64,000 nucleotides of DNA from a bacterium (GTDB taxonomy: Bacteria; JAMCPX01). Location of the stretch: contig JAJYLN010000001.1 in assembly GCA_021787665.1 (NCBI GenBank), positions 62,001 through 126,000 on the forward strand, in the 5' to 3' direction. Shown one piece after another: positions 1 to 64,000 of the stretch. Numbering within the stretch: position 1 is the first letter of the stretch; each line of letters begins with the position of its first letter. A program made the translations under genes and the position numbers. The notes below the pieces were generated by a model. It was not told the DNA's origin and made no database searches. It saw nothing but the letters and a program-made list of their open reading frames with translations.

Positions 1-1494
1 ATGCTCTCCATGGCAGACTTCATCTTCTTCGCGATGCTCGTGTTCAGCAATATCATCACCTCCCTGTCGACCTACTACATGTCTGACGACATCACGCTGA
101 TGCTCAGTGCACCGGTCACGCTCGAGCAGTTCTTCTACGCCCGACTGATGCAGACCATTACCAAGAGCTCCTGGATGGTACTGTTGTTTGGCATGCCCAT
201 CTATCTTGCCTACGGGACCGTACTCGGCGGTGGTATCGGCTACTACGTCATTATGCTTACCGGCATCGTCGCCTTCATCTTCACGGCATCTGCGGCTGGC
301 ATCCTGTTCACCATCGTATCTGCGTACATCTTGCCCGCACGGCGCTTCAGGGAGCTGATGCTCTTTCTTTCCATCCTGTTTTTCATCGCGGTGTATGTGG
401 GCTTCAGGATGATGAGGCCGGAGCGATTCCTGGATCCGCAGAGGTTCGCGAACGTCATGGGCTACCTTTCGACGCTCAGGTCGTCCCAGTCCATTCTCCT
501 CCCGAGCACATGGCTGAGCTCATCGCTGATGTCGGCGATCTACCGCGCCTACGCACCGTCGCTCAGAGACCTGTTTCCGCTCGTCTCGACGGCGTTAGGG
601 CTCGTTTCCGCCGGCGTGTTCGCCACCTACCTCCTCTACCGGCCGGGCCTTACGAAGGCGCAGGAGTCGAAGAACGCACGGTTCAGCGACAAGGGCGTGA
701 TACACAGAATTACGGACGCTCTGAAGAGGAAGGAGACCCTGTTCGCGAACGCCGTGGTAAGGAAAGACATGCTGAGCTTCTTCAGGGACACCACGCAGTG
801 GTCACAGCTCCTGCTGATCGGCGCACTCATCCTCGTGTACGTCTACAACTTCACGGCTCTGCCGCTCAAGGAGATACCCCTGCCCACGATCTACCTGAAG
901 AACGCCGTAGCCTTCTTCAACCTTGGACTCGCGGCGTTCGTCATAACAGCGATATCCGCTCGATTTGCGTTTCCAGCCGTGAGCCTCGAGGGCCGGGCGA
1001 TGTGGCTCATCAAAGTATCGCCCAACGACCTCGCCGAACTGATCCGGGCTAAGATAGCCTATAACCTTTTGCCCCTCGTGATCATCGCCGCTGCGCTCGT
1101 GTTCTTTACCAACCGCGTACTCGGCGTATTCCCCTATATCATGTGGCTCTCCCTCTTTACGATCGTGCTGCTCACGGCGTCCATCACGAATTTTGGCGTC
1201 AGCTTCGGCACTATCTACCCCAGGTACCATTACGAAAACGTCGCCGAGATAGCGATGGGCTTCGGCGGGCTCGTGTTCATGATAACGAGCCTCGTTGCCA
1301 CCGGCGTCGTACTGCTCGTCCAAGCCGTACCGACCTACACTGTCATGAAGGCGCTCGCGTTCGGATCCAGTCTGACGTTCTACGACTATATCTGGGTCAT
1401 CATCTTGTATTTATTGTCCGTTTCTGTTATCATATACCCTGCACTATACGTACGGGACAGGGCTCTGGACGCCATAAAACGAACGGAAGGATAA
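1..1494 (+). CDS. ABC exporter permease subunit, 5' end cut by window
   Basis: Polytopic membrane protein of at least 497 residues resembling the permease of ABC-type exporters. Hydrophobic segments are spread over the whole length, for example around residues 5-25, 60-80, 85-112, 120-137, 188-212, 305-325, 355-372, 380-400, 415-440 and 462-485. A motif such as LMLSAPV after the first segment is typical of putative exporter permeases that lack their own ATPase. No Walker motifs are present, so the ATP-binding partner must be separate, presumably just upstream of the window. The frame is open from base 1, so the ATG there need not be the true start. The stop lies 4 bases before the next start, which suggests one operon. 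Substrate cannot be told. Confidence 0.7.
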   Translation: MLSMADFIFFAMLVFSNIITSLSTYYMSDDITLMLSAPVTLEQFFYARLMQTITKSSWMVLLFGMPIYLAYGTVLGGGIGYYVIMLTGIVAFIFTASAAGILFTIVSAYILPARRFRELMLFLSILFFIAVYVGFRMMRPERFLDPQRFANVMGYLSTLRSSQSILLPSTWLSSSLMSAIYRAYAPSLRDLFPLVSTALGLVSAGVFATYLLYRPGLTKAQESKNARFSDKGVIHRITDALKRKETLFANAVVRKDMLSFFRDTTQWSQLLLIGALILVYVYNFTALPLKEIPLPTIYLKNAVAFFNLGLAAFVITAISARFAFPAVSLEGRAMWLIKVSPNDLAELIRAKIAYNLLPLVIIAAALVFFTNRVLGVFPYIMWLSLFTIVLLTASITNFGVSFGTIYPRYHYENVAEIAMGFGGLVFMITSLVATGVVLLVQAVPTYTVMKALAFGSSLTFYDYIWVIILYLLSVSVIIYPALYVRDRALDAIKRTEG

Positions 1495-1498
1495 CGAT

Positions 1499-2488
1499 AT
1501 GAAAAAAACCATGGTCAGCGAACTGAAGGATGGCATGATAGTCGACAGCACTTTTCTCATCAAGTCAAAGACCTACGGAACGGGCAAGACCGGTAAAGAC
1601 TATCTGACCCTCATCGTGGGCGACAAATCCGGGGATATGGATGCCCGGGTATGGGACCATGCCAAAGATATAGACTCGATGATCGACGTGAGCAACATCG
1701 TCCAGATACGGGGCAGGGTGAACAACTACAAGGGAAAGCTGCAGATCTCCATAGATGAAATACGGTGGATAGACAAGACCGCGGTCGAGATGGCTGACTA
1801 TCTGATGACCGCTGCCCGGCCAGCGGACGAGATGCTCAACGAGCTCAAGATGTTGATGACGACCGTCGGAGACGAGTACCTGAAAGCGCTCGTGGACCTT
1901 TTCTTTGCAGATGAGCAGCTCGTGGCCGCGTTCAAGACGGCGAGCGCAGCGAAGTCCATCCATCACGCATACAGCGGCGGGCTGCTCGAGCATACGCTCA
2001 ACGTCGTTCGGCTGGCGGACATGATCGTGAGCGTGTACGACGGCGTGGACAGATCGTTGCTGCTGACGTCGGCGATGTTCCACGATATAGGCAAAATACG
2101 TGAGCTCGGGGGCGAATTCGCCACTGAGTATACCGGCGAAGGCAGGCTCATCGGCCACATCGTGATTGGGGCCGGTATGGTCGATGGCCTTGTCGCGCGG
2201 ATCAAGGGGTTCCCGGAGGAACTCTCCCTGCTGCTGAAGCACAGCATCCTGAGCCATCATGGTGAGCTGGAGTACGGATCGCCCAAGCGTCCTAAGACTA
2301 TCGAGGCTATCCTGATCCACTACATCGAGGACATGGACTCCAAGGTGGCCAGCATCAAGTCCCTGATCGAGAAGGAATCGAACGTGGAGAACGAATGGAC
2401 GAGCTATCACCCCTCGTACGACCGTTACTTTTACAAGAAGCACTACCTCCGCATGAGGGGATACGGGGGCAAGAAAGACAACGAGTGA
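1499..2488 (+). CDS. YhaM-like 3'-5' exoribonuclease (OB fold plus HD domain)
   Basis: A 329-residue protein with an N-terminal OB-fold nucleic-acid-binding region (about residues 10-90, with GDKSGDMDARVWD) followed by a metal-dependent HD phosphohydrolase domain (about 150-310). The HD signature is visible as HHAYSGGLLEHT and then MFHDIGKI, with later histidines in LSHHGELE. This order and length match the YhaM/CBF1 family, which trims RNA or single-stranded DNA from the 3' end using divalent metals. An AAGGA sequence precedes the ATG. It sits tightly between the ABC permease and a CCA-type nucleotidyltransferase, also an RNA 3'-end enzyme, so a shared RNA-processing role is plausible but is inference. 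Confidence 0.85.
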   Translation: MKKTMVSELKDGMIVDSTFLIKSKTYGTGKTGKDYLTLIVGDKSGDMDARVWDHAKDIDSMIDVSNIVQIRGRVNNYKGKLQISIDEIRWIDKTAVEMADYLMTAARPADEMLNELKMLMTTVGDEYLKALVDLFFADEQLVAAFKTASAAKSIHHAYSGGLLEHTLNVVRLADMIVSVYDGVDRSLLLTSAMFHDIGKIRELGGEFATEYTGEGRLIGHIVIGAGMVDGLVARIKGFPEELSLLLKHSILSHHGELEYGSPKRPKTIEAILIHYIEDMDSKVASIKSLIEKESNVENEWTSYHPSYDRYFYKKHYLRMRGYGGKKDNE

Positions 2489-2507
2489 GGGAACGACGGA
2501 GTGCTCA

Positions 2508-3836
2508 TTCCATGACCCTGTCTTCGATGGCTATGTCGATCTCGTCTCCTCGATAGCGAGGGAGAAAGGCGTAGAGCTCCTCGTCGTCGGAGGAGCGCCC
2601 CGCGAGCTGCTGCTGCACCGCAGGCCCAAGGACATCGACTTCGTCGTGATCAAAGGCAGCGCGCTGGCGGTTCCGCTCAGCCTCCACGAGTCATACGGTT
2701 TCTTCTATCCGGTGCTGTTCGATAAGTTCGGCACCTACAGAACCGGGATCCGGGGAGGAAAGGGGATCGAGATGGAGTTCATACCCATGCGGGGCAGGAC
2801 CCTACCCGAAGACCTTGCACTGAGGGACTTTACGATAAACACCCTGACGATGCGACCGACAGGTCCTTCCACCTTCGAGATCACAGACACGCTCGGCAGC
2901 GCACTTACAGACATCGGGAAACGTATCATCCGTACGCCTATCGATCCCTGGAAGACGATAAGCGACGACCCGCTGAGGAGCATGCGTGCCGTACGGTTTT
3001 CCTGTACGCTCAGTATGGAAATCGAGCTGCCGCTTGGGGAGACCGTCAGGAAACTGTCGTCCCTGCTGAACCACGTCGCGCCGGAGAGGGTGCGGGACGA
3101 GCTGTTCGTCGTGCTTCTGTCCGATGTCCCGTCAAAGGGGCTTAAGCTGATGCGGGAACTCGGCCTTCTCGAGGTCGTCATGCCGGAGATACTTCCCATG
3201 ATAGGGTTCGACCAGCGCTCTCCGTACCATAAGGACGAGCTGTTCACGCACAGCCTTACCGTGATGGACAGGACACACCCCTCCCTTGAGACACGACTTG
3301 CGGCGCTTTTCCACGATGCGGGGAAGCCCCAATCGATGCAGTCATCCCCCGGCAAGGTCTCGTACTACGGGCACCAGGACGTCAGTGCCGCACTTTTCGG
3401 GTCGTTCGCCGGCAGATTGAAGCTCCCGCGCTCTGTCACGGAAACCGCCGGAGCCCTGATACGGAGGCATATGGTCAATTATGCGCCGGCATGGAAAGAC
3501 TCCACGATCAGAAAGTTCATACGGAATAACGGCGCCATCCTCGATCAGCTCATGGACCTCTACGCTGCCGATGCAGGATCGCTCGCGGACCCGACTGGAC
3601 CGCTGAACATGGTCGAGGAGCTCGCGGGCAGGATCCAGCAACAGCATGTGGAGGAGATAAGCAATATCGAGTCCCCGTTGGACGGGAACGCGATACAAAG
3701 GCTCCTCGGCATTGCGCCAGGCCCGAAGATAGGCGAGATAAAGCGGGCCATCATTGATGCGATACTCGAGGGCGTCCTTGAACCGACACAGCCCGCAACA
3801 GAGGCGTTCGTGAGAAACAAGTTCGCGAAGGGTTGA
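2508..3836 (+). CDS. tRNA nucleotidyltransferase / poly(A) polymerase family protein with HD domain; start codon unclear
   Basis: Class II CCA-adding-type nucleotidyltransferase. Its catalytic head begins with VVGGAPRELLLH and KDIDFVV, the conserved GG and DxD metal-binding motifs. An RNA-binding neck follows (around MRAVRFSC), then an HD-type phosphohydrolase domain (HSLTVMDRTHPS, then LFHDAGKP). The first ordinary start codon in frame is GTG 2646, but that would remove both catalytic motifs, which are encoded in frame just upstream. Between the in-frame stop at 2454 and 2646 there is no ATG, GTG or TTG. An unusual start (ATA 2553), or a single-base error downstream of GTG 2485 or ATG 2512, must be assumed. 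The start given here is only where family-like coding sequence begins. Function: CCA addition or repair of tRNA 3' ends, or poly(A) addition. Confidence 0.8.
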   Translation, partial: FHDPVFDGYVDLVSSIAREKGVELLVVGGAPRELLLHRRPKDIDFVVIKGSALAVPLSLHESYGFFYPVLFDKFGTYRTGIRGGKGIEMEFIPMRGRTLPEDLALRDFTINTLTMRPTGPSTFEITDTLGSALTDIGKRIIRTPIDPWKTISDDPLRSMRAVRFSCTLSMEIELPLGETVRKLSSLLNHVAPERVRDELFVVLLSDVPSKGLKLMRELGLLEVVMPEILPMIGFDQRSPYHKDELFTHSLTVMDRTHPSLETRLAALFHDAGKPQSMQSSPGKVSYYGHQDVSAALFGSFAGRLKLPRSVTETAGALIRRHMVNYAPAWKDSTIRKFIRNNGAILDQLMDLYAADAGSLADPTGPLNMVEELAGRIQQQHVEEISNIESPLDGNAIQRLLGIAPGPKIGEIKRAIIDAILEGVLEPTQPATEAFVRNKFAKG

Positions 3837-3932
3837 CCGGACCTATGCCCGCCCTTGTTCGGTGCACGCATCTATGCTCGGTTGTGCTTTCGCGGGAACG
3901 GTGGTATAGAGAAGAAAGGGGGTAACACAAAA

Positions 3933-4478
3933 ATGTATTTTGAACATTCGATCAAGACTGAAGTGCCTGTCAAGGTCGTGTACGAGACGCTGAGGGACAA
4001 CCTCGATGACCTGGTCGACTACATACCGAACATCAGCAAGATAGAGGTGCTCGAGCGAAAAAAGAACAAAGAGGGTATCAGCATACTCAATAAGTGGTAT
4101 GCCAAGTACCAGATACCGGCACTCGTGGAGAAGCTCATCAAGATCCACGAAATCGCATGGCTCGACAGGGCACAATGGGCAAGCGACAGCTACACCTGCG
4201 AATGGAGCATCGAGCCCCTGGTGTTTCAGCAGTATGCCGATGTGCATGGCAAGAATACCTACACCACGGACGGAAAGTACTCGACGGTAAAGATTACCGG
4301 CGACATCACTATAGACGTCAGCAAGCACCCCCTCGTCCCTTCCCTCCTGAAGAACAGGGTCAACAACGAGATATCCAGGATAACGCTCGCCCTTATAAAG
4401 CCAAACTTCACCAAGCTCATCAAAGGGCTCGAGGAGTACCTGAAGACAGAAAAGCGCAAGGGCAGATCCAGCCGATAA
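3933..4478 (+). CDS. SRPBCC (START-like) ligand-binding domain protein
   Basis: A 181-residue protein matching the SRPBCC/polyketide cyclase-like helix-grip fold by general pattern: an initial strand (YFEHSIKTEVP), helical DDLVDYIPNISK, alternating beta strands and a long C-terminal helix (LIKGLEEYLKTEK). The start is placed at ATG 3933, preceded by AAAGGGGGT, rather than ATG 3855, which would add 26 residues unlike the family. No catalytic motif is visible. The domain often binds hydrophobic ligands or lipids. The next gene, 60 bases on, is an RND/MMPL exporter of a class often linked to lipids, so carrying a hydrophobic substrate is a reasonable inference only. Confidence 0.6.
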   Translation: MYFEHSIKTEVPVKVVYETLRDNLDDLVDYIPNISKIEVLERKKNKEGISILNKWYAKYQIPALVEKLIKIHEIAWLDRAQWASDSYTCEWSIEPLVFQQYADVHGKNTYTTDGKYSTVKITGDITIDVSKHPLVPSLLKNRVNNEISRITLALIKPNFTKLIKGLEEYLKTEKRKGRSSR

Positions 4479-4538
4479 GAACCGCCCCTCCATCTTCGCT
4501 TGCATTCTGATGGACGATCATCTATATGCAAGGACATT

Positions 4539-6800
4539 ATGAAAAAATTGGTTGAGTTCTCTATCCGTTACCCGTGGCGGGTAATCCTGCTCGTTGCCCT
4601 GCTCACGGCCATCACTGGCTATTTCGCGATAGGCGTCCCGGTACAGGACGACATCATGAAGACGCTCCCTGCGCATGACCCGCAGGTAAAGTTCTTCAAC
4701 GACATGGGGAAGAAGTTCGGCGGCACGGACTACTTCCTCGTCGTTATGGAAGGGCCGGACGTGTTCAGCCACGCCAGCCTCGGGAAGCTCAGGGCGATCA
4801 CCAACAGACTCAAGTCCCTGCCGGAACTGAACCGGGTTGAAAGCCTGACTGACGTCGAGGCCATACATGCGAAGCATGGCGAACTCGCTATAGCGAAGTT
4901 CATACGAACGATACCGAGCAACAAGCAGGCATTGGACAAACTGAAGCGGAAGGCAGAGTCGGACAGCTTGTACTCGGGCAATCTGATATCCCCGAACGGC
5001 AAGGCACTTGCCATCGTGTGCCAGATAAAGAAAGACGCGAAGCCGCAGAAGCTCGTCGATACGATCCACCGGATACTCAAGCCGTACGAGGGGCCGGAAA
5101 ACATCTATATCATCGGGGTGCCGGTCGACAACGATATCATAACAAAGGCCGTGCACGCAGACCTGCGGAGGCTCCTGCCCCTCGCGATACTCGTCAACAT
5201 CGTCATCATGTTCATCCTGTTCCGCAACTTTGTCAGCGTGATCCTCAGGCTCACTCCTGCTCTGGTTGCCATCGTGTTCACCGTGGGACTCATGGGCATA
5301 ACACATACGCCGTTCACCATGCTATCGGTCGGCATGCCCACGCTGCTCATCGCCCTGGGCAGCATCTATAGCATCCACATCATGACCCGATACTACCAGC
5401 TTCTCAGGGACACGAAGAGCAACGAAAAAGCGCTCAGGGGAATGATAGCTGAACTCGGGAGCCCCATGCTTTTCATCGGACTCATAACGTCCATCGGCTT
5501 TTTCGCCAATGTCTCGTCGACGATCGTACAGGTGAAGCAGGCGGGCACGTTCGCAGGCCTGGGCATACTGTTCTCGATGTTCATATCCGTGACCCTCGTC
5601 CCTGCGCTGCTGACCCTGATCCACAGGGGCAGAGAAGAGCGGATCGCCGGCCGCATGATCGGTTTCGACCATCTCCTCGAGAGGCTCTCCGGATGGGTGC
5701 AGAGGCACAGCTACGTCGTCCTGACAGTGGGCGTGGGGCTCGCGGTCCTTGCCATCTACCGGATAAGGACTATCAACACGGAGACGGACATTACAAAGTT
5801 CTTCAAGGCGGATTCTGAGGTGAGAAAGACCTCCAACAAGGCGGTAAAGAACTTCGGTGGCATATTCATACTCCAGATACTCGTGAACGGCGATATCGAG
5901 TCACCGGCTGTCATGAGAAAGATGGTCGAGGTCGAGGACGCCCTGAAGACGGTGCAGGGCATCAGCCAGCCCTTCAGCATAGCGGACCTTATCGAGAAGA
6001 TGAACCAAGTCATGCACAATAACGAACCCTCCTACCACAAGGTGCCGGGCTCCGGGAACGCTATCGCCCAGTACCTGCTGCTCTACTCCATGTCGGACCA
6101 GAAGATGCTCGACACGCTCATCACACCGGACTCGAAACAGGCGGTCATCCAGGCGAGGATAGGGAAGTTCGGCTACCACGAGATCGAGGGTATCGTTGCG
6201 CAGGTCAAGGCCAAGATTAAGCCCCTGGAATCGAAGAACTTGCACTTCACCCTGACGGGCTCCCCCATGCTCATGCTGACGATCAACAAGCACCTGATTG
6301 AAAACCAGGAGACGAGCCTCTACCTGTCGATCATCGCGGTCTTCCTCCTGCTGTCCATCGTGTTTCGATCACTCGTGGGAGGGCTCATTACTCTCGCGCC
6401 GCTTCTGATAAAGGTCGCCTACAACTACGGCATCATGGAACTGTTCCATATACCCCTGAACGTCGCGACCGGACTCATCGCGAGCATGACGATAGGCGTG
6501 GGCGTGGACTATATTATCCACTTCGTAATGGGCTTCAGAATGCGGTTCAGACAGGGCGAGGACGGCTCCATTGAGAAGGCAATGAAAGAGGCGACTGTGA
6601 TCACAGGCAGATCGATCCTAAACAGCGCCGTCGTACTCGTCGGGGACTTCTCGGTGCTTACGATCTCCAGCTTCCTTCCGATGATCTATTTTGGCATCCT
6701 CTCCGCGAGCATGGTGCTGTACAGCTCCATCGTCTCAATCACCGTGTTTCCGGCACTGCTCCTCGTGGCACACCGGCACCTCAAATGGCTGCATACATAA
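4539..6800 (+). CDS. RND superfamily exporter with two MMPL domains (HAE3/HpnN-like)
   Basis: A 753-residue inner-membrane protein with duplicated RND architecture: TM1 at residues 14-34, a large periplasmic loop, a cluster of membrane helices around 220-360, TM7 near 395, a second periplasmic loop, then a helix cluster near 605-750. The second half contains GVGVDYIIH, the characteristic acidic TM segment of MMPL proteins. Its length is closer to the HAE3/HpnN group than to 1,000-residue AcrB-type pumps. ATG 4539, behind AAGGA, is preferred over 4500. It lies downstream of the SRPBCC gene and ends 12 bases from a convergent radical SAM gene. No adaptor or outer-membrane channel gene is nearby. 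Substrate unknown; hydrophobic lipid is a guess. Confidence 0.8.
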   Translation: MKKLVEFSIRYPWRVILLVALLTAITGYFAIGVPVQDDIMKTLPAHDPQVKFFNDMGKKFGGTDYFLVVMEGPDVFSHASLGKLRAITNRLKSLPELNRVESLTDVEAIHAKHGELAIAKFIRTIPSNKQALDKLKRKAESDSLYSGNLISPNGKALAIVCQIKKDAKPQKLVDTIHRILKPYEGPENIYIIGVPVDNDIITKAVHADLRRLLPLAILVNIVIMFILFRNFVSVILRLTPALVAIVFTVGLMGITHTPFTMLSVGMPTLLIALGSIYSIHIMTRYYQLLRDTKSNEKALRGMIAELGSPMLFIGLITSIGFFANVSSTIVQVKQAGTFAGLGILFSMFISVTLVPALLTLIHRGREERIAGRMIGFDHLLERLSGWVQRHSYVVLTVGVGLAVLAIYRIRTINTETDITKFFKADSEVRKTSNKAVKNFGGIFILQILVNGDIESPAVMRKMVEVEDALKTVQGISQPFSIADLIEKMNQVMHNNEPSYHKVPGSGNAIAQYLLLYSMSDQKMLDTLITPDSKQAVIQARIGKFGYHEIEGIVAQVKAKIKPLESKNLHFTLTGSPMLMLTINKHLIENQETSLYLSIIAVFLLLSIVFRSLVGGLITLAPLLIKVAYNYGIMELFHIPLNVATGLIASMTIGVGVDYIIHFVMGFRMRFRQGEDGSIEKAMKEATVITGRSILNSAVVLVGDFSVLTISSFLPMIYFGILSASMVLYSSIVSITVFPALLLVAHRHLKWLHT

Positions 6801-6812
6801 GGGCCTGCTGTA

Positions 6813-8342
6813 CTACTTATCGTACCAGTCCGGTTTTACAAGCCCGGTGATCTCCCGGGGGTTGATCCACCTGAATTTGGAGATGAACCTCGACCAGAGG
6901 ACCTTCACGAGCACCAGAAACCACCAAATATACATCCTCCTCTTATACGGATAGCGAGAGAACAGACCCCGGACAAGCCAACCGATGTTGACGAACTCCC
7001 TGTTGAGCTCAATCACGAGTTCCTCGATCCTCTCCCGCGAGAGATGGCGGGACGGCATAACCGGCGTGAGCCAGTCGAACTTTGAAAAGTCCTTTATCTC
7101 GAGCAGCCCTTTCCCGATAACCTCGTTATAGAGCCGTGTGCCGGGTACGGGCGTCAGGGGATGAAACGCAGGGTAGTCCGGCTTTAGCCTCTTCGCGAAT
7201 TCGAGCTGCGCACGCATAGACTGTTCCGTCTCGTCGTACACCCCCACGATGAAGGTCGCCTGTAGAAAGACCGAGGGGTACTTCTTCCTCAGGATGTCGA
7301 AGGCCTTCACCGCTGTGTCCTCTGTATAGAACGGCTTTCCGAACTGCTTCAGCTCGTTGTTCTCTGCCCTCTCCACACCGATGCACACGTGCGACATTCC
7401 CGACCTCACCAGCTTCTCCAGTACGCCGAGCTTCTCGTCTCGCAGCAACAGGTCGGCCCGCATGAAGGCGAACCAGTTGATCTTCAGGCCCTGCTTTATC
7501 AGCTCGTCCGCAAACCGGTCTTCCCATTTCGGGTCTATGTTCCACGAGTCGTCCACAAACACGAGTGCTCTCTTGCGGTACCGATGATAGAGCTCGAGTA
7601 TCTCTTCGATAGTCCGATCGACGCTCTTCGTCCTCCATCTCGGCTTGAGGTTCTCGTTGTCTCCCCTACCGATCCGATCCGCCATCTGTGTCCACCACAC
7701 ACAAAAGCTGCAGTTGCTCGTACATCCCCTGCTGTGATGGATCGTCGTTCCGCCCGGCGAGAACAAGTACCTGCTGTTGCCGTAACTGCCCATCGGAACC
7801 AAGTCGTACGCCGGCATGGGCAGGGTGTTCAGGTCGGCTATGAGCTGCCTCGCCGGCGTGACCACGATCGTACCCTCTCTCTTGAAAGCAAGGCCGTCTA
7901 TCGATTCGAATCCGTCCCTGCCAGCAGCCAGCGCACCGACGAGTTCGACAATCGTCTGCTCGCCTTCGCCTCGCACGATAAAATCGATATCATGGCTGCC
8001 GTTGAGATAGTACTCGTAGAGGTTCGTGAAATGGGCCCCGCCGGCGATTACCACGATCGCGGGGTCAATACCTTTCACGAGATCGATCAGCTTCTCGGAC
8101 TCGTACGCATAAAGGGCGTGACTCTCCCCGATACCGACGATATCAGGCCGCTCGGTCCTGATCGTATCCGCGAGCGTTCTCCACCCCATCTTCATGGGCA
8201 TGGCGTCGATGATCCTGACATCGTGCCCGGCCTGCCGCAGCACGGCGCCGAGATACACCAGGGACTGCGGCAGCAGAAAGTTGTCGTACTCATTTATGAA
8301 TGGCCAATAAAATTTGGGCGGATTAACGAGAAAGATCTTCAT
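6813..8342 (-). CDS. B12-binding domain radical SAM protein
   Basis: A 509-residue protein. Residues 1-140 form a cobalamin-binding Rossmann-like domain (ILVNPP-like start KIFLVNPP, then VGIGESHALY and VIAGGAHF). A radical SAM core follows, with the iron-sulfur motif CTSNCSFC near residue 208. The C-terminal part is amphipathic and basic, with a segment rich in R, Y and W (IYIWWFLVLVKVLW) that may associate with membrane. Such enzymes methylate or rearrange lipids, antibiotics or cofactors. Its ATG overlaps the TGA of the upstream methyltransferase by 4 bases, so the two are translationally coupled and probably act on one substrate. The exact reaction cannot be read from sequence. Confidence 0.85.
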   Translation of the reverse strand: MKIFLVNPPKFYWPFINEYDNFLLPQSLVYLGAVLRQAGHDVRIIDAMPMKMGWRTLADTIRTERPDIVGIGESHALYAYESEKLIDLVKGIDPAIVVIAGGAHFTNLYEYYLNGSHDIDFIVRGEGEQTIVELVGALAAGRDGFESIDGLAFKREGTIVVTPARQLIADLNTLPMPAYDLVPMGSYGNSRYLFSPGGTTIHHSRGCTSNCSFCVWWTQMADRIGRGDNENLKPRWRTKSVDRTIEEILELYHRYRKRALVFVDDSWNIDPKWEDRFADELIKQGLKINWFAFMRADLLLRDEKLGVLEKLVRSGMSHVCIGVERAENNELKQFGKPFYTEDTAVKAFDILRKKYPSVFLQATFIVGVYDETEQSMRAQLEFAKRLKPDYPAFHPLTPVPGTRLYNEVIGKGLLEIKDFSKFDWLTPVMPSRHLSRERIEELVIELNREFVNIGWLVRGLFSRYPYKRRMYIWWFLVLVKVLWSRFISKFRWINPREITGLVKPDWYDK

Positions 8343-9253
8343 TTCCTGACGATACCCAGCCAGCTCCTCGCGAGGGGATGGAACACCCTGGATGCGTTGT
8401 ACCTGACGTCAAGGGCCATGACACGCTTTCTGTAATCCGCAGACTTGAGTGCATGGATGTCCATCAGCCCGTCGAACGGCCCCTCCGGCACATAGTGCGT
8501 GCCCTGCACGGTGATTACCTCTGCCCCGCTGCTTTCGAGCAAGTCCCTGAATCCCCTCTCGGTATAGTACCTCGTAAATACGCTGTGCTCCACTTGCAAG
8601 ACGCCTGTCTTCAGGACGGTGGCTACCTTCTCCTCCGGTATCTGCTCGTCAGCGAGCACCGCCCCGTAAAGCCCTTCCACGGACACGAATACGGGCCCCC
8701 CTTTTTTCGTCACTCTGATAAGCTCCTTCAGGGCCTTCAGCGGGTCTGTCACGTAGCACACCGCCTCGATAGCAACGGTAGCATCGAAGGTGTCGTTCCT
8801 GAAGATAGTACCCATGTCCTCTATCGAAGACAGGTAGAGCGATGCACCCTGTATGCCCCTGCCGACGATATGCCGCAGCGCCGTCTTAAGGGAGGTCGCG
8901 GATAGGTCCACCAGGGACACCTCATGGCCCCTTCTCCCCAGCTCAATCCCGAACCTGCCTACCCCACTGCCGGCATCGAGCACCCGTGCTCTTGCCGGGA
9001 GCTTCCTGAGGGAGTCTTCCATGTAGTGCAGATAGATGTCCCTCTCAAGCATCTTGAGGTGATGCAGCTCAGAGCGTGGTGCCATGATGTCGAACAGCAG
9101 CGGATACCTATTCCACTCGAGCTCCCAGCCTACGAGGTTGTTCATACCAGGATCTTTCGTGCATACCCTCTTTATATCGTTCAGGGATTTATAGACGGAA
9201 AGAAGGGCCCTATCGCTCCCGTTTCTACAAATTGTTACTTTCGATGTTGACAT
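8339..9253 (-). CDS. Class I SAM-dependent methyltransferase
   Basis: A 304-residue protein with a Rossmann methyltransferase core. Motif I is VLDAGSGVGRFGIELG near residue 90, followed by VSLVDLSATSL, SIEDMGTI and FDATVAIEAVCYV. A downstream KGGPVFVSVEG block matches the post-motif III region of small-molecule methyltransferases. ATG 9253 is chosen because the region upstream (to 9589) has no methyltransferase-like sequence and runs antisense to ubiX. A promoter-like pair lies just before it. It is coupled by a 4-base overlap to the B12 radical SAM gene. The acceptor substrate is unknown. Confidence 0.75.
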   Translation of the reverse strand: MSTSKVTICRNGSDRALLSVYKSLNDIKRVCTKDPGMNNLVGWELEWNRYPLLFDIMAPRSELHHLKMLERDIYLHYMEDSLRKLPARARVLDAGSGVGRFGIELGRRGHEVSLVDLSATSLKTALRHIVGRGIQGASLYLSSIEDMGTIFRNDTFDATVAIEAVCYVTDPLKALKELIRVTKKGGPVFVSVEGLYGAVLADEQIPEEKVATVLKTGVLQVEHSVFTRYYTERGFRDLLESSGAEVITVQGTHYVPEGPFDGLMDIHALKSADYRKRVMALDVRYNASRVFHPLARSWLGIVRK

Positions 9254-9265
9254 TTCTTCGTCTGT

Positions 9266-9294
9266 TTTATACCCTTTTTTCTTGAAGGAGGCAA
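9266..9294 (-). promoter_or_regulatory. Candidate sigma70-type promoter for the methyltransferase/radical SAM pair
   Basis: On the minus strand TTGCCT (9294-9289) and TATAAA (9271-9266) are separated by 17 bases, close to the sigma70 consensus and only about a dozen bases before the ATG at 9253, giving a very short leader. The -35 element overlaps the ribosome-binding site of the divergent ubiX transcript, so the two directions probably interfere. Based on sequence pattern only. Confidence 0.4.
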
Positions 9295-9299
9295 TAGGT

Positions 9300-9392
9300 A
9301 TGTGGCGGTCAGCTATGAGCTTGGAGAATCTACGCAGCAAACAGCGCGGTTTCTGGTCGGTATGGAACGGACTGGTCGTATTGTTCAGATGA
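9300..9392 (+). CDS. Possible 30-residue small ORF coupled to ubiX
   Basis: ATG 9300 follows a near-perfect ribosome-binding site (AAGGAGG, 9285-9291). It opens a 30-codon frame whose product begins MWRSAMSLENL and ends WNGLVVLFR. Its TGA overlaps the ATG of ubiX at 9389 as ATGA, the same coupling seen elsewhere in this window. The predicted peptide is basic with an aromatic/hydrophobic tail. In the other frame, GTG 9302 would add 29 residues before the family-like start of UbiX. So the strong ribosome-binding site serves either this small ORF or an extended UbiX. No family is recognised; it could be a leader peptide or a truncated remnant of a larger gene. Confidence 0.4.
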   Translation: MWRSAMSLENLRSKQRGFWSVWNGLVVLFR

Positions 9393-9961
9393 AAGGAAGG
9401 ATCGTTGTAGGCATAACAGGGGCGACGGGCTCCACCTATGCCCTGACCCTGATTCGGTGGCTCATCCGGGGCGGATACCCGGTCGATGCAATAGCCTCTG
9501 AAACCGGGAGACAGGTATTTGAGTATGAGACAGGTGTACGCTTTTCTCTCAGCGGGATCGCAGGCAAGAAGGGCCTCCTTTCCATTCACGATAACGATAA
9601 TCTATTCTCTTCCCTATCGAGCGGTTCGAACAGGTTCGAGAGTGCTGTCATCGTACCATGCTCCATGGGTACACTGGGCAGGCTTGCATCGGCGAGCGGC
9701 TCAAAGCTCATCGAGCGGGTCGCGGACGTCGCCCTGAAAGAAAGGAGAAGGCTTGTTCTTGTGCCCAGAGAGACGCCCCTCAACCGATTACACCTGCAGA
9801 ATATGCTCGCGCTGTCGTCCGCCGGCGCCGTCATACTGCCGGCCATGCCCGGCTTCTATCAGAAGCCCCGGACCATCGAAGACATGATAAACTTCATGGT
9901 CTCGAAAATACTCGATGCCATCGATATACCGAACGACCTTACCAAAAGGTGGGGGACATAA
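9389..9961 (+). CDS. ubiX: Flavin prenyltransferase UbiX
   Basis: A 190-residue flavoprotein of the UbiX/Pad1 family, which attaches a dimethylallyl group to FMN to make the prenylated cofactor used by UbiD-type decarboxylases. It shows the N-terminal VGITGATGSTYALTLI FMN-binding loop, the central PCSMGTLG motif, and RRLVLVPRETPL followed by NRLHLQNM, all conserved in the family. ATG 9389 gives a length almost identical to the E. coli enzyme. A GTG at 9302 with a better ribosome-binding site would add 29 residues of unrelated-looking sequence. No ubiD is in the window. It converges on dnaB with 3 bases between the stops. Confidence 0.9.
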   Translation: MKGRIVVGITGATGSTYALTLIRWLIRGGYPVDAIASETGRQVFEYETGVRFSLSGIAGKKGLLSIHDNDNLFSSLSSGSNRFESAVIVPCSMGTLGRLASASGSKLIERVADVALKERRRLVLVPRETPLNRLHLQNMLALSSAGAVILPAMPGFYQKPRTIEDMINFMVSKILDAIDIPNDLTKRWGT

Positions 9962-9964
9962 GGA

Positions 9965-11350
9965 TCAGCCCTCGGGCAATTCCTCTTTCTGCAGGGTATA
10001 ATTCTCAAAACGCGTATACTCGCCGACGAACGTGAGCTTTATGTTCGTCGTGGGCCCATTGCGGTGTTTGGCGATGATGATATCAGCCTTTCCCTTTTCG
10101 TCCTCGGTACTCTTCCCTTTCTGCTCGTCGTCCCTGGCGTACAGCTCCTGTCTGTGGATAAACATGATCAGGTCTGCATCCTGCTCTATGGCCCCGGACC
10201 CCCGCAGGTCCGAGAGCTGCGGCCTCTTGAAGTCCCTCTTCTCACCCTCACGGTTGAGCTGCGACAGCACGACCACCGGGACGTTCAGGTCCTTCGCGAG
10301 CGCCTTAAGCGATCCGGTAAGGGACGCTATGGCCGCCTGCACGCTCTCCGCATCCTTGGGCTGCTCCATGATCTGGAGATAGTCGACGATCAGCAGCTTC
10401 AGCTTGTTCTCTGCCTTGAGTCTCCTCGACTTGGCCCTCAGCTCGAGCATAGATATGGCCGACTTATCGTCAATGACGATCGGCGCGCTCTGTATGACGG
10501 ACGCAGCCTTGTTGAGCCTCTGGAACTCCGAGAACTGGAGGTAGCCCCTCTGAATGCTCATATACCGTACCTTCGCCTCCGTCGAGAGGAGCCGGTACGC
10601 GAGCTGCTGCTTGCTCATCTCGAGCGAGAAGATCGCCACGGGCTCCTGGTGTTTCACGGCCGCGTTCATAGCGATGTTGAGGGCCAGGGAGGTCTTGCCC
10701 ACGCCGGGCCTTGCGGCGATGATGATCAGATCGGACGGCTGCAGACCGGACGTGACCGTGTCTATCGCGTCAAACCCGGTCGGCACGCCCGTTATCGCCA
10801 TCTTGTTTTTCCGACGCTCCTCGATGGTGGGGTACACCTGTCCTATGAGGTCCTTCGAGGATATCAGGGTCGTCGTAAACTGCTTCTGGGTTATATCGAA
10901 AATCATCTTCACGGAGTCGTCGAGATAAGCTTCGATCCTCAGGGAAGGGTCGTAGCCCATCTTTGCGATCTTCATGGAGTTCACGATGAGCTCACGGCGC
11001 AGTGCCTTTTCCTTTATGATGTTTGCGTAGGGGACGATGTTCGTCGTGACCGGCGCGAGATCAACGAGCGAGGCCACGTAGCCTTCACCGCCTGCCTTAT
11101 CGAGCAGACCACCATTCTTGAGGTACTCCGTAAGGGTGAGCACATCGATCGGCTGGGACTTCTTGTTCAGCTCGATCATCGCGTCGAACACTACCCGGTG
11201 CGATGCGGCATAGAAGTCATCACCGCGGAGTACATCCATGACCTTATAGATCGCGTCCTGATCAAACAGGATATTGCCCAGAACGGCCTTCTCTGCATCG
11301 ATGCTCTGCGGAAGTACGGCTTCTATAGTCGATGCGTCTGTCTTCGCCAT
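9965..11350 (-). CDS. dnaB: Replicative DNA helicase DnaB
   Basis: A 461-residue hexameric replication-fork helicase. The N-terminal helical domain (about residues 10-115, LPQSIDAEKAVLGNIL) is followed by the RecA-like ATPase with Walker A ARPGVGKTSLA near residue 215, Walker B LLIVDYLQIM, and the DnaB-typical LSQLNREGEKR and LRGSGAIEQDAD. No intein or insertion is visible. It is the last gene of the rpsF-ssb-rpsR-rplI-dnaB run, an arrangement widely conserved in bacteria, and starts 4 bases after the rplI stop. Confidence 0.97.
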   Translation of the reverse strand: MAKTDASTIEAVLPQSIDAEKAVLGNILFDQDAIYKVMDVLRGDDFYAASHRVVFDAMIELNKKSQPIDVLTLTEYLKNGGLLDKAGGEGYVASLVDLAPVTTNIVPYANIIKEKALRRELIVNSMKIAKMGYDPSLRIEAYLDDSVKMIFDITQKQFTTTLISSKDLIGQVYPTIEERRKNKMAITGVPTGFDAIDTVTSGLQPSDLIIIAARPGVGKTSLALNIAMNAAVKHQEPVAIFSLEMSKQQLAYRLLSTEAKVRYMSIQRGYLQFSEFQRLNKAASVIQSAPIVIDDKSAISMLELRAKSRRLKAENKLKLLIVDYLQIMEQPKDAESVQAAIASLTGSLKALAKDLNVPVVVLSQLNREGEKRDFKRPQLSDLRGSGAIEQDADLIMFIHRQELYARDDEQKGKSTEDEKGKADIIIAKHRNGPTTNIKLTFVGEYTRFENYTLQKEELPEG

Positions 11351-11354
11351 GGTT

Positions 11355-11804
11355 TCAGGATGGTTTGCCGAGGACCTTCACCTTCAGGTTCGCTATGATT
11401 TCTGGCTGTAGCTTGACGACGATATTGTACAGCCCGATGCTGTGGATGGGCGTGTCGAGCTCGATCTTCCTCTTGTCCAGCTTTATGCCGCTCCTGTCCA
11501 GCGCGTCAGAAATGTCCTGGGACGTGACGGCGCCGAAGAGCTTGTCCTGCTCCCCTATCTGCTTTTCGATCACGACCTCTGTGCTCTCGAGCCTGAGCTT
11601 GATGTCGGTCGTGGCCTTGAGCATCTTCTTCTTGATGTGCTCTACCACCAACTTTTGATGATTGACCGACTTGACGCTCCCGGTGTCTGCCTTTATCGCG
11701 AGCTGCTGAGGTATGAGGTAGTTGATCGCATACCCGTCCTTTACATCGACCACATCGCCGATCTTGCCCAGCGAAGGGACCTCGTTCTTCAGTATGATCT
11801 TCAT
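11355..11804 (-). CDS. rplI: 50S ribosomal protein L9
   Basis: A 149-residue protein with the full L9 layout. The N-terminal rRNA-binding domain carries GKIGDVVDVKDGYAINYLIP (residues 15-34), a long connecting helix covers about 42-78, and a C-terminal domain ends in KVLGKPS. Length equals the family norm. It lies between rpsR and dnaB with 10 and 4 bases of spacing, so it is cotranscribed. A GGAGG sequence precedes the ATG. Confidence 0.97.
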   Translation of the reverse strand: MKIILKNEVPSLGKIGDVVDVKDGYAINYLIPQQLAIKADTGSVKSVNHQKLVVEHIKKKMLKATTDIKLRLESTEVVIEKQIGEQDKLFGAVTSQDISDALDRSGIKLDKRKIELDTPIHSIGLYNIVVKLQPEIIANLKVKVLGKPS

Positions 11805-11814
11805 TGCTCCCTCC

Positions 11815-12081
11815 TTACAGATCGAGTTTTTCTTTCACCGTTGTAAACGGCAACAGGGCAAGGAGTCTCGCGCGCTTGATCGCCACTGTCAATGCCCTTT
11901 GGTGCCGCGCACAAGTGCCGGTCAAACGTCGAGGCAGGATCTTGCCTCTCTCGGATATAAAGCTCACCAACAGATCCGGGTTCTTATAATCGATGACGAT
12001 GTTCTTGTCGTTGCAGAACCTGCAGACCCTCTTTTTAACAACAATCGGCCTTCTTCTTGCCGCTGGCTTACGTTCTTCCAT
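11815..12081 (-). CDS. rpsR: 30S ribosomal protein S18
   Basis: An 88-residue basic protein. The family signature runs through [19 protein letters not shown] and [20 protein letters not shown] (about residues 31-71). The N-terminus has CRFCNDKN, a zinc-binding-like pair of cysteines; with the cysteine in TGTC this may make a C+ type S18, though the fourth ligand is not obvious. It binds S6 in the 30S platform, and rpsF is two genes upstream in the same operon. Confidence 0.95.
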
Positions 12082-12105
12082 CTGTTTCCTCCTGTAAATG
12101 GCCTG

Positions 12106-12474
12106 TCAATCTATGCTACTGTCTTCCTCTAGTATCTTTTCTGTACGCGGCTCGAGAGAAAATATGCTGTTGGTGACAATTTCGACCCTCGACCGCATCT
12201 TCTCCTCGCCATCGATATCGACCTTGTACCTGACCTGACGCAGCCTCCCGTCGATGAGGACGTGGTTGCCCTTCTTCAGGTACCCCACGCTGAACTTCGC
12301 CGTGTTGCCCGATGCGACGATATCGAAGAAGCTCACGCTCTTCTCCTGCTTGTTCTTCGTATAGTGGTCAACCGCAATGGTAAACGACGAGATATAGTCA
12401 CCGTCCGGCGTTGCCTTCTGCGTCGGATCCCCTGTCAGCCTGCCGGCTATCAATACCTTGTTGAGCTCGGGCAT
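12106..12474 (-). CDS. ssb: Single-stranded DNA-binding protein
   Basis: A 122-residue SSB with one OB fold: LNKVLIAGRLTGDPT, SFTIAVDHYTKN, SFFDIVASGNTAKF and KKGNHVLIDGRL are the usual beta-barrel blocks. It is shorter than E. coli SSB. The tail is brief and acidic (ILEEDSSID) and does not end in the classical DDDIPF, so the usual partner-recruiting tip is altered. It is encoded between rpsF and rpsR, a conserved position. Confidence 0.93.
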   Translation of the reverse strand: MPELNKVLIAGRLTGDPTQKATPDGDYISSFTIAVDHYTKNKQEKSVSFFDIVASGNTAKFSVGYLKKGNHVLIDGRLRQVRYKVDIDGEEKMRSRVEIVTNSIFSLEPRTEKILEEDSSID

Positions 12475-12482
12475 AGGCTCTT

Positions 12483-12776
12483 TTATTGCGCGGTGTCTGC
12501 CCGGATGGTAAGGTACCTCAGCACGCCGTCTGTAATCTTGAGGGTCCTCTCGGCCTCGTTAACCGTTTCCTGCTCCCCTTTCACGACGTTGAATATGTAG
12601 ATACCCTTCTGTTTCTTTTTGATGGTGTAGGCGAGTTTCTTCTCGCCGAGGTTCTGCTGCTCCACCAGCTCGCCCTTCTTGCCTATAACGGCGTTGATCT
12701 TCTCGATGATGGACTTTACGCCATCCTCGGACATCGAGCTGTCCACGATGTACATCAACTCATACTTCCTAATCAT
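12483..12776 (-). CDS. rpsF: 30S ribosomal protein S6
   Basis: A 97-residue protein with the S6 ferredoxin-like fold signature: KYELMYIVDSSMSEDGV at the start, then GEKKLAYTIKKKQKGIYI and LKITDGVLRYLTI. ATG 12776 follows AGGGAGG at ideal spacing; the longer frame to 12866 is ignored. It is the first gene of the rpsF-ssb-rpsR-rplI-dnaB operon. About 85 bases upstream a TTGACA occurs on the minus strand, but the nearest TATAAC is 20 bases from it, so no promoter is called. Confidence 0.96.
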   Translation of the reverse strand: MIRKYELMYIVDSSMSEDGVKSIIEKINAVIGKKGELVEQQNLGEKKLAYTIKKKQKGIYIFNVVKGEQETVNEAERTLKITDGVLRYLTIRADTAQ

Positions 12777-12939
12777 GTATCCTCCCTTTGGATTTATAGC
12801 CCTTCTTCGAATCGTTCCGAAGAGCAGAGATTGCGTTATAGTGGAATCAAGTTTACGAAATGTCAAACAGTTTGTTTACAGACCATAATACCCTAAAAAC
12901 AAATCCCCCCTTAATAAAAGCCCTCTGAAGGCCACAACC

Positions 12940-13525
12940 TAGTGCAACACCTACACCGCCCTTTTGAAAAGTGCATGTAGTGAAGAATACCCCCTTGAAA
13001 TGGGTACGAGACTGGTAGATACTTTGGATTCACATAAAAGAGAATCGGGAATGTATTTACGACAAGGTAAGCGTAAGATAGGTAACGAAGTGTATGAATC
13101 ATGGGCACTGGATGCATTCCGAATCTCCAAGAGTGATCTTGGTATCAGACCAGTATTCCATCAAACACAAGACCGCACACAGGCGCACATACTGGTATGC
13201 TTTCTCGCGTTGGCAATGTGGAGAACACTGGAACAGTGGATGACAGTCTGCGGGCTCGGTAATACACCACACGAGTTGTTGGAGGAAATGAGGGAAGTAA
13301 AGTCCTTGGATATTCTATTGCCCACCAGGGATAAAACAATCAGATTGAGAACAGTAACGACGGCACCACAGGCACTCAAACTATTGCTCCAAAGACTTAA
13401 ATTCCCCCTGTCAACGAGACCGAAGATCATAAAAATGTAGTGAGTAATTTTGACCTTCAACGAGGTTAACTTGTTGATTTACCGTCATATCAGTTTTTTT
13501 ACTGACGAACTTGGGTTAAAGAAGA
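12940..13525. mobile_element. Degenerate insertion sequence (approximate limits)
   Basis: Stretch of lower G+C around the transposase remnant. After the stop, an A+T-rich tail contains a CAGT/ACTG hairpin around a T-run near 13490-13505, followed by GACGAACTTGGGTTA, which resembles the conserved terminus of this IS group. The left end is not recognised. Limits are estimates from composition and the end of coding similarity. Confidence 0.45.
12964..13440 (+). pseudogene. Remnant of an IS1634/IS4-like DDE transposase
   Basis: The 158-codon frame matches the C-terminal part of IS1634-group transposases as remembered: AFRISKSDLGIRPVFHQ, then AHILVCFLALAMWRTLEQWM and a closing LSTRPKIIKM. Upstream of this block only a short stretch resembling the LR-GKRKIGN part of these enzymes is left, joined directly to it. 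The central catalytic region is therefore missing and the gene is internally deleted. It is A+T-richer than its neighbours and lies between the rpsF operon and the 3' end of the copper ATPase operon. No complete terminal inverted repeats could be paired. Confidence 0.7.
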
Positions 13526-13593
13526 GCCTGTCAAGCTTTCGGTCGAGATACAGGGGGAAACCCTTGAAGAAACTTTAAACCCCGGACACCCTC

Positions 13594-15978
13594 TCAGATC
13601 CTTGCCCTTTTCAGACGCAGGGAATTAGATACGACCGACACGGAGCTGAAAGCCATCGCAAACGCCGCGATCACCGGGCTGAGCAGGATGTGGAATGACG
13701 GGTACAGAACGCCGGCCGCAACCGGTATCGCGATGATATTGTAGAAGAACGCCCAGAAAAGGTTCTGTCTGATCGTGCTCATGGTGGCCCTGGCAAGCCG
13801 CAGCGCCCGGTACACCGTGGTCAGCTCGCCGCTTATGATGGTTATGTCGGATGCCTCTATCGCAACGTCCGTGCCGGAGCCCATCGCAATACCGAGGTCT
13901 GCCGTCATCAGGGCAGGCGCATCGTTTATCCCATCGCCCACCATCGCCGTCTTCTCTCCGGACCGCTGATAGCGCTTTACAGCGCTGACTTTGCCGCCGG
14001 GGAGGACGGCAGCCTCGAAATCGTCTATACCCAGCGAAGAGGCTATCGCCGACGCTGTATTGCTGTTATCGCCCGTCACCATGGCGACCTTCACGCCTTC
14101 CCTCCGCAGCGCGGAGACCGCCTCATGCGCGTCCGGTTTCGGGACGTCCTGCAGCCCTATGAGCCCGGACGGAACATCCCCTATCGTTACTTCGAGCACG
14201 GTTTTACCCTCCCTGGCAAGCCCGCTCCCGGTCTCGCCCGAAGGCCTGCCTATCCATATGATCCTGCCATCGACTAGTCCCCGGACACCGCGGCCTGTCT
14301 CGGAACTGAATCCGTCGACATGTCTTGCAGCGATATTGTTCCGTGCCGCGTACCGTACTACCGCCTGCGCCAGGGGATGCTCGGACAGGGCCTCGACCGA
14401 GGCTGCATAGGCAAGGAGTGTCTCGCTGTCCATCCCGAAGGGTACTACGTCCGTAACAACGGGCCTGCCCTGCGTCAGGGTACCTGTCTTGTCGAATACT
14501 ATCGTCGAGATACCGTGGGCCTTCTCGAGGCTCTCCCCGCCTTTGATGAGGATACCGCTCTGCGCGCCCCTCCCTATACCGACCATCACCGCTGTGGGCG
14601 TTGCAAGTCCCAGCGCACAGGGGCACGCGATAATCAGGACAGAGACGAGATTCGTGAGGGAAAGGGTCATGGCGTGCTGCGGGGAAAGCACATACCAGAG
14701 CGCGGCCGTCATCAGGGCCACGGCTATCACGGCAGGCACGAAGTAGCCAGCTACTTTGTCGGCGAGCTTCTCGACCGGGGCCTTCGAGCCCTGCGCCTCG
14801 GTAACCATCCGTATTATCTGCGACAGGGCCGTGTCCTGACCAACCTTCGTCACCCGGAAGTCAAAGCTACCAGACGAGTTTATAGTCCCTGCAAATACGT
14901 CGCTGCCCTTGCCTTTCTCCACGGGTACGCTCTCCCCGGTAAGCATGGACTCATCGATGGTGGAGGTGCCGTCTTCGATGATACCATCGACAGGTATTCT
15001 GTCGCCAGGCTTTACACGGACCATGTCGTCGGTCCGGATGTCATCGATTCCCACCTCCGCCTCCCGGCCGTTCATGACCAGCCGTGCAGTGTGCGGCCTC
15101 AAGGTCATCAGGGACTTTATGGCATCTGTCGTCCTGCCTTTGGAGTACGCCTCGAGCAGCCTGCCGAGCAGGATAAGAGCTATGATCCACGCGGTCGTGT
15201 CGAAGTAGACAGGGGCAGCGATACGTCCCGGAAACAGGGTGACCACGGTGCTGTAGACATACGCAACGGAAGTCCCGAGGGCTATCAAAGTGTCCATATT
15301 TGTCGACAGGTGACGCGCCTCCTGATAGGCGCCCCTGAAGAACTGCTCCCCTGCCCAGAACAGCACAGGCGTGGTCAGGGCCAACATGATGAAGTCGATC
15401 ATACGATCGTACGATGCCGGCAGGTCCTTCAGAGCCGGGACCATGTCTTTCATGCCCAGCAGCATGGTGATGACCGCGATACTGAGGCTGAATATAAACT
15501 TTGCTCGGATCGCACGAAACATCTTGAGCCTGAGTTCAGCCTCTTTGCCGGGATCATCTGCATCTTCTATCACCTTATAGGCACCGACCGATGAGACCGC
15601 GTGCTTGAAATCATTCATATCGAGCAGACCCGGGTCGAACTTTACGACAGCCTTTTCCGTGCCGAAGTTGACGTTTGCGCGTGACACACCATCAAGCCCT
15701 GAAAGGGACTTCTCTATCTTTGCAACGCACGATGCGCACGACATGCCCTCGATGGGGAGTACGATCGTCCTGGTCCGGCCCGTTGACCTTCTGCCTTCGT
15801 GCACCGGTGCATCAACCGGGGCCGCATGTGGCGCAAGAAACTTCTCGGGCTGCGCCCTGAACCTCTCCACACAAGCCTCCGAGCAGAAATAATAGGTCCT
15901 GCCCCGGTAAGAGTAGGTACCGGCCTGGGCACCTTCTTCTACCATCATCTCACAAACCGGATCCTTATGCTCCGTCAT
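13594..15978 (-). CDS. copA: Copper-translocating P1B-type ATPase with N-terminal YHS-like domain
   Basis: A 794-residue heavy-metal ATPase. Order: YHS-like metal domain (DPVCEMMV to FRAQPEKF, about residues 4-47), heavy-metal-associated domain with GMSCASC (about 70-135), transmembrane helices, actuator loop LTGESVPVEKG, CPC membrane motif IACPCALGLATP, phosphorylation site DKTGTLTQG and hinge GDGINDAPAL. TM8 carries MAFSSVS, the MxxSS pattern of Cu(I) exporters. The start at 15978 uses an upstream GAGGGG; ATGs at 15984, 15993 and 15996 also exist. It overlaps the end of the cation diffusion facilitator gene, forming a metal-export pair. Substrate Cu(I), possibly Ag(I). Confidence 0.93.
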   Translation of the reverse strand: MTEHKDPVCEMMVEEGAQAGTYSYRGRTYYFCSEACVERFRAQPEKFLAPHAAPVDAPVHEGRRSTGRTRTIVLPIEGMSCASCVAKIEKSLSGLDGVSRANVNFGTEKAVVKFDPGLLDMNDFKHAVSSVGAYKVIEDADDPGKEAELRLKMFRAIRAKFIFSLSIAVITMLLGMKDMVPALKDLPASYDRMIDFIMLALTTPVLFWAGEQFFRGAYQEARHLSTNMDTLIALGTSVAYVYSTVVTLFPGRIAAPVYFDTTAWIIALILLGRLLEAYSKGRTTDAIKSLMTLRPHTARLVMNGREAEVGIDDIRTDDMVRVKPGDRIPVDGIIEDGTSTIDESMLTGESVPVEKGKGSDVFAGTINSSGSFDFRVTKVGQDTALSQIIRMVTEAQGSKAPVEKLADKVAGYFVPAVIAVALMTAALWYVLSPQHAMTLSLTNLVSVLIIACPCALGLATPTAVMVGIGRGAQSGILIKGGESLEKAHGISTIVFDKTGTLTQGRPVVTDVVPFGMDSETLLAYAASVEALSEHPLAQAVVRYAARNNIAARHVDGFSSETGRGVRGLVDGRIIWIGRPSGETGSGLAREGKTVLEVTIGDVPSGLIGLQDVPKPDAHEAVSALRREGVKVAMVTGDNSNTASAIASSLGIDDFEAAVLPGGKVSAVKRYQRSGEKTAMVGDGINDAPALMTADLGIAMGSGTDVAIEASDITIISGELTTVYRALRLARATMSTIRQNLFWAFFYNIIAIPVAAGVLYPSFHILLSPVIAAFAMAFSSVSVVSNSLRLKRARI

Positions 15979-16897
15979 GCCCATGCCCCTCATCACGCGT
16001 CATGATGCTGCATACCATGCCTGCCTCGCAGTTCTCGCACTCGAGTTGTATGGTCGTATGGCCAATCCTGTGTTTCTCTCTGAGCATACGCTCGAGCTCG
16101 CGTATGATACCGGAGCTCTCGCTTATCTTGCAGTCATCTATCATCACATGGGAGCTCATCGAATGGAAGCCGGACGTGATCGTCCATACATGGAGGTCAT
16201 GGACATCGATGACGCCACTGACCGCGAGCATGGTTTTAGTCACCTCCTCGAGCTTTATGTCCCGCGGAACATACTCCATGAGGATGCCGCTCGACTCGAA
16301 TACGAGCCCTGTAGCGCCCATGAGTATGATGCAGCCAATGAGCACGCTTATGATCGGGTCAACGAAATACCAGTGCTTGAGCATGATCAGCAGCCCTCCG
16401 ACGATCACGCCGATCGAAGAGAGGGTATCGCCGACGATGTGGAGAAACGCACTGCGCATATTGAGGCTCTCGCTGTACGATCCCCTGATCAACAGGACGC
16501 CTACTATATTCGCGAGCAGTCCGATCGTGGCTATCACGAGCATGATCGAGCCTTTTATCTCCGGAGGCGAGACGAAGCGTCTGTACGCCTCGTAGAATAT
16601 GACGAGGGATATGATGATCAGGAGTATCCCGTTGGCAAGGGCCGCCATTATCTCCATCCGGTGGTACCCATAGGTCTTCGTACTCGTCGAGGGCCGCCGG
16701 GCCATCCTGATGGCAAAGAGGCTCAGCGAGAGGGAAAATATGTCCGTAAACATATGGCCCGCATCGCCGAGCAGCGCAAGGCTGTTACTGACAATCCCCC
16801 CTACGGTCTCTGCCACCATCATAACGGCCGTTAAGATAATGGCGACCATGAGTCCGCTCGAACTTCTGGTGAGAGGATTATGGGAATGCACACTCAT
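15965..16897 (-). CDS. Cation diffusion facilitator family transporter (CzcD-like)
   Basis: A 310-residue inner-membrane transporter with six predicted helices. The metal site in TM2 is HMFTD (residues 48-52) and TM5 has the second site near HWYFVDPIIS. The cytoplasmic C-terminal domain carries DVHDLHVWTI and ends with a Cys-containing tail (ECENCEAGMVC), which may bind metal. These proteins exchange Zn, Co or Cd for protons. It overlaps copA and starts 6 bases after the LysM gene stop, so it is part of the long minus-strand run. Confidence 0.9.
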   Translation of the reverse strand: MSVHSHNPLTRSSSGLMVAIILTAVMMVAETVGGIVSNSLALLGDAGHMFTDIFSLSLSLFAIRMARRPSTSTKTYGYHRMEIMAALANGILLIIISLVIFYEAYRRFVSPPEIKGSIMLVIATIGLLANIVGVLLIRGSYSESLNMRSAFLHIVGDTLSSIGVIVGGLLIMLKHWYFVDPIISVLIGCIILMGATGLVFESSGILMEYVPRDIKLEEVTKTMLAVSGVIDVHDLHVWTITSGFHSMSSHVMIDDCKISESSGIIRELERMLREKHRIGHTTIQLECENCEAGMVCSIMTRDEGHGHDGA

Positions 16898-16903
16898 ACG
16901 CGA

Positions 16904-17884
16904 CTACCTGCAGGATTTCTTTTTCTTTATGTACCGTAATATATCCATCAATTCCTTCTTGTTACAGTGTTGCAGCATGTCCAGTAATCTCTTTGTCAAC
17001 TCCTTCTCGCTGACCGCCCCTTGGGGTATTCTGAGAACTTGTCCGGGATATATGAGATCAGGTACCTTTATTTTCTTTTTATTAGCGGAATAAATAGACG
17101 GCCACCGGCGAGGATCGTCGTATATGCGCCTTTTCTTTGCTATTTGCCATAAACAGTCACCCCTTGCAACGACATAATAGCCCGACTTATGCCTGCGCCG
17201 GACCGGTGCCTTCTCGACGGCCACGACCGCAGGCTGCTTTTCGACAGGCTTCACTACGGGCGGTGCCGGTATTGGCACGGGTGCAACCACTGCCTTCGGC
17301 GGGACAACGGCCTTCTCGACGGCCACGACCGCAGGCTGCTTTTCGACAGGCTTCACTACGGGCGGTGCCGGTATTGGCACGGGTGCAACCACTGCCTTCG
17401 GCGGGGCAACGGCCTTCTCGACGGCCACTGCCGCAGGCTGCTTTTCGACAGGCTTCACTCCGGGCAGTGCCGGTATTGGCTTCGCCTTGAGCACGACTGT
17501 CTTCTGGTCCTTGCCTATTTCCTGCGCAAGGTGGAACACAAGCTTCTTCTCGCTCGATATCACGACCCGGTTCTGCTGCGCCATCTTCGCTATCTCGTCC
17601 GCAAGCTGTGCGGAAAGCCTGAACAGCGTGTTCGCCTCGTCGACCTCGTCGATTTGCTGTTTTTGAACACCACGGTCGAAAAGTTTCCCCGCATACTCGT
17701 ACTCGCTCTTATTGTACGAATCAGCTCCTTTTTTGGCCGCGTCCTTTAATGCGTCCGACGCCCGCTGTCTCAGGAGCGCGGTATAGGACAGATGAGCGCA
17801 CCCCGCAGCCATGATGGATAAGAGGGCTATCAGGGAGACTGTCCTCAGAAACCATACGGAAGCCCTTTTCTTGTACAGGTTCAA
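16904..17884 (-). CDS. LysM-domain lipoprotein with 34-residue tandem repeats
   Basis: A 326-residue envelope protein. An N-terminal hydrophobic segment ends in the lipobox MAAGC (cysteine near 29). A helical region (about 30-120) resembles the soluble part of DUF4398-like proteins. A proline/valine/lysine-rich region consists of repeats of about 34 residues (unit includes VEKQPAVVAVEKA), and a C-terminal LysM domain (about 235-290, YVVARGDCLWQIA and YPGQVLRIP) would bind peptidoglycan. The start codon is TTG 17884, overlapping the gltX TGA, with GGCGGAG upstream. The repeat region likely spans the periplasm. Coupling to gltX is positional only. Confidence 0.8.
   Translation of the reverse strand: MNLYKKRASVWFLRTVSLIALLSIMAAGCAHLSYTALLRQRASDALKDAAKKGADSYNKSEYEYAGKLFDRGVQKQQIDEVDEANTLFRLSAQLADEIAKMAQQNRVVISSEKKLVFHLAQEIGKDQKTVVLKAKPIPALPGVKPVEKQPAAVAVEKAVAPPKAVVAPVPIPAPPVVKPVEKQPAVVAVEKAVVPPKAVVAPVPIPAPPVVKPVEKQPAVVAVEKAPVRRRHKSGYYVVARGDCLWQIAKKRRIYDDPRRWPSIYSANKKKIKVPDLIYPGQVLRIPQGAVSEKELTKRLLDMLQHCNKKELMDILRYIKKKKSCR
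17211..17480. repeat. In-frame tandem repeat, 102-bp period
   Basis: Nearly identical units start at 17211, 17313 and 17415. The last is shorter and more diverged. The period of 102 bases equals 34 codons, so copy number can change without breaking the LysM gene. The near identity at DNA level suggests recent duplication. Confidence 0.9.
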
Positions 17885-19305
17885 GTCTCCGCCACTATTC
17901 CTTTGCTGATATACTGAAGTGCGGCCTGGATCCTCTTCAGCACCACTCCCCTCCCGAGGATCTCCATGATCTCGAACAGTCCCGGACTGACTGTTCCTCC
18001 GGTCACCGCCAGCCTCAGTGGCTGCGCGATATCGCCGAGTTTGAGCCCTGCTTCCGAGGCATATCCCTTTATGGCATGCTCGATCCCCTCTCTGGAGAAC
18101 GTGTTCAGGAGGGACAGCCGCGACAGGACGTGCTCGATATGCATGGCGCTGTCTGCAGTAAACAGCCTGTTTGCGGCACGCTGATCATACTCGACCGTTT
18201 CCTTAAAATAATAACCCATCATATCGCTCAGCTCCGCCAGCGTACGCGCCCTGATTTTTGTCTCGTCGATCAGCTTCAGCAGCTTAGCGTCCTGACTATT
18301 ATATTGCCACCCCCGCTCCTTCAGGAACGGCTCGATCATCGCCAGAAGCTGTGCGGCGGACTTTTCCCTCACGTAGGTCGCATTGAGCCAGAGCAGCTTC
18401 TCCGGGTTGAACACCGCTGCGGACTTCGATACGCCCTCGAAAGAGAAACCGTCTATCATCTCCTGCATAGCGAAGACCTCTTTGTCGCCGGAAGACCAGC
18501 CGAGCCGTACCAGATAGTTCACCAGCGCTTCGGGCAGGTAGCCCTGCCTTTTGTATTCTTCTACGGACGTTGCACCGTGCCTCTTGGAAAGCCGTGCCTT
18601 GTCCGTGCCGTGGATGAGCGGGATATGCGCGAACAGAGGCAGGGTGTAGTCAAAGGCGTTGTACAGAAAGATCTGCTTGGGCGTATTGTTGAGGTGGTCG
18701 TCGCCACGTATCACATGGGTAATCCGCATATCCACATCGTCGACGACGACGACAAAATTGTACGTAGGGCTGCCGTCGCTGCGCAGTATTACGAAGTCTT
18801 CGATCTCCTCGTTATTGAACACGACCGTGCCTTTCACCATGTCCCTGACGGCGGTGGTACCGTAGAGCGGGGACTTGAACCGTATCACATACGGCCTGTC
18901 CGCGGGATGGTCCGATCTTTCCCTGCACGTCCTGTCATAGATGGGCTTTCGCTTCTCGGCAAGGGCCCTGGTCCTCTTCAACTCGAGCTCCTCCGGCGTA
19001 CAGTAGCACCGGTACGCCCTGCCCTTGTCCAGCAGCCTGTCAACATGATCCCGGTAGAGCTCCGTCCTACCAGACTGATAAAAAGGTCCTTCGTCCCACC
19101 CCAATCCGAGCCATGTCAGGCCCTCTACGATGGCATCGACCGACGCCTGCGTCGATCGCTCCCGGTCGGTATCCTCTATTCTCAAGACAAACTTCCCGTT
19201 ATTGTGTCGAGCGAACAGATAGTTGAACAGGGCTGTTCTTGCGCCGCCAATGTGCAGGTACCCCGTTGGACTCGGGGCAAAACGGACTCTCACCTCACTG
19301 ACCAT
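17881..19305 (-). CDS. gltX: Glutamate-tRNA ligase
   Basis: A 474-residue class I aminoacyl-tRNA synthetase. The ATP-binding HIGH element appears as PTGYLHIGGARTALFN and the KMSKR element as ARLSKRHG near residue 245. The anticodon-binding helical domain occupies the last third. It has the Zn-like region CYCTPEELE. Length and motif order match bacterial discriminating or non-discriminating GluRS; which one cannot be told. It is followed by the LysM gene with a 4-base overlap. Confidence 0.96.
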   Translation of the reverse strand: MVSEVRVRFAPSPTGYLHIGGARTALFNYLFARHNNGKFVLRIEDTDRERSTQASVDAIVEGLTWLGLGWDEGPFYQSGRTELYRDHVDRLLDKGRAYRCYCTPEELELKRTRALAEKRKPIYDRTCRERSDHPADRPYVIRFKSPLYGTTAVRDMVKGTVVFNNEEIEDFVILRSDGSPTYNFVVVVDDVDMRITHVIRGDDHLNNTPKQIFLYNAFDYTLPLFAHIPLIHGTDKARLSKRHGATSVEEYKRQGYLPEALVNYLVRLGWSSGDKEVFAMQEMIDGFSFEGVSKSAAVFNPEKLLWLNATYVREKSAAQLLAMIEPFLKERGWQYNSQDAKLLKLIDETKIRARTLAELSDMMGYYFKETVEYDQRAANRLFTADSAMHIEHVLSRLSLLNTFSREGIEHAIKGYASEAGLKLGDIAQPLRLAVTGGTVSPGLFEIMEILGRGVVLKRIQAALQYISKGIVAET

Positions 19306-19446
19306 GCTCTCTCCTCCTCATTTTTTATAGGCATGAAATCCGCAAAAAGCAACAACGGAGGGAACGAGCATCTCTTCAGGGCATACCGTGGCTACGATAT
19401 CAGGGGAAAATCTTTTTGTGGTGCTTTCTGAGGTATGGCGAACACA

Positions 19447-19758
19447 TTAAGGCCGGGGAGGGGGAGTACTCACGGGGGGAGACGGGGTATCTACGGTATG
19501 CAGCTCCCTCTCGAGCTGCCGTAACCTCCTTCGGTACGACACGGCCCGCACGAAGCCGAACAGGTACGCTGCGGCATAGCCGATGGCGAACGCGATGAGG
19601 ATGATGAGCCCCAAGGGCAACGGCGAAGTATACCAGCCAATGAAATGAAGGCTCAGCTTGAACTTCGACTCCTGGGTCAGCACATCGTAGTTCTGGTACA
19701 GCACCAGGGCCAGGACCAGTATGACGACGACGATCGCTACCCGCCTAATGATCTTCAC
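19447..19758 (-). CDS. LapA/DUF1049-like small membrane protein
   Basis: A 103-residue protein with two membrane helices (about residues 5-22 and 45-75) separated by a short periplasmic loop, then a basic coiled region (YRRRLRQLERELH) and a proline-rich tail. This is the layout of LapA-domain proteins linked to lipopolysaccharide assembly. The start overlaps the end of the HIT gene by 14 bases. Function is inferred from topology and the GYAAAYLFG helix pattern. Confidence 0.65.
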   Translation of the reverse strand: MKIIRRVAIVVVILVLALVLYQNYDVLTQESKFKLSLHFIGWYTSPLPLGLIILIAFAIGYAAAYLFGFVRAVSYRRRLRQLERELHTVDTPSPPVSTPPPRP

Positions 19759-20248
19759 GCAGCCTCTCCTTTATCTTATCGTAGGTAGCGAGGAGTGATT
19801 CCGGCAGGACCTTGGTGTCGCTGATGACGGGCATAAAGTTCGTGTCTCCGTTCCACCTCGGGACGATGTGGACATGGATGTGCTCTTCGTACCCGGCACC
19901 GGCGATCTTGCCCTGATTTATGCCTATATTAAACCCCCCGGGACCCAGGGTCTCTTGCACGGCGTTTATGCCCGATTTTACCAGCGCGGAGATTTCTTCG
20001 AGCTCCTGCCTGGTCAGATCCTGAAAACAACCCACGTGGCGGTAAGGGGCAACCATGATGTGACCGGTGTTATAGGGATAGCGGTTCATGATGATAAAAG
20101 CCAGCGTACCTCTGAACACTACCAAGTTCTCCCTGTCTTTCTCGTGGACAGCCTGCGGATAGGAGCAAAAGATGCACGCCTTATTATTGCCCAATGCTAC
20201 ATCCTCGAGGATATATTTCAACCGCCACGGTGCCCACAGTATGTCCAT
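19745..20248 (-). CDS. HIT family hydrolase (Ap4A phosphorylase-like)
   Basis: A 167-residue protein with the histidine-triad active site HIHVHIVP (about residues 124-131). The N-terminus LWAPWRLKYI and the CIFC motif are typical of the HIT branch annotated as Ap4A phosphorylase or nucleotide hydrolase. The middle contains NRYPYNTGHIMVAPYRH, the nucleotide-contacting strand. It lies 8 bases after the IHF-like gene. Exact nucleotide substrate unknown. Confidence 0.88.
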   Translation of the reverse strand: MDILWAPWRLKYILEDVALGNNKACIFCSYPQAVHEKDRENLVVFRGTLAFIIMNRYPYNTGHIMVAPYRHVGCFQDLTRQELEEISALVKSGINAVQETLGPGGFNIGINQGKIAGAGYEEHIHVHIVPRWNGDTNFMPVISDTKVLPESLLATYDKIKERLREDH

Positions 20249-20256
20249 CTTTTTCT

Positions 20257-20541
20257 TTACGCGCTCTTATTGATGATCTGCTTCAGCTCTTTGCCCGCTT
20301 TAAAGAACGGGACCCGCTTTGCCTGGACCGTCAGTCGTTTGCCCGTCTTCGGATTGCGTGCCTCCCTGCCCTGTCTGAACTTGACGAACAGGCTTCCGAA
20401 TCCCCTGATCTCTATCCGGTCGTTGTCCCTCAACGCGCCGATCATCCTGTCCAACATGCTGTTCACGATCTTCTCTACATCGTTCTTCGCTATATGGGGG
20501 AACTTCTCACCGAGCCTTTCAATGAGCTCGCTCTTCTTCAT
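20257..20541 (-). CDS. HU/IHF family DNA-bending protein, IHF-beta type
   Basis: A 94-residue histone-like protein starting MKKSELIERLGEKF, with the DNA-intercalating beta arm around RQGREARNPKTG and the closing PFFKAGKELKQ. The N-terminal sequence and arm resemble IHF beta more than HU. It follows sppA by about 20 bases, and rpsA lies just upstream; the rpsA-ihfB neighbourhood is known from many proteobacteria, which supports the assignment. Confidence 0.9.
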   Translation of the reverse strand: MKKSELIERLGEKFPHIAKNDVEKIVNSMLDRMIGALRDNDRIEIRGFGSLFVKFRQGREARNPKTGKRLTVQAKRVPFFKAGKELKQIINKSA

Positions 20542-20561
20542 ATCAAACCTCCCGTTCAGTA

Positions 20562-21470
20562 TTATTTCGGCAGACGCAGCATATAACTGAGTTTGAATGC
20601 ATCGTCTTCGAAAAGCTTCTCTTCGATGACGTTCGTGATGCTGTTGGTCAGCAGGCTGATGAAGCTCCGCCTGGGCTGCTGTGGATAAACGAGGGTCGGT
20701 TTTCCCTTGATCCCGCTCAGCTTGGCGGCGAGTTTCTCCGCGGTGTGCAGTCCGCCGAGCTCGTCTATCAGTCCCAGCTTGAGGGCCTGGTCCCCGGCAA
20801 ATACCCTGCCGTCCGCAATCTTGTCGATCTTACTCATGGGAATGTGCCTGTTCTCCGAAACGACCTTCTTGAACTGTTTCAGGACATCGTCGATCACTGA
20901 CTGCAGGTACGCCTTCTCGTCCGGCTTCATCGCCCGGAACGGAGAGCCTATGTCTTTGAATTTTCCGCTCTTTACGACCTCGCTCTTCACCTTCGCCCAC
21001 TTCAGGAGATCCCCGACATCGAAGAACTCCATGATGACGCCGATGCTTCCGGTAATCGTGCCCGGCTCAGCAACGATCTTATCGGCCCCGCACGCTATGT
21101 AGTAGCCCCCGGACGCGGCGACCGTACCCATGGAAACGACGACCCGCTTCTTCTTCCGAATCCTGACCAGGGTATCGTATATCTCCTGCGCTGCCGCAAC
21201 GCCGCCGCCGGGCGAGTTGATGCGGACGATGATCGCCCTGATACTGTCGTCTCTTGAGAACTCGTCCAACTCATGTATCACAGGACCGGGTTCGGCTATG
21301 ACCCCCCTCACCCTGACCACGCCTATCCTGTTGGAAGCCTGGAAAATAGAGTCCGCAGACAGAGCAGTGATGTGGCTACCACGGGCCCTGAGCAGCAACG
21401 ACATGAGGAAGGACAGAACCACGACAGCGATGAGGACGATGGCAAGTATATTGGCCGTTTTCTTTTCCAT
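20562..21470 (-). CDS. sppA: Signal peptide peptidase SppA
   Basis: A 302-residue protein, the short single-domain SppA type. One N-terminal membrane helix (residues 8-27) anchors a protease domain of ClpP-like fold. The catalytic serine is in VAASGGYYIACGAD and the lysine in EVVKSGKFKDIGSP, in the usual order. INSPGGGVAAAQEI forms the oxyanion-side loop. It digests leftover signal peptides in the membrane. It sits 10 bases downstream of rpsA. Confidence 0.92.
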   Translation of the reverse strand: MEKKTANILAIVLIAVVVLSFLMSLLLRARGSHITALSADSIFQASNRIGVVRVRGVIAEPGPVIHELDEFSRDDSIRAIIVRINSPGGGVAAAQEIYDTLVRIRKKKRVVVSMGTVAASGGYYIACGADKIVAEPGTITGSIGVIMEFFDVGDLLKWAKVKSEVVKSGKFKDIGSPFRAMKPDEKAYLQSVIDDVLKQFKKVVSENRHIPMSKIDKIADGRVFAGDQALKLGLIDELGGLHTAEKLAAKLSGIKGKPTLVYPQQPRRSFISLLTNSITNVIEEKLFEDDAFKLSYMLRLPK

Positions 21471-21480
21471 GCAGCCCCCT

Positions 21481-23181
21481 TTATTTCCCGTTACCCTTCA
21501 GCTTGAGCATCTCCCCGATATTGGACACGCTGTCATCATTCGTCTTCAGATACTCTTTGATGACCATCTTCTCTTTCTGCTTGTGCAGCATCTTCAGTCC
21601 CAGCGACAGCTTCCTGTTAGTCTCGTCCACATTGAGGATAGCGCACTCTATCGCGTTGCCTACGGTGTAAGCGTCTGAACCGACGTCCGGGTCCTTGTCC
21701 TTTTCGTGCTCGACCTCAGAGATATGGATGAGTCCTTCGACGCCGTCTTCGACCTCCACGAATATCCCGAATTCGACTTTTCCGGTTATCGTCCCTTCAA
21801 CCACCTCTCCCTTCTTATAGCGCCTCGAAATATTCCGCCACGGGTCCGGGGTGAGCTGCTTTATGCCAAGCGAGAGCTTCTGATTGTTCTTGTCGACGCT
21901 CAGGACTATGGTATCGACCGTCTCTCCCTTTTTATAGCCGGACAGCGGGTTCTTTACCTTCTTGCTCCATGCGACATCATCGACATGGACAAGGCCTTCC
22001 ACGCCCGTTTCTATCTCGACGAACAGTCCAAAATCGGTGATACTCGAGATCGTGCCATTGATACGTGTCCCGGTCCCGTATTTCTCCGCGATCTCTTCCC
22101 ATGGATTCCGCAGCAGTTGCTTATAGCCGAGAGCTATCTTCTTGTTCTCCTGATCGACATTCAGGACTATCGCATCGACCTCCGTACCGACAGCAAGGTA
22201 CTTCCCGGGGTGCTTCACCCTCCTGTCCCACGACAGGTCCGTCTTATGTATGAGACCGTCGACCCCCGGCTTCAGCTCCACGAACGCGCCGAAATCGGTC
22301 ACGTTGACGACCCTGCCCCTGACCTTGCTGCCTTCCCTGAACTCGTCAACGACCCTTGTCCAGGGAGACTCTTCGAGCTGCTTCATGCCCAGGGAAAGCT
22401 TCTCTGTTCCCGGGTCGTACTTCAACACCATCAATTTCAACTTCACCCCGACTTTCATTATCTCCGAGGGGTGCTTGATCCTCGCCCACGTCATGTCGGA
22501 TATGTGCAGGAGCCCGTCAATGCCTTCTATAGCGACGAACGCGCCGTAGTCGGTGATAGTCCTCACGACGCCTTCGACGGTATTGCCATCCTTCAACAGC
22601 TCAGAGCGCCTCTGAGATTGCTGCTCTTTTTCCCGCTCGAGAAACTGCTTCCTCGAAAGGATGATATTGACGGTCTTCTCCTCGTAGCTTATCACCATGG
22701 CCCGGACGCGTCTCCCAATAAAGCTATCGAGTGACTTGACCGACTTTATATCTATCTGCGACCACGGCATAAAGGCCTGGACACCGATGTCCACCATAAG
22801 CCCGCCCTTCGTCTTCGAGACAACCTCTCCGTGTACCGGGGTATTGTCCCCCAGAGCTTTTACCACGGTCTCGAGTGCCCGCACCCTCTCCACCTTCTGT
22901 CTCGAAAGCTGGACCACGTTGCTCTTGTTGTCCGCGCTCAGGATCAGCACTTCTATGTCATCCCCTACCTTGAACTTGCACTTGCCTTTCACATCGGTTA
23001 TTTCGGCCGCGGGTACAAAGCCATCGGCCTTGTACCCTATGTCCACCGTGGCCCCCTCGTTCCTCAGCTCTATGATCCTGCCCTTTACGATGTCCCCGAT
23101 CTTGAAAGTCCTTACGCTCTCCCGCATAAGTTCTTTGAACTCTGCTGTGTTCTCGTTTTCTTGCTCATTACCAGCCACCAT
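21481..23181 (-). CDS. rpsA: 30S ribosomal protein S1
   Basis: A 566-residue protein with six S1 RNA-binding repeats at roughly residues 30-100, 115-180, 200-270, 285-355, 370-440 and 458-530. Typical blocks are GIDGLLHISDMTW, GVDGLIHKTDLSW, GVEGLVHVDDVAW and GVEGLIHISEVE. It recruits mRNA to the 30S subunit. It follows the cmk-ispH fusion gene after about 90 bases, matching the widespread cmk-rpsA linkage. Confidence 0.96.
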   Translation of the reverse strand: MVAGNEQENENTAEFKELMRESVRTFKIGDIVKGRIIELRNEGATVDIGYKADGFVPAAEITDVKGKCKFKVGDDIEVLILSADNKSNVVQLSRQKVERVRALETVVKALGDNTPVHGEVVSKTKGGLMVDIGVQAFMPWSQIDIKSVKSLDSFIGRRVRAMVISYEEKTVNIILSRKQFLEREKEQQSQRRSELLKDGNTVEGVVRTITDYGAFVAIEGIDGLLHISDMTWARIKHPSEIMKVGVKLKLMVLKYDPGTEKLSLGMKQLEESPWTRVVDEFREGSKVRGRVVNVTDFGAFVELKPGVDGLIHKTDLSWDRRVKHPGKYLAVGTEVDAIVLNVDQENKKIALGYKQLLRNPWEEIAEKYGTGTRINGTISSITDFGLFVEIETGVEGLVHVDDVAWSKKVKNPLSGYKKGETVDTIVLSVDKNNQKLSLGIKQLTPDPWRNISRRYKKGEVVEGTITGKVEFGIFVEVEDGVEGLIHISEVEHEKDKDPDVGSDAYTVGNAIECAILNVDETNRKLSLGLKMLHKQKEKMVIKEYLKTNDDSVSNIGEMLKLKGNGK

Positions 23182-23273
23182 TTATATTGATCCTCCCGGT
23201 CATAATATTGCCATTCTTTATCCTGTATCGCATCTCAATCCTATGTATATTCAAATACTTTCGTTTGCAATGT

Positions 23274-24818
23274 TTATCGCAGATCCCTGACTATCTCCTT
23301 CAACCTCTTCAGGGTCTCTTTTATCAGCCAGATGGGCGTAGATGCCCCGGCTGTAATACCAACCTTCTTTGCGTCCATCAACATCTCCCGAGTTATCTGA
23401 TCCTTGTGCTCGATATGGTAGGTCTTAGGATTGATCGCTTTGCATATATTTGCAAGCTTATTCGTGTTCGAGCTATTGAACCCGCCTACCACGAGTACCA
23501 CGTCCACCATCTTCGCGAGCATGGCCGACTCTTCCTGCCGTATCTTTGTAGCATCGCATATGGTATTGTAAACGGCAAGCTCATACGCATTGTCCGCGAG
23601 CACCGCTATGACCTTCTTGAAGTTTTCCATAGACTGGGTCGTCTGGGCCAGAATAGCGAGCTTCTTGACATTCCCGAAATGGGGAAGCCCCTCCGGGGTC
23701 TTGACGACCGTAACCTGGTGCGGCAGTGCGTAGCTCAGCAGGCTCTTTACCTCGGGGTGTCCTTCGTCACCCACGATAACTACATGATAGCCCTTCCTGG
23801 TCAGCGTTTTGACGAGCCTCTGCGACCGCGTAACAAACGGGCACGTCGCATCTATGATGTTGAAGCTCTTTGTCCGTGCCGTGTCCGCCTCCTCCCTCGT
23901 TACGCCGTGCGAGCGGTATACCAAGGTTCCTGACGAGATGTCATTGATGTTCTCCACGGCCTTGATGCCTATTTCCTCGAGTCTGCGGACCTCCTGCGGG
24001 TTGTGGATGAGCGGACCCAGAGTGAAGAGCGCATTCTGACGCTTCGCGGTCTTTATCGCTATATCGACTGCTCTCTTGACGCCGAAGCAGAAGCCCGCTG
24101 ACACCGTTGTGTAGAGCTTTACGCCGTTTATCATGCCGATGTACCTCTGCGACAGCCTCGCTCTGGTCTCATGGTGCAAAAAGGCGGTTACACGGTCGAT
24201 GGGCATGTCACTCGTATCGACGATAATGGCATCTGCTGCCGGCCTCAGGGGGGATAGCTCCCTCTGTTCGTCCCTCGCGTCACGCTGGCTGAGCTCGGAT
24301 AGGACCTTCTCGTAGCTTGTGTCCGTGCCGCTTTTCTTCAGTTCCTCGTACCGTCTCCTTGCCCGAACCTCAGGCGAGGCAGTAACAAAAAACTTAACCT
24401 CAGCCGAAGGAAAGACAACCGTACCTATGTCCCTGCCTTCGATGACTGTGTTGCCGTTTATCATCCCTTGCACGGCGCTGTTCACCGCATCCCTGACTCC
24501 CTGAAATACTGAAATTATCGAGGATGCCTGCGCGACGTCCATGCGCTGTATCGTGTCGTTGATGCGTACCCCGTCCATCAGCAGGTCCCATGAGCTGCCC
24601 TCTTTTCTCACCTCGAAACTGGTGCCCCTTGCGATATCCACAACGGCTCGCTCATCATGAAGCGGGACACCGTGGTCCAATGTCTTCAGCGCAAAGGCCC
24701 GGTACAGGCTGCCGCTGTTGATATAGTTGTATCCGAGGCTGTGTGCGAGTCCTATGCTCACGGTACTCTTTCCGCTCCCGGAAGGGCCGTCTATCGCTAT
24801 GACAACGGTTTTTTTCAT
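23274..24818 (-). CDS. Cytidylate kinase fused to IspH (HMBPP reductase)
   Basis: One uninterrupted 514-codon frame. Residues 1-225 are cytidylate kinase: Walker A DGPSGSGKST, the LMDGVRIND CMP-binding part, EGRDIGTVVFP and the lid SQRDARDEQRE. From about 229 the chain is IspH, the [4Fe-4S] enzyme of the MEP pathway, with cysteines in AGFCFGVKRAV, DATCPFV and NTICDATKIRQ, plus DEGHPEVKS and GGFNSSNTNK. ATG 24818 overlaps the aroA TGA. An ATG at 24134, with AGAGG upstream, could also start IspH separately. Fusing nucleotide and isoprenoid enzymes has no obvious metabolic reason, so co-regulation is likely. Confidence 0.93.
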   Translation of the reverse strand: MKKTVVIAIDGPSGSGKSTVSIGLAHSLGYNYINSGSLYRAFALKTLDHGVPLHDERAVVDIARGTSFEVRKEGSSWDLLMDGVRINDTIQRMDVAQASSIISVFQGVRDAVNSAVQGMINGNTVIEGRDIGTVVFPSAEVKFFVTASPEVRARRRYEELKKSGTDTSYEKVLSELSQRDARDEQRELSPLRPAADAIIVDTSDMPIDRVTAFLHHETRARLSQRYIGMINGVKLYTTVSAGFCFGVKRAVDIAIKTAKRQNALFTLGPLIHNPQEVRRLEEIGIKAVENINDISSGTLVYRSHGVTREEADTARTKSFNIIDATCPFVTRSQRLVKTLTRKGYHVVIVGDEGHPEVKSLLSYALPHQVTVVKTPEGLPHFGNVKKLAILAQTTQSMENFKKVIAVLADNAYELAVYNTICDATKIRQEESAMLAKMVDVVLVVGGFNSSNTNKLANICKAINPKTYHIEHKDQITREMLMDAKKVGITAGASTPIWLIKETLKRLKEIVRDLR

Positions 24819-26110
24819 ACCCCCCTTACCCTGTTGAATATGCCCATGAACTCCGGGAATGAAATGCTCACGACGCCGAAGTCGCCTATACGTACCTCGT
24901 GCTCGCTCGCTACGGACGATACCGCAAAGGCCATAGCTATCCTGTGGTCTCCACAGCTCGATACGCTGCCGCCCCGGACACCGCCGCCCTCGACCCAAAA
25001 GCCGTCCTCGAGCTCCTTGGCCTTGACACCCAGTGCGGTCAGTCCTTCCACCACGGCCTTTATCCTGTCCGACTCCTTTACCCGCAGTTCCTCAGCGTTG
25101 CGTATGACCGTTCTTCCCTGCGCATAGGCGGCCAGCACCGCAATGAGGGGAAGCTCGTCGATGGCGCTCACGATGATCCTCTTGTCCTGCACGGTGATGC
25201 CGTGCAGCTGCGAGGCCTGGACGTGGATGTCAGCCACCGGCTCACCGGTCTCGAACCGAGCATTGATGATTTCAACGGAGGCACCCATGCCCTTAAGGAC
25301 TTCCAGCATCCCGGTACGCCCCGGGTTAATGCCGACGCCCGTGATCAGTATATCGGAACGCCTGGCTATCACGGCAGCTCCTATGAAGAAGGCCGCGGAC
25401 GAGAAGTCTCCTGGCACCGTCATGGTCATGGGCAGGGGCCGCTGCGAACATGCGAGCTGCACCGTCTTGTCTGACGTCTTCAGGTCCACGCCACTCGCCT
25501 TCAACATCCGCTCCGTGTGGTCCCTCGTGCCCACGGGCTCCGTTATTGTCATCGTCCCTTTTGCATTCATGGATGCGACGATGAGCCCAGTCTTTACCTG
25601 GGCCGACGATACCGGCATCTTATAGTCAATGCCCTTCAGCCTGCCTCCTCTGACCGCTATGGGGAGATAGTTCGCGTGCTCCTTTCCGTCGAGGGTGGCC
25701 CCCATTGCCAAAAGCGGTATCGTCATGCGCTTCATGGGTCTTGCCCTGAGCGACCCGTCACCAGTGATTACGGAGAAGAAGTCCTGCGTGCTGAGGAGCC
25801 CGAGCATGATCCTTGCGGTCGTTCCGGAATTCCCGGCGTTCAGGATATCGTCCGACTCTCTGAGCCCGCCGATGCCGTTGCCCTTTATCACGGCAGTGAA
25901 GCCCTCTAAGCCGATGTCCACGCCGAGCATACGCAGGCACCGTACGGTGCTCATGATGTCGTCTGCGATTAGGAGGTGCTCGATCCTGCTGATGCCCGAT
26001 GCTAAGGCCGAGAAGATCAGGGCTCTGTGTGATATGGACTTGTCCCCCGGGACGGCTACCTGGCCCTCGACCTTGTCGACGGGCACAAAGGTCACCGTAT
26101 CGGACGGCAT
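24815..26110 (-). CDS. aroA: 3-phosphoshikimate 1-carboxyvinyltransferase (EPSP synthase)
   Basis: A 431-residue enzyme of the shikimate pathway. Visible are the N-terminal VPGDKSISHRALIFSALA, NAGNSGTTARIMLG around the hinge, and RVKESDRI plus GDHRIAMAFAV near the C-terminus; all are family signatures. GDGSLRARPMKR marks the S3P-binding loop. A GGGAGGAG ribosome-binding site precedes ATG 26110. It heads the long minus-strand run and is coupled by ATGA overlap to cmk-ispH. Confidence 0.96.
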   Translation of the reverse strand: MPSDTVTFVPVDKVEGQVAVPGDKSISHRALIFSALASGISRIEHLLIADDIMSTVRCLRMLGVDIGLEGFTAVIKGNGIGGLRESDDILNAGNSGTTARIMLGLLSTQDFFSVITGDGSLRARPMKRMTIPLLAMGATLDGKEHANYLPIAVRGGRLKGIDYKMPVSSAQVKTGLIVASMNAKGTMTITEPVGTRDHTERMLKASGVDLKTSDKTVQLACSQRPLPMTMTVPGDFSSAAFFIGAAVIARRSDILITGVGINPGRTGMLEVLKGMGASVEIINARFETGEPVADIHVQASQLHGITVQDKRIIVSAIDELPLIAVLAAYAQGRTVIRNAEELRVKESDRIKAVVEGLTALGVKAKELEDGFWVEGGGVRGGSVSSCGDHRIAMAFAVSSVASEHEVRIGDFGVVSISFPEFMGIFNRVRGV

Positions 26111-26142
26111 GCGCTCCTCCCTGCTCTCGCATCGTAGCTGTA

Positions 26143-26157
26143 CATTATCCGATAATG
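26143..26157. promoter_or_regulatory. Palindrome at the aroA transcription start
   Basis: CATTATC and GATAATG form perfect 7-base arms around one base. On the minus strand the palindrome overlaps the end of the predicted -10 element and the expected start site, a position typical of a repressor operator. It could also be a chance A+T palindrome. Confidence 0.35.
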
Positions 26158-26184
26158 ATAGACCGTCACGTTCGCCGTTGTCAA
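26155..26184 (-). promoter_or_regulatory. Sigma70-type promoter of the aroA operon
   Basis: On the minus strand TTGACA (26184-26179, perfect -35) is followed after 18 bases by TATCAT (26160-26155, 4 of 6, with the key first A and last T). The expected start is about 38 bases before the aroA ATG. Confidence 0.55.
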
Positions 26185-26296
26185 TGCCGCCCGTCCGTTA
26201 TTGCCACCTCTCTTTTACGGGATCGCTTTTCATGGGGAGGGCGTATTTTCCTTTCTCGGACCTTCCTTAAAGAGGTGACCCCATTTCTGTCGTTTG

Positions 26297-26881
26297 TTAC
26301 CTGTTTAATCTGAAGACTATGTAGATGCCGCCGGCAACGACCATGCCGAGCAAGATCAAAAGGTCGCTATTGCTATTCGATGTGAAATGATACAGCAGAT
26401 ACCCCGCGATACCGAGGATAGCTGCCGGCAACACATACTTGCCCGGCGAAACCTCTTTAACGCGCCCCTGAGAGTATTCGCCCGCCGACATGTTTGAGAT
26501 GTTCGCCGATTTTTCCGCAGTGTTGTTCAACAAAGTACGAGGAAGGCCGTTTTTGTATTGGTCATCGAACCTTGTTCTCACGTTCTCCGGTATCTCAACG
26601 AGCGTGGCATATTCCTTGCCGTCGACGTTAAACCGTTGCTTCTCATCAGATAGTTTTAAGTTCTGCACCAGCTCCCGGTATTCTTCGGGAATTTCCTCAA
26701 TACTGTTATATTCTTTACCGTTGATTTTATATTTTATCTGCGGATCCTGTAAGCCCTTCGATGTCGGTTTACCTGAATCATTCAAATTCTGCACGAGCGC
26801 CCGGTATGGTTCGGGAACTTCCTCTATGCTGTCATATTCTTTGCCGTTAATGGTAAATTTTTTCCGGTAATTGATTTCCAA
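26297..26881 (-). CDS. Hypothetical membrane protein with three internal repeats
   Basis: A 194-residue protein not assigned to a named family. The cytoplasm-facing N-terminal half contains three copies of a unit of about 35-40 residues (about 9-36, 50-76 and 84-110), each starting with a strand ending GKEY, then an acidic S/T-IEE-P-E-Y/V-R helix. A linker is followed by two membrane helices (about 149-166 and 174-191). TTG 26881, behind TAGGAG, is the probable start. It stands alone between aroA and the MidA-like gene. A membrane-anchored repeat scaffold or sensor is possible; no function is claimed. Confidence 0.7.
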   Translation of the reverse strand: MEINYRKKFTINGKEYDSIEEVPEPYRALVQNLNDSGKPTSKGLQDPQIKYKINGKEYNSIEEIPEEYRELVQNLKLSDEKQRFNVDGKEYATLVEIPENVRTRFDDQYKNGLPRTLLNNTAEKSANISNMSAGEYSQGRVKEVSPGKYVLPAAILGIAGYLLYHFTSNSNSDLLILLGMVVAGGIYIVFRLNR

Positions 26882-27090
26882 AGTTACTCCTAAACTACGG
26901 ATCCTACCTGTACCCTGCCGGGATAATGAGAGACAGAAACCAATTTCGTCATCTGCTTGTTTTTATGACACCATAACAGGTTAACGTCAAGAGATATAGC
27001 AGCAAGAATAATTTATATCGATCTGAATTTGAAAATATCGTTCGCTTTGCCTTCAAAGGTATCAATGGAAAAGTTTAAGCGAGGTCCCCT

Positions 27091-28203
27091 TTATAAGGAC
27101 GAGACGCTGTTGCGGTGGGTAAAGCCGGCCGGCACGGGCGAGCGCTTCTCGCCTCGGTACTGGAGCAATACCTTGAACAGGTCTCCCATGGCCTCCGGCA
27201 TGATCAGGAACTTCGAAGCCGAGGTGAGTCGGTAATAAGCAACAGGGTCCCTCACGATGTCCTTGATCTTCGCAAGCAGCTCGTCGTAGCCGAGGGACAT
27301 GACGAAGTCCCTCTGTCTGACATAGCCGATGATCTCCATGGAGGCCTCCCTGCCCCATCCTGCAAGACTCGTAAAGTCGACATGGCTCGTGATGTCTTTT
27401 TCTCCTACGAAACTGTACGGGTCATCATCGACCCTGTGGCCGTGATAGCACACGAGTGTGCCGCAGGTCCTGGCGGGCGCATAATACTCAGCACTGGTGT
27501 AGCCGTAGTCTATGGTAAGCACGTACCCGTGCTGCAAGGCCGATGCCATCGCCTTGATAAGGCGCCCGGCCTGGAGATTGATCTCCGTGCGCATCCCGGC
27601 CGGCAGTGCGACGCCGATCGAATCGAGGTGCCCGGTGAGTTCGTCGCCGGCCGGCACCAGGACCTCTTGGAAGCGATCGTCTCTCATGGTGACACAGACC
27701 TCGTACAGCCTGTCCTGCATGACCACGAGGTGTATGGGAAGCGCATCGAAAAGCTCATTCGACAGGATACAACCGGTCACCGGCCCGATATCAGAGATGT
27801 CGCCCTGTACTTCGATCTTTCCGTGGTGGTCTACCGCGAGATCCTTCTGCCTTTCCACGATGACATACCGCACGGCATCGTAGACGTCCCGGTGCCATCT
27901 CAGCATCGCCTCCAGAATACCGTCTGCCATCTTTCCGGAACCTGCGCCGACCTCTACGACCGTAAAGGGCTCCGGCTTCCCGAGCAGCGCGAAGAGCTCG
28001 GCGATCTGCCGCGCAAGGACCATGCCCATGAGCGAGGATGCGTATGGCGCTGTATAGTAGTCTCCCTCAACACCTGTTCTCTGCCTGCCGGACGTATAAT
28101 AGCCGTACCCGGGGTAATACAGTGCCATGGCCATAAACCGCTCGAACGTGATAGGGCCGGCCTGTCTGATGATGTCGCGCATGGCCTGCTGCAGCGGATT
28201 CAT
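27091..28203 (-). CDS. MidA/NDUFAF7-like SAM-dependent methyltransferase
   Basis: A 370-residue protein of the MidA/NDUFAF7 (Methyltransf_28) family. It shows FMAMALYYPGYGYYTS and DYYTAPYASSLMG near the start, the SAM-binding VEVGAGSGKMADGIL, CILSNELFDALPIHLV, and the later LTIDYGYTSAEYY. In mitochondria the relative methylates an arginine of complex I. The bacterial role is unsettled. ATG 28203 overlaps the TGA of the radical SAM gene upstream, so the longer frame to 28245 is not used. Confidence 0.85.
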   Translation of the reverse strand: MNPLQQAMRDIIRQAGPITFERFMAMALYYPGYGYYTSGRQRTGVEGDYYTAPYASSLMGMVLARQIAELFALLGKPEPFTVVEVGAGSGKMADGILEAMLRWHRDVYDAVRYVIVERQKDLAVDHHGKIEVQGDISDIGPVTGCILSNELFDALPIHLVVMQDRLYEVCVTMRDDRFQEVLVPAGDELTGHLDSIGVALPAGMRTEINLQAGRLIKAMASALQHGYVLTIDYGYTSAEYYAPARTCGTLVCYHGHRVDDDPYSFVGEKDITSHVDFTSLAGWGREASMEIIGYVRQRDFVMSLGYDELLAKIKDIVRDPVAYYRLTSASKFLIMPEAMGDLFKVLLQYRGEKRSPVPAGFTHRNSVSSL

Positions 28204-29873
28204 ACAGCACATACTCCGCACAGGGTACACGCCTCCGGCCTGCACGGCGGTGTCACGACACCCTTGAGGCCGAGACTATACTCTTTCCAGAGGAAGGCCT
28301 TGTCGAAGCCGTAGTCCATGAAGTCCCATGGCAGCGCTTCGTCCTGTCCGTATCGTTTGAACGCATAGCGGCCGATGTCCACGCCACTCTCTTTCAGGGC
28401 CGTACTGACGGGCCTGTCGGTGCCCGCCATGTATACGAGAAAGTCCGCCAAACGTCTGTCACCGCGCGAGAGCACAGCCTGCAGCAGGTAGTGCTTTTCC
28501 CACTCGACCCTTATACCGCTTCCTTTCAAGAGACCCCGGACAATACCGAGCCTGTGCCTGACATGGTCCGGCCCTATCACTCCCAGCCACTGAAACGGCG
28601 TAAAGGGCTTTGGTATGAGGGGATTGATGCTCACACTGACCCTGCCCTTGCCGGTCCTCAGCCGCTTTTTTACGCGCAACGCCAGTGCTGCTATGGCTGC
28701 CACGTCCTCGTCAGTCTCCGTAGGAACGCCTATCAGGAAGTACAGCTTCAGCGTGTTTACCCGGAGCCCACTTAAGACGTCCACGGCTCTCATAATATGG
28801 TCATCGCTCATCTGCTTGTTCAGGACCTTCCTCAGCCGATACGTACCGGTCTCCGGAGCCAGCGCGGCAGAAAACTGATCCGTGGACACATCAGCGCTGC
28901 TTATGCCGAGCAGTTCAGCGCTGTCGGCACGCAGGGACGACAGGGACGCGGTGAGCCCGCGCGCATGGACATGATCGAGCAGCTCGGTTAGATGCGGATA
29001 GTCCGTTACCATGGGACTCACGATACCCACCCTTCTCACACCGAGGGGCAAGGCAGCGAGATCTTCCTGAAGCGACCTGATGTCCCTTGATCGCGGGGGC
29101 AGATAGGCATAGCCGGCAATGCAAAACCTGCAACGGTAGGCGCATCCCCGCGAGATCTCCTGAAGGTGCATGCCGGAGAAAGTCGTATCTGCGGTATAGA
29201 TGACCGTCGACGATACGCGCTCCAGGGAGTCCGCAAGGTGCCGGCGTACCTTTTTCCCGTCCTTATACCGATGGTGTATCCCGGCAATCGCGTCCCCGGC
29301 ATCGTACTCCACCCGGTAGAATGAAGGCACGTACACGCCCCTGATATCGTCGAGCATCTGCAGGACTTCCTCTTTTGCCAGGCCTTTCCGGATGCCGCCG
29401 TGCACGACGTCTATGACCCTGTCAACGAGTCCTTCGGCCTCCCCTATGATACACGCATCCACAAAGTCAGCAATAGGCTCCGGATCGAGCGTCACGGCGA
29501 TACCACCGGCAATGACCACCGGTCCGTGGGTACGGCCGGCAGCAAAGATCCCGAGGCCGGCTGCCCTGAGGAAATCGACCACATTGATATAGTCCGTCTC
29601 GAAGGATACGGAAAAAGCGATAACGGAGAAGTCTCCTGCCCCTCTGCCGCCCTCGATTGACACCGGTGCCTCCTGCCCTTTGCGCCAGAAGCACCGCTCA
29701 CACACCACGTCACCTATGCCATTGAGGATGCCATACAGAACATGCACTGCAAGGTTGCTCATCCCTGCCCGGTACGTGTCCGGATACACCAGCAGCACCG
29801 GGAGCCTGCCGCCCCACTCTTTCCGTACGGCGCCGGTCTCCTGCGGGCTGGTTATGCTGCTCTTAAAATGCAT
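28200..29873 (-). CDS. Radical SAM protein with N-terminal B12-binding-like domain (TIGR03960-like)
   Basis: A 557-residue protein. The N-terminal part (about 1-180) resembles the non-catalytic cobalamin-binding fold (VLLVYPDTYRAGMSNLAVH, VIAGGIAVTLDPEP). The radical SAM core starts near 240 with CAYRCRFC preceded by EISRGC. A later VPTETDEDVAAI loop is typical of the core's second half. A closing CGVC-type cysteine pair lies close to the C-terminus (CTLCGVCAV), possibly an extra metal site. It follows pncA by 8 bases and is coupled to the MidA-like gene. Function unknown. Confidence 0.8.
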   Translation of the reverse strand: MHFKSSITSPQETGAVRKEWGGRLPVLLVYPDTYRAGMSNLAVHVLYGILNGIGDVVCERCFWRKGQEAPVSIEGGRGAGDFSVIAFSVSFETDYINVVDFLRAAGLGIFAAGRTHGPVVIAGGIAVTLDPEPIADFVDACIIGEAEGLVDRVIDVVHGGIRKGLAKEEVLQMLDDIRGVYVPSFYRVEYDAGDAIAGIHHRYKDGKKVRRHLADSLERVSSTVIYTADTTFSGMHLQEISRGCAYRCRFCIAGYAYLPPRSRDIRSLQEDLAALPLGVRRVGIVSPMVTDYPHLTELLDHVHARGLTASLSSLRADSAELLGISSADVSTDQFSAALAPETGTYRLRKVLNKQMSDDHIMRAVDVLSGLRVNTLKLYFLIGVPTETDEDVAAIAALALRVKKRLRTGKGRVSVSINPLIPKPFTPFQWLGVIGPDHVRHRLGIVRGLLKGSGIRVEWEKHYLLQAVLSRGDRRLADFLVYMAGTDRPVSTALKESGVDIGRYAFKRYGQDEALPWDFMDYGFDKAFLWKEYSLGLKGVVTPPCRPEACTLCGVCAV

Positions 29874-29881
29874 TCCCCTGA

Positions 29882-30463
29882 TTATACGATATCTTCAAAC
29901 CGTATGCCGATGGCGCCTGCTCCCAGCATCAGGTTCACGGCCTTCTCACTATCGCCCGCATGGACGTCTACCCCCCTCGCTGCATCCATGAGAAGAAAGG
30001 TCGTGAACCCTCCCGTGAGCGCATCGAGGACCGTGTTCTTCACACAATAGTCCGTCGCAAGACCTCCCACGAACACCCTCCTGACGTGGAGGCCCAGGAG
30101 TACGGGCTCCAGGTCTGTTCCCTGGAATCCTGAATAGGCCTCCCTTTCCGGCGTCGTCGCCTTGGAAATCACAGCAACAGTCCCCGGGAGCTTCAGTTCC
30201 GGATGAAACGCAGCGCCGTCCGTGCCCTGCACACAGTGCGGGGGCCACAAGCCGCCGTACGACTTGAACGATACGTGGTTTGCCGGGTGCCAGTCCCTCG
30301 TAGCAAAAATCGGGAGTGCCTCTACGCCGAACCTCTCGATATAGCGGTTCAGCACCGGGACCACCCCGTCTCCTCCGGGAACCGCAAGGGAGCCCCCGGG
30401 ACAAAAGTCCTTCTGCACATCAACGACGACGAGCGCATCGGATTTCGAGAGCACCAGCCTCAT
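29882..30463 (-). CDS. pncA: Nicotinamidase/isochorismatase family hydrolase
   Basis: A 193-residue protein with the nicotinamidase layout: catalytic Asp in VVDVQKDFCPGG, Lys in ISKATTP, Cys in GLATDYCVKNT, and the metal triad in TRDWHPANHVSF. It would deaminate nicotinamide to nicotinate for NAD salvage. ATG 30463 follows GAGGTG; the longer frame to 30640 adds unrelated sequence. It lies between hemY and a radical SAM gene on the same strand. Confidence 0.9.
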   Translation of the reverse strand: MRLVLSKSDALVVVDVQKDFCPGGSLAVPGGDGVVPVLNRYIERFGVEALPIFATRDWHPANHVSFKSYGGLWPPHCVQGTDGAAFHPELKLPGTVAVISKATTPEREAYSGFQGTDLEPVLLGLHVRRVFVGGLATDYCVKNTVLDALTGGFTTFLLMDAARGVDVHAGDSEKAVNLMLGAGAIGIRFEDIV

Positions 30464-30545
30464 AATCACCTCATCTCTATAGTATAATACAGAACGGGCA
30501 TGCATCAATAAGCCGAATGCCCTGCCAGCCTTTCCCCGGACAGTG

Positions 30546-31955
30546 TCAGCAGAGGAGTTTCCCCAACACGCTCTGGGCTGCTGTGTTGCCGCTATTGATG
30601 CAGTCGCTGATACCGATGCCGTGATACGCGCTGCCTGCAAGGCAGATGTTGCCCAGTCCCTCGGTGAGCTGCTCTATGGACCTGACCCTTGGCTCGTGGC
30701 CGATGGTATACTGGGGCATGGCCTTCATCCACCGTTTGATCCGTACCATCACCGGGGACGAGCGTACGCCCATGATAGCGCCGAGATCGCGCTGCACGAG
30801 GTCCCGGATCTCATCGTTCGACCTGGAGACCAAGTCCTGGTGCGCAGCACCGCCTACAAAGCACCGCAGCAGCACCGCATCGTCGGCGGTCCGGTTATCG
30901 AACTTCGAGCTCGTCCATGTCGTAGCCATGATGTGTCTGTTCTCCTTTCGAGGCACCACGAAGCCGAAGCCCTTCAGCGGATGGCCGAAGCCTTCTTTTT
31001 TATAAGCGAGCGATACCGTGGCTGTGGACACATAGGGGATGGACATCAGCAGATCAGAGAGCTCTCCGGACAGCGGGGAAAGTATACTTGCCGCGGCATA
31101 CGCAGGGACCGCCACGACGATACCGTCCGCTTCTATGTGCCCACCGTCCGAGAGCTTCACCACAGAGGCGCCGTCCCTCCTTTCCACGGCGATAGCGCTG
31201 ACTCCGGTCCTGAAGCTTACCCCCGGAGACTGTCTCTGGAGCTCATCGACGATCTCCTGCAGGCCGTCCCGCATCGTCATAAACATCGATGCAGGAACCC
31301 CGGCACCCGCCAGCCGGGGAGCACGCCGTGCAGCGATCATGCCCCGTATGAGGCTCCCGTACTTCTGCTCCATGGCCACAAACCTCGGGAAGCTACTCTT
31401 AACGCTCATCGTGTCCGGGTCACCGGCGTGCACACCTGCAACGAGCGGCTCTGCGATCCTCTCGAGTGCCTCCCTGCCGAACCGCCTGATCGTAAACTCC
31501 GCGAGGCTCTCGTCGATACCGTCCGTACGCCTCTGCACGAAGAGCTCCATCCCCATCCTGAGCTTGCCGGGCAACGAGAACAGTGTGCTCGTCACGAAGG
31601 GCGTGAACCTGGTCGGTATCATCAGGACAACTCCTTCCGGTAGCCGGTGGAGTCTGCCGTCCCATAAGACGTACGTGCCCGTGTTCCTGTCGTTCGTTCC
31701 TATCAGCCTCTCCGACATACCAAGCTCCCTCACGAGCATGGTCGCATAGGGCTTCTCTGCAAAGAAACAGTCCGGACCGGTCTCCACGACAAAGCCATCG
31801 ATACGATCCGTGCGTATGGTACCCCCCGGGCGGGCCTCACGCTCGATAACGGTTATGTCAAGTCCCACACCTGCCTGCGCGCCCAGCCGGCCCAGCCTGT
31901 AGGCCGCCGATAGGCCGGCAATGCCGGCCCCTATGACCACGACAGATGCTTTCAT
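30546..31955 (-). CDS. hemY: Protoporphyrinogen oxidase (HemY/HemG FAD type)
   Basis: A 469-residue FAD-dependent enzyme. The dinucleotide site is VVIGAGIAGLSAAYRLG at the N-terminus. Later blocks TGPDCFFAEKPYATML, PLVAGVHAGDP and the C-terminal NICLAGSAYHGIGISDCI match protoporphyrinogen/coproporphyrinogen oxidases. It oxidises the porphyrinogen before iron insertion and is coupled by ATGA overlap to hemH. In an anaerobe, an oxygen-independent acceptor or microaerobic use must be assumed. Haem supply fits the cytochrome cluster nearby. Confidence 0.92.
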   Translation of the reverse strand: MKASVVVIGAGIAGLSAAYRLGRLGAQAGVGLDITVIEREARPGGTIRTDRIDGFVVETGPDCFFAEKPYATMLVRELGMSERLIGTNDRNTGTYVLWDGRLHRLPEGVVLMIPTRFTPFVTSTLFSLPGKLRMGMELFVQRRTDGIDESLAEFTIRRFGREALERIAEPLVAGVHAGDPDTMSVKSSFPRFVAMEQKYGSLIRGMIAARRAPRLAGAGVPASMFMTMRDGLQEIVDELQRQSPGVSFRTGVSAIAVERRDGASVVKLSDGGHIEADGIVVAVPAYAAASILSPLSGELSDLLMSIPYVSTATVSLAYKKEGFGHPLKGFGFVVPRKENRHIMATTWTSSKFDNRTADDAVLLRCFVGGAAHQDLVSRSNDEIRDLVQRDLGAIMGVRSSPVMVRIKRWMKAMPQYTIGHEPRVRSIEQLTEGLGNICLAGSAYHGIGISDCINSGNTAAQSVLGKLLC

Positions 31956-32872
31956 GTCCTCGAGATCACGTCCTTCAGCGCTTGGATGAAAAGATCGGAT
32001 CCGTTCAACGACGCTGCTCTGCTAAAGCCAATGCCGAGCACCCGTGCGTGTTCGCGGTAGACGATGTCTATATCGTAGAGCGTCTCGACATGGTCCGACA
32101 CGAACCCCAGGGGCACGATAACGATGTTCTTCCTGCCCTGCCGTGCGCACCTATCCATGACTTCCTTCACGTCCGGACCGAGCCAGTCATCGCCGGACAT
32201 ACCCCTGCTCTGGAAGGCAAGTGCGTAGTGGGACAGCGGTAAGTCCTTCAGAACGAGTCCGAGCGTCTGCTCGAGTTGCTCGACATAGCTATCGGCCTTC
32301 GCGATGGCCGGCGGCAGGCTGTGCGCGCTGAATATGACGAACGGGTCGCCGATGCCCTTCAACGCGGCGGTAACGGCTTGCACCATGGCCTGTATGAACA
32401 GCCTGTTCGTGTTGTAGTTCCTTATCACCCGGACATCAATGTCCTTGCCCCTGACCGCCTCTTCGAGCTCCTGCAGATACCTCCCAGAGCTTACGCTGGT
32501 GAAGTACGGCGACAGGGGAAGGGCCGTGATATGCCGTATACCTTCCGAGAGGATCCGGTCCACGGACTCGCGTATGAACGGGCGGGTGTACATCATGCCG
32601 ACGAACACCTTATACCTGTCCGTACTGTTTGCTCCGTCCGAATCTGGGTCCGGCACGCCACCGTTGAGAACACGCTCGATCATATCTGCCTGTTCCATGG
32701 TAATCCTCTTGAGCGGAGAGCCGCCGCCGATCAGCCTGTACCTGTCCTTCACTGCTTCCACCTGTCGGGCAGTCACCTCCCTGCCTCCCCTGAGTGCGTT
32801 AAGGAACGGCCCGACCTCGTCCAGAGACTCAGGCCCGCCAAACGCAAGTAATAAAACTGCTCTCTTATGTAT
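31952..32872 (-). CDS. hemH: Ferrochelatase; no ordinary start codon
   Basis: A ferrochelatase of about 306 residues if read from ATA 32872. The first residues then are HKRAVLLLAFGGPES, the expected N-terminus. Core motifs follow: RYRLIGGGSPL, MMYTRPFI, VIFSAHSLPPAI with the catalytic-region histidine, and FQSRGMSGDDWLGPDV. Upstream of GTG 32776 no ATG, GTG or TTG exists in frame before the stop at 32885, yet the conserved N-terminus is intact there. GTG 32776 would drop 32 residues. A genuine ATA start behind AAAGGCG, or a G-to-A change in the sequence, explains this. It inserts iron or another metal into a porphyrin. Confidence 0.88.
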   Translation of the reverse strand: MHKRAVLLLAFGGPESLDEVGPFLNALRGGREVTARQVEAVKDRYRLIGGGSPLKRITMEQADMIERVLNGGVPDPDSDGANSTDRYKVFVGMMYTRPFIRESVDRILSEGIRHITALPLSPYFTSVSSGRYLQELEEAVRGKDIDVRVIRNYNTNRLFIQAMVQAVTAALKGIGDPFVIFSAHSLPPAIAKADSYVEQLEQTLGLVLKDLPLSHYALAFQSRGMSGDDWLGPDVKEVMDRCARQGRKNIVIVPLGFVSDHVETLYDIDIVYREHARVLGIGFSRAASLNGSDLFIQALKDVISRT

Positions 32873-32887
32873 GTTTATTCGCCTTTA

Positions 32888-33434
32888 ACAAGACTTCGGG
32901 ATCCACGCCTGCAAGTTTTAAAGAGCAAAAGCCGAATTCCGTACGGTCTTTTATTCTTTGTTCTGTATGCGAACGGGTCGGTTCGATCAAAATAGCGAGC
33001 CCTTTGTATAGCCGGCAACCGCATACATGGCAACGGCACAAGCACCTACGGCGCAACATCTGACACGCTGTCTGTTGCATAACCCTAATAATCTATCACA
33101 GCCTTTTTCTCTGTTTTTCATCCTTTTGCTCTTTCTTTATTTTATAATACATCTTCCAAAACAGGTGCATTGTTTTCAGCCTCTTCGTAGCGGACAGAGA
33201 AAGATACTAAATGATATCGAACATTTGTGCTGATTCATAGTCATTAACCGTATGTATCCAGACGCTTCTCATGTTCACTATTCTCTCTGTCATTCCTACG
33301 CTATCATAAAAGAAGACTTATCAAAAGCTTTTTGCGCCCACGAGGAACGGCAAACGGTAATGATCTGGTCCTGACAGCGAATAAGTTGCACTGTCCTCTT
33401 GACGCACCGTCCGATAGCTGGTATCTGATTCCTC
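32888..33434. other. Intergenic region of about 550 bp between hemH and plsY
   Basis: Divergent intergenic stretch, A+T-richer than the flanking genes, with a long pyrimidine-rich segment around 33105-33150. It contains a 71-codon minus-strand frame (32865-33080) with several cysteines and no recognised family, ending inside the hemH start region. No tRNA-like or known riboswitch fold was recognised and no convincing promoter pair was found, although promoters for both flanking operons are expected here. Confidence 0.5.
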
Positions 33435-34055
33435 ATGTCCCTGCAGTACATTACAATCACCATCGCCGCATTCCTGATGGGCTCCCTGCCAACCGGCTAC
33501 CTCGTGGCAAAAGCCAAGGGGATCAACATTCGTGCGGTCGGCAGCGGCAACATCGGCGCGACCAATGTAACACGCGCCCTCGGGAAGGGCTGGGGCGCAT
33601 TCGTGCTCGTCATCGACGCGCTGAAAGGCCTCCTGCCAGTCCTGTTCGTACGACTGTATTTCACGGCTCTTCCCCAGCACCAGCTCTATACGATGATGGC
33701 GGTGAGCGGTATATTCGCCGTGGCGGGGCATGTGTTCACCCCGTTCCTGAGGTTCAAGGGCGGCAAGGGCATCGCAACGAGCCTCGGCATGTTCCTCGCG
33801 ATAAGCCCGACACTCGCGGCCTCGCTCATCGTCGTGTGGCTGTTGGCATTCTCGATCACGAGGGTTTCGTCCGTGGGTGCACTGTGCGCGGCCATCGCAA
33901 TGCCGATCAGCGCGTTCTTCCTGTTCCACGGCGGTCCGGCTTCCGACGCCATGATGGCGTCCACCCTTTTCATGGCCCTGTTCATCGTGTTCACGCACCG
34001 TGAAAACATAAAGCGGCTCTACCGGGGCGAAGAAAGCGTGTTCCAGAAAAAATGA
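33435..34055 (+). CDS. plsY: Glycerol-3-phosphate acyltransferase PlsY
   Basis: A 206-residue inner-membrane enzyme with five predicted helices. The family motifs are present in order: GSLPTGYLVAK, SGNIGATNVTRALG, RFKGGKGIATSLG and HRENIKRL near the C-terminus. It transfers acyl from acyl phosphate to glycerol-3-phosphate in phospholipid synthesis. No good ribosome-binding site precedes ATG 33435. It starts the plus-strand run that continues with biotin carboxylase 21 bases on. Confidence 0.95.
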   Translation: MSLQYITITIAAFLMGSLPTGYLVAKAKGINIRAVGSGNIGATNVTRALGKGWGAFVLVIDALKGLLPVLFVRLYFTALPQHQLYTMMAVSGIFAVAGHVFTPFLRFKGGKGIATSLGMFLAISPTLAASLIVVWLLAFSITRVSSVGALCAAIAMPISAFFLFHGGPASDAMMASTLFMALFIVFTHRENIKRLYRGEESVFQKK

Positions 34056-34076
34056 GGAAGCAGGCGGAGCGATAGC

Positions 34077-35495
34077 ATGTTTACCAAGATCCTGATAGCG
34101 AACCGTGGAGAGATTGCCACAAGGATAATACGGGCCTGCAAAGAGATGAATATACGCAGTGCCGTCATCTACACGGAAGAAGACTCGACGGCGCTGTACA
34201 TAAAGAAGGCAGACGAGGCCTATCTCGTAACGCCGGGCCCGATAGAGGCATACCTCAACATCCACAGGATCGTCGACATTGCCCAGAAAATCAGGGCCGA
34301 TGCGATACATCCCGGGTACGGCTTCGTTTCGGAGAACCCGAAGATGGCAGCGCTGTGCGAGAAGAAGGGCATCGTGTTCATAGGCCCGTCCTCGGACGCG
34401 ATAGCGCTGATGGGCAACAAACTGAAAGCACGCCAGTTCATGAAAGAGCACGGCATCCCGGTCGTCGCTGGCAGCGATGGGCCTATACGGAGCGAGGACG
34501 AAGCGCTGATGTGGGGAAGGAAGATCGGCTACCCCGTGATCATCAAGGCATCGGCCGGGGGCGGAGGCAGGGGGCTGCGGATCGCTATGAACGAGCACGA
34601 ACTGCGCAGGTACTACTACCTCGCCGTGTCCGAGGCGAAGAAGTTCTTCGACAACCCGGAGGTGTTTATCGAGCGCTACATAGCGAAGCCGCACCATATA
34701 GAAGTGCAGGTGCTCGCCGACCACCAGGGCAACGCCGTCTATCTCGGCGAGAGGGACTGCTCCATCCAGAGGAGACACCAGAAGATCATAGAGATAGCGC
34801 CGTCCTTGATCTTAGGCGATAAAAAAAGAAAAGAGATTGGCAGCCTCGCGTTAAAGATAGTGAGGCTGGTGAATTACACCAACGCGGGAACCGTCGAGTT
34901 CATCGTGGACAGCAGCATGCGTCACTACTTCATGGAGATGAACACCCGGCTGCAGGTCGAGCACCCGGTCACGGAGGCCATCACCGGCATCGACATCGTC
35001 AAGAAGCAGATCGAGATTGCGGCAGGTCTGCAGCTCAGCATACGGCAGCGGGACGTCGATATCAGAGGTAACGCCATAGAGTGCCGCCTTATAGCGGAAG
35101 ACCCGCAGAACGGATTCCTGCCGCACGGCGGCAGGATAACCGCCTACTACTCGCCTGGCGGCATCGGGATACGGATAGACGGAGCAGTCTACAAAGACTA
35201 TATCGTGCCAGACTATTACGACCCGCTCCTCGCCAAGCTGACCGCTACCGGGAGTACGTGGGAGGAGGCGGTGGACCGGGCCAGGAGGGCCCTCGACGAA
35301 TTCGTCATACGGGGCATCAAGACGAACATTCCCTACCTGCGTGCCATCATGCAGAACGAGGACTTCAGGAAGGGCTACTTCGACACGGAGTTCATCGACG
35401 AGCACCCCGACCTTCTGGATTACTCGAATGTCGCAGACCCGGTCGATGCAGTCATCGCCATAGCGTCCGCAATTTCGGTGTACGAAGGAATGTAG
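34077..35495 (+). CDS. Biotin carboxylase subunit (acetyl-CoA/pyruvate carboxylase subunit A)
   Basis: A 472-residue ATP-grasp enzyme. It shows KILIANRGEIATRIIRAC at the start, IHPGYGFVSEN, the glycine-rich loop KASAGGGGRGLRIA, and MNTRLQVEHPVTE. It carboxylates biotin on a carrier. The next gene encodes the carboxyltransferase plus biotin carrier for pyruvate, so this is best read as subunit A of a two-part pyruvate carboxylase (PycA) rather than AccC. It could still serve acetyl-CoA carboxylase too. Confidence 0.93.
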   Translation: MFTKILIANRGEIATRIIRACKEMNIRSAVIYTEEDSTALYIKKADEAYLVTPGPIEAYLNIHRIVDIAQKIRADAIHPGYGFVSENPKMAALCEKKGIVFIGPSSDAIALMGNKLKARQFMKEHGIPVVAGSDGPIRSEDEALMWGRKIGYPVIIKASAGGGGRGLRIAMNEHELRRYYYLAVSEAKKFFDNPEVFIERYIAKPHHIEVQVLADHQGNAVYLGERDCSIQRRHQKIIEIAPSLILGDKKRKEIGSLALKIVRLVNYTNAGTVEFIVDSSMRHYFMEMNTRLQVEHPVTEAITGIDIVKKQIEIAAGLQLSIRQRDVDIRGNAIECRLIAEDPQNGFLPHGGRITAYYSPGGIGIRIDGAVYKDYIVPDYYDPLLAKLTATGSTWEEAVDRARRALDEFVIRGIKTNIPYLRAIMQNEDFRKGYFDTEFIDEHPDLLDYSNVADPVDAVIAIASAISVYEGM

Positions 35496-35509
35496 TGAAG
35501 GAGACTGCG

Positions 35510-37348
35510 GTGATAAAAAAGATACACATCACGGATACGACGCTGAGGGACGCGCACCAGTCCCATATAGCGACACGGCTGAAGACTGACGACATGCTGC
35601 CGATATGCGAAAAGTTGGACAAGGCCGGCTTTTGGTCCATGGAGGTCTGGGGAGGCGCGACCTTCGATACGGCAATGCGGTTCCTGCGCGAGGACCCCTG
35701 GGAGAGGCTGCGGGAGCTGAGGAAGGCACTACCCAACACGAAGCTCCAGATGCTCCTGCGGGGACAGAACCTCGTGGGATACCGGCACTACCCGGATGAC
35801 ATCGTGTGGAAGTTCGTGGAGAAGTCCGCAGAGAACGGGATCGACATATTCAGGATCTTCGACGCGCTGAATGACCTGCGGAACATACGCTCGTCGGTTA
35901 AGGCCGTGAAACAGTTCGGCAGGTTTGTCGAGGGCGCGCTGAGCTACACGACGAGCCCGGTACACACGATCGAGTATTTCATCGACTACGCCAGGGCACT
36001 CGAAGACCTCGGTGTCGACAGCATCTGCATCAAGGACATGGCCGGTCTGATACGGCCCTACGAGGCCTTCGAGCTCATCGGGAGGCTCAAGTCCACGATC
36101 AGAGTACCGCTCCATTTCCATACGCACGATACCGCGGGGTTCGCGGCCATGTCGATCCTCAAGGCTATCGAGGCCGGCGTGGACATCGTGGACACCGCTA
36201 TATCTCCCTTTGCGTCCGGTACGTCCCAGGCGCCCACCGAGTCCATCGTCGCAGCGCTTCGGGACACGGACTCTGACACCGGTATGTCGCTCGAGCTTCT
36301 CGCGGAGATCGCGGACTACTTCAGGGAGGTAAAGAAGAAATATGCTGCCTTCGAGAGCGAGTACACGGGCATCAATACGAAGATCCTGCTATGGCAGGTA
36401 CCAGGAGGCATGCTGTCGAACCTGGCATCCCAGCTCAAAGAGCAGAACGCCCTCGACAAGATAGACGAGGTCCTCGACGAGGTACCGGCCGTCAGAAAGG
36501 ACCTCGGGTACCCGCCGTTGGTAACGCCCACGAGCCAGATCGTGGGTGCGCAGGCAACGCTGAATGTTATCAGCGGCGAGCGGTACAAGGTGATAACCAA
36601 TGAGATAAAAAACTACCTCAAGGGATTGTACGGGAAGCCGCCCGGTCAGGTCAGCGAGATCCTGAGGAAACTGGCCATAGGGGACGAGAAGGTGATCGAC
36701 CGCAGGCCGGCGGACTACCTCGAATCAGAGTTCAACAAGCTCAAGGAGGAGATCGGTACGAAGGTTAAGTCCGATGAGGATGTGTTATCCTACGCCCTGT
36801 TCCCGCAGGTGGCGAGCGAGTTCTTCGAGCTCAGGGAGAAAGGCGAGCTAAAGGTACTCATGCCGAAGTTCGAACAGCCGGTAGCGGACCGCGAGAAGAA
36901 ACACATAGCCCGGCTTGCACCGAGCGAGTTCAACATCAAGATACACGGCGAGATGTTTCACATAAAGGTTGCTGGTTCGGGTCCCAGGAACGAGAGTCCG
37001 CGGACTTTCTTCGTGTACCTGGACGGGAAGCTGGAAGAGGTGCTCGTGGAGCCCCTGGTGGAGGTGGTCGCTTCACAGGAGGGCGAGCTGATCCCCAAGG
37101 CTGCCATCAAGACGGAAAGGCCCAAGGCAACGGAGATTGGAGACGTGACGACGACTATGCCGGGCAAGGTGTCCGTAATCAAGGTGAAGAAGGGGGATAT
37201 GGTAACTGCCGGTGACCCGGTACTGGTGATAGAGGCGATGAAGATGGAGAACGAGATCCACACCCCTATAAACGGGATCGTGTACGAGGTCTACATCAAC
37301 GAGGGTGACACAGTGAATCCCGGCGAGGCCCTGATACGGATAAGATAA
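35510..37348 (+). CDS. Pyruvate carboxylase subunit B / oxaloacetate decarboxylase alpha type
   Basis: A 612-residue protein with an HMGL-like carboxyltransferase domain (about 1-270: DTTLRDAHQS, HFHTHDTAG metal ligands and SGTSQAP), a conserved carboxylase domain (about 290-480) and a C-terminal biotinyl domain with EAMKMENE (lysine about 29 residues before the motif-domain end). GTG 35510, behind GAAGGAG, is chosen; the frame upstream to 35081 is antisense-type noise over the previous gene. With the biotin carboxylase it would form oxaloacetate from pyruvate. No sodium-pump subunits are nearby, so a decarboxylase pump is less likely. Confidence 0.92.
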   Translation: MIKKIHITDTTLRDAHQSHIATRLKTDDMLPICEKLDKAGFWSMEVWGGATFDTAMRFLREDPWERLRELRKALPNTKLQMLLRGQNLVGYRHYPDDIVWKFVEKSAENGIDIFRIFDALNDLRNIRSSVKAVKQFGRFVEGALSYTTSPVHTIEYFIDYARALEDLGVDSICIKDMAGLIRPYEAFELIGRLKSTIRVPLHFHTHDTAGFAAMSILKAIEAGVDIVDTAISPFASGTSQAPTESIVAALRDTDSDTGMSLELLAEIADYFREVKKKYAAFESEYTGINTKILLWQVPGGMLSNLASQLKEQNALDKIDEVLDEVPAVRKDLGYPPLVTPTSQIVGAQATLNVISGERYKVITNEIKNYLKGLYGKPPGQVSEILRKLAIGDEKVIDRRPADYLESEFNKLKEEIGTKVKSDEDVLSYALFPQVASEFFELREKGELKVLMPKFEQPVADREKKHIARLAPSEFNIKIHGEMFHIKVAGSGPRNESPRTFFVYLDGKLEEVLVEPLVEVVASQEGELIPKAAIKTERPKATEIGDVTTTMPGKVSVIKVKKGDMVTAGDPVLVIEAMKMENEIHTPINGIVYEVYINEGDTVNPGEALIRIR

Positions 37349-37359
37349 CCAGAGGGGGT

Positions 37360-38163
37360 ATGAAGAGATCTCCGGCAGTCGCCGGTACATTCTATCCTGC
37401 AAACCCGGATAATCTGGAAAGGCTTGTCCGTGAGCTCACTCCGCAGGACCATAAACCGATCAGGGCGGTCGGAGCAGTGTCTCCCCACGCAGGATTCATC
37501 TATTCCGGGAGCGTTGCCGGCATGGTGTATGCGTCCATAGAGATACCCGATACCGTTATCGTGATAGGTCCGAACCATACCGGCTACGGATCGAGGGCAG
37601 GCATCATTCCAGGAGGCACCTTCGCCATGCCCGGATTCACCGTGGACATAGACCATGAGCTCGCGGACGCCATCATGCAAAACAGCACGCTCCTGCAGGA
37701 CGACTTCGACTCCCACGCACACGAGCATTCCCTCGAAGTCCAGCTCCCCTTCATTCACTACCGTAACCCGGCCGCAAAGATCGTGCCGCTATGCGTCATG
37801 GGCAGGGGGTATGACTTCGTGAATTCGCTGGGCAGTACGATAGCAAAGGCGATCAGCGATAGCGGCAAGAGGGCGCTGATTGTCGCAAGCTCGGACATGA
37901 CGCATTACGAGCCCCAGGCAGTCGCGCAGAAGAAAGACAACCTGTCCATCCAAAAGATCCTTGATCTCGACGCCGCAGGCCTATTGAAGGTCACCGAGGA
38001 AGAGGACATATCGATGTGCGGCGTTGTCCCTACAGCGATCATGCTTATCAGTGCGCGGCAGCTTGGCGCACAGAAGGCAAAACTGATAGACTACAGGACG
38101 TCCGGCCAGGTAACGCACGAGTACGACGAAGTGGTCGGCTATGCCAGCATCGCGGTCTACTGA
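37360..38163 (+). CDS. amrB: AmmeMemoRadiSam system protein B (MEMO1 family)
   Basis: A 267-residue MEMO-like protein. Conserved blocks are RSPAVAGTFYP at the start, SPHAGFIYSGSVAG, GPNHTGYG, HEHSLEVQLPF and VASSDMTHYE; the histidines, Asp and Cys-region form the metal pocket related to non-haem iron dioxygenases. Usually found with AmmeCR1-domain and radical SAM partners, here it stands without them. It starts 12 bases after the carboxylase gene behind AGAGGGGGT and lies 3 bases before a Ste24-type protease gene. Substrate unknown. Confidence 0.9.
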   Translation: MKRSPAVAGTFYPANPDNLERLVRELTPQDHKPIRAVGAVSPHAGFIYSGSVAGMVYASIEIPDTVIVIGPNHTGYGSRAGIIPGGTFAMPGFTVDIDHELADAIMQNSTLLQDDFDSHAHEHSLEVQLPFIHYRNPAAKIVPLCVMGRGYDFVNSLGSTIAKAISDSGKRALIVASSDMTHYEPQAVAQKKDNLSIQKILDLDAAGLLKVTEEEDISMCGVVPTAIMLISARQLGAQKAKLIDYRTSGQVTHEYDEVVGYASIAVY

Positions 38164-38166
38164 TCT

Positions 38167-39432
38167 ATGAGCACATTCGCGGTCGTCACGTTGCTGCTCT
38201 ACCTTGCCGTCGCACTGGCCGGGTACGGGCTCGAATACCTTGAGCTCTCCTACCTGGGAAAATACGGCGACAGAGTGCCCGCTGAGTTCGAAGGACGGAT
38301 CGACCGGTCTTTGCTCGAGAAGTCCCGTCGCTATACCATGGATTCCTCACGGTTCGGCATCATCTCTTCCGCATGCAACGACGTCCTGACGATTCTCTTC
38401 TTTTTCGCCGGCGCCCTGAACGTGTATAACTCATGGATCGTCTCGCTGCACATAAACCCCATCGTCTCAGGCATACTCTTTTTTCTTCTCCTCGTATTCG
38501 CCGACACGCTCCTGACGGCACCGTTCAGCATCTACCGGACCTTCAGGATAGAGAAAAAGTACGGATTCAACACGATGACCCCGGGGCTGTGGGTCGCAGA
38601 CCTCATAAAGTCCTTGATCCTATCGACCATCCTGCTGTCCCTGATCGTGTCGGTGGGCCTGTGGCTCATCGGCAAAAGTCCTGCTTCCTGGTGGCTATGG
38701 GTATGGCTCTTCTTCCTGGCCTTCAGCATCTCTATGACGTACCTATTCCCGTACGTCATAGAGCCGCTCTTCAACAAGTTCTCGCCGGTCGAGGACGAAG
38801 ATCTTGCCACGGGCATCCGCAGCCTCACCGGGAAGGTGGGCATAACGATCAGCAGAATACTGAAGATGGATGCATCGAAGAGGACGAAGCACACGAACGC
38901 CTACTTCACCGGCATCGGCCGGGTCAAGAGGGTCGTGCTGTTCGATACGCTCCTCGGCGCCATGAGCGCGAACGAGATTCTTTCGGTAGTCGGGCATGAG
39001 CTGGGACACTGGAAGAAAAGGCATATCTTGAAGCATCTGATTCTCATTGAAACCATTTCCCTGGTCGTACTGTATCTCGCCTTCAGGCTCATGCACGGCG
39101 ATACGCTCCCAGGTCTCTTCGGCATTCAGGAGCCTACGGTCCTCGCAAAGGTCGCACTGCTGGGGCTGCTCGGATCGATAGCGTCATTCCCGATGACACC
39201 CGTGCTCAGCCTGTTCTCGAGGAGCCACGAAAGGGAGGCTGACGCGTTTGCGTGCAGGATTACCAACGATCCCGACAGCATGATCAGCGCCCTGGTAAAG
39301 CTCTCGAAGGACAACCTGTCGAATCTCCACCCGCATCCCCTCTACTCCGCATGCTACTACTCCCACCCGCCAGTGACCGAGAGGATACAGAACATCAGGA
39401 ACGAGTTCAGACAACGGGCGCTCGACCCCTGA
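38167..39432 (+). CDS. M48 family metallopeptidase (Ste24/CAAX protease type)
   Basis: A 421-residue membrane zinc protease. Hydrophobic helices lie near residues 5-20, 60-85, 95-118, 140-163 and 175-195. The zinc motif HELGH (in SVVGHELGHWKK) sits near residue 280, with the third ligand in SHEREADAFA. The N-terminal domain (about 15-200) matches the Ste24 peptidase N-terminal region rather than HtpX. The role is presumably cleavage of membrane-associated proteins. Its stop codon lies inside a small hairpin. Confidence 0.92.
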   Translation: MSTFAVVTLLLYLAVALAGYGLEYLELSYLGKYGDRVPAEFEGRIDRSLLEKSRRYTMDSSRFGIISSACNDVLTILFFFAGALNVYNSWIVSLHINPIVSGILFFLLLVFADTLLTAPFSIYRTFRIEKKYGFNTMTPGLWVADLIKSLILSTILLSLIVSVGLWLIGKSPASWWLWVWLFFLAFSISMTYLFPYVIEPLFNKFSPVEDEDLATGIRSLTGKVGITISRILKMDASKRTKHTNAYFTGIGRVKRVVLFDTLLGAMSANEILSVVGHELGHWKKRHILKHLILIETISLVVLYLAFRLMHGDTLPGLFGIQEPTVLAKVALLGLLGSIASFPMTPVLSLFSRSHEREADAFACRITNDPDSMISALVKLSKDNLSNLHPHPLYSACYYSHPPVTERIQNIRNEFRQRALDP

Positions 39433-39444
39433 AGAGGCAGGGGT
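39425..39444. terminator. Hairpin at the end of the M48 gene
   Basis: ACCCCTG and CAGGGGT make a perfect 7-base stem around a 6-base loop, overlapping the TGA at 39430. No T-run follows, so it may slow polymerase or ribosomes, or end the transcript with help. It lies between convergent operons. Confidence 0.35.
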
Positions 39445-39560
39445 GAATAATAATTCGTCTTTGCCCCATTCTTCAGATCGAAATACTTCCTTGAGCAGCA
39501 TTCGTTACTGAACAGAGGATGGCAAGCCTGCAGTCTATACAGGTGACAAGGGCCACATCT

Positions 39561-41573
39561 TCATCGGACTTTGAGCTCCGCTATGATGCCGTTCAGCATC
39601 CTGTCCGTCACCAGCATATTGTGGAGGCCATTCGCTTTCGTCAAATACGATATTTTTGCGTTGGCATCGTCATACCGTGCCTTTGCCCGTCTATACGACG
39701 TGGTGTTCTTATCCATGCCCTCGAGCATGATGGAGGCGTTCTTCAACAGCAGCTCGGCTTTCTCGTACTTCCTCGTGTACAGAGTGCTCCACGTATCGAG
39801 CAGCTTTCCATAAGAGGTAACATGGCATGCTATGCATCGTCCCTTCACGGCGGCATAAACTGTCCCGGGCTTCATGCGTGCGTGGCAATCCGCGCACCCT
39901 ACGCTGCCGGACATGACGTTCGGGGTAGGGGGAACGCCGGGGAACCGGACATCGCCGTTGTAGAGAGATGCCGGGACGCCGTGGCACAGCGTGCAATTCG
40001 CTGTTGACTTGTTCTGATGATGGCAGCCCGCGCACGCATCAATCTTTATGTCCATCGCCATCGTGTGGTCCGTGGGGTGACAGGCAGCACAGTCCATGCC
40101 CATGCCCGCATGGAGATCGTGAGGGAAGTCCACGCCGAGCGCCGCAAACTTCACGGTCCCGGGCATACCGAGCGTGTCATGACACAGGACTGCACACGAA
40201 GCACCCACGCTCTGCAGCGATAGGGGCCTGTTTCCACTGACCTTGCCGGCACCGGCCAGTCTGGTGGCTCTGTCCGCGAGGTCGAGCGTGTCCATCAATA
40301 TCTGCTGCGTGTATCGAATATTATGGGAGGGACGGGCCGCAGAGACGAACCGACTGTTGAAGACGGCGGCGTTCAGCAGCTTCCTCGCCCGTGCCTTCAC
40401 CGCGCTGCCCCTGTGAGAACCATTGATGGCGCTGCCAGCCCCGCGGATGGCAGTATGGACATACCCCAGCATACTGTTGCCCAAGTTTAACCAGTGATAC
40501 ATCAGCCTGTCGTACGGCCTGCCGTGGCACTCCACACAAGCGTGTGCGGTCTCTTTCAGCGTCTGCGCCTTCGTGAGCCGCTGCGTGCTTTCCAAGGCCC
40601 GTGACTTCCTGGACGGATGACACCCCTCGCAGCTTACCTGTGTGGAAAACATGTCATCCGGCATAGGGGGTGTGTCCAGAGCACCCATTCCCATGTACAT
40701 CTCTCTCTGGGAATTGTGCCTGCCCTTGTGGCAGTCCGTACAGCCTGACTCAAGGGCCTGGATCATGTGGATCTCGCCGTGGTGCATCTTCGTATGACAT
40801 CTATCACAGGTGAGGTGCTCCTTCGTCACATGGGTATTGTGAACGAACACCGGGTTGTCGTACTTGTAGGACCTGTCCTCATGGCATTTGTGGCACCGGT
40901 TGTGCGGGACGTCTCCGTTACCCGTAATAACATCGAGGTGGCACTGGTTGCATAGCATGCCTTTCGTGAGATAGGACTTGTGGTTGAAGCTCATGCCGTT
41001 AAGCTCGACTGTCTTTGCCGGGCTCCCGTGACAGGACGGGCAGCCCGTTATCGCCTCACCCCGGGGCGCGCCGATAAAGTGGCACGATATACAGGCGTCC
41101 TCATCCACGGTACTCAGCGGCGAGCCATGGGTAACTGACGGATGACAAGTCTCGCAGGTCAGCAGCATCTCCCTGACACTCTTGCCCACATGCAGACTAT
41201 GATTGAAGTATACCATGTTCTTATAAAACACCGGTTTCCCTATCTCGGATAGAGGATGGCATTTTATGCAGAGCGCATCGTCAACAACCGTTATAGGATG
41301 GGGGTTATACATGCCTGTCCACGTGGCAAACTCCATTTTTGTAAAATAATTGAACCCGAGTTTGTGGCAGGTAGTACAGCGGACGTCTTTGTGCACAGAA
41401 ACATTCCATGCGCGGATGTAAGGCTCCATAACATGACACGAGGCACACGTCGTTGCCGAGCCGGAGAGCGCCTGAAAGATCAGGTTCGGAACCAGCCATA
41501 ACACGATCAGGACCCCTGCCAGTATCGAGCCGAGCCTATGTCTCTTGAAGAACCGCAGGAGCGCGTCACCCAT
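39561..41573 (-). CDS. Large multihaem cytochrome c, 17 CXXCH plus one CX3CH site
   Basis: A 670-residue cytochrome with an N-terminal membrane anchor (residues 14-36), then a NapC/NirT-like beginning (CASCHVMEP and a CTTCH site). CXXCH sites are spread through the first half (12 up to about residue 350), a gap of about 100 residues without cysteine follows, and then a CAVLCH and five more. The last ~90 residues are haem-free and helical. It likely takes electrons from the quinone pool or the partner b subunits and passes them across the periplasm. It overlaps the upstream cytochrome b by 8 bases. No close family name is recognised. Confidence 0.85.
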   Translation of the reverse strand: MGDALLRFFKRHRLGSILAGVLIVLWLVPNLIFQALSGSATTCASCHVMEPYIRAWNVSVHKDVRCTTCHKLGFNYFTKMEFATWTGMYNPHPITVVDDALCIKCHPLSEIGKPVFYKNMVYFNHSLHVGKSVREMLLTCETCHPSVTHGSPLSTVDEDACISCHFIGAPRGEAITGCPSCHGSPAKTVELNGMSFNHKSYLTKGMLCNQCHLDVITGNGDVPHNRCHKCHEDRSYKYDNPVFVHNTHVTKEHLTCDRCHTKMHHGEIHMIQALESGCTDCHKGRHNSQREMYMGMGALDTPPMPDDMFSTQVSCEGCHPSRKSRALESTQRLTKAQTLKETAHACVECHGRPYDRLMYHWLNLGNSMLGYVHTAIRGAGSAINGSHRGSAVKARARKLLNAAVFNSRFVSAARPSHNIRYTQQILMDTLDLADRATRLAGAGKVSGNRPLSLQSVGASCAVLCHDTLGMPGTVKFAALGVDFPHDLHAGMGMDCAACHPTDHTMAMDIKIDACAGCHHQNKSTANCTLCHGVPASLYNGDVRFPGVPPTPNVMSGSVGCADCHARMKPGTVYAAVKGRCIACHVTSYGKLLDTWSTLYTRKYEKAELLLKNASIMLEGMDKNTTSYRRAKARYDDANAKISYLTKANGLHNMLVTDRMLNGIIAELKVR

Positions 41574-42489
41574 TCCTGCCCTCCCTGGCTTTCATTATCC
41601 TCTCGTACTCGAGCGGGTGCTCGTCTATCATCTGCTCTTTCGTCAATTTCCCGTGCCACCATACGAGCGAGCCGGGGAACCTGCTCGGGTTGAAGTGGAC
41701 ATTATAGAAGTGCCAAATGACGATCGTGAGCGTTGCGAGCAGCGCCTCGTCGCTGTGTGCCTCCCGTGCAATATCGTACACATACTTTGGCAGGTACCGC
41801 AAGGTGATATTATGGAGCCACATGATGAGCCCTGACCCTACCATCACGATACCGCCCCAGTATACCGCCCAGTAATCGAACTTCTCGATGTAGCTGAACC
41901 GGTCGAACCGAGGCTTCTCCCGTGACAGCCCGAAGAAATACTTGATCATCTTGACGACATCCGTGACGTCCTTGGGCCTCGGGAGGAGGGCCACGAAATC
42001 CCTCCTCCCATCCTTGTTGAAGATGGTATAGCCTGTATGGAACACGTAGAACGCTATCAGCAGAACTGCGCCTATTCTGTGCAGGACACCCTGCATGGCA
42101 ATACCGCCCATGACAGACATAAGTATCTTCGATGCGGTCGCGTTGGGGAACTTGATGGGTAGTCCCGTAATGATCAGGATGATCACGCTCGCGAACAGAA
42201 TGATATGCTGTATCCTGAAGTACAGGTTGAACCTCTGGAAGGTCTCCTGCCTCCACCTCTTCTTCTCGGCGATTCTGGCCCTGGCCTTCTTCTCTTTCGC
42301 GACGGCTCGGTATATCCGTTTGAGCCTCGTGCCCATGAACACGTCCAGATCCCTCGCCGTCTCGGCCCTCACCAGGCCCTTGGTCATCTCGATGAGCTCC
42401 GGCTCTCCCTGGATGCCCAGCGATTCTACCAGGGACTTCTCCAGCCCATCTATAAACTTGTTGCGCGCCTCGTCGTATCCGCCTTCCAT
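41566..42489 (-). CDS. Cytochrome b subunit (b561-like, four-helix) of a multihaem complex
   Basis: A 307-residue protein with a basic cytoplasmic N-terminal stretch (to about residue 95, with a coiled RIAEKKRWRQETFQ) and four membrane helices. Histidines suited to bind two haem b are in IQHIILFAS, LHRIGAVLLIAFYVFHTG and IWHFYNVHFNPS. The order resembles formate dehydrogenase/hydrogenase-type cytochrome b and the b part of the fused 671-residue protein. It lies between two multihaem cytochrome genes and should link them to the quinone pool. Confidence 0.82.
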   Translation of the reverse strand: MEGGYDEARNKFIDGLEKSLVESLGIQGEPELIEMTKGLVRAETARDLDVFMGTRLKRIYRAVAKEKKARARIAEKKRWRQETFQRFNLYFRIQHIILFASVIILIITGLPIKFPNATASKILMSVMGGIAMQGVLHRIGAVLLIAFYVFHTGYTIFNKDGRRDFVALLPRPKDVTDVVKMIKYFFGLSREKPRFDRFSYIEKFDYWAVYWGGIVMVGSGLIMWLHNITLRYLPKYVYDIAREAHSDEALLATLTIVIWHFYNVHFNPSRFPGSLVWWHGKLTKEQMIDEHPLEYERIMKAREGRNG

Positions 42490-42491
42490 GC

Positions 42492-43553
42492 CTAATCATG
42501 CTCCTTTTTTTTGCCTATCTCCCCTGCCCTGTACCGCCGGAACAGATCGAGCAGGATGTGAATAAACAGCACCGTCAGCGTGGACAGGGTCAGTATCTCG
42601 AAGAATAATCCGATATAGTAGATAATACCGGAAGACCTGCTTTTATAATTAACGTGAATTTTCCCCTTGGTAAAGTTCACGTCCGCATTGGGGTGACACT
42701 TACTGCATGTCTTCGCAAGATTTGCCTTGTTGATCGAGGAGCGCGGGTCCGATTGCGGCAGTATAAGGTGAGCCCGGTGACAGCTTGAGCAGTTCGCGAC
42801 CCTGACGGACCCGAACTCGTCCGCGACCCCGTGATAGCTCTCCTTGTAGGTGCTGATTCTTCCCCCGGGTATATTGTACTTCCGGATCAGTTCCTTGTTC
42901 TCATGGCACTTCGAGCACACATTGATCACATTGAGCGGATATATGTTCGATTCCGGGTTGCTCGGCCTGAGGATGAGGTGCTTGCCATGGCACGTGGTGC
43001 AGGTGGGTGCTGACCGTATGTGCCTGTCCAGCAGCGCGGTCCCGTGTATACTCTGGATATAGTTGTCATACTGCGGCTTATGGCACGTACCGCATGTGGA
43101 CGCGACATTCTGATGGTTGACCGTGGAGAGCGGTGAATCCACCTTCTGCACGCTGTGCCCACCGTGGCAGTTCTGGCAGAGCGGCGCCTTGGGGTCGCCC
43201 CGGGCCACGAGCTTCCCGTGCACGGACTGGAAAAACTCGTTCGCGGGGAGTGCGCCGTTGGGGTTGTCCTTGTAGTGGCAGCGGTAGCAGTTTACCCTGC
43301 CCGGGCGCTTCAGGTGTGGGATCTCCATGACATCGGCATGACAGTCCGTGCAGTGCAGCTTCGCGTGTATGGAGTTCTCCAGCTCCGCCCTATTCACGAA
43401 GAGCTCAAGTACCTTCCCGTCCGGCATCACCTTCTTAAAGCCGGGTCTGCCGTGGCACAACAGGCACTTCTGGTACAAGGGGGCCTGTGCCGATGCGCTC
43501 GCCGCGACAAGTGTCGCCGCAGCAACCAGGAGGAAATAGCTAATGGTCCTCAT
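42492..43553 (-). CDS. Nine-haem cytochrome c with C-terminal membrane anchor
   Basis: A 353-residue exported protein: cleavable signal (residues 1-22, ending SASAQA), nine CXXCH sites and one C-terminal membrane helix (about 308-330) followed by a basic tail. The block STYKESYHGVADEFG, with the last two haem sites, recurs in the 7-haem and 11-haem proteins nearby. Its partner cytochrome b starts 3 bases downstream. Periplasmic, tail-anchored electron carrier; donor and acceptor unknown. Confidence 0.88.
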   Translation of the reverse strand: MRTISYFLLVAAATLVAASASAQAPLYQKCLLCHGRPGFKKVMPDGKVLELFVNRAELENSIHAKLHCTDCHADVMEIPHLKRPGRVNCYRCHYKDNPNGALPANEFFQSVHGKLVARGDPKAPLCQNCHGGHSVQKVDSPLSTVNHQNVASTCGTCHKPQYDNYIQSIHGTALLDRHIRSAPTCTTCHGKHLILRPSNPESNIYPLNVINVCSKCHENKELIRKYNIPGGRISTYKESYHGVADEFGSVRVANCSSCHRAHLILPQSDPRSSINKANLAKTCSKCHPNADVNFTKGKIHVNYKSRSSGIIYYIGLFFEILTLSTLTVLFIHILLDLFRRYRAGEIGKKKEHD

Positions 43554-44226
43554 CCGACCTGTCCGATACCAACCTGTCGTATTCGAGCCTGTGCTCGTTC
43601 TTCATCCTGTCCACCTGGATCTTGCCATCGATCCACGTCATACTCATCGGGAAGACCGCCGGGTTCAGATGGACATTGTACATATGGAACAGGAACAGGA
43701 CTATGAATATCAACACGCCATCCCAGCCGTGCACGATCAGCGTAAGGTCTATGATCCATTTCGGCAGAATTGCCATAGACTCGTTGACGAACCACAGGAC
43801 CATGCCGGTAACGATCATGACGGCCGTGCCGATCGCGACGCCCCAGTACTGGAGCTTCTGGAGATAGTCGTACCGGTCGAACGCCGGCAGGTTGTTCGAA
43901 AGTCCGAGGTTGAAGGCGAGCTTTTGAAAGAAGTCCGATAAATCCTTGTGCCGGGGCACCATCGCCATAAGCTCGCTATGGCCGGTATCGGTGAACGTCA
44001 CCCATGCAGCATGGTACACGGCGAGAAGGATAAGCACGATCGCGAACGCCCTGTGGATCAGGCCCCTGAAGAGGATGCCCCCTTCCAGGCGGATCAGCCA
44101 TGCCGAGACCACGTTGTCGTGGAACTTCAGGACAAGGCCCGTGAGCAGCAGGACGATCATTGCTATCAGCAGAACGCCGTGCTGGAGGCGCAGGTCCAAA
44201 GAAAGACGTTCGACCCGGTCATTCAT
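43540..44226 (-). CDS. Cytochrome b subunit (b561-like, four-helix)
   Basis: A 228-residue protein with four hydrophobic segments. Haem-ligand candidates are in LQHGVLLIAM, IHRAFAIVLILLAVYHAA and FLFHMYNVHLNP. It shares LPAFDRYDYLQKLQYW and the NEHRLEYDRL end with the other two b units in the cluster, so they are paralogues. It overlaps the 9-haem gene by 14 bases and the 7-haem gene by 8 bases, indicating coupled translation. Confidence 0.85.
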   Translation of the reverse strand: MNDRVERLSLDLRLQHGVLLIAMIVLLLTGLVLKFHDNVVSAWLIRLEGGILFRGLIHRAFAIVLILLAVYHAAWVTFTDTGHSELMAMVPRHKDLSDFFQKLAFNLGLSNNLPAFDRYDYLQKLQYWGVAIGTAVMIVTGMVLWFVNESMAILPKWIIDLTLIVHGWDGVLIFIVLFLFHMYNVHLNPAVFPMSMTWIDGKIQVDRMKNEHRLEYDRLVSDRSDEDH

Positions 44227-45085
44227 GCATGGTGCTCCTTCTCCTCTTTCTTCTGGTATTGATGAGATCGAACAGCACGTAAAGGATGAACAGTACGATA
44301 AGGACGCTGATGAACCACGTATAGAAGACCCTCACCAGATAGGGCCCCCTCTCACCGTGCTTGCTGACTACGATGTGCACCGGGCTCTTGATAAAGTTCT
44401 TCGTGGCGTCCGGATGACACTTCCCGCAGGTCCTGGCAAGGTTCGCCCTGTTTATGGACGAGCGCGGGTCGCTCGACGGCAGTATCTCGTGCACCCCGTG
44501 GCAGCTCGCGCAGTTTGCGGCATGCAGGTCCCCGAACTTGAGGGCTATGCCATGGAAGCTGTTCTCGTATGTCGTCAGTCTGTTGAGCGGTAGGTTGTAC
44601 TGCTGCGCGAGCGTCACAGAATCATGGCAGCTCGAGCAGGTCCTCGGGATGTTCTCCGGGTATACCTTTGCGACCGGGTTCGTTATCTTCAGTATACCGT
44701 GGACGCCGTGGCAGTCCGTACAAACGGGCGCCGCGCCGATGCCCTTCTCCAGCGCGATCCAGTGAATACTCTGGGTATACTTCTTGTACACGTCCCGGTG
44801 GCACGTGGAGCACATAACAGGAACAGTGGTTTTCGAAAGAGCGATTGTTGCACGGTGCGGGTATCCTTTGATGTCCGCATGGCATTGGGTGCATGCTATG
44901 CCCTTATGGACAGACATAGCCATGACCCCTTCACTGATATACATCCCCGCCCTGCCAGTACCGGGAAACCTTGCAGCGAAGTCCTTATCGCCGTGGCACT
45001 GCAGGCAGGCCGTATCGTTCATGGGGTACGCGCTCCCCTGGAGACACAGAAACACGAGCACCAAAACAGGCATGAACCTTTTCAT
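44219..45085 (-). CDS. Seven-haem cytochrome c with C-terminal membrane anchor
   Basis: A 288-residue exported cytochrome from ATG 45085 (AAAGGGATT upstream); the frame to 45145 adds 20 unlikely residues. It has a signal peptide (MKRFMPVLVLVFLCLQGSAYP), seven CXXCH sites and a C-terminal membrane helix (about 258-280) with a basic tail. It is a shorter relative of the 9-haem protein and shares TYENSFHGIALKFGD. It is first in the minus-strand cytochrome run of five genes. Confidence 0.87.
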   Translation of the reverse strand: MKRFMPVLVLVFLCLQGSAYPMNDTACLQCHGDKDFAARFPGTGRAGMYISEGVMAMSVHKGIACTQCHADIKGYPHRATIALSKTTVPVMCSTCHRDVYKKYTQSIHWIALEKGIGAAPVCTDCHGVHGILKITNPVAKVYPENIPRTCSSCHDSVTLAQQYNLPLNRLTTYENSFHGIALKFGDLHAANCASCHGVHEILPSSDPRSSINRANLARTCGKCHPDATKNFIKSPVHIVVSKHGERGPYLVRVFYTWFISVLIVLFILYVLFDLINTRRKRRRSTMHE

Positions 45086-45470
45086 AGCATCAATCCCTTT
45101 GGCCCCTTTACGTTTTACATAATGCCGGATTCTCCATACGATCAATAAGATTCCATAGTCAACTCACTTTTGTTTTATTGTATTTATTTTTATATACGTA
45201 CATGAACCTCTGTATGCAGCGGCCCTGCGATTACCGTGGCAGGCTGTCTGCCAATGTCTCATAAAGGTATGCAGGTTCGGTGCCAACCTTCGTCTGCCGG
45301 TAGTACGCCCGAACAGTTAAGACTATCAAAAGCTCCTATAAGCAGGACGGCGAGACCACATCACCTGCTTTCAAAGGGGACCAGCTTATGAATCTGAAGC
45401 CCCATCCAACCATACAAGTGCGTGTTTTCACCTTGGGAATTGTGTATATGCACGCATTATATAGCTTATG

Positions 45471-45491
45471 GTGCCGCGAAAGCTGCGGCAC
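45471..45491. promoter_or_regulatory. Inverted repeat upstream of the 11-haem gene promoter
   Basis: GTGCCGC and GCGGCAC form perfect 7-base arms with a 7-base gap, ending 6 bases before the TTGACA of the candidate promoter. In an A+T-rich region such a G+C-rich dyad suggests an activator binding site, for example for a redox or nutrient sensor. Confidence 0.4.
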
Positions 45492-45497
45492 AAAAGA

Positions 45498-45527
45498 TTG
45501 ACATGCTTTTTATGAAAGAAGTATATT
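45498..45527 (+). promoter_or_regulatory. Sigma70-type promoter of the fused 11-haem cytochrome
   Basis: TTGACA (45498-45503) and TATATT (45522-45527) are 18 bases apart: a perfect -35 and a 5-of-6 -10. The predicted start is about 47 bases before GTG 45581. Confidence 0.6.
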
Positions 45528-45580
45528 GTATACATAATGCATGCATCATAATAAGAAATATAGTTTAAAAGGAGAGAACA

Positions 45581-47596
45581 GTGACAATATCCACGCTGAG
45601 AAAGATCGCGGTCATCGGTATAATCGCAGTAATAGTGCTCTATGGACTTACCCGTGAAACCTACGGAACGGGCGTACGGACAAAGCATGCACCGGATCAA
45701 GCCAGCTCCGAGACCTCAGCACTGACCGGCCGTAAACCGCGGCTCACGAGCAGCGACTGCCTCGCCTGTCATGGCATGAAAACGGAGGGCATACCGTACC
45801 TCGACGATGGACATTTCAAGTCGTCCGTACACGGCGGGATCACCTGTACTGACTGCCACAGCACGATCAAGACCCTGCCCCACCCTGAAAAACTGCCGGC
45901 CCCGGACTGTGGCAAATGTCACGGCGCCATCGAGACAACGTATACGGAGAGCGTACATGGTCATGCCGTAAAAAACGGCATAAGCAAGGCTGCACACTGC
46001 TGGGACTGTCACGGAATACACGGTATCCTACCGGCAACGGATCCGTCGTCGAGCGTCTTTCCGAAAAATCTCCCCTCGACGTGCGGCAAGTGTCACAACA
46101 GTGCGGAGATGGCAAAGGAGTACAACATCCCCGTGTCGAAGCCCTATCAACTCTACGAGGAGAGCATCCACGCGGTCGCTTTGAAAGAAGGGCTGCCCGC
46201 AGCCACCTGCTCGGATTGTCACGGCAGCCATGACATCCTCCCCATGAACATAACGGCCTCGACCATTTCAAAGACCAATATACCGCGTACGTGCTCCCGA
46301 TGCCATCGGAAAGAGTACGACAACTATATCCAATCATCGCATTGGAAGGCCTTCCAGCAGGGGATTCAGAACGCACCGGTCTGTACAGACTGCCATGCGG
46401 AGCATGCGATATTGTCGAAAGATAATCCCAACTCGCCGATATACCCCCTCAATGTGCCCAAGACCTGCACAGACTGCCACGGCAGGGTACAACTAGCTCA
46501 GAACTTCGGATTACCGGCCATAAAACTCTCGACCTACATGAAGAGTTTCCATGGTGTGATGATAGAGGGAGGCAGTGTGATAGCAGCCAACTGCGCCTCG
46601 TGCCACAGAGCGCATAAGATCCTGCCTCCCTCGAACCAGGCATCTTCCGTGTGCGCCTGCAATCTGCCGAAAACCTGCGGGAAATGCCACCCGGGCATAA
46701 CCAAGACCGATGTGAAACACCTGAGGGACATCCACGGAGCAATGGGGATGAGCAAAAAGATCATCGATCTGGTCAGACAGATCTATATAGGGCTCATAGT
46801 TGTCACCATCATCGGCATGCTCATCTTCGTATACGCTGACTTCATAAGGAAGATCGTCGACAAGGAGAAAGAGAGGATCGTACGACTCGAGGACAAGGGC
46901 GACTACCTACGTTTTAATCGTTCGGAGAGGTCCATGCACATCGTGCACCTTTTTGCGTTCTTCATCCTTGCCTACACGGGCTTTGCCCACCACTGGCCCG
47001 ATTACTGGTGGAGCGCTTGGCTCACACATCTGAACAATGGCCTTGTCCGTTCCTGGATACATAAGGCCTCCGGGGTCGTTCTCCTCGGGGTGTTCGTTCT
47101 GCAGTTCGTCCTCATGGTCAGCACGGAGCGCGGTAAAGAGCAGTTGAGGGCGCTGATACCAGTCTTCGATGATGTCAAAGGAGCCCTCGGTACGTTCCTT
47201 TACAACATAGGACTCGCTGACAAGAGGCCGGCGTTCGGCAGGTTCACCCCTTTCGAGAAGTTCGAGTACTGGGCCCTCATATGGGGCAATACTCTCATGG
47301 GGCTTACCGGCATGGCACTCTGGTTCACCGCCACCACACTCGCGCTGCTGCCAAAATGGTACCTCGATCTTTTCATTTTGATCCACTTCTATGAAGCGAT
47401 CCTCGCAACCCTAGCGATCCTTATATGGCACCTGTACTGGGTCGTATTCGATCCCATCATGTATCCGTTTAATCCGTCCATATTCACCGGGAAGATGTCC
47501 GTGAAGATAAGGGAGGAAGAACACCCTCTGGAGTTGACGGAGCATGCAGGAAAAGATTCTGCTGCGAGCAAGGACGAAATGGATCAGTACAAATAA
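45581..47596 (+). CDS. Fusion of an 11-haem cytochrome c and a cytochrome b
   Basis: A 671-residue protein: N-terminal anchor (residues 7-22), a periplasmic part with 11 CXXCH sites to about residue 375, a membrane helix (about 395-418), a basic cytoplasmic linker and four further membrane helices with haem-b histidines (HIVHLFAFF, WIHKASGVV, IHFYEAILA, IWHLYWVVF). The two halves match the separate c and b proteins encoded leftward, so this is the one-chain version of that module. GTG start behind AAAGGAGAG. It would move electrons between quinone and periplasmic haems. No catalytic subunit follows; a strong hairpin lies right after the stop. Confidence 0.88.
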   Translation: MTISTLRKIAVIGIIAVIVLYGLTRETYGTGVRTKHAPDQASSETSALTGRKPRLTSSDCLACHGMKTEGIPYLDDGHFKSSVHGGITCTDCHSTIKTLPHPEKLPAPDCGKCHGAIETTYTESVHGHAVKNGISKAAHCWDCHGIHGILPATDPSSSVFPKNLPSTCGKCHNSAEMAKEYNIPVSKPYQLYEESIHAVALKEGLPAATCSDCHGSHDILPMNITASTISKTNIPRTCSRCHRKEYDNYIQSSHWKAFQQGIQNAPVCTDCHAEHAILSKDNPNSPIYPLNVPKTCTDCHGRVQLAQNFGLPAIKLSTYMKSFHGVMIEGGSVIAANCASCHRAHKILPPSNQASSVCACNLPKTCGKCHPGITKTDVKHLRDIHGAMGMSKKIIDLVRQIYIGLIVVTIIGMLIFVYADFIRKIVDKEKERIVRLEDKGDYLRFNRSERSMHIVHLFAFFILAYTGFAHHWPDYWWSAWLTHLNNGLVRSWIHKASGVVLLGVFVLQFVLMVSTERGKEQLRALIPVFDDVKGALGTFLYNIGLADKRPAFGRFTPFEKFEYWALIWGNTLMGLTGMALWFTATTLALLPKWYLDLFILIHFYEAILATLAILIWHLYWVVFDPIMYPFNPSIFTGKMSVKIREEEHPLELTEHAGKDSAASKDEMDQYK

Positions 47597-47600
47597 CGAG

Positions 47601-47645
47601 TCCTACGGCGTGGACGGGCCTGCGCTTGTCCACGCCTGCATAGGA
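47601..47645 (+). terminator. Strong hairpin after the fused cytochrome gene
   Basis: GGCGTGGAC (47607-47615) pairs with GTCCACGCC (47628-47636) over a 12-base loop, and flanking TCCTA/TAGGA can extend the stem. It starts within 15 bases of the stop codon. There is no U-tract, so termination or 3'-end protection is inferred. Confidence 0.5.
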
Positions 47646-47718
47646 CACCGATAGAAATTTGTTGTCACAGCCTCTCTTGTTCTGGTAGTATCCCCGCAAT
47701 GAAGCAGGGAGGCATGGT

Positions 47719-48633
47719 ATGAGTTTAGTGGTCGTCGGCTCGGTGGCATTGGATTCCGTGGAAACACCGTTCGGTAAGGCAGAGGAAGCACTGGGTGGGT
47801 CTGCCACGTACTTTTCAACGGCGGCGAGCTATTTCACAGACGTGAAGCTCGTGGCTGTCGTCGGGAAAGACTTCCCGGAGAGGCATATCAGGTTTCTGAA
47901 AAGGATGGGCATAGACATCCGGGGCCTCCAGAAGGCGGACGGCAGAACCTTCAGGTGGAAGGGAAAGTACGACTTCGACCTGAACCAGGCACATACCCTC
48001 GACACGCAGCTCAACGTGTTCGCATCGTTCAGACCGGTGCTTCCGGAAGAGTACCGGGAAGCCGAGTACGTCTTCCTGGCAAACATAGACCCGGAGCTGC
48101 AGCTCGAGGTCCTGGGCCAGATTCGGAAGCCGAGGCTCGTAGCCTGCGACACCATGAACTTCTGGATTGAGAGAAAGTCCCGAAAACTGAAAGAGACCCT
48201 GAAGTACGTCGACATCCTCACCATCAACGAGGCAGAAGCCAGAGAGCTCTCCGGGGATTCAAACCTCGTAAAAGCCGCACGGCGCATCCTGTCCTTCGGC
48301 CCCCGGGCAATCATCGTCAAAAGGGGCGAATACGGGGCCCTGATGTTTTCCGATTCGAGCGTCTTCGCAGCGCCAGCCTACCCCATCGAGTCCGTGTTCG
48401 ACCCGACCGGTGCCGGCGACAGCTTTGCCGGGGGCTTCATGGGACACCTCGCAAGGGTGAAGAGCATAAATGACAGGAGCATCAGACAGGCGATAATCTT
48501 CGGCAGTGTGATGGCATCGTTCGACGTAGAAGATTTCAGCCTCAACAGAATGAAGCGGCTCACGAGCAGAGCTATAGAAGGCAGGTTCAGGGAGTTCAAG
48601 AAGCTCACCCACTTCGAGGACCTGAAGTCATAG
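47719..48633 (+). CDS. PfkB family sugar/nucleoside kinase
   Basis: A 304-residue ribokinase-type kinase. It has GGSATYFSTAASYF near the start (substrate side), VDILTINEAEARELSG, and the anion-hole/catalytic motif DPTGAGDSFAGGFMG near residue 230, with the base Asp in TGAGD. GGGAGG precedes the ATG. The lid region FRWKGKYDFDLN suggests a PfkB branch without assigned substrate. Its 3' end overlaps the broken membrane-protein gene on the other strand by about 30 bases. Confidence 0.85.
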   Translation: MSLVVVGSVALDSVETPFGKAEEALGGSATYFSTAASYFTDVKLVAVVGKDFPERHIRFLKRMGIDIRGLQKADGRTFRWKGKYDFDLNQAHTLDTQLNVFASFRPVLPEEYREAEYVFLANIDPELQLEVLGQIRKPRLVACDTMNFWIERKSRKLKETLKYVDILTINEAEARELSGDSNLVKAARRILSFGPRAIIVKRGEYGALMFSDSSVFAAPAYPIESVFDPTGAGDSFAGGFMGHLARVKSINDRSIRQAIIFGSVMASFDVEDFSLNRMKRLTSRAIEGRFREFKKLTHFEDLKS

Positions 48634-48956
48634 ATCCAAGGGTACCTGCAAGCTCCTCCGGCCTCTGCGAGCCTATCAATATCCTTTCCCCGCTGATAAG
48701 TTCCAGTTGAACGCCCCGGTCGCCACTGACGTTGTATGCCCTGCCGTGGCATCCCCAGCGTATGCCCCAACCGCCGTACTCGGCGATAGGGCTGTATGAA
48801 CGCACGGCGTAGCTCTTCAGTGCCTCGAACCCTATCCTTCGCACCATATCCTACCGTTGCCAGCGAAAGCATGACCGCAAGGAGGATGACATACAAGAAC
48901 CACGTCTGCCTGAACCTCTGGACCTCTCTAAAGACTATATTCGTCTCGTCACGCAT
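48605..48956 (-). pseudogene. Broken DUF6141-like membrane protein gene
   Basis: Two pieces in different frames look like the ends of one small membrane protein. From ATG 48956 (AAGGAAAG upstream) comes the start, with NIVFREVQRFRQTWFLYV and the first membrane helix. In another frame, down to 48605, comes the conserved end IAEYGGWGIRWG, YNVSGDRGVQLEL and ERILIGSQRPEEL. The middle, including an expected second membrane helix, is missing and the frame shifts at the join near 48850. So the gene has an internal deletion and is probably dead. Family assignment is from remembered pattern. Confidence 0.6.
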
Positions 48957-49081
48957 GGTCTTTCCTTGATAGTTTTTTACCACGGGGGAACCCGTTTTAC
49001 AAGGCGGGTACACATGAGTTGCCGGCTCAATGACTTGCGCCCGGCCACAGGAAAGTTGTGCGGAAGATCCGGGTCTGTCTG

Positions 49082-49110
49082 TTGACATGAAGGCACATCA
49101 CGATTACAAT
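49082..49110 (+). promoter_or_regulatory. Sigma70-type promoter of the VapBC-like module
   Basis: TTGACA (49082-49087) and TACAAT (49105-49110) with a 17-base spacer give a nearly ideal promoter, 22 bases before the antitoxin ATG. Confidence 0.65.
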
Positions 49111-49121
49111 ATAGTGTAATC
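49102..49121. promoter_or_regulatory. Operator-like palindrome over the antitoxin promoter
   Basis: GATTACA and TGTAATC are perfect 7-base arms with a 6-base gap, covering the -10 element and the start site. This is where a ribbon-helix-helix antitoxin would bind to repress its own operon. Confidence 0.6.
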
Positions 49122-49132
49122 ATGGGGGTAGT

Positions 49133-49393
49133 ATGGTACGTACACAGATTCAGTTAACAGAAAAACAGAGCGATCTTTTAAAAAAGATGGCTATGACACA
49201 TACATTATCCATTGCCGAAATAATTCGGCAGGCTGTAGATACCTATATCAAGTCAAACACAGCGATAAACACAGAGGAGCGCATCAAAAAAGTGCTTGAG
49301 CTATCGGAGAAGTACGACGATAGTGAGGGGAAAAGAAATGTATCTAAAAAGCATGACGACTATCTCGTTGAAACCTATCTGGGGCACAAGTGA
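49133..49393 (+). CDS. Ribbon-helix-helix antitoxin (CopG/VapB-like)
   Basis: An 86-residue protein. The N-terminal strand RTQIQLTEKQSDLL and helix-turn-helix-like LSIAEIIRQAVDTYIK are the ribbon-helix-helix DNA-binding fold; the acidic/basic C-terminal tail should wrap the toxin. Its stop overlaps the GTG start of the PIN gene (GTGA). The module is clearly A+T-richer than the genes on either side, which points to horizontal acquisition. Confidence 0.85.
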   Translation: MVRTQIQLTEKQSDLLKKMAMTHTLSIAEIIRQAVDTYIKSNTAINTEERIKKVLELSEKYDDSEGKRNVSKKHDDYLVETYLGHK

Positions 49394-49788
49394 AAATCTA
49401 CCTTGACACATCAGCTTTCTACGCTTTGGTCAATAAAAAAGATGAATATCATCTTACCGCTCAGAAAGTGTGGAGTGAAATACTTAAGAACGGCAACACA
49501 TTATTTACGAGCAACTATGTGCTTATTGAAAGTATCGGTTTAATACAGAATCGTCTTGGAATGAAAGCACTGGCGGAGACTTATGAAGTTCTGTTACCAC
49601 TGTTGAACGTCGAATGGATAGACGCTATGATACATAAAACTGCTATGAGTGCTCTTTTTACCGCATCGAAGCGAGGCCTTAGTTTGGTAGATTGTGTAAG
49701 CTTTGAAATCATGCGTAACTTGAGTATAGAAACAGCATTTTCTTTTGATCCACATTTCAAACAACAAGGCTTTAAAAGTATTCCATGA
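49390..49788 (+). CDS. PIN-domain toxin (VapC-like ribonuclease)
   Basis: A 132-residue PIN protein. The acidic metal-binding residues are visible in YLDTSAFYAL (Asp 6), LIESIGL (Glu), SLVDCVSFE and FSFDPHFK. The set is complete, so the enzyme is probably active, cutting RNA such as tRNA or rRNA when free of antitoxin. GTG start, translationally coupled to the antitoxin. No other mobile genes adjoin it except the broken gene upstream. Confidence 0.88.
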   Translation: MKIYLDTSAFYALVNKKDEYHLTAQKVWSEILKNGNTLFTSNYVLIESIGLIQNRLGMKALAETYEVLLPLLNVEWIDAMIHKTAMSALFTASKRGLSLVDCVSFEIMRNLSIETAFSFDPHFKQQGFKSIP

Positions 49789-50046
49789 AAACAGCCCTAT
49801 ATTTGAGAGGCAAGGGGAGGGGGCGTGCCAGTAACGTATAAAGTCGCAAAGGCATAAACAACGGCCCTTCATGGATGACCACCGGATCAAACCTGCCCGT
49901 ACTCCAGCGTTATCCCTCGTACATGAGAGGGCGGGGTAACCAAGCATGGCTCGGGTCCGGGTGTTACAATTTGTCCATTGTCAAGGGCTGACCCCAGCCG
50001 GAGGGCGGGAAACAGGGAAGTTCCCTCTCTCTTGGCAAGGGAATCG

Positions 50047-50352
50047 ATGGAGACTGAAGTGAAGGACATTAAGGACATTATCGATGAGGTGAAGGCCGAA
50101 AAGGGCTTCGCAAAATATGCCGACGGCATGCGACTGTACGAGCAGTGGGATGACATCACCGGTGGGCTCATGCCGGGCTCCTCCGAGCCCTCGATGATAA
50201 AGGACGACATACTGTTCGTCGTGGCAAAGAACAGTGTCGTATTGCAGGAGCTGATGTACAGGAAAACGCTGATACTCAGGAACATACAAGGACACAACGG
50301 TATGCCGCACATAAAAGATATTAAGTTCACCATACGATCGGGCCCGGCATGA
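50047..50352 (+). CDS. DUF721 (DciA-like) family protein
   Basis: A 101-residue protein starting METEVKDIKDII. It shows the DUF721 pattern: an N-terminal helix pair, LYEQWDDITG, then SEPSMIKDDILFVVAKNSVVLQELMYRKTLIL with the surface-strand and helix typical of the family. Relatives include the DnaB-helicase loader DciA, but short versions like this one remain uncharacterised. ATG 50047 behind AAGGGAAT is used. Overlap ATGA with the glycosyltransferase. About 260 bases upstream to vapC hold a CCCTC/GAGGG hairpin and no gene. Confidence 0.7.
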   Translation: METEVKDIKDIIDEVKAEKGFAKYADGMRLYEQWDDITGGLMPGSSEPSMIKDDILFVVAKNSVVLQELMYRKTLILRNIQGHNGMPHIKDIKFTIRSGPA

Positions 50353-51512
50353 CTGCCCGACTATTGAAAGTACTGTTCGTCCATTCCTCGTCCGAGATGT
50401 ACGGCTCCGACCGATGTCTCTACGAGTTGATAAAGGGTATCGACCGGGAGCGGTTCGTCCCTGTCGTGGTGCTGCCGTTCGAGGGGTTGCTGTCCGGCAA
50501 ATTAAAGGACCTCGGCGTAACCGTCTACCTCGCCGATCCATGGGTGCTGAGGAAGGGCACGTTCCGTAGCATACGAATTCTGCTGTACGTCCTGAAGCTC
50601 CCGGTCAGCGTGCTGCGGCTCATGCGCATCATCAGGAAAGAATCCGTTGAGGTCGTATACTCCAATACGAGCGTGCTCGTCGGACCGGCACTGGCGGCGT
50701 GTATAATGCACAGGCCCTACATCTGTCACCTGCGTGAGCTCTACGACAGCCATGCCCGGCTCGCAAAGCCCTACGGGAAGTTTCTCTGCGCTACATCGAA
50801 AAAGATACTGGCCATCAGCTGGGCGGCAGCCTCGACAGTCGACAGGGTGTGCCGGAAAAAGGTCGCTGTCATCCATGACGGCATTGCGCTCGAAAGGTTC
50901 ATCAACGCGACCCACAGGATACCCGGCATCATAGCGACGTGGAAACAGCAGGGATGTGTGGTGGTATCGGACATCGGAAGAGTCAGCTTGATCAAGGGCC
51001 AGGCACTCTTCATCGAGGCAGCGAAGGAATGCGCGCAGCACGACCGCAGCCTGAGGTTCCTGATCGTGGGCGACGTGTTCAAGGGCAATGAGCAGCTCAT
51101 GGCTCATCTGAAGGATACGGTCAGGAGATACGACATGCAGGACATCGTTTTATTTACCGGCTTCGTACAGGACGTGGACGACTTCATAGCCGGCAGCGAT
51201 ATCATCGTGCTCAGCACGATCATCACGGAGGGACTGGGCCAGGTCGTCATGGAAGGTATGGCAGCCGGCCGGGGCGTGATTGCACCGGACCGTGGCGGCC
51301 CGGTGGAGCTCATACGTCACGGGACAGACGGAATACTCTACAGGGCAGGCGATAAGGACTCGCTCGTCCGGGCGATACTCGGCGCCGCAGCAGATCCGAC
51401 ATCCATGGCGCGAATCCGGGAGCAGGCAAGACTGAAGGCGGAGAAGGAGTTCGGCGTGAAGAAAAACGTCGCTGCGATTGAAGACGCCATAGTCAGCGTA
51501 GTACGGTCTTAA
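50349..51512 (+). CDS. Glycosyltransferase family 4 protein
   Basis: A 387-residue GT-B fold transferase. The N-terminal donor-independent half starts VLFVHSSSEMYGSDRCLYELI; the C-terminal nucleotide-sugar half has ISDIGRVSLIKGQALFIEAA, LFTGFVQDVDDFIAGSDI and the EX7E-type motif EGLGQVVMEGMAAG followed by APDRGGPVELI. It likely adds a sugar to a surface polysaccharide or lipid; acceptor unknown. Its 3' end overlaps the 3' end of uvrA by 20 bases. Confidence 0.88.
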   Translation: MTARLLKVLFVHSSSEMYGSDRCLYELIKGIDRERFVPVVVLPFEGLLSGKLKDLGVTVYLADPWVLRKGTFRSIRILLYVLKLPVSVLRLMRIIRKESVEVVYSNTSVLVGPALAACIMHRPYICHLRELYDSHARLAKPYGKFLCATSKKILAISWAAASTVDRVCRKKVAVIHDGIALERFINATHRIPGIIATWKQQGCVVVSDIGRVSLIKGQALFIEAAKECAQHDRSLRFLIVGDVFKGNEQLMAHLKDTVRRYDMQDIVLFTGFVQDVDDFIAGSDIIVLSTIITEGLGQVVMEGMAAGRGVIAPDRGGPVELIRHGTDGILYRAGDKDSLVRAILGAAADPTSMARIREQARLKAEKEFGVKKNVAAIEDAIVSVVRS

Positions 51513-54408
51513 GGTACTCGCCCGTATACGATGACCGGACTTTTACGATCTCTTCCGGCGTACCCGTGGCCACCACCGTGCCGCCCTTCTCCCCGCCCTC
51601 CGGGCCGAGGTCGATCACGTAGTCAGCAGACTTTATGACGTCGAGGTTATGCTCTATAACGACCACAGTGTTGCCCTCGTCCACGAGCCTGTTGAGCACG
51701 CCCAGCAGCTTCCTGATGTCGTCGAAGTGCAGACCGGTCGTGGGCTCGTCGAGTATATACACGGTCTTCCCGGTGCTCCTCCTGCCCAGTTCCTTTGAGA
51801 GCTTGATACGCTGTGCCTCGCCCCCGGACAGCGTCGTGGCTGATTGTCCGAGCTTGAGGTAGTCGAGCCCCACATCGTACAGGGTCTTGAGCTTGTCCTT
51901 TATCACAGGGATGTTCTGAAAGAAACTGAGGGCCTCCTCCATGGACATGCCGAGGACGTCCGCTATACTTTTGCCTTTGTAGTGCACCTCGAGCGTCTCT
52001 CTGTTGTACCGTGTACCCTTGCAGCTATCGCACTGAACATAGAGGTCCGGAAGGAAATGCATCTCTATCTGGGACATGCCCTGCCCTTCGCAGACGTCGC
52101 ATCTGCCGCCTTTCAGATTGAAGCTGAACCTGCCCTTGGTATAGCCGCGCGCCCGCGCCTCCTGCGTCTGCGCGAAGACTTCCCGTATCGGGTCGAACAC
52201 GCCCGTATAGGTAACGGCGTTCGATCGCGGGGTCCTACCGATGGGAGACTGGTCTATCTGGACGATCTTGTCCACGAGCTCCACGCCCTCGATTTTCCGA
52301 TAATGGACAGTCACGCCGGTGGGTCCATACAACTTCTGATAGAGGACATGGTAGAGCGTGTCCACCACGAGGCTACTCTTGCCCGACCCGGACACCCCGG
52401 TGACGCACGAAAAGACCCCGGTTGGGAAGGAGACATCGATATGCTTGAGGTTGTTCGTGGACGCCCCGTACATCCTGATGGAGCCGCGATCGGTAGTCCT
52501 CCGTCTGTCGGGTACCGGTATCGACCGTTTCCCGGACAGGTACCTGCCGGTGAGAGACGCGTCATTCTCCATGATCTGTGCAGGCGTGCCCTGTGCAATT
52601 ACCTCGCCTCCCTTGTGCCCGGCCCCGGGCCCCATATCAATCACGTAGTCCGAAGAGAGGATCGTGTCCGGATCGTGCTCGACCACGATAACCGTATTGC
52701 CGATGTCACGCAGCCGGATCAGGGTATTTATCAGCTTCCTGTTGTCCCTCTGGTGCAGCCCTATGGTCGGTTCGTCGAGTATGTAAAGCACGCCCACGAG
52801 CCCGGAACCGACCTGGGTCGCGAGACGTATCCTCTGATACTCGCCGCCGGACAGCGTCCCGGCCATCCGATCGAGGCTAATATAGTCGAGCCCGACGTTG
52901 AACATGAACTCTATGCGGCTCTCTATCTCCCTCAGCAGTCGCTCGGCGATGAGCCTCTGCCGGTCGGCCAGGGGGATAGCTCTGATGAAGCTGTACGCCT
53001 GCTCGATGGTCATGCGGGTGAATTCGTGAATGTTCTTCCCGCTTATCGTTACCGAGAGGCTCTCCTTCTTCAGTCGTGCGCCGTTGCACGCCGGGCACAC
53101 CTCATAGTGGAGATACTTCTGGAGCTCCGCGACGAGAAAAGGGTCATCCTCTTCGTTGAACTTCCTCTTTAGGTAGGGGATAACGCCCACAAAGGTATAT
53201 GATTTATAGGCTTTATAGGTCCTATTTTTGGCGAAGGGATGCTTCTCAAGATCCGCGGTCCCGTACAGTATGACGTACCGCTGCCACTCGGGCAGGTCAG
53301 AGAATGGGGCCTCGAGATCTATGCCGAACTCACGCTCGAGCGAATCGAGCATCTCCTGGAAATAGAAGCTCGTCCTCTTCCTCCACGGGGCCACGGCGCC
53401 CTGCCGTATGGAGAGCGTATTGTCCGGCACAATCAGCTCCGGGGTAAAGTCCACAAGGTGCCCTATGCCGTCGCAGTTTTCGCACGCGCCGTACGGGCTG
53501 TTGAAGGAAAATATCCTGGGGGCAAGCTCCGGCAGACTCGTGCCGCAGTCCGGACACGCAAACCTCTGGCTCATCGTAAAGCCGGCCCCGGACAGAGGGC
53601 CGCGATCGGTCTTTTCTCCGCTATCCCGGGCAGGTGCTCCGCTGCCGCCGACCGTATCGCCCCCCGGCCGGGTCGGTACGCTGTCCCCCTCCACGATCTC
53701 GACCTCGACCAGACCGTCGGCTACGGCAAGTGCCGTCTCGACCGAATCCGCTACCCGTGCATGCATGCCCTGACCGATCGCTATCCTGTCAATGATGATC
53801 GAAATCCTGTGCTTTCTGTTCTTATCGAGATGGATGTCGTCCAGGAGCTCCACAACCCTGTCATCTATCTTCGCCCTCGTATACCCGCCCTTGCGCCATT
53901 GGATAAGCTCCTTCTTGAACTCGCCCTTTTCTCCCCGTACCACCGGGGCCATGATCATCAGGCGCGTCCCTCTGGCGAGGGACAGGATACGGTCGACCAT
54001 CTGGTCAACGCCCTGCAAGGCGAGCTCCCTGCCGCAGGTCGGGCAGTGCGGGGTGCCTATCCTTGCGTACAGCACCCGCAGATAATCGTATATCTCGGTC
54101 ACGGTCCCTACCGTAGACCGCGGGTTGTGGCTGAGCGTCCGCTGCTCTATGGATATGGCCGGAGAGAGCCCCTCGATAGAATCAACGTCCGGCTTGTCCA
54201 TCTGTCCGAGGAACTGGCGCGCATAGGCAGAGAGTGACTCCACATATCTCCGCTGCCCCTCCGCGTATATGGTGTCGAAGGCGAGTGTGCTCTTGCCGGA
54301 GCCAGACAGGCCCGTAATGACGACGAGTCTGTTGCGTGGTATGTCGATGTCTATATCCTTCAGGTTATGCTCACGTGCGCCCCTGACGGTTATATAATTC
54401 ATAGTCAA
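51493..54408 (-). CDS. uvrA: Excinuclease ABC subunit A
   Basis: A 971-residue DNA damage-recognition ATPase with two ABC modules: Walker A GLSGSGKSTLAF and GVSGSGKSSLVV, signatures LSGGEYQRIRLA and LSGGEAQRIKLS, and Walker B ILDEPTIGLH / ILDEPTTGLH. Zinc modules contain CPTCG, CPDCG, CENC-type and CDVCEGQG cysteines. A low-complexity G/P/S-rich stretch of about 36 residues (241-276, bases 53581-53688) just before FACPDCG is absent in ordinary UvrA. It works with UvrB and UvrC, which are not in the window. Confidence 0.96.
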   Translation of the reverse strand: MTMNYITVRGAREHNLKDIDIDIPRNRLVVITGLSGSGKSTLAFDTIYAEGQRRYVESLSAYARQFLGQMDKPDVDSIEGLSPAISIEQRTLSHNPRSTVGTVTEIYDYLRVLYARIGTPHCPTCGRELALQGVDQMVDRILSLARGTRLMIMAPVVRGEKGEFKKELIQWRKGGYTRAKIDDRVVELLDDIHLDKNRKHRISIIIDRIAIGQGMHARVADSVETALAVADGLVEVEIVEGDSVPTRPGGDTVGGSGAPARDSGEKTDRGPLSGAGFTMSQRFACPDCGTSLPELAPRIFSFNSPYGACENCDGIGHLVDFTPELIVPDNTLSIRQGAVAPWRKRTSFYFQEMLDSLEREFGIDLEAPFSDLPEWQRYVILYGTADLEKHPFAKNRTYKAYKSYTFVGVIPYLKRKFNEEDDPFLVAELQKYLHYEVCPACNGARLKKESLSVTISGKNIHEFTRMTIEQAYSFIRAIPLADRQRLIAERLLREIESRIEFMFNVGLDYISLDRMAGTLSGGEYQRIRLATQVGSGLVGVLYILDEPTIGLHQRDNRKLINTLIRLRDIGNTVIVVEHDPDTILSSDYVIDMGPGAGHKGGEVIAQGTPAQIMENDASLTGRYLSGKRSIPVPDRRRTTDRGSIRMYGASTNNLKHIDVSFPTGVFSCVTGVSGSGKSSLVVDTLYHVLYQKLYGPTGVTVHYRKIEGVELVDKIVQIDQSPIGRTPRSNAVTYTGVFDPIREVFAQTQEARARGYTKGRFSFNLKGGRCDVCEGQGMSQIEMHFLPDLYVQCDSCKGTRYNRETLEVHYKGKSIADVLGMSMEEALSFFQNIPVIKDKLKTLYDVGLDYLKLGQSATTLSGGEAQRIKLSKELGRRSTGKTVYILDEPTTGLHFDDIRKLLGVLNRLVDEGNTVVVIEHNLDVIKSADYVIDLGPEGGEKGGTVVATGTPEEIVKVRSSYTGEYLKTVLR

Positions 54409-54494
54409 ATCTTAATCATCAAGCACTCAATTACCAAAGAATAAATCTTCCTTTGTCAAAGGGGAAAAGAGGGGGATTTTGATGTTCCTGAAGA

Positions 54495-55526
54495 TTATCT
54501 TACTATCGTCCCGGCCTGCTTCCTCTGCTTTACGCCGGCCATCTTACTCGCCAGGATTATCGCTGCTTTCATGCTCTCCGGGCTTGCTATACCCTTCCCG
54601 GCGATATCGTATGCAGTCCCGTGGTCCACAGAGGTACGTATTATCGGCAGGCCGAGCGTGACATTGACCGAATCATCGAAGTTTATCATCTTGATCGGTA
54701 TCAGGGCCTGGTCGTGGAATATGCCCACGACGACGTCGTACTTGCCCTTGTACGCGAAGTGGAAGGCCGTATCCGCGGACAGAGGACCGAACACCTGTAT
54801 CCCCATGCTCTCGGCTTTCTTTATGCCCGGCATGATAAGCTCTTTCTCCTCAACCCCGAACAGGCCGTCTTCACCGGCGTGCGGATTCAGCGCCACCACG
54901 GCTATCTTGGGGTTCTTGATGCCGAAGAAGTCCACGAGGGCCTCGTAGGTGAGACGTACGGTCTTGAAGATCATCCCCGGGGTTATCGTGTTCGCTATCT
55001 CCCGTATCGGCAAGTGGGTCGTTACGAGGGAGACTTTGAGCTTCTTGCCCACGAGCATCATGCAGTAATCCTCCGTCCTTGTCATCTCTGCGAGCAGTTC
55101 CGTGTGACCCGGATAATTGAACCCCGCATTGTTGATGGCCGCCTTATTGATCGGGGCCGTTACGATGGCGCTCAGATAATTGTTCATGGCGAGCCGCACC
55201 GCTTCCTTTATGTAGGTCACCATCATCTTGCCCGCAATCTTGTCGGGCCTCCCGATCTTGATCCTCAGGGGATCGAGGTTCGACAGCTTCACCATGTACA
55301 TGACCTTACTGTTCGGCCTGAGGGACTTTATGTCCTCTACGGATATGACGCTGACCTCTCCTTTGGCGTGCAGGGCAGAAGCTGTCTTCTTGATGACATT
55401 GGCATCTCCGAGTATGACCGGAACGCACTCCTTTGTTATCTTCGGGTCCTGATACGACTTAACAATTACCTCGGGCCCTATCCCTGTCGGGTCCCCCATA
55501 GTGATACCGATCTTTGGCAGCTCCAT
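54495..55526 (-). CDS. pdxA: 4-hydroxythreonine-4-phosphate dehydrogenase
   Basis: A 343-residue enzyme of vitamin B6 synthesis. Visible motifs: GITMGDPTGIGPEV at the start, TAPINKAAI, YPGHTELLAEMT and VVGIFHDQALIPIKM, which hold the metal-binding histidines, and ALNPHAGEDGLFG. It oxidises 4-phosphohydroxythreonine with NAD(P). It follows a parvulin isomerase gene by 12 bases, an arrangement resembling the surA-pdxA pair of enterobacteria. Confidence 0.95.
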   Translation of the reverse strand: MELPKIGITMGDPTGIGPEVIVKSYQDPKITKECVPVILGDANVIKKTASALHAKGEVSVISVEDIKSLRPNSKVMYMVKLSNLDPLRIKIGRPDKIAGKMMVTYIKEAVRLAMNNYLSAIVTAPINKAAINNAGFNYPGHTELLAEMTRTEDYCMMLVGKKLKVSLVTTHLPIREIANTITPGMIFKTVRLTYEALVDFFGIKNPKIAVVALNPHAGEDGLFGVEEKELIMPGIKKAESMGIQVFGPLSADTAFHFAYKGKYDVVVGIFHDQALIPIKMINFDDSVNVTLGLPIIRTSVDHGTAYDIAGKGIASPESMKAAIILASKMAGVKQRKQAGTIVR

Positions 55527-55538
55527 TCATTCCTCCAA

Positions 55539-56498
55539 TTATAAAAGTTCGTTGTAGATGGTAATAATGGCTTTCCGCCTCTTTGTCAATAACCACCCCT
55601 TCAATGCTGCCTCGAGCTTACGGGTATACAGCAAGCTCCGGATTTTGTCCTTGACATCCTTCAGCGGGAGGAGCTCGGACGACTTGAACCCGTTTACCTT
55701 AATGATCTCGTATCCTACCGGGGTACGCAGCGGACCGATCAGCCGGCCCGGCACGGCGGAGAATATCGCTCTGTCCACCACCGGGTAGAGCGTCCCCTGT
55801 TCGACATAGCCCAGCTCTCCTCCGGCCTTCCTGGTCAGCCTGTCGTCCGAATACCTCTCCGCAACCTTGGAAAATCCCTCGCCACTGACCAGCTTCGCCA
55901 TCACGCTTCCGGCCTTCTTCAGCAGGTCCTTCTTCCGGCGATCTGAGCTGTCCGGGGGCACCTCGATTAGGATATGGCTGACATCGGCCTGCCTCACCTG
56001 TGAGAACTCTTTCCTGTGCTCTATATAGTACCGCTGTAGGTCGTCCTCCGTGACGGTTATCTCCGTCCTGAACTTGTAGCCGACCAGCTTCGACCGTGCC
56101 AGCTCGCTCTTGATCTCCTCCCTGTACGCATCGAAGTCTATGCCCTTGCTCTTCAAATCGGCCTTCAGCGAGCCGAGCGATATGCCGTTGGACTCCGCCA
56201 TCTGCTCCACCGCGCTATCGACTTCCTTTGCGCCTATCATGACACCGATGCTCTTCAATTCACCGTAGACGATATCGTCATCTATCAGCTCATCGAGCGC
56301 ATGCTGATCGGTCACCGTTACGGTCTTCGGTCCCTGTTTCAGGATCTGCAACCGCTGACGGACCTGGTAAAGCGTAATCGGCATGCCGTTAACGACCGCG
56401 ACAATACCGTCCACAGGACCCTTGCCCGGGTCCATACCTGCATACACGGTGGCTGCCTGAAGGGCCACGATCAGGAGAAGTATCGATACGCGCCTCAT
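55539..56498 (-). CDS. SurA-like periplasmic peptidyl-prolyl isomerase
   Basis: A 319-residue exported protein: signal peptide (residues 1-21), SurA N-terminal domain (GIVAVVNGMPITLYQVRQRL, then DELIDDDIVYGELKS) and one parvulin domain (about 170-270, ADVSHILIEVP, GELGYVEQGTL, GPLRTPVGYEIIKV). It helps fold outer-membrane proteins. E. coli SurA has two parvulin domains; here one. Coupled by a 4-base overlap to the parvulin lipoprotein gene and followed by pdxA. Confidence 0.88.
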   Translation of the reverse strand: MRRVSILLLIVALQAATVYAGMDPGKGPVDGIVAVVNGMPITLYQVRQRLQILKQGPKTVTVTDQHALDELIDDDIVYGELKSIGVMIGAKEVDSAVEQMAESNGISLGSLKADLKSKGIDFDAYREEIKSELARSKLVGYKFRTEITVTEDDLQRYYIEHRKEFSQVRQADVSHILIEVPPDSSDRRKKDLLKKAGSVMAKLVSGEGFSKVAERYSDDRLTRKAGGELGYVEQGTLYPVVDRAIFSAVPGRLIGPLRTPVGYEIIKVNGFKSSELLPLKDVKDKIRSLLYTRKLEAALKGWLLTKRRKAIITIYNELL

Positions 56499-57430
56499 AT
56501 TAATCCCGTCCTTTTAAGAAGCTCATAATTTATATGCACACTCTCCTTCTTCTTCAAAGCCTTTATCCATCCTGAAAACTCGACGTTCGCCCTCTTACGA
56601 CGAAGGAGCGCAGCGATATCGTCACTCGCCTCGGCCAGTGACTTCGTATGCCGGGGTATTCTTGCCTCGACAAGGAATATCTGATAACCGAACTGGGTCT
56701 TTGTGATACCGCTTATCTTACCGACCGGCAAAGTGAACAGCACACCTTCGAGTTCCTTGGGGAGATCGCCCGGTGCCAGGAGGCCCATATCGCCTCCGGA
56801 AGGGGCCTGGGTATCGACCGAGTACGTCCTTGCCACATCCGTGAAGCTCCGGCCAGCATTCAGGGCATCGAGCGCCTGCTCAGCAGCATGCTCCGACGAG
56901 AACTCCATCTGACACGCCCGGAGCATCTCCGGAACGACGAAGTCCTGTTCGTGCATAGCATAGTAGCGCTCTATGGCGGTGCGCGTGATCGTGATACCGG
57001 AGAAGTGTTCTGCGATGAGCTTCCGTATGATCAAATGCTCCTCCAACTGCCTCAGCCATGATCTCCTGTCGATCAGCTTCTCAATAAATAGCTTATTGAA
57101 CTGCTCGTTCGTATAGCCCTGCTTGAGGCGATCGTACTCACGATTGATCTCTTCCGTCGTGACGGTCACCCCCTCCCTCTCCGCCTCGTCCAGCAGGAGC
57201 ATGGTATTGACGACGTTGTCTATGTTCGCCATGACCAGCGCCTTCGCCATACGGCCGGGTTTCAGGCCGTTTTCCGTAGAGAAATCGTTCAACATCTTCC
57301 TGAACTGGTCGAGCGTGACATTTTGCTTTCCTACACTGATGACGACACCGCTGCCCAGGACCGTGGACAGATGGTTCGCACACCCGTACATGCCGAGCAC
57401 AGCGACCAGCACAAGCACGAGATGCCTCAC
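56495..57430 (-). CDS. Parvulin-type peptidyl-prolyl isomerase lipoprotein
   Basis: A 311-residue protein with a short signal and lipobox (LGMYGC, cysteine near 17). It has a helical SurA-like N-terminal domain and a parvulin domain (about 165-265: LRACQMEFSSEHAAEQAL, PSGGDMGLLAPGDLPKEL, ITKTQFGYQIFLVEAR), the pattern of PrsA/SurA foldases. It is anchored in the membrane. Start overlaps the mfd stop as ATGA, and the gene is coupled on to the second foldase: two adjacent parvulins suggest duplication. Confidence 0.87.
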   Translation of the reverse strand: MRHLVLVLVAVLGMYGCANHLSTVLGSGVVISVGKQNVTLDQFRKMLNDFSTENGLKPGRMAKALVMANIDNVVNTMLLLDEAEREGVTVTTEEINREYDRLKQGYTNEQFNKLFIEKLIDRRSWLRQLEEHLIIRKLIAEHFSGITITRTAIERYYAMHEQDFVVPEMLRACQMEFSSEHAAEQALDALNAGRSFTDVARTYSVDTQAPSGGDMGLLAPGDLPKELEGVLFTLPVGKISGITKTQFGYQIFLVEARIPRHTKSLAEASDDIAALLRRKRANVEFSGWIKALKKKESVHINYELLKRTGLI

Positions 57431-60400
57431 GGCGCTTTCCTCTCTATGCTTGCAGGCCGCACCTCTCTTAGCGCGGGGCGCGCGGCCAGTACCTCGAGCA
57501 TCTTCAAAATACCATCTATGCCCCTCCCCAGAAGGGGCTCGAAGGTCAATTGCATGGCACGGTTCTCCCTCAATCTGATCACTCCTTCGCTGAGCAGCCA
57601 GCGGACATCATCGAGACCCACGGGCGTACTGGACAAAAAGGTCATTCTGAAATCACTGCCCATTTTGTCGAGTCTGACTGCCCTGAGCTGCTTCATCAAT
57701 ATCTTTATCTTAATTATCTTGATAAGCATTTCAAGCTCCGGCGGCATACGACCGAACCTGTCCTCGATCTCGGAAATGATCTCCGGCAGGTTGCCGTCGA
57801 CATTCGCAAGACGTCGGTAGAACAGGAGCCTCATCTCCGGGTCGTCTATATAGCCGCCCGGGATATAGGCAGGAACAGGGAAATTAAGGTACGGCTCTAC
57901 CGGCTCCTCATAGGACTCTCCCCGTATGCTCGCCATAGCCTCCCTGACCAGCTCTGAGTACAGCTCGAGCCCTATCGCGTCGATATGGCCGGACTGGGCC
58001 CTGCCGGCGATGTTCCCTGCACCCCGCATCTCCATGTCGTGTATAGCGAGCCTGAACCCGGAGCTCAGATCCGACGAGGCGGCCACCACCTTCAGCCTCG
58101 CTATGGCCTGGGGCGAGATCGCCCTGTTGAAGGGTATGAGGAAATAGACGTAGCCCACTTCGCGCGACCTGCCCACCCTGCCCTTCAACTGATACAGTTC
58201 CGATGTCCCGAACACGTCAGCATCGTGAATGATGATAGTGTTCGCGGACGGGATATCGAGACCGGACTCGACGATGGCCGTGCTCACGAGCACATCGATC
58301 TCCTTCCTGACGAACTGTGCCATGATGCTCTCGATGTGTTTTGCGGGCATCTGGCCGTGGACGACCGCAACAGAAGCGGACGGCACGATGCTTGCTATCC
58401 TGTCTGCAAACTGCTCAAGCCCTTTGATCTTCCTGCTGACAGCAAATACCTGCCCTCCGCGCTCCATCTCTTTAACGATGAGATCGTGTACGCCGGCGTC
58501 GCTGTACTTCATGATATGACACTGCGTTGCCTTCCTTTCGGATGGCGGCGTCGCTATGATGCTGATGTCCTTGATCCCGGAAAGCGCCATCTTCAGCGTC
58601 CGCGGTATCGGTGTCGCGGTAATGACGAGTATGTCCGCAGAGGGATTGAACCTCTTGAGGGCCTCCTTGTGATCTACGCCGAATTTATGCTCCTCATCTA
58701 TCACGATGAGCCCGAGCGACTTGAATCGTATTGCCTCCTTCAATATTGCGTGTGTGCCGATCAGTATGTCTATCGCTCCCTCCGCAAGGGCCTTGAGTAT
58801 ACCCCTCTTCTCGGTCGGCTTCCTGAAGCGGTCGAGCACCTGTATGGTCACGGGGTACTCCTTGAACCTTTCGGAAAAAGTCCTATAGTGCTGCTCTGCA
58901 AGGATCGTGGTCGGCGCCAGCAGCGCGACTTGCCTGTTGTCCATCACGGCCTTGAAGGCGGCCCTCATCGCAACCTCGGTCTTGCCGTAGCCGGAGTCAC
59001 CGCACACGAGTCTGTCCATGGGCTTGCTGCTCACCATATCGGTGAGGACTTCTTCGATGGCCTTCTTCTGGTCCGCCGTCTCCTCGTACGGGAAGTCATC
59101 CTCGAAAGCCTCATACAGACTGTCCGGAGCTGAGTAGCCGAATCCGCCCTTCAGCTCCCGTATCGCCTGGTTGTTTATGAACTCGTTCGCGATCTCGTAT
59201 AGTTTTTCCTTTACCCGCTTCACTCTTGACTGGAAAGCACTGCCGCCCAGCCTGTCGAGAACCGGCATCGCGTCGGAAGAAGGAATATATTGACTCAGCA
59301 TGTCCGCCCGCTCTACCGGGAGGTAGAGTTTCGCGCCGTCCCGGTACTCCACCACGATCAGTTCGACTCGCAGCCCATCCACATGCATGGTCGTAATGCC
59401 GGTCAGCCTGCCGATGCCGTACTCCCGGTGAACGATGTAGGTACCGAACTTCAGTTCCTCGAGACTCAGAGGCTCACCGCCACACGTCTGCCGGTACGGC
59501 TGCCTCCTCTTCCTGCCCTTTCTTCCACTGAACAGGTCTGCCTCTGTGACGAACGGGATGCCCTCATAGACAAATCCCTTCTCCAGAGCGCCGTTTACGA
59601 TATTGACCCCAGGCTTCAACCCGGCTATACAGTCCGGATACGGCCCATCGATTCGGCTTACCGTGATGCCGGCATCCGACAGGAGCGAGCCAAGGTGTCC
59701 GATCGTGTCGCTGCTCTTCATCATCAGAACGACCGTCCGGTCTTCCTGCGCAAGATGCTGAATATACGCCGACGCCGCGTACAGCCTGTTGGTGCCGCTA
59801 CCGTACCACGGGTCGATGTCCTCGATCGGTGACACCCTGTCGATGCTGAGAAGCGTCTGTTGTGCCGGGTACGAGCTGTCTATCTTTATCGTCTTGTAAG
59901 CAGCAAGCCTCTGTCGTATGCGGTCAGGCGACACGAACATCGTCTCCACGTCGTTCACGGTCCGCTCCTCCCGGGAAGCCTGCAGGTGGTGTTTGTGGAT
60001 GTCCTCATAATACCTGTCCAGCGTACTGTCGACATCCACCGGGCTGACGATGATGATGTCCGTATCGCTGCCGATGTAATCGAATATGTCCGCCGCATCC
60101 TCGTACGGCAGCTCTTCCGGAGAAACTACCCCGGGACCGTCTTGCCGTACCGAGGGATCTTTCGTGAGGAACTCCGTCACCGGAGGGATAAACGCGGACT
60201 CAATCTTCCTGAACGAGCGCTGATCAGCCACCATAAAATGCCGTATGGATTCCACCATATCGGACAGCATCTCGATCCGTTCGGGGTATTCGGAATTGGG
60301 GGGAAAGACATCGATGATGCCCCCCCGTACGCTGAACTCCCCCACCGCTGTGGCGATGCCCTGTCGCACATACCCGAGATCAACGAGCCGGTGGGCAAAT

Positions 60401-60843
60401 TGCGTCACATCGAGCCTGTCACGTACACGGATCCTGAGCTCGAGAGACAACAGCAGGGAGGGCCGCGGCAAGAGCGGCATCATGGCCTTCGCGGAAGCGA
60501 TTATTACATCTCGTGTCCCACCGCATACATGCTCGCTTATGGTCGTTATCCTTTCGGCCTGCACATCGGGGACCGGCATGATGCCGCTGTAGGGCAGTAT
60601 ACCCCATGAAGGGAACAGCTTCGGTTCGACCTTGCCCGATGATATCCAGACCAGTTCTTCCGCCATCCTCTCCGCATAACCGCCAGACGGCACAACGATG
60701 AGTGCCGTCCTGTCCGATGCACGCAGATACTCATGGAGCACAATGGACCTGAACGAGGTGTCATGCATCTTCACCCAGACAGGGCTATTCGACATCAGGA
60801 GCCCTATCTCTTTATCGATGTTCAGCAATGTTCCTTCAAGCAT
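57427..60843 (-). CDS. mfd: Transcription-repair coupling factor
   Basis: A 1138-residue protein. The N-terminal UvrB-like part (about 1-330), a RNA-polymerase-interacting domain near 460-530 (FGTYIVHREYGIGRLTG, YRDGAKLYLPVERA), and the RecG-like translocase with Walker A GDSGYGKTEVAM, the DEEH box VIDEEHKFG, TATPIPRTL, and the TRG-type end GRVGRSREVGYVY. The C-terminal D7 domain is present. It removes stalled polymerase and brings UvrA, encoded on the same strand a few genes away. Confidence 0.96.
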   Translation of the reverse strand: MLEGTLLNIDKEIGLLMSNSPVWVKMHDTSFRSIVLHEYLRASDRTALIVVPSGGYAERMAEELVWISSGKVEPKLFPSWGILPYSGIMPVPDVQAERITTISEHVCGGTRDVIIASAKAMMPLLPRPSLLLSLELRIRVRDRLDVTQFAHRLVDLGYVRQGIATAVGEFSVRGGIIDVFPPNSEYPERIEMLSDMVESIRHFMVADQRSFRKIESAFIPPVTEFLTKDPSVRQDGPGVVSPEELPYEDAADIFDYIGSDTDIIIVSPVDVDSTLDRYYEDIHKHHLQASREERTVNDVETMFVSPDRIRQRLAAYKTIKIDSSYPAQQTLLSIDRVSPIEDIDPWYGSGTNRLYAASAYIQHLAQEDRTVVLMMKSSDTIGHLGSLLSDAGITVSRIDGPYPDCIAGLKPGVNIVNGALEKGFVYEGIPFVTEADLFSGRKGRKRRQPYRQTCGGEPLSLEELKFGTYIVHREYGIGRLTGITTMHVDGLRVELIVVEYRDGAKLYLPVERADMLSQYIPSSDAMPVLDRLGGSAFQSRVKRVKEKLYEIANEFINNQAIRELKGGFGYSAPDSLYEAFEDDFPYEETADQKKAIEEVLTDMVSSKPMDRLVCGDSGYGKTEVAMRAAFKAVMDNRQVALLAPTTILAEQHYRTFSERFKEYPVTIQVLDRFRKPTEKRGILKALAEGAIDILIGTHAILKEAIRFKSLGLIVIDEEHKFGVDHKEALKRFNPSADILVITATPIPRTLKMALSGIKDISIIATPPSERKATQCHIMKYSDAGVHDLIVKEMERGGQVFAVSRKIKGLEQFADRIASIVPSASVAVVHGQMPAKHIESIMAQFVRKEIDVLVSTAIVESGLDIPSANTIIIHDADVFGTSELYQLKGRVGRSREVGYVYFLIPFNRAISPQAIARLKVVAASSDLSSGFRLAIHDMEMRGAGNIAGRAQSGHIDAIGLELYSELVREAMASIRGESYEEPVEPYLNFPVPAYIPGGYIDDPEMRLLFYRRLANVDGNLPEIISEIEDRFGRMPPELEMLIKIIKIKILMKQLRAVRLDKMGSDFRMTFLSSTPVGLDDVRWLLSEGVIRLRENRAMQLTFEPLLGRGIDGILKMLEVLAARPALREVRPASIERKAP

Positions 60844-61286
60844 GTGGGTAAGTATAAAACAGAAGAAACAAAAGGTAGATATCGGTCCCGAACAGAAATA
60901 AAGCTTTCACTTCCTCCTTATCTGTGCCACACAGGGACCTACTCCATGGCTCTTTCTTCCCTCAAATCGGGTAACGTATCCCTCTTCTGAAAGGTACTAC
61001 GTATAGTACAGTTAATGTATTCTTGGAGCCGGTCTCCACATAATGACTTCCTCCTGCCCTTACCGTACATGAAATGGCTGGCGGTGTCAAGACAAATATA
61101 TCGACCAGGGACAGGAGGTGTTTTGCCCCATACCGGTACGGCGGACCTGAAACGGAGTTGGTATGACCATATACAGACTTGTTTGGTAATCCACCCCACG
61201 GGTATTGCCTTGGATGAGGTCAGGCAACCGGGGGATTTGAAACTATCTTTTAGACCGACTTATGCCGGTGATATTGGCGGACACAC
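60844..61286. other. Intergenic region of about 440 bp between mfd and the outer-membrane gene
   Basis: Contains a GTACTA/TAGTAC palindrome with a 4-base loop (60994-61009) and the minus-strand promoter-like pair listed next. A 91-codon plus-strand frame (61015-61290) has no recognisable family and is not called. No RNA gene recognised. Confidence 0.5.
61062..61090 (-). promoter_or_regulatory. Candidate promoter of the mfd operon
   Basis: TTGACA (61090-61085) is followed after 17 bases by TACGGT (61067-61062), which keeps the key A and final T of the -10. The distance to the mfd ATG is about 210 bases, so a long leader or another promoter is possible. Confidence 0.35.
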
Positions 61287-62453
61287 CTAAAATACGGCAG
61301 CGGCAAATCCACCGTTATAAAACCGGTTTGTGTCCTTAAATGCGAGCAGTCTGCCATCATAGCCTATTTCTATCGATAGAGCCTGAGATAGGCGAAATGC
61401 AAGTCCTACTGGATACAGCACGAGGCTGGACGGTGTCCCGAGTATTGAGTTCGTGCTTGCCGAGACATTAGCTACGCCCTGCATGTACGACGGCCTGAAA
61501 CTGAACGTGGTGTTCCCGAACACGCCTACTCTGACAAGCGCGCCTATGACGGGACCGTTTATCTCTCCAGGAAACGAAGGGTTTATCAACTCCAGGTCTC
61601 CCCAGCCTGCACCGATCATGATAATGTTCCTCCTGTCGTGCAACAGAGCGTATGAAAACAACGCGTGCAAAAGCAGGGTCTGTTCGTTCACCATGTACAT
61701 ACCAGCACCAAGGGGTAAAGGAAGATTTCTCCATACAAGGTATGTCTGGTTAGCATCCGTGTAGTTTATCGTGCCGGATATAGCGATCCGCTTGTCGATG
61801 AATATATCCGCATTGATACCCACTCCTGCGTACAGAGCGTTGTTGTTTGTTCCCTGCTCGTACACATCCCCGAGCAGGCCATAAGGCCTTATATAAAGCC
61901 CTTTCCCATAGCCTTGCCCGTATGTCCCAGACCCATACCCGAAGCCCTCCGGTTTTTTTGCCGGCGCCGGTCGAGCAGCCGGCTTCGGCGTATAGCCAAA
62001 GCTGGCAAGCGCTACGATGTAAGGCCTCTCTGCCATGGATACCTCGTAGGTATGCACTCCCTCCGGTACATCGATGGGGAGAGAGTCGGTCTCTCTCGAC
62101 GGTCTATAGTTTTTTATCTCTTCAAACGTCAGATTGGAGCGTGTTGTGGGGGGAAACCTGTACTCGCCGACCCGGGAGCCATCCATCCTGACGAACAATT
62201 CGAACGCGGGCAGTACCGTGTACTTCCTGTACACAGCGGTCTTGATATAGACGACGAGCTTGCCCGGGCCCCGCACCTCGAACCTCAGAGGCATCCGCGG
62301 CGTAAACTCTGTCATGGGGTAGACCCTGCCTCCCTCTACTATGCGCAACGATCTGTTGTCGGAAAGCGTTCGCGGTCCCTGTTGGGCAAAAACGCTCAGC
62401 GGTATAAGGCTCAGAAACAGGAATGCAATGATAAAACCCCTGCTCGGCTTCAT
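61287..62453 (-). CDS. Putative outer-membrane beta-barrel protein
   Basis: A 388-residue exported protein: signal peptide (residues 1-23, ending SVFAQ), a beta-rich periplasmic domain (about 30-170), a Pro/Lys then Gly/Tyr-rich linker (about 175-205) and a C-terminal region of about 180 residues with alternating hydrophobic strands (GLYIRPYGLLGDVYE, AYAGVGINADIFIDK, AISGTINYTDA) that ends in phenylalanine, a usual signal for barrel insertion. No family name recognised. It lies 9 bases downstream of the first carboxypeptidase-regulatory-like lipoprotein, so the two may form a surface unit. Confidence 0.7.
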   Translation of the reverse strand: MKPSRGFIIAFLFLSLIPLSVFAQQGPRTLSDNRSLRIVEGGRVYPMTEFTPRMPLRFEVRGPGKLVVYIKTAVYRKYTVLPAFELFVRMDGSRVGEYRFPPTTRSNLTFEEIKNYRPSRETDSLPIDVPEGVHTYEVSMAERPYIVALASFGYTPKPAARPAPAKKPEGFGYGSGTYGQGYGKGLYIRPYGLLGDVYEQGTNNNALYAGVGINADIFIDKRIAISGTINYTDANQTYLVWRNLPLPLGAGMYMVNEQTLLLHALFSYALLHDRRNIIMIGAGWGDLELINPSFPGEINGPVIGALVRVGVFGNTTFSFRPSYMQGVANVSASTNSILGTPSSLVLYPVGLAFRLSQALSIEIGYDGRLLAFKDTNRFYNGGFAAAVF

Positions 62454-62462
62454 AGAATCTCC

Positions 62463-63467
62463 TTAATTAAAGGTCCCGTTATAGGCGTTCTGCGCTCTGC
62501 CACACACATTCTGTGCGCCGAATACAGCGTAATTCCTCCCTGAACAGTTGGTACTGGGATTCACAGTTATCGTGAACTCACCCGCCGTCGTGCCTGTCCA
62601 CATAAACCCGGCTTCCGTGGCCCCACAGCCCGGAGTTATCGTCGGCTCCATGCCGGGTGTAGGGTCCATCGGCTGGTCATAGAATACACCGACGTGGAGC
62701 GAAAGGGTGCTCACCGTAGGATTGTCCGCCGACACGTCCTGTGTCGTACTGACGATGTCCGGTCTTGGCAGATTGCATACGAGAGTGATGTCCGGTGCAA
62801 AGGACGTCCCTCCGCTGCAGAGATTTACCGTGTTCTGGCCCGCATAGTAGGTACCGCTCTGATCCACATACCACGCGATGATGGGCGCCTGTAAGGAGCA
62901 ATCGAACGCAGCGGGGAGGTTGGCAAGAGTGTATCCTCCGTCCGCCGGGCTTGTCGTTGCTCTGAATACCCCGTTTATGCCTATAAAGCCTGTCCTGTTG
63001 CCGGTCAGGTCCCGCATGTCTATCATCACATTCGCCGTCTGGGTAAAAGGGTTTCCGCTGGAATCGTATACTGTCCCCTTTACCGTCCCATCCGCTTTAT
63101 ACAGGTAGGCGTCCACTATGGACAGTGCGTTGCCCTGAGGAAATGCAGGCGGCGTATTGCCGAGGTCCGTTCCGTAAATGGACGTCCCGTATCCGGGGAG
63201 GCTAAAGTACACGGGATAGTATGTACCCGTAGGCAGGCCGGTAAGCTGGTATATGCCGGTCGTATCGGATTTGACGGATGCGAGCCCGCTTCCCGCAGTG
63301 GTACTTACAGTCGCGCCGGACAGACCTGCGTTTGTACCGAAGTCCACGACCTGACCCTGAATCGATCCCGTCGGTGTGCTTGTTTCCTGCTTAACCGAGG
63401 TAGATTGACTGCCGCACCCTATGACCATCAGGAGGGCGAAAGACAGATAGAGTATTCCCCTTTTCAT
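62463..63467 (-). CDS. Lipoprotein with carboxypeptidase regulatory-like domains
   Basis: A 334-residue protein with lipobox MVIGC (cysteine near 18). Two repeats of the Ig-like carboxypeptidase-regulatory fold are visible: GSIQGQVVDFGTNAGLSGATVS to TGTYYPVYFSLPGYG, and VKGTVYDSSGNPF to GGYTLANLP. The remainder is beta-rich with several cysteines in pairs, and resembles a bacterial Ig-like domain with FYDQPMDPT. It is related to the next gene (LPLGAVYTVTYTAAGY versus LPTGTYYPVYFSLPGY). Probable extracellular or outer-membrane-anchored surface protein. Confidence 0.7.
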   Translation of the reverse strand: MKRGILYLSFALLMVIGCGSQSTSVKQETSTPTGSIQGQVVDFGTNAGLSGATVSTTAGSGLASVKSDTTGIYQLTGLPTGTYYPVYFSLPGYGTSIYGTDLGNTPPAFPQGNALSIVDAYLYKADGTVKGTVYDSSGNPFTQTANVMIDMRDLTGNRTGFIGINGVFRATTSPADGGYTLANLPAAFDCSLQAPIIAWYVDQSGTYYAGQNTVNLCSGGTSFAPDITLVCNLPRPDIVSTTQDVSADNPTVSTLSLHVGVFYDQPMDPTPGMEPTITPGCGATEAGFMWTGTTAGEFTITVNPSTNCSGRNYAVFGAQNVCGRAQNAYNGTFN

Positions 63468-63482
63468 AAACCCTCCTCTGCA

Positions 63483-64000
63483 TTATCCCACACACACATT
63501 CCTGATAGGTGTTATCGCATCAGGATAGAGACCGTTTACGTTCGTGCACTGTATGTAGTAGTGGTTGTTTGACGTGCTGATTATGTGCGCACAGACTTCG
63601 ACAGGATTCGCCTGCCCGACGAAGTTCCCGTATATGCTGCCCGGCAGACCCGTTATCTCGTAGTCCCCCGAAGCGTCCGTCGTTACCGTCGCCATGAGAT
63701 CGAACCCCACAAAGGGGTTGCCATCCCCGATATCTCTGAGGTCCAGAGTGACTGTTGCTCCCTGGAGACCTGTGTTCGAAGGACACCCTCCGGTAATGCC
63801 GTTCGTGACCGTACCACTGATGGTCGCACCCAGAGAATACATGCCGACATCCTGTTGCACGACCGCATTACCTTGGGGAAACTGGGAAGCATTGACGTTG
63901 AGCCCGACATTGTAGATGGGCGTCGCGTAACCTGCTGCCGTATAGGTGACCGTGTAAACAGCGCCTAACGGCAGGTTCGAGATGGTATAAGCCCCCTGCG
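63483..64000 (-). CDS. Carboxypeptidase regulatory-like domain protein, N-terminus beyond window
   Basis: The reading frame is open to the last base of the window, so the gene starts outside. The visible 172 codons show two regulatory-like repeats (YTISNLPLGAVYTVTYTAAGY and ISGTVTNGITGG to YEITGLPGS) and four to five cysteines near the C-terminus. It shares the pattern FPQGNAVVQQDV with FPQGNALSIVDA of the downstream lipoprotein, so the two are tandem relatives. A 15-base spacer precedes the next gene, indicating one operon. Confidence 0.7.
   Translation of the reverse strand, partial: QGAYTISNLPLGAVYTVTYTAAGYATPIYNVGLNVNASQFPQGNAVVQQDVGMYSLGATISGTVTNGITGGCPSNTGLQGATVTLDLRDIGDGNPFVGFDLMATVTTDASGDYEITGLPGSIYGNFVGQANPVEVCAHIISTSNNHYYIQCTNVNGLYPDAITPIRNVCVG

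Follow-up and report, generated by a model that had tools for sequence, protein, structure and literature searches.

A conserved locus of three homologous cytochrome c/b modules and an 18-haem cytochrome, probably feeding extracellular electron transfer

Several described respiratory systems join multihaem cytochromes c to membrane cytochromes b. Proteins of the CbcL/MtrH/MtoC family carry a multihaem c domain with 3-23 CXXCH motifs N-terminal to a membrane cytochrome b, are 416-1034 aa long (PMC6295460) and occur in many phyla, often with mtrAB-type genes nearby (PMC6295460, PMC9129911). In CbcBA of Geobacter sulfurreducens, a membrane-bound heptahaem cytochrome c (PF09699) is encoded apart from a PF01292 cytochrome b (PMC7726332). 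For SHF-111, of the candidate phylum MBNT15, a locus (cluster 1) was described in 2022 that groups four genes for multihaem cytochromes c with two for four-helix cytochromes b, and was proposed to encode a quinone-linked Fe(III) reduction complex (PMC9386147). The methanophenazine:cytochrome c oxidoreductase (Mco) of ANME places a hydrogenase-type cytochrome b beside a 7- to 11-haem cytochrome c (PMC9012536).

We analysed a 64,000-nt stretch of bacterial DNA (the window) in which six genes combine such parts on a larger scale:

39561..41573, minus strand: c18, membrane-anchored multihaem cytochrome c, 670 aa, 18 haems (motif count, family search)
41566..42489, minus strand: b2, cytochrome b, 307 aa (PF01292; b2 clade crosses phyla)
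42492..43553, minus strand: c9, nine-haem cytochrome c, 353 aa, with a C-terminal transmembrane helix (motif count, conserved distal His)
43540..44226, minus strand: b1, cytochrome b, 228 aa (PF01292; b1 clade crosses phyla)
44219..45145, minus strand: c7, seven-haem cytochrome c with a C-terminal transmembrane helix (PF09699, motif count)
45146..45580, no strand: divergent intergenic region between operon and fusion (gene coordinates)
45581..47596, plus strand: fusion of an 11-haem cytochrome c with an FdnI-type di-haem cytochrome b, 671 aa (motifs, PF01292, fold)

On the minus strand, neighbouring genes either overlap or are separated by 2 bases, so that all five look like a single translationally coupled operon, which ends with the c18 gene; the fusion gene diverges from it across 435 bp. 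The true start codon of c7 is probably the ATG at 45085 rather than the TTG at 45145, because its orthologues are 288 aa long. An earlier note on this DNA had distributed 44 CXXCH sites and one CX3CH over six genes. The counts and coordinates hold, but only four of the genes carry sites (17 CXXCH and the CX3CH in c18, nine in c9, seven in c7 and 11 in the fusion), the other two encoding the separate cytochromes b. When the locus proteins are shuffled, they contain on average 0.03-0.13 CXXCH motifs, with a maximum of 3.

No further multihaem gene, defined by at least two sites per frame, was found in the window, and an Rfam search of it returned no match. Among the flanking genes, those scanned have housekeeping roles (pyruvate carboxylase, MEMO, M48 protease, PfkB kinase, UvrA and Mfd), and the scanned part of the window bears out the earlier observation that no catalytic subunit lies nearby. 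A bc-type complex (bc1, b6f) was dismissed, since none of the six proteins is a Rieske protein; neither PF00355 nor PF00033 matches any of them. Matches to Herpes_ORF28 and DnaJ on cysteine-rich stretches were set aside as artefacts of composition.

Three homologous modules can be recognized in the locus, namely c7 with b1, c9 with b2, and the c11-b fusion. The c parts share 44% (c7/c9), 44% (c7/fusion) and 42% (c9/fusion) identity, and the b parts 35% (b1/b2) and 33% (b/fusion-b). Each c part has a TYxxS[FY]HG block before its last two haems, and the b parts share P-x-F-[DG]-R and EH-[PR]-LE-[YL], with FGR and EHPLEL as the variants of the fusion, so that the common blocks noticed earlier are real. 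A tree places the three b types in separate clades, and the b1 and b2 clades each cross phyla. The repeated duplication of one quinone-linked module that had been suggested thus appears, from the phylogeny, to be ancient and to predate the set's dispersal across phyla.

Orthologue alignments indicate that all c haems of the three modules have a conserved second, distal His. This is the case for seven of seven haems in c7 and for nine of nine in c9, which also has His332 inside the helix, while in the fusion all 11 motif His and 11 further distal His are invariant among 47 homologues. The c parts are therefore expected to act as electron wires rather than catalysts, with no open catalytic haem.

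The b part of the fusion matches PF01292 at residues 444-625, and its predicted b-haem ligands His 453, 494, 602 and 617 are likewise invariant in the 47 homologues. In profile searches the b parts resemble the formate dehydrogenase gamma subunit, but score below the family cut-off. An AlphaFold model of the fusion (pLDDT 84) gives a b part whose predicted fold aligns with FdnI (1kqf_C; Z 16.6, 3.2 A over 209 residues) and with HyaC (Z 11.5). The protein has one N-terminal hydrophobic segment, either a signal or an anchor, and five others; the CbcL/MtrH/MtoC family has approximately six transmembrane helices. The first haems of the fusion also have a match in PDB entry 28pb, whose length would suit the periplasmic domain of CbcL; this entry is absent from the fold-search matches, and we give it no weight.

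The 18-haem protein, called a carrier in the earlier note, is more than a plain soluble carrier. It has an N-terminal membrane anchor, two homologous halves that mark an internal duplication, and a full-length match to NrfH that is sub-threshold (TIGR03153, E 7e-6, 26.1 bits against a cut-off of 134.2). In its predicted model the C-terminus resembles OcwA (Z 11.2) and MccA (Z 11.1) and the middle resembles NrfA (Z ~9), although with a pLDDT of 63.5 the model is too weak for firm claims about fold. We tentatively describe c18 as a membrane anchor followed by an internally duplicated part resembling NrfA, MccA or OcwA. All 36 of its Cys are used by the 17 CXXCH motifs and the single CX3CH (CAVLCH, residue 460), and neither CXXCK nor an MccA-type long-spaced catalytic haem site is present. 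Among 13 orthologues, all 18 motif His are invariant against just 13 distal His for the 18 haems, and the CX3CH site is found in orthologues from several phyla.

Each of the six genes has orthologues elsewhere in the small, uncultured phylum to which the window belongs, and the set is present wholly or partly in several distant phyla. The gene order, a point that the earlier note had raised, is shared: the five operon genes and the divergent fusion lie together in four genomes (G001, G002, G003 and G006). In other genomes the same genes are split over contigs, and in one (G004) they are rearranged. The fusion is present in all nine genomes of the phylum, and six full or partial sets (L038, L039, L041, L104, L111 and L123) come from distant phyla. 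Viral contigs yielded no relative of the fusion, and plasmids nothing that matched it or c7.

These findings are best explained, with a probability of about 0.74, if the locus specifies quinol:cytochrome c oxidoreductases of the inner membrane that feed extracellular electron transfer by handing electrons to an outer-membrane conduit. In each module, a membrane-embedded di-haem cytochrome b of the FdnI type would be paired with a periplasmic multihaem c domain whose haems have bis-histidine ligation. Electrons would enter the b part from a donor that is presumably menaquinol, cross the membrane via the two b haems and move outward along the c haems. c18 would gather them and relay them through the periplasm to a porin-cytochrome conduit, here most likely a 13-haem cytochrome and an adjacent 410-aa protein encoded on another contig. 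That electrons are exported rather than taken up, that the modules join in one complex and that the final acceptor is a metal, humics or another cell are things we infer.

The view of the locus as an electron conduit, already voiced in the earlier note, gains a direction from other phyla, where MtrA/DmsE-type cytochromes repeatedly lie within 10 kb of the same fusion and point towards the outside. Neighbouring multihaem proteins match DmsE/GSU2203 models in 14 of 14 cases tested, and one neighbouring porin matches MtrB_PioB at 6e-109. At locus L041, a 13-haem cytochrome homologous to that of the window's genome directly adjoins the set, paired with a 456-aa protein. The 410-aa candidate porin has no Pfam match, and is a putative barrel by the look of its sequence. 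Against the proposal stands the fact that the window contains no conduit gene, the candidate being on a different contig; moreover, most porin candidates have no MtrB_PioB match or only one below threshold. An MtrA/DmsE gene exceeds its cut-off (TIGR03508) in only 3 of the 24 genomes searched (G014, G017 and G055), which implies that other partners are common, although in each of the three it lies within about 10 kb of the fusion or a b module.

Flow in the opposite direction, in which electrons from Fe(II) or a partner cell pass through the conduit and the c haems to reduce quinone at the b parts, seems to us quite unlikely. It does have precedents: relatives of CbcL, MtrH and MtoC are found in Fe(III)-reducing and Fe(II)-oxidising organisms alike, and nothing in their sequences tells the two directions apart (PMC6295460), CbcBA in Seep-SRB2 has been proposed to run in reverse (PMC10553843), and FdnI, the closest solved fold, reduces quinone. 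Furthermore, dsrA exceeds its cut-off in seven of the phylum's nine genomes, which would allow sister lineages to spend incoming electrons on sulfur metabolism. The window's genome itself has neither dsrA over the cut-off nor a COX1 match, and hence no evident strong acceptor among the few reductases searched, although absences are soft in a genome that is 93% complete.

Two further explanations would end the electron path inside the periplasm. It is very unlikely that c18 is itself a reductase, with a quinol-linked NrfH-like anchor and a duplicated NrfA/MccA-like unit acting on nitrite, sulfite or another small molecule, and that it is supplied by the b/c modules in the role of quinol dehydrogenases. 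The NrfH match, the resemblances to OcwA, MccA and NrfA, the two halves and the shortage of invariant distal His, which may leave some haems open, all favour such a role. Its complete use of Cys in CXXCH and CX3CH sites and the low quality of the model speak against it, and OcwA, one of the proteins matched, is itself an extracellular electron-transfer cytochrome. Still less credible is service to a soluble reductase or peroxidase encoded elsewhere, despite the lack of a conduit gene in the window and the presence of other periplasmic candidates in the genome, among them a molybdopterin enzyme that is encoded along with a five-haem protein on contig C14. It is opposed by the repeated proximity, in unrelated phyla, of cytochromes that are of MtrA/DmsE type or have 12-14 haems and a porin partner, and by the occurrence in the same genome of at least four large 9-haem proteins besides the 13-haem/porin candidate.

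If the locus does feed extracellular electron transfer, its phylum would be placed among the likely practitioners of this respiration. The triple quinone-cytochrome set is, by the phylogeny, an old unit common to several phyla rather than a local oddity. It would serve as a marker for this respiration and defines a candidate complex, in which the CX3CH site and the duplication within c18 offer concrete structural targets. A bolder possibility, which we hold to be rather unlikely, is that the three modules and c18 form one stable inner-membrane supercomplex with three quinol sites and ~45 c haems spanning much of the periplasm, in which c18, with its NrfH-like anchor and duplicated NrfA/MccA/OcwA-like unit, is a new periplasm-bridging subunit or reductase.

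Although the earlier note could match the cluster to no named complex, its architecture fits CbcL/MtrH/MtoC (PMC6295460), CbcBA (PMC7726332) and the MBNT15 locus (PMC9386147). With 11 CXXCH motifs, PF01292 at its C-terminal side and 671 aa, the fusion falls within the ranges of the CbcL/MtrH/MtoC family, and it shares the FdnI/HydC-like di-haem b with conserved ligand His and the bis-His c haems, here judged by conservation rather than spectroscopy. It has 11 c haems where Geobacter CbcL has 9, the likeness being judged from architecture, and a further difference is that it stands beside c18 and two modules whose c and b parts are separate proteins. The c7-b1 pair resembles CbcBA in its described composition, with its heptahaem PF09699 cytochrome c and separate PF01292 cytochrome b, but shares an operon with a second c/b pair and c18. 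The described composition of MBNT15 SHF-111 cluster 1 agrees in the number of multihaem c genes (four) and of b genes (two), with reported haem numbers of 9-16 against 7-18 here. Mco, as described, also sets a cytochrome b beside a multihaem c, but is archaeal, methanophenazine-linked and a single pair. Judged by architecture and published descriptions, the locus most likely falls within an established class of metal-respiration genes, that of CbcL/MtrH/MtoC and CbcBA; new here are the age of the triple set, the conservation of the CX3CH haem site and the internal duplication of c18 with its tentative resemblance to NrfA, MccA and OcwA.

The six genes lie on contig C15 of a 2.25-Mb assembly (35 contigs, 92.7% complete), in which the window corresponds to C15:62001-126000.

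39561-47596, five genes on the minus strand and one on the plus strand: six-gene cytochrome cluster

The minus-strand genes overlap or almost abut in the transcript order c7, b1, c9, b2, c18, where the c genes encode multihaem cytochromes c and b1 and b2 separate cytochromes b. The fusion gene, encoding an 11-haem c part joined to a cytochrome b, has the opposite orientation and is located 435 bp upstream of this group. Haem motifs number 17 CXXCH and one CX3CH in c18, nine in c9, seven in c7 and 11 in the fusion, compared with at most three in shuffled versions of the cluster proteins. The earlier note had described three c/b modules (c7+b1, c9+b2 and the fusion) plus an 18-haem carrier; its counts and coordinates are right, as are the shared blocks, but the motifs are carried by four genes rather than six. 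No catalytic gene was found near the cluster among the scanned window neighbours, which are mostly housekeeping genes.

The b parts (b1, b2 and the end of the fusion) all match PF01292 and also resemble formate dehydrogenase gamma, below the cut-off of that model. In a structure model of the fusion (pLDDT 84), the b part superimposes on FdnI (1kqf_C; Z 16.6, 3.2 Å, 209 residues) and on HyaC (Z 11.5). Its histidines 453, 494, 602 and 617 are invariant among 47 aligned homologues, which is sufficient for two b haems. The c part in the same alignment has 11 motif histidines and 11 other conserved histidines, while nine distal histidines plus one in a membrane helix are conserved in c9 orthologues and seven distal histidines in those of c7. 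With distal ligands conserved in this way, the c haems of all three proteins look six-coordinate, as would suit electron transfer rather than catalysis. In the modeled fusion, one part of the c domain resembles the hydroxylamine oxidoreductase haem core with a middling score (Z 8.8), which may reflect a shared arrangement alone. The membrane-helix histidine of c9 (P0003 residue 332; gene 42492-43553, minus strand) is 93% conserved, and the matching position is HN in many distant fusions; the fusion in the window lacks HN.

The c18 protein has a single, N-terminal membrane helix and a full-length, sub-threshold match to NrfH. Among 13 orthologues, all 18 motif histidines are invariant and 13 distal histidines are invariant or nearly so. 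The CX3CH motif is kept in orthologues from several phyla (CAVLCH, CATLCH, CTAMCH, CTTFCH), which makes it probably a genuine haem site; several of these orthologues carry CX4CH at a different site. The segments spanning residues 195-450 and 451-668 are homologous to one another: hhalign gives 99.9% (E 6e-32) and blastp, run without composition correction, 8e-11. Haem motifs raise both scores, but the alignment extends past them into haem-free helical ends. The structure model is weak (pLDDT 63.5), and its fold likeness to OcwA, MccA and NrfA is offered as a lead. The same genome encodes a c18 relative, and most genomes of the phylum have a counterpart of it:

C15:219893-221407 (L147:9894-11408): 11-haem protein homologous to the first two thirds of c18

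The set is intact, with a divergent fusion, in genomes G001, G002, G003 and G006, and is broken by contig ends in G005, G007 and G008; in G004 the fusion is on a separate contig from the other cluster genes. All nine genomes compared from this phylum carry the fusion. Full or partial sets also occur beyond the phylum (loci L038, L039, L041, L104, L111 and L123), and fusions without the rest of the set are present in Acidobacteriota, Zixibacteria, KSB1, Verrucomicrobia, Omnitrophota and others; one scan gave at least 562 related stretches. In G004 (C21; L035:10777-12000) an 11-haem version replaces c7, as it does at the distant loci L038 and L039, which may mean that four haems were lost from c7 in those relatives of G004 that carry it. 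Orthologues match one to one across genomes, indicating that the module duplication is old and not confined to this genome. In a b-domain tree, made by a quick method that leaves several forks open, b1, b2 and most fusions fall into distinct groups that each span several phyla.

Fusions in other genomes are recurrently found beside likely outer-membrane porin-cytochrome conduits. TIGR03508 (DmsE/MtrA) scores over cut-off in three of 24 genomes searched (G014, G017 and G055), and each time a fusion or b module lies no more than ~10 kb from the gene. Such proximity is unlikely to arise by chance in genomes of 2.5-4.5 Mb, with any probability figure weakened by the several modules per genome and by post hoc choice. 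The DmsE and GSU2203 models match all 14 multihaem neighbours, which were picked by size and haem number, and the neighbouring porins give one strong MtrB_PioB match, the remainder being weak or absent. At L041, a 13-haem protein and a 456-aa partner are immediately beside the set. Other electron-transfer genes in the window's genome are:

C28:7407-9701 (L055:7407-9701): 410-aa likely outer-membrane protein, then a 13-haem cytochrome
C15:55583-58006, C8 (two) and C2 (L054, L051, L052, L053): four 9-haem proteins of ~810-905 aa
C23 (L061:6881-10467): two five-haem cytochromes with a Rieske protein and a cytochrome b between them

The 13-haem proteins of C28 and L041 are homologous (~24% identity, 5e-21). 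That of C28 has a lipoprotein-like start, and in other phyla it has homologues of 12-14 haems whose genes are paired with porin-like ones. The 9-haem protein at C15:55583-58006, the one scanned of the four, contains CarboxypepD_reg, PKD-like and MtrC/MtrF-like domains, and the C23 group is possibly a bc-type complex. Neither dsrA over cut-off nor a COX1 match was found in this genome; within the phylum, dsrA is over cut-off in seven of the nine genomes, the exceptions being this one and G004.

The analysis shows the haem-motif counts, the conserved ligands, the predicted fold, the recurrence of the set and its neighbourhoods; the donor, the direction, the assembly of the gene products into a complex and the acceptor we infer, the most likely route being from menaquinol to an acceptor outside the cell. 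The b parts would oxidise menaquinol and pass electrons by way of the two b haems into the c chains, from which c18 would gather them and relay them to an outer-membrane conduit and thus outside. Operation in reverse is a less likely alternative: a published comparison found no feature that tells oxidisers from reducers (PMC6295460), and CbcBA in Seep-SRB2 has been proposed to run backward (PMC10553843). By analogy with ImcH, CbcL and CbcBA of Geobacter, which serve different potentials (PMC12307469), the three modules could also be used at different potentials, but their shared operon favours joint use.

The known systems are set beside the cluster by architecture, not sequence. CbcL has nine c haems, all bis-His, six helices and two b haems (PMC9129911), and its family spans 15 phyla, with 3-23 motifs in proteins of 416-1034 aa and mtrAB sometimes adjacent (PMC6295460). 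The c7+b1 pair resembles CbcBA in architecture: CbcA is a heptahaem protein with PF09699, bound to the membrane, and CbcB is a cytochrome b with PF01292 (PMC7726332). In the ANME Mco system a hydrogenase-type b is partnered by a c of 7 to 11 haems (PMC9012536), and MBNT15 cluster 1, which has four genes for multihaem c and two for b, was proposed to serve Fe(III) reduction (PMC9386147). On architecture we file the cluster with the already known kind represented by CbcL, CbcBA and MBNT15 cluster 1, within which its ancient triple set and unusual 18-haem subunit are noteworthy.
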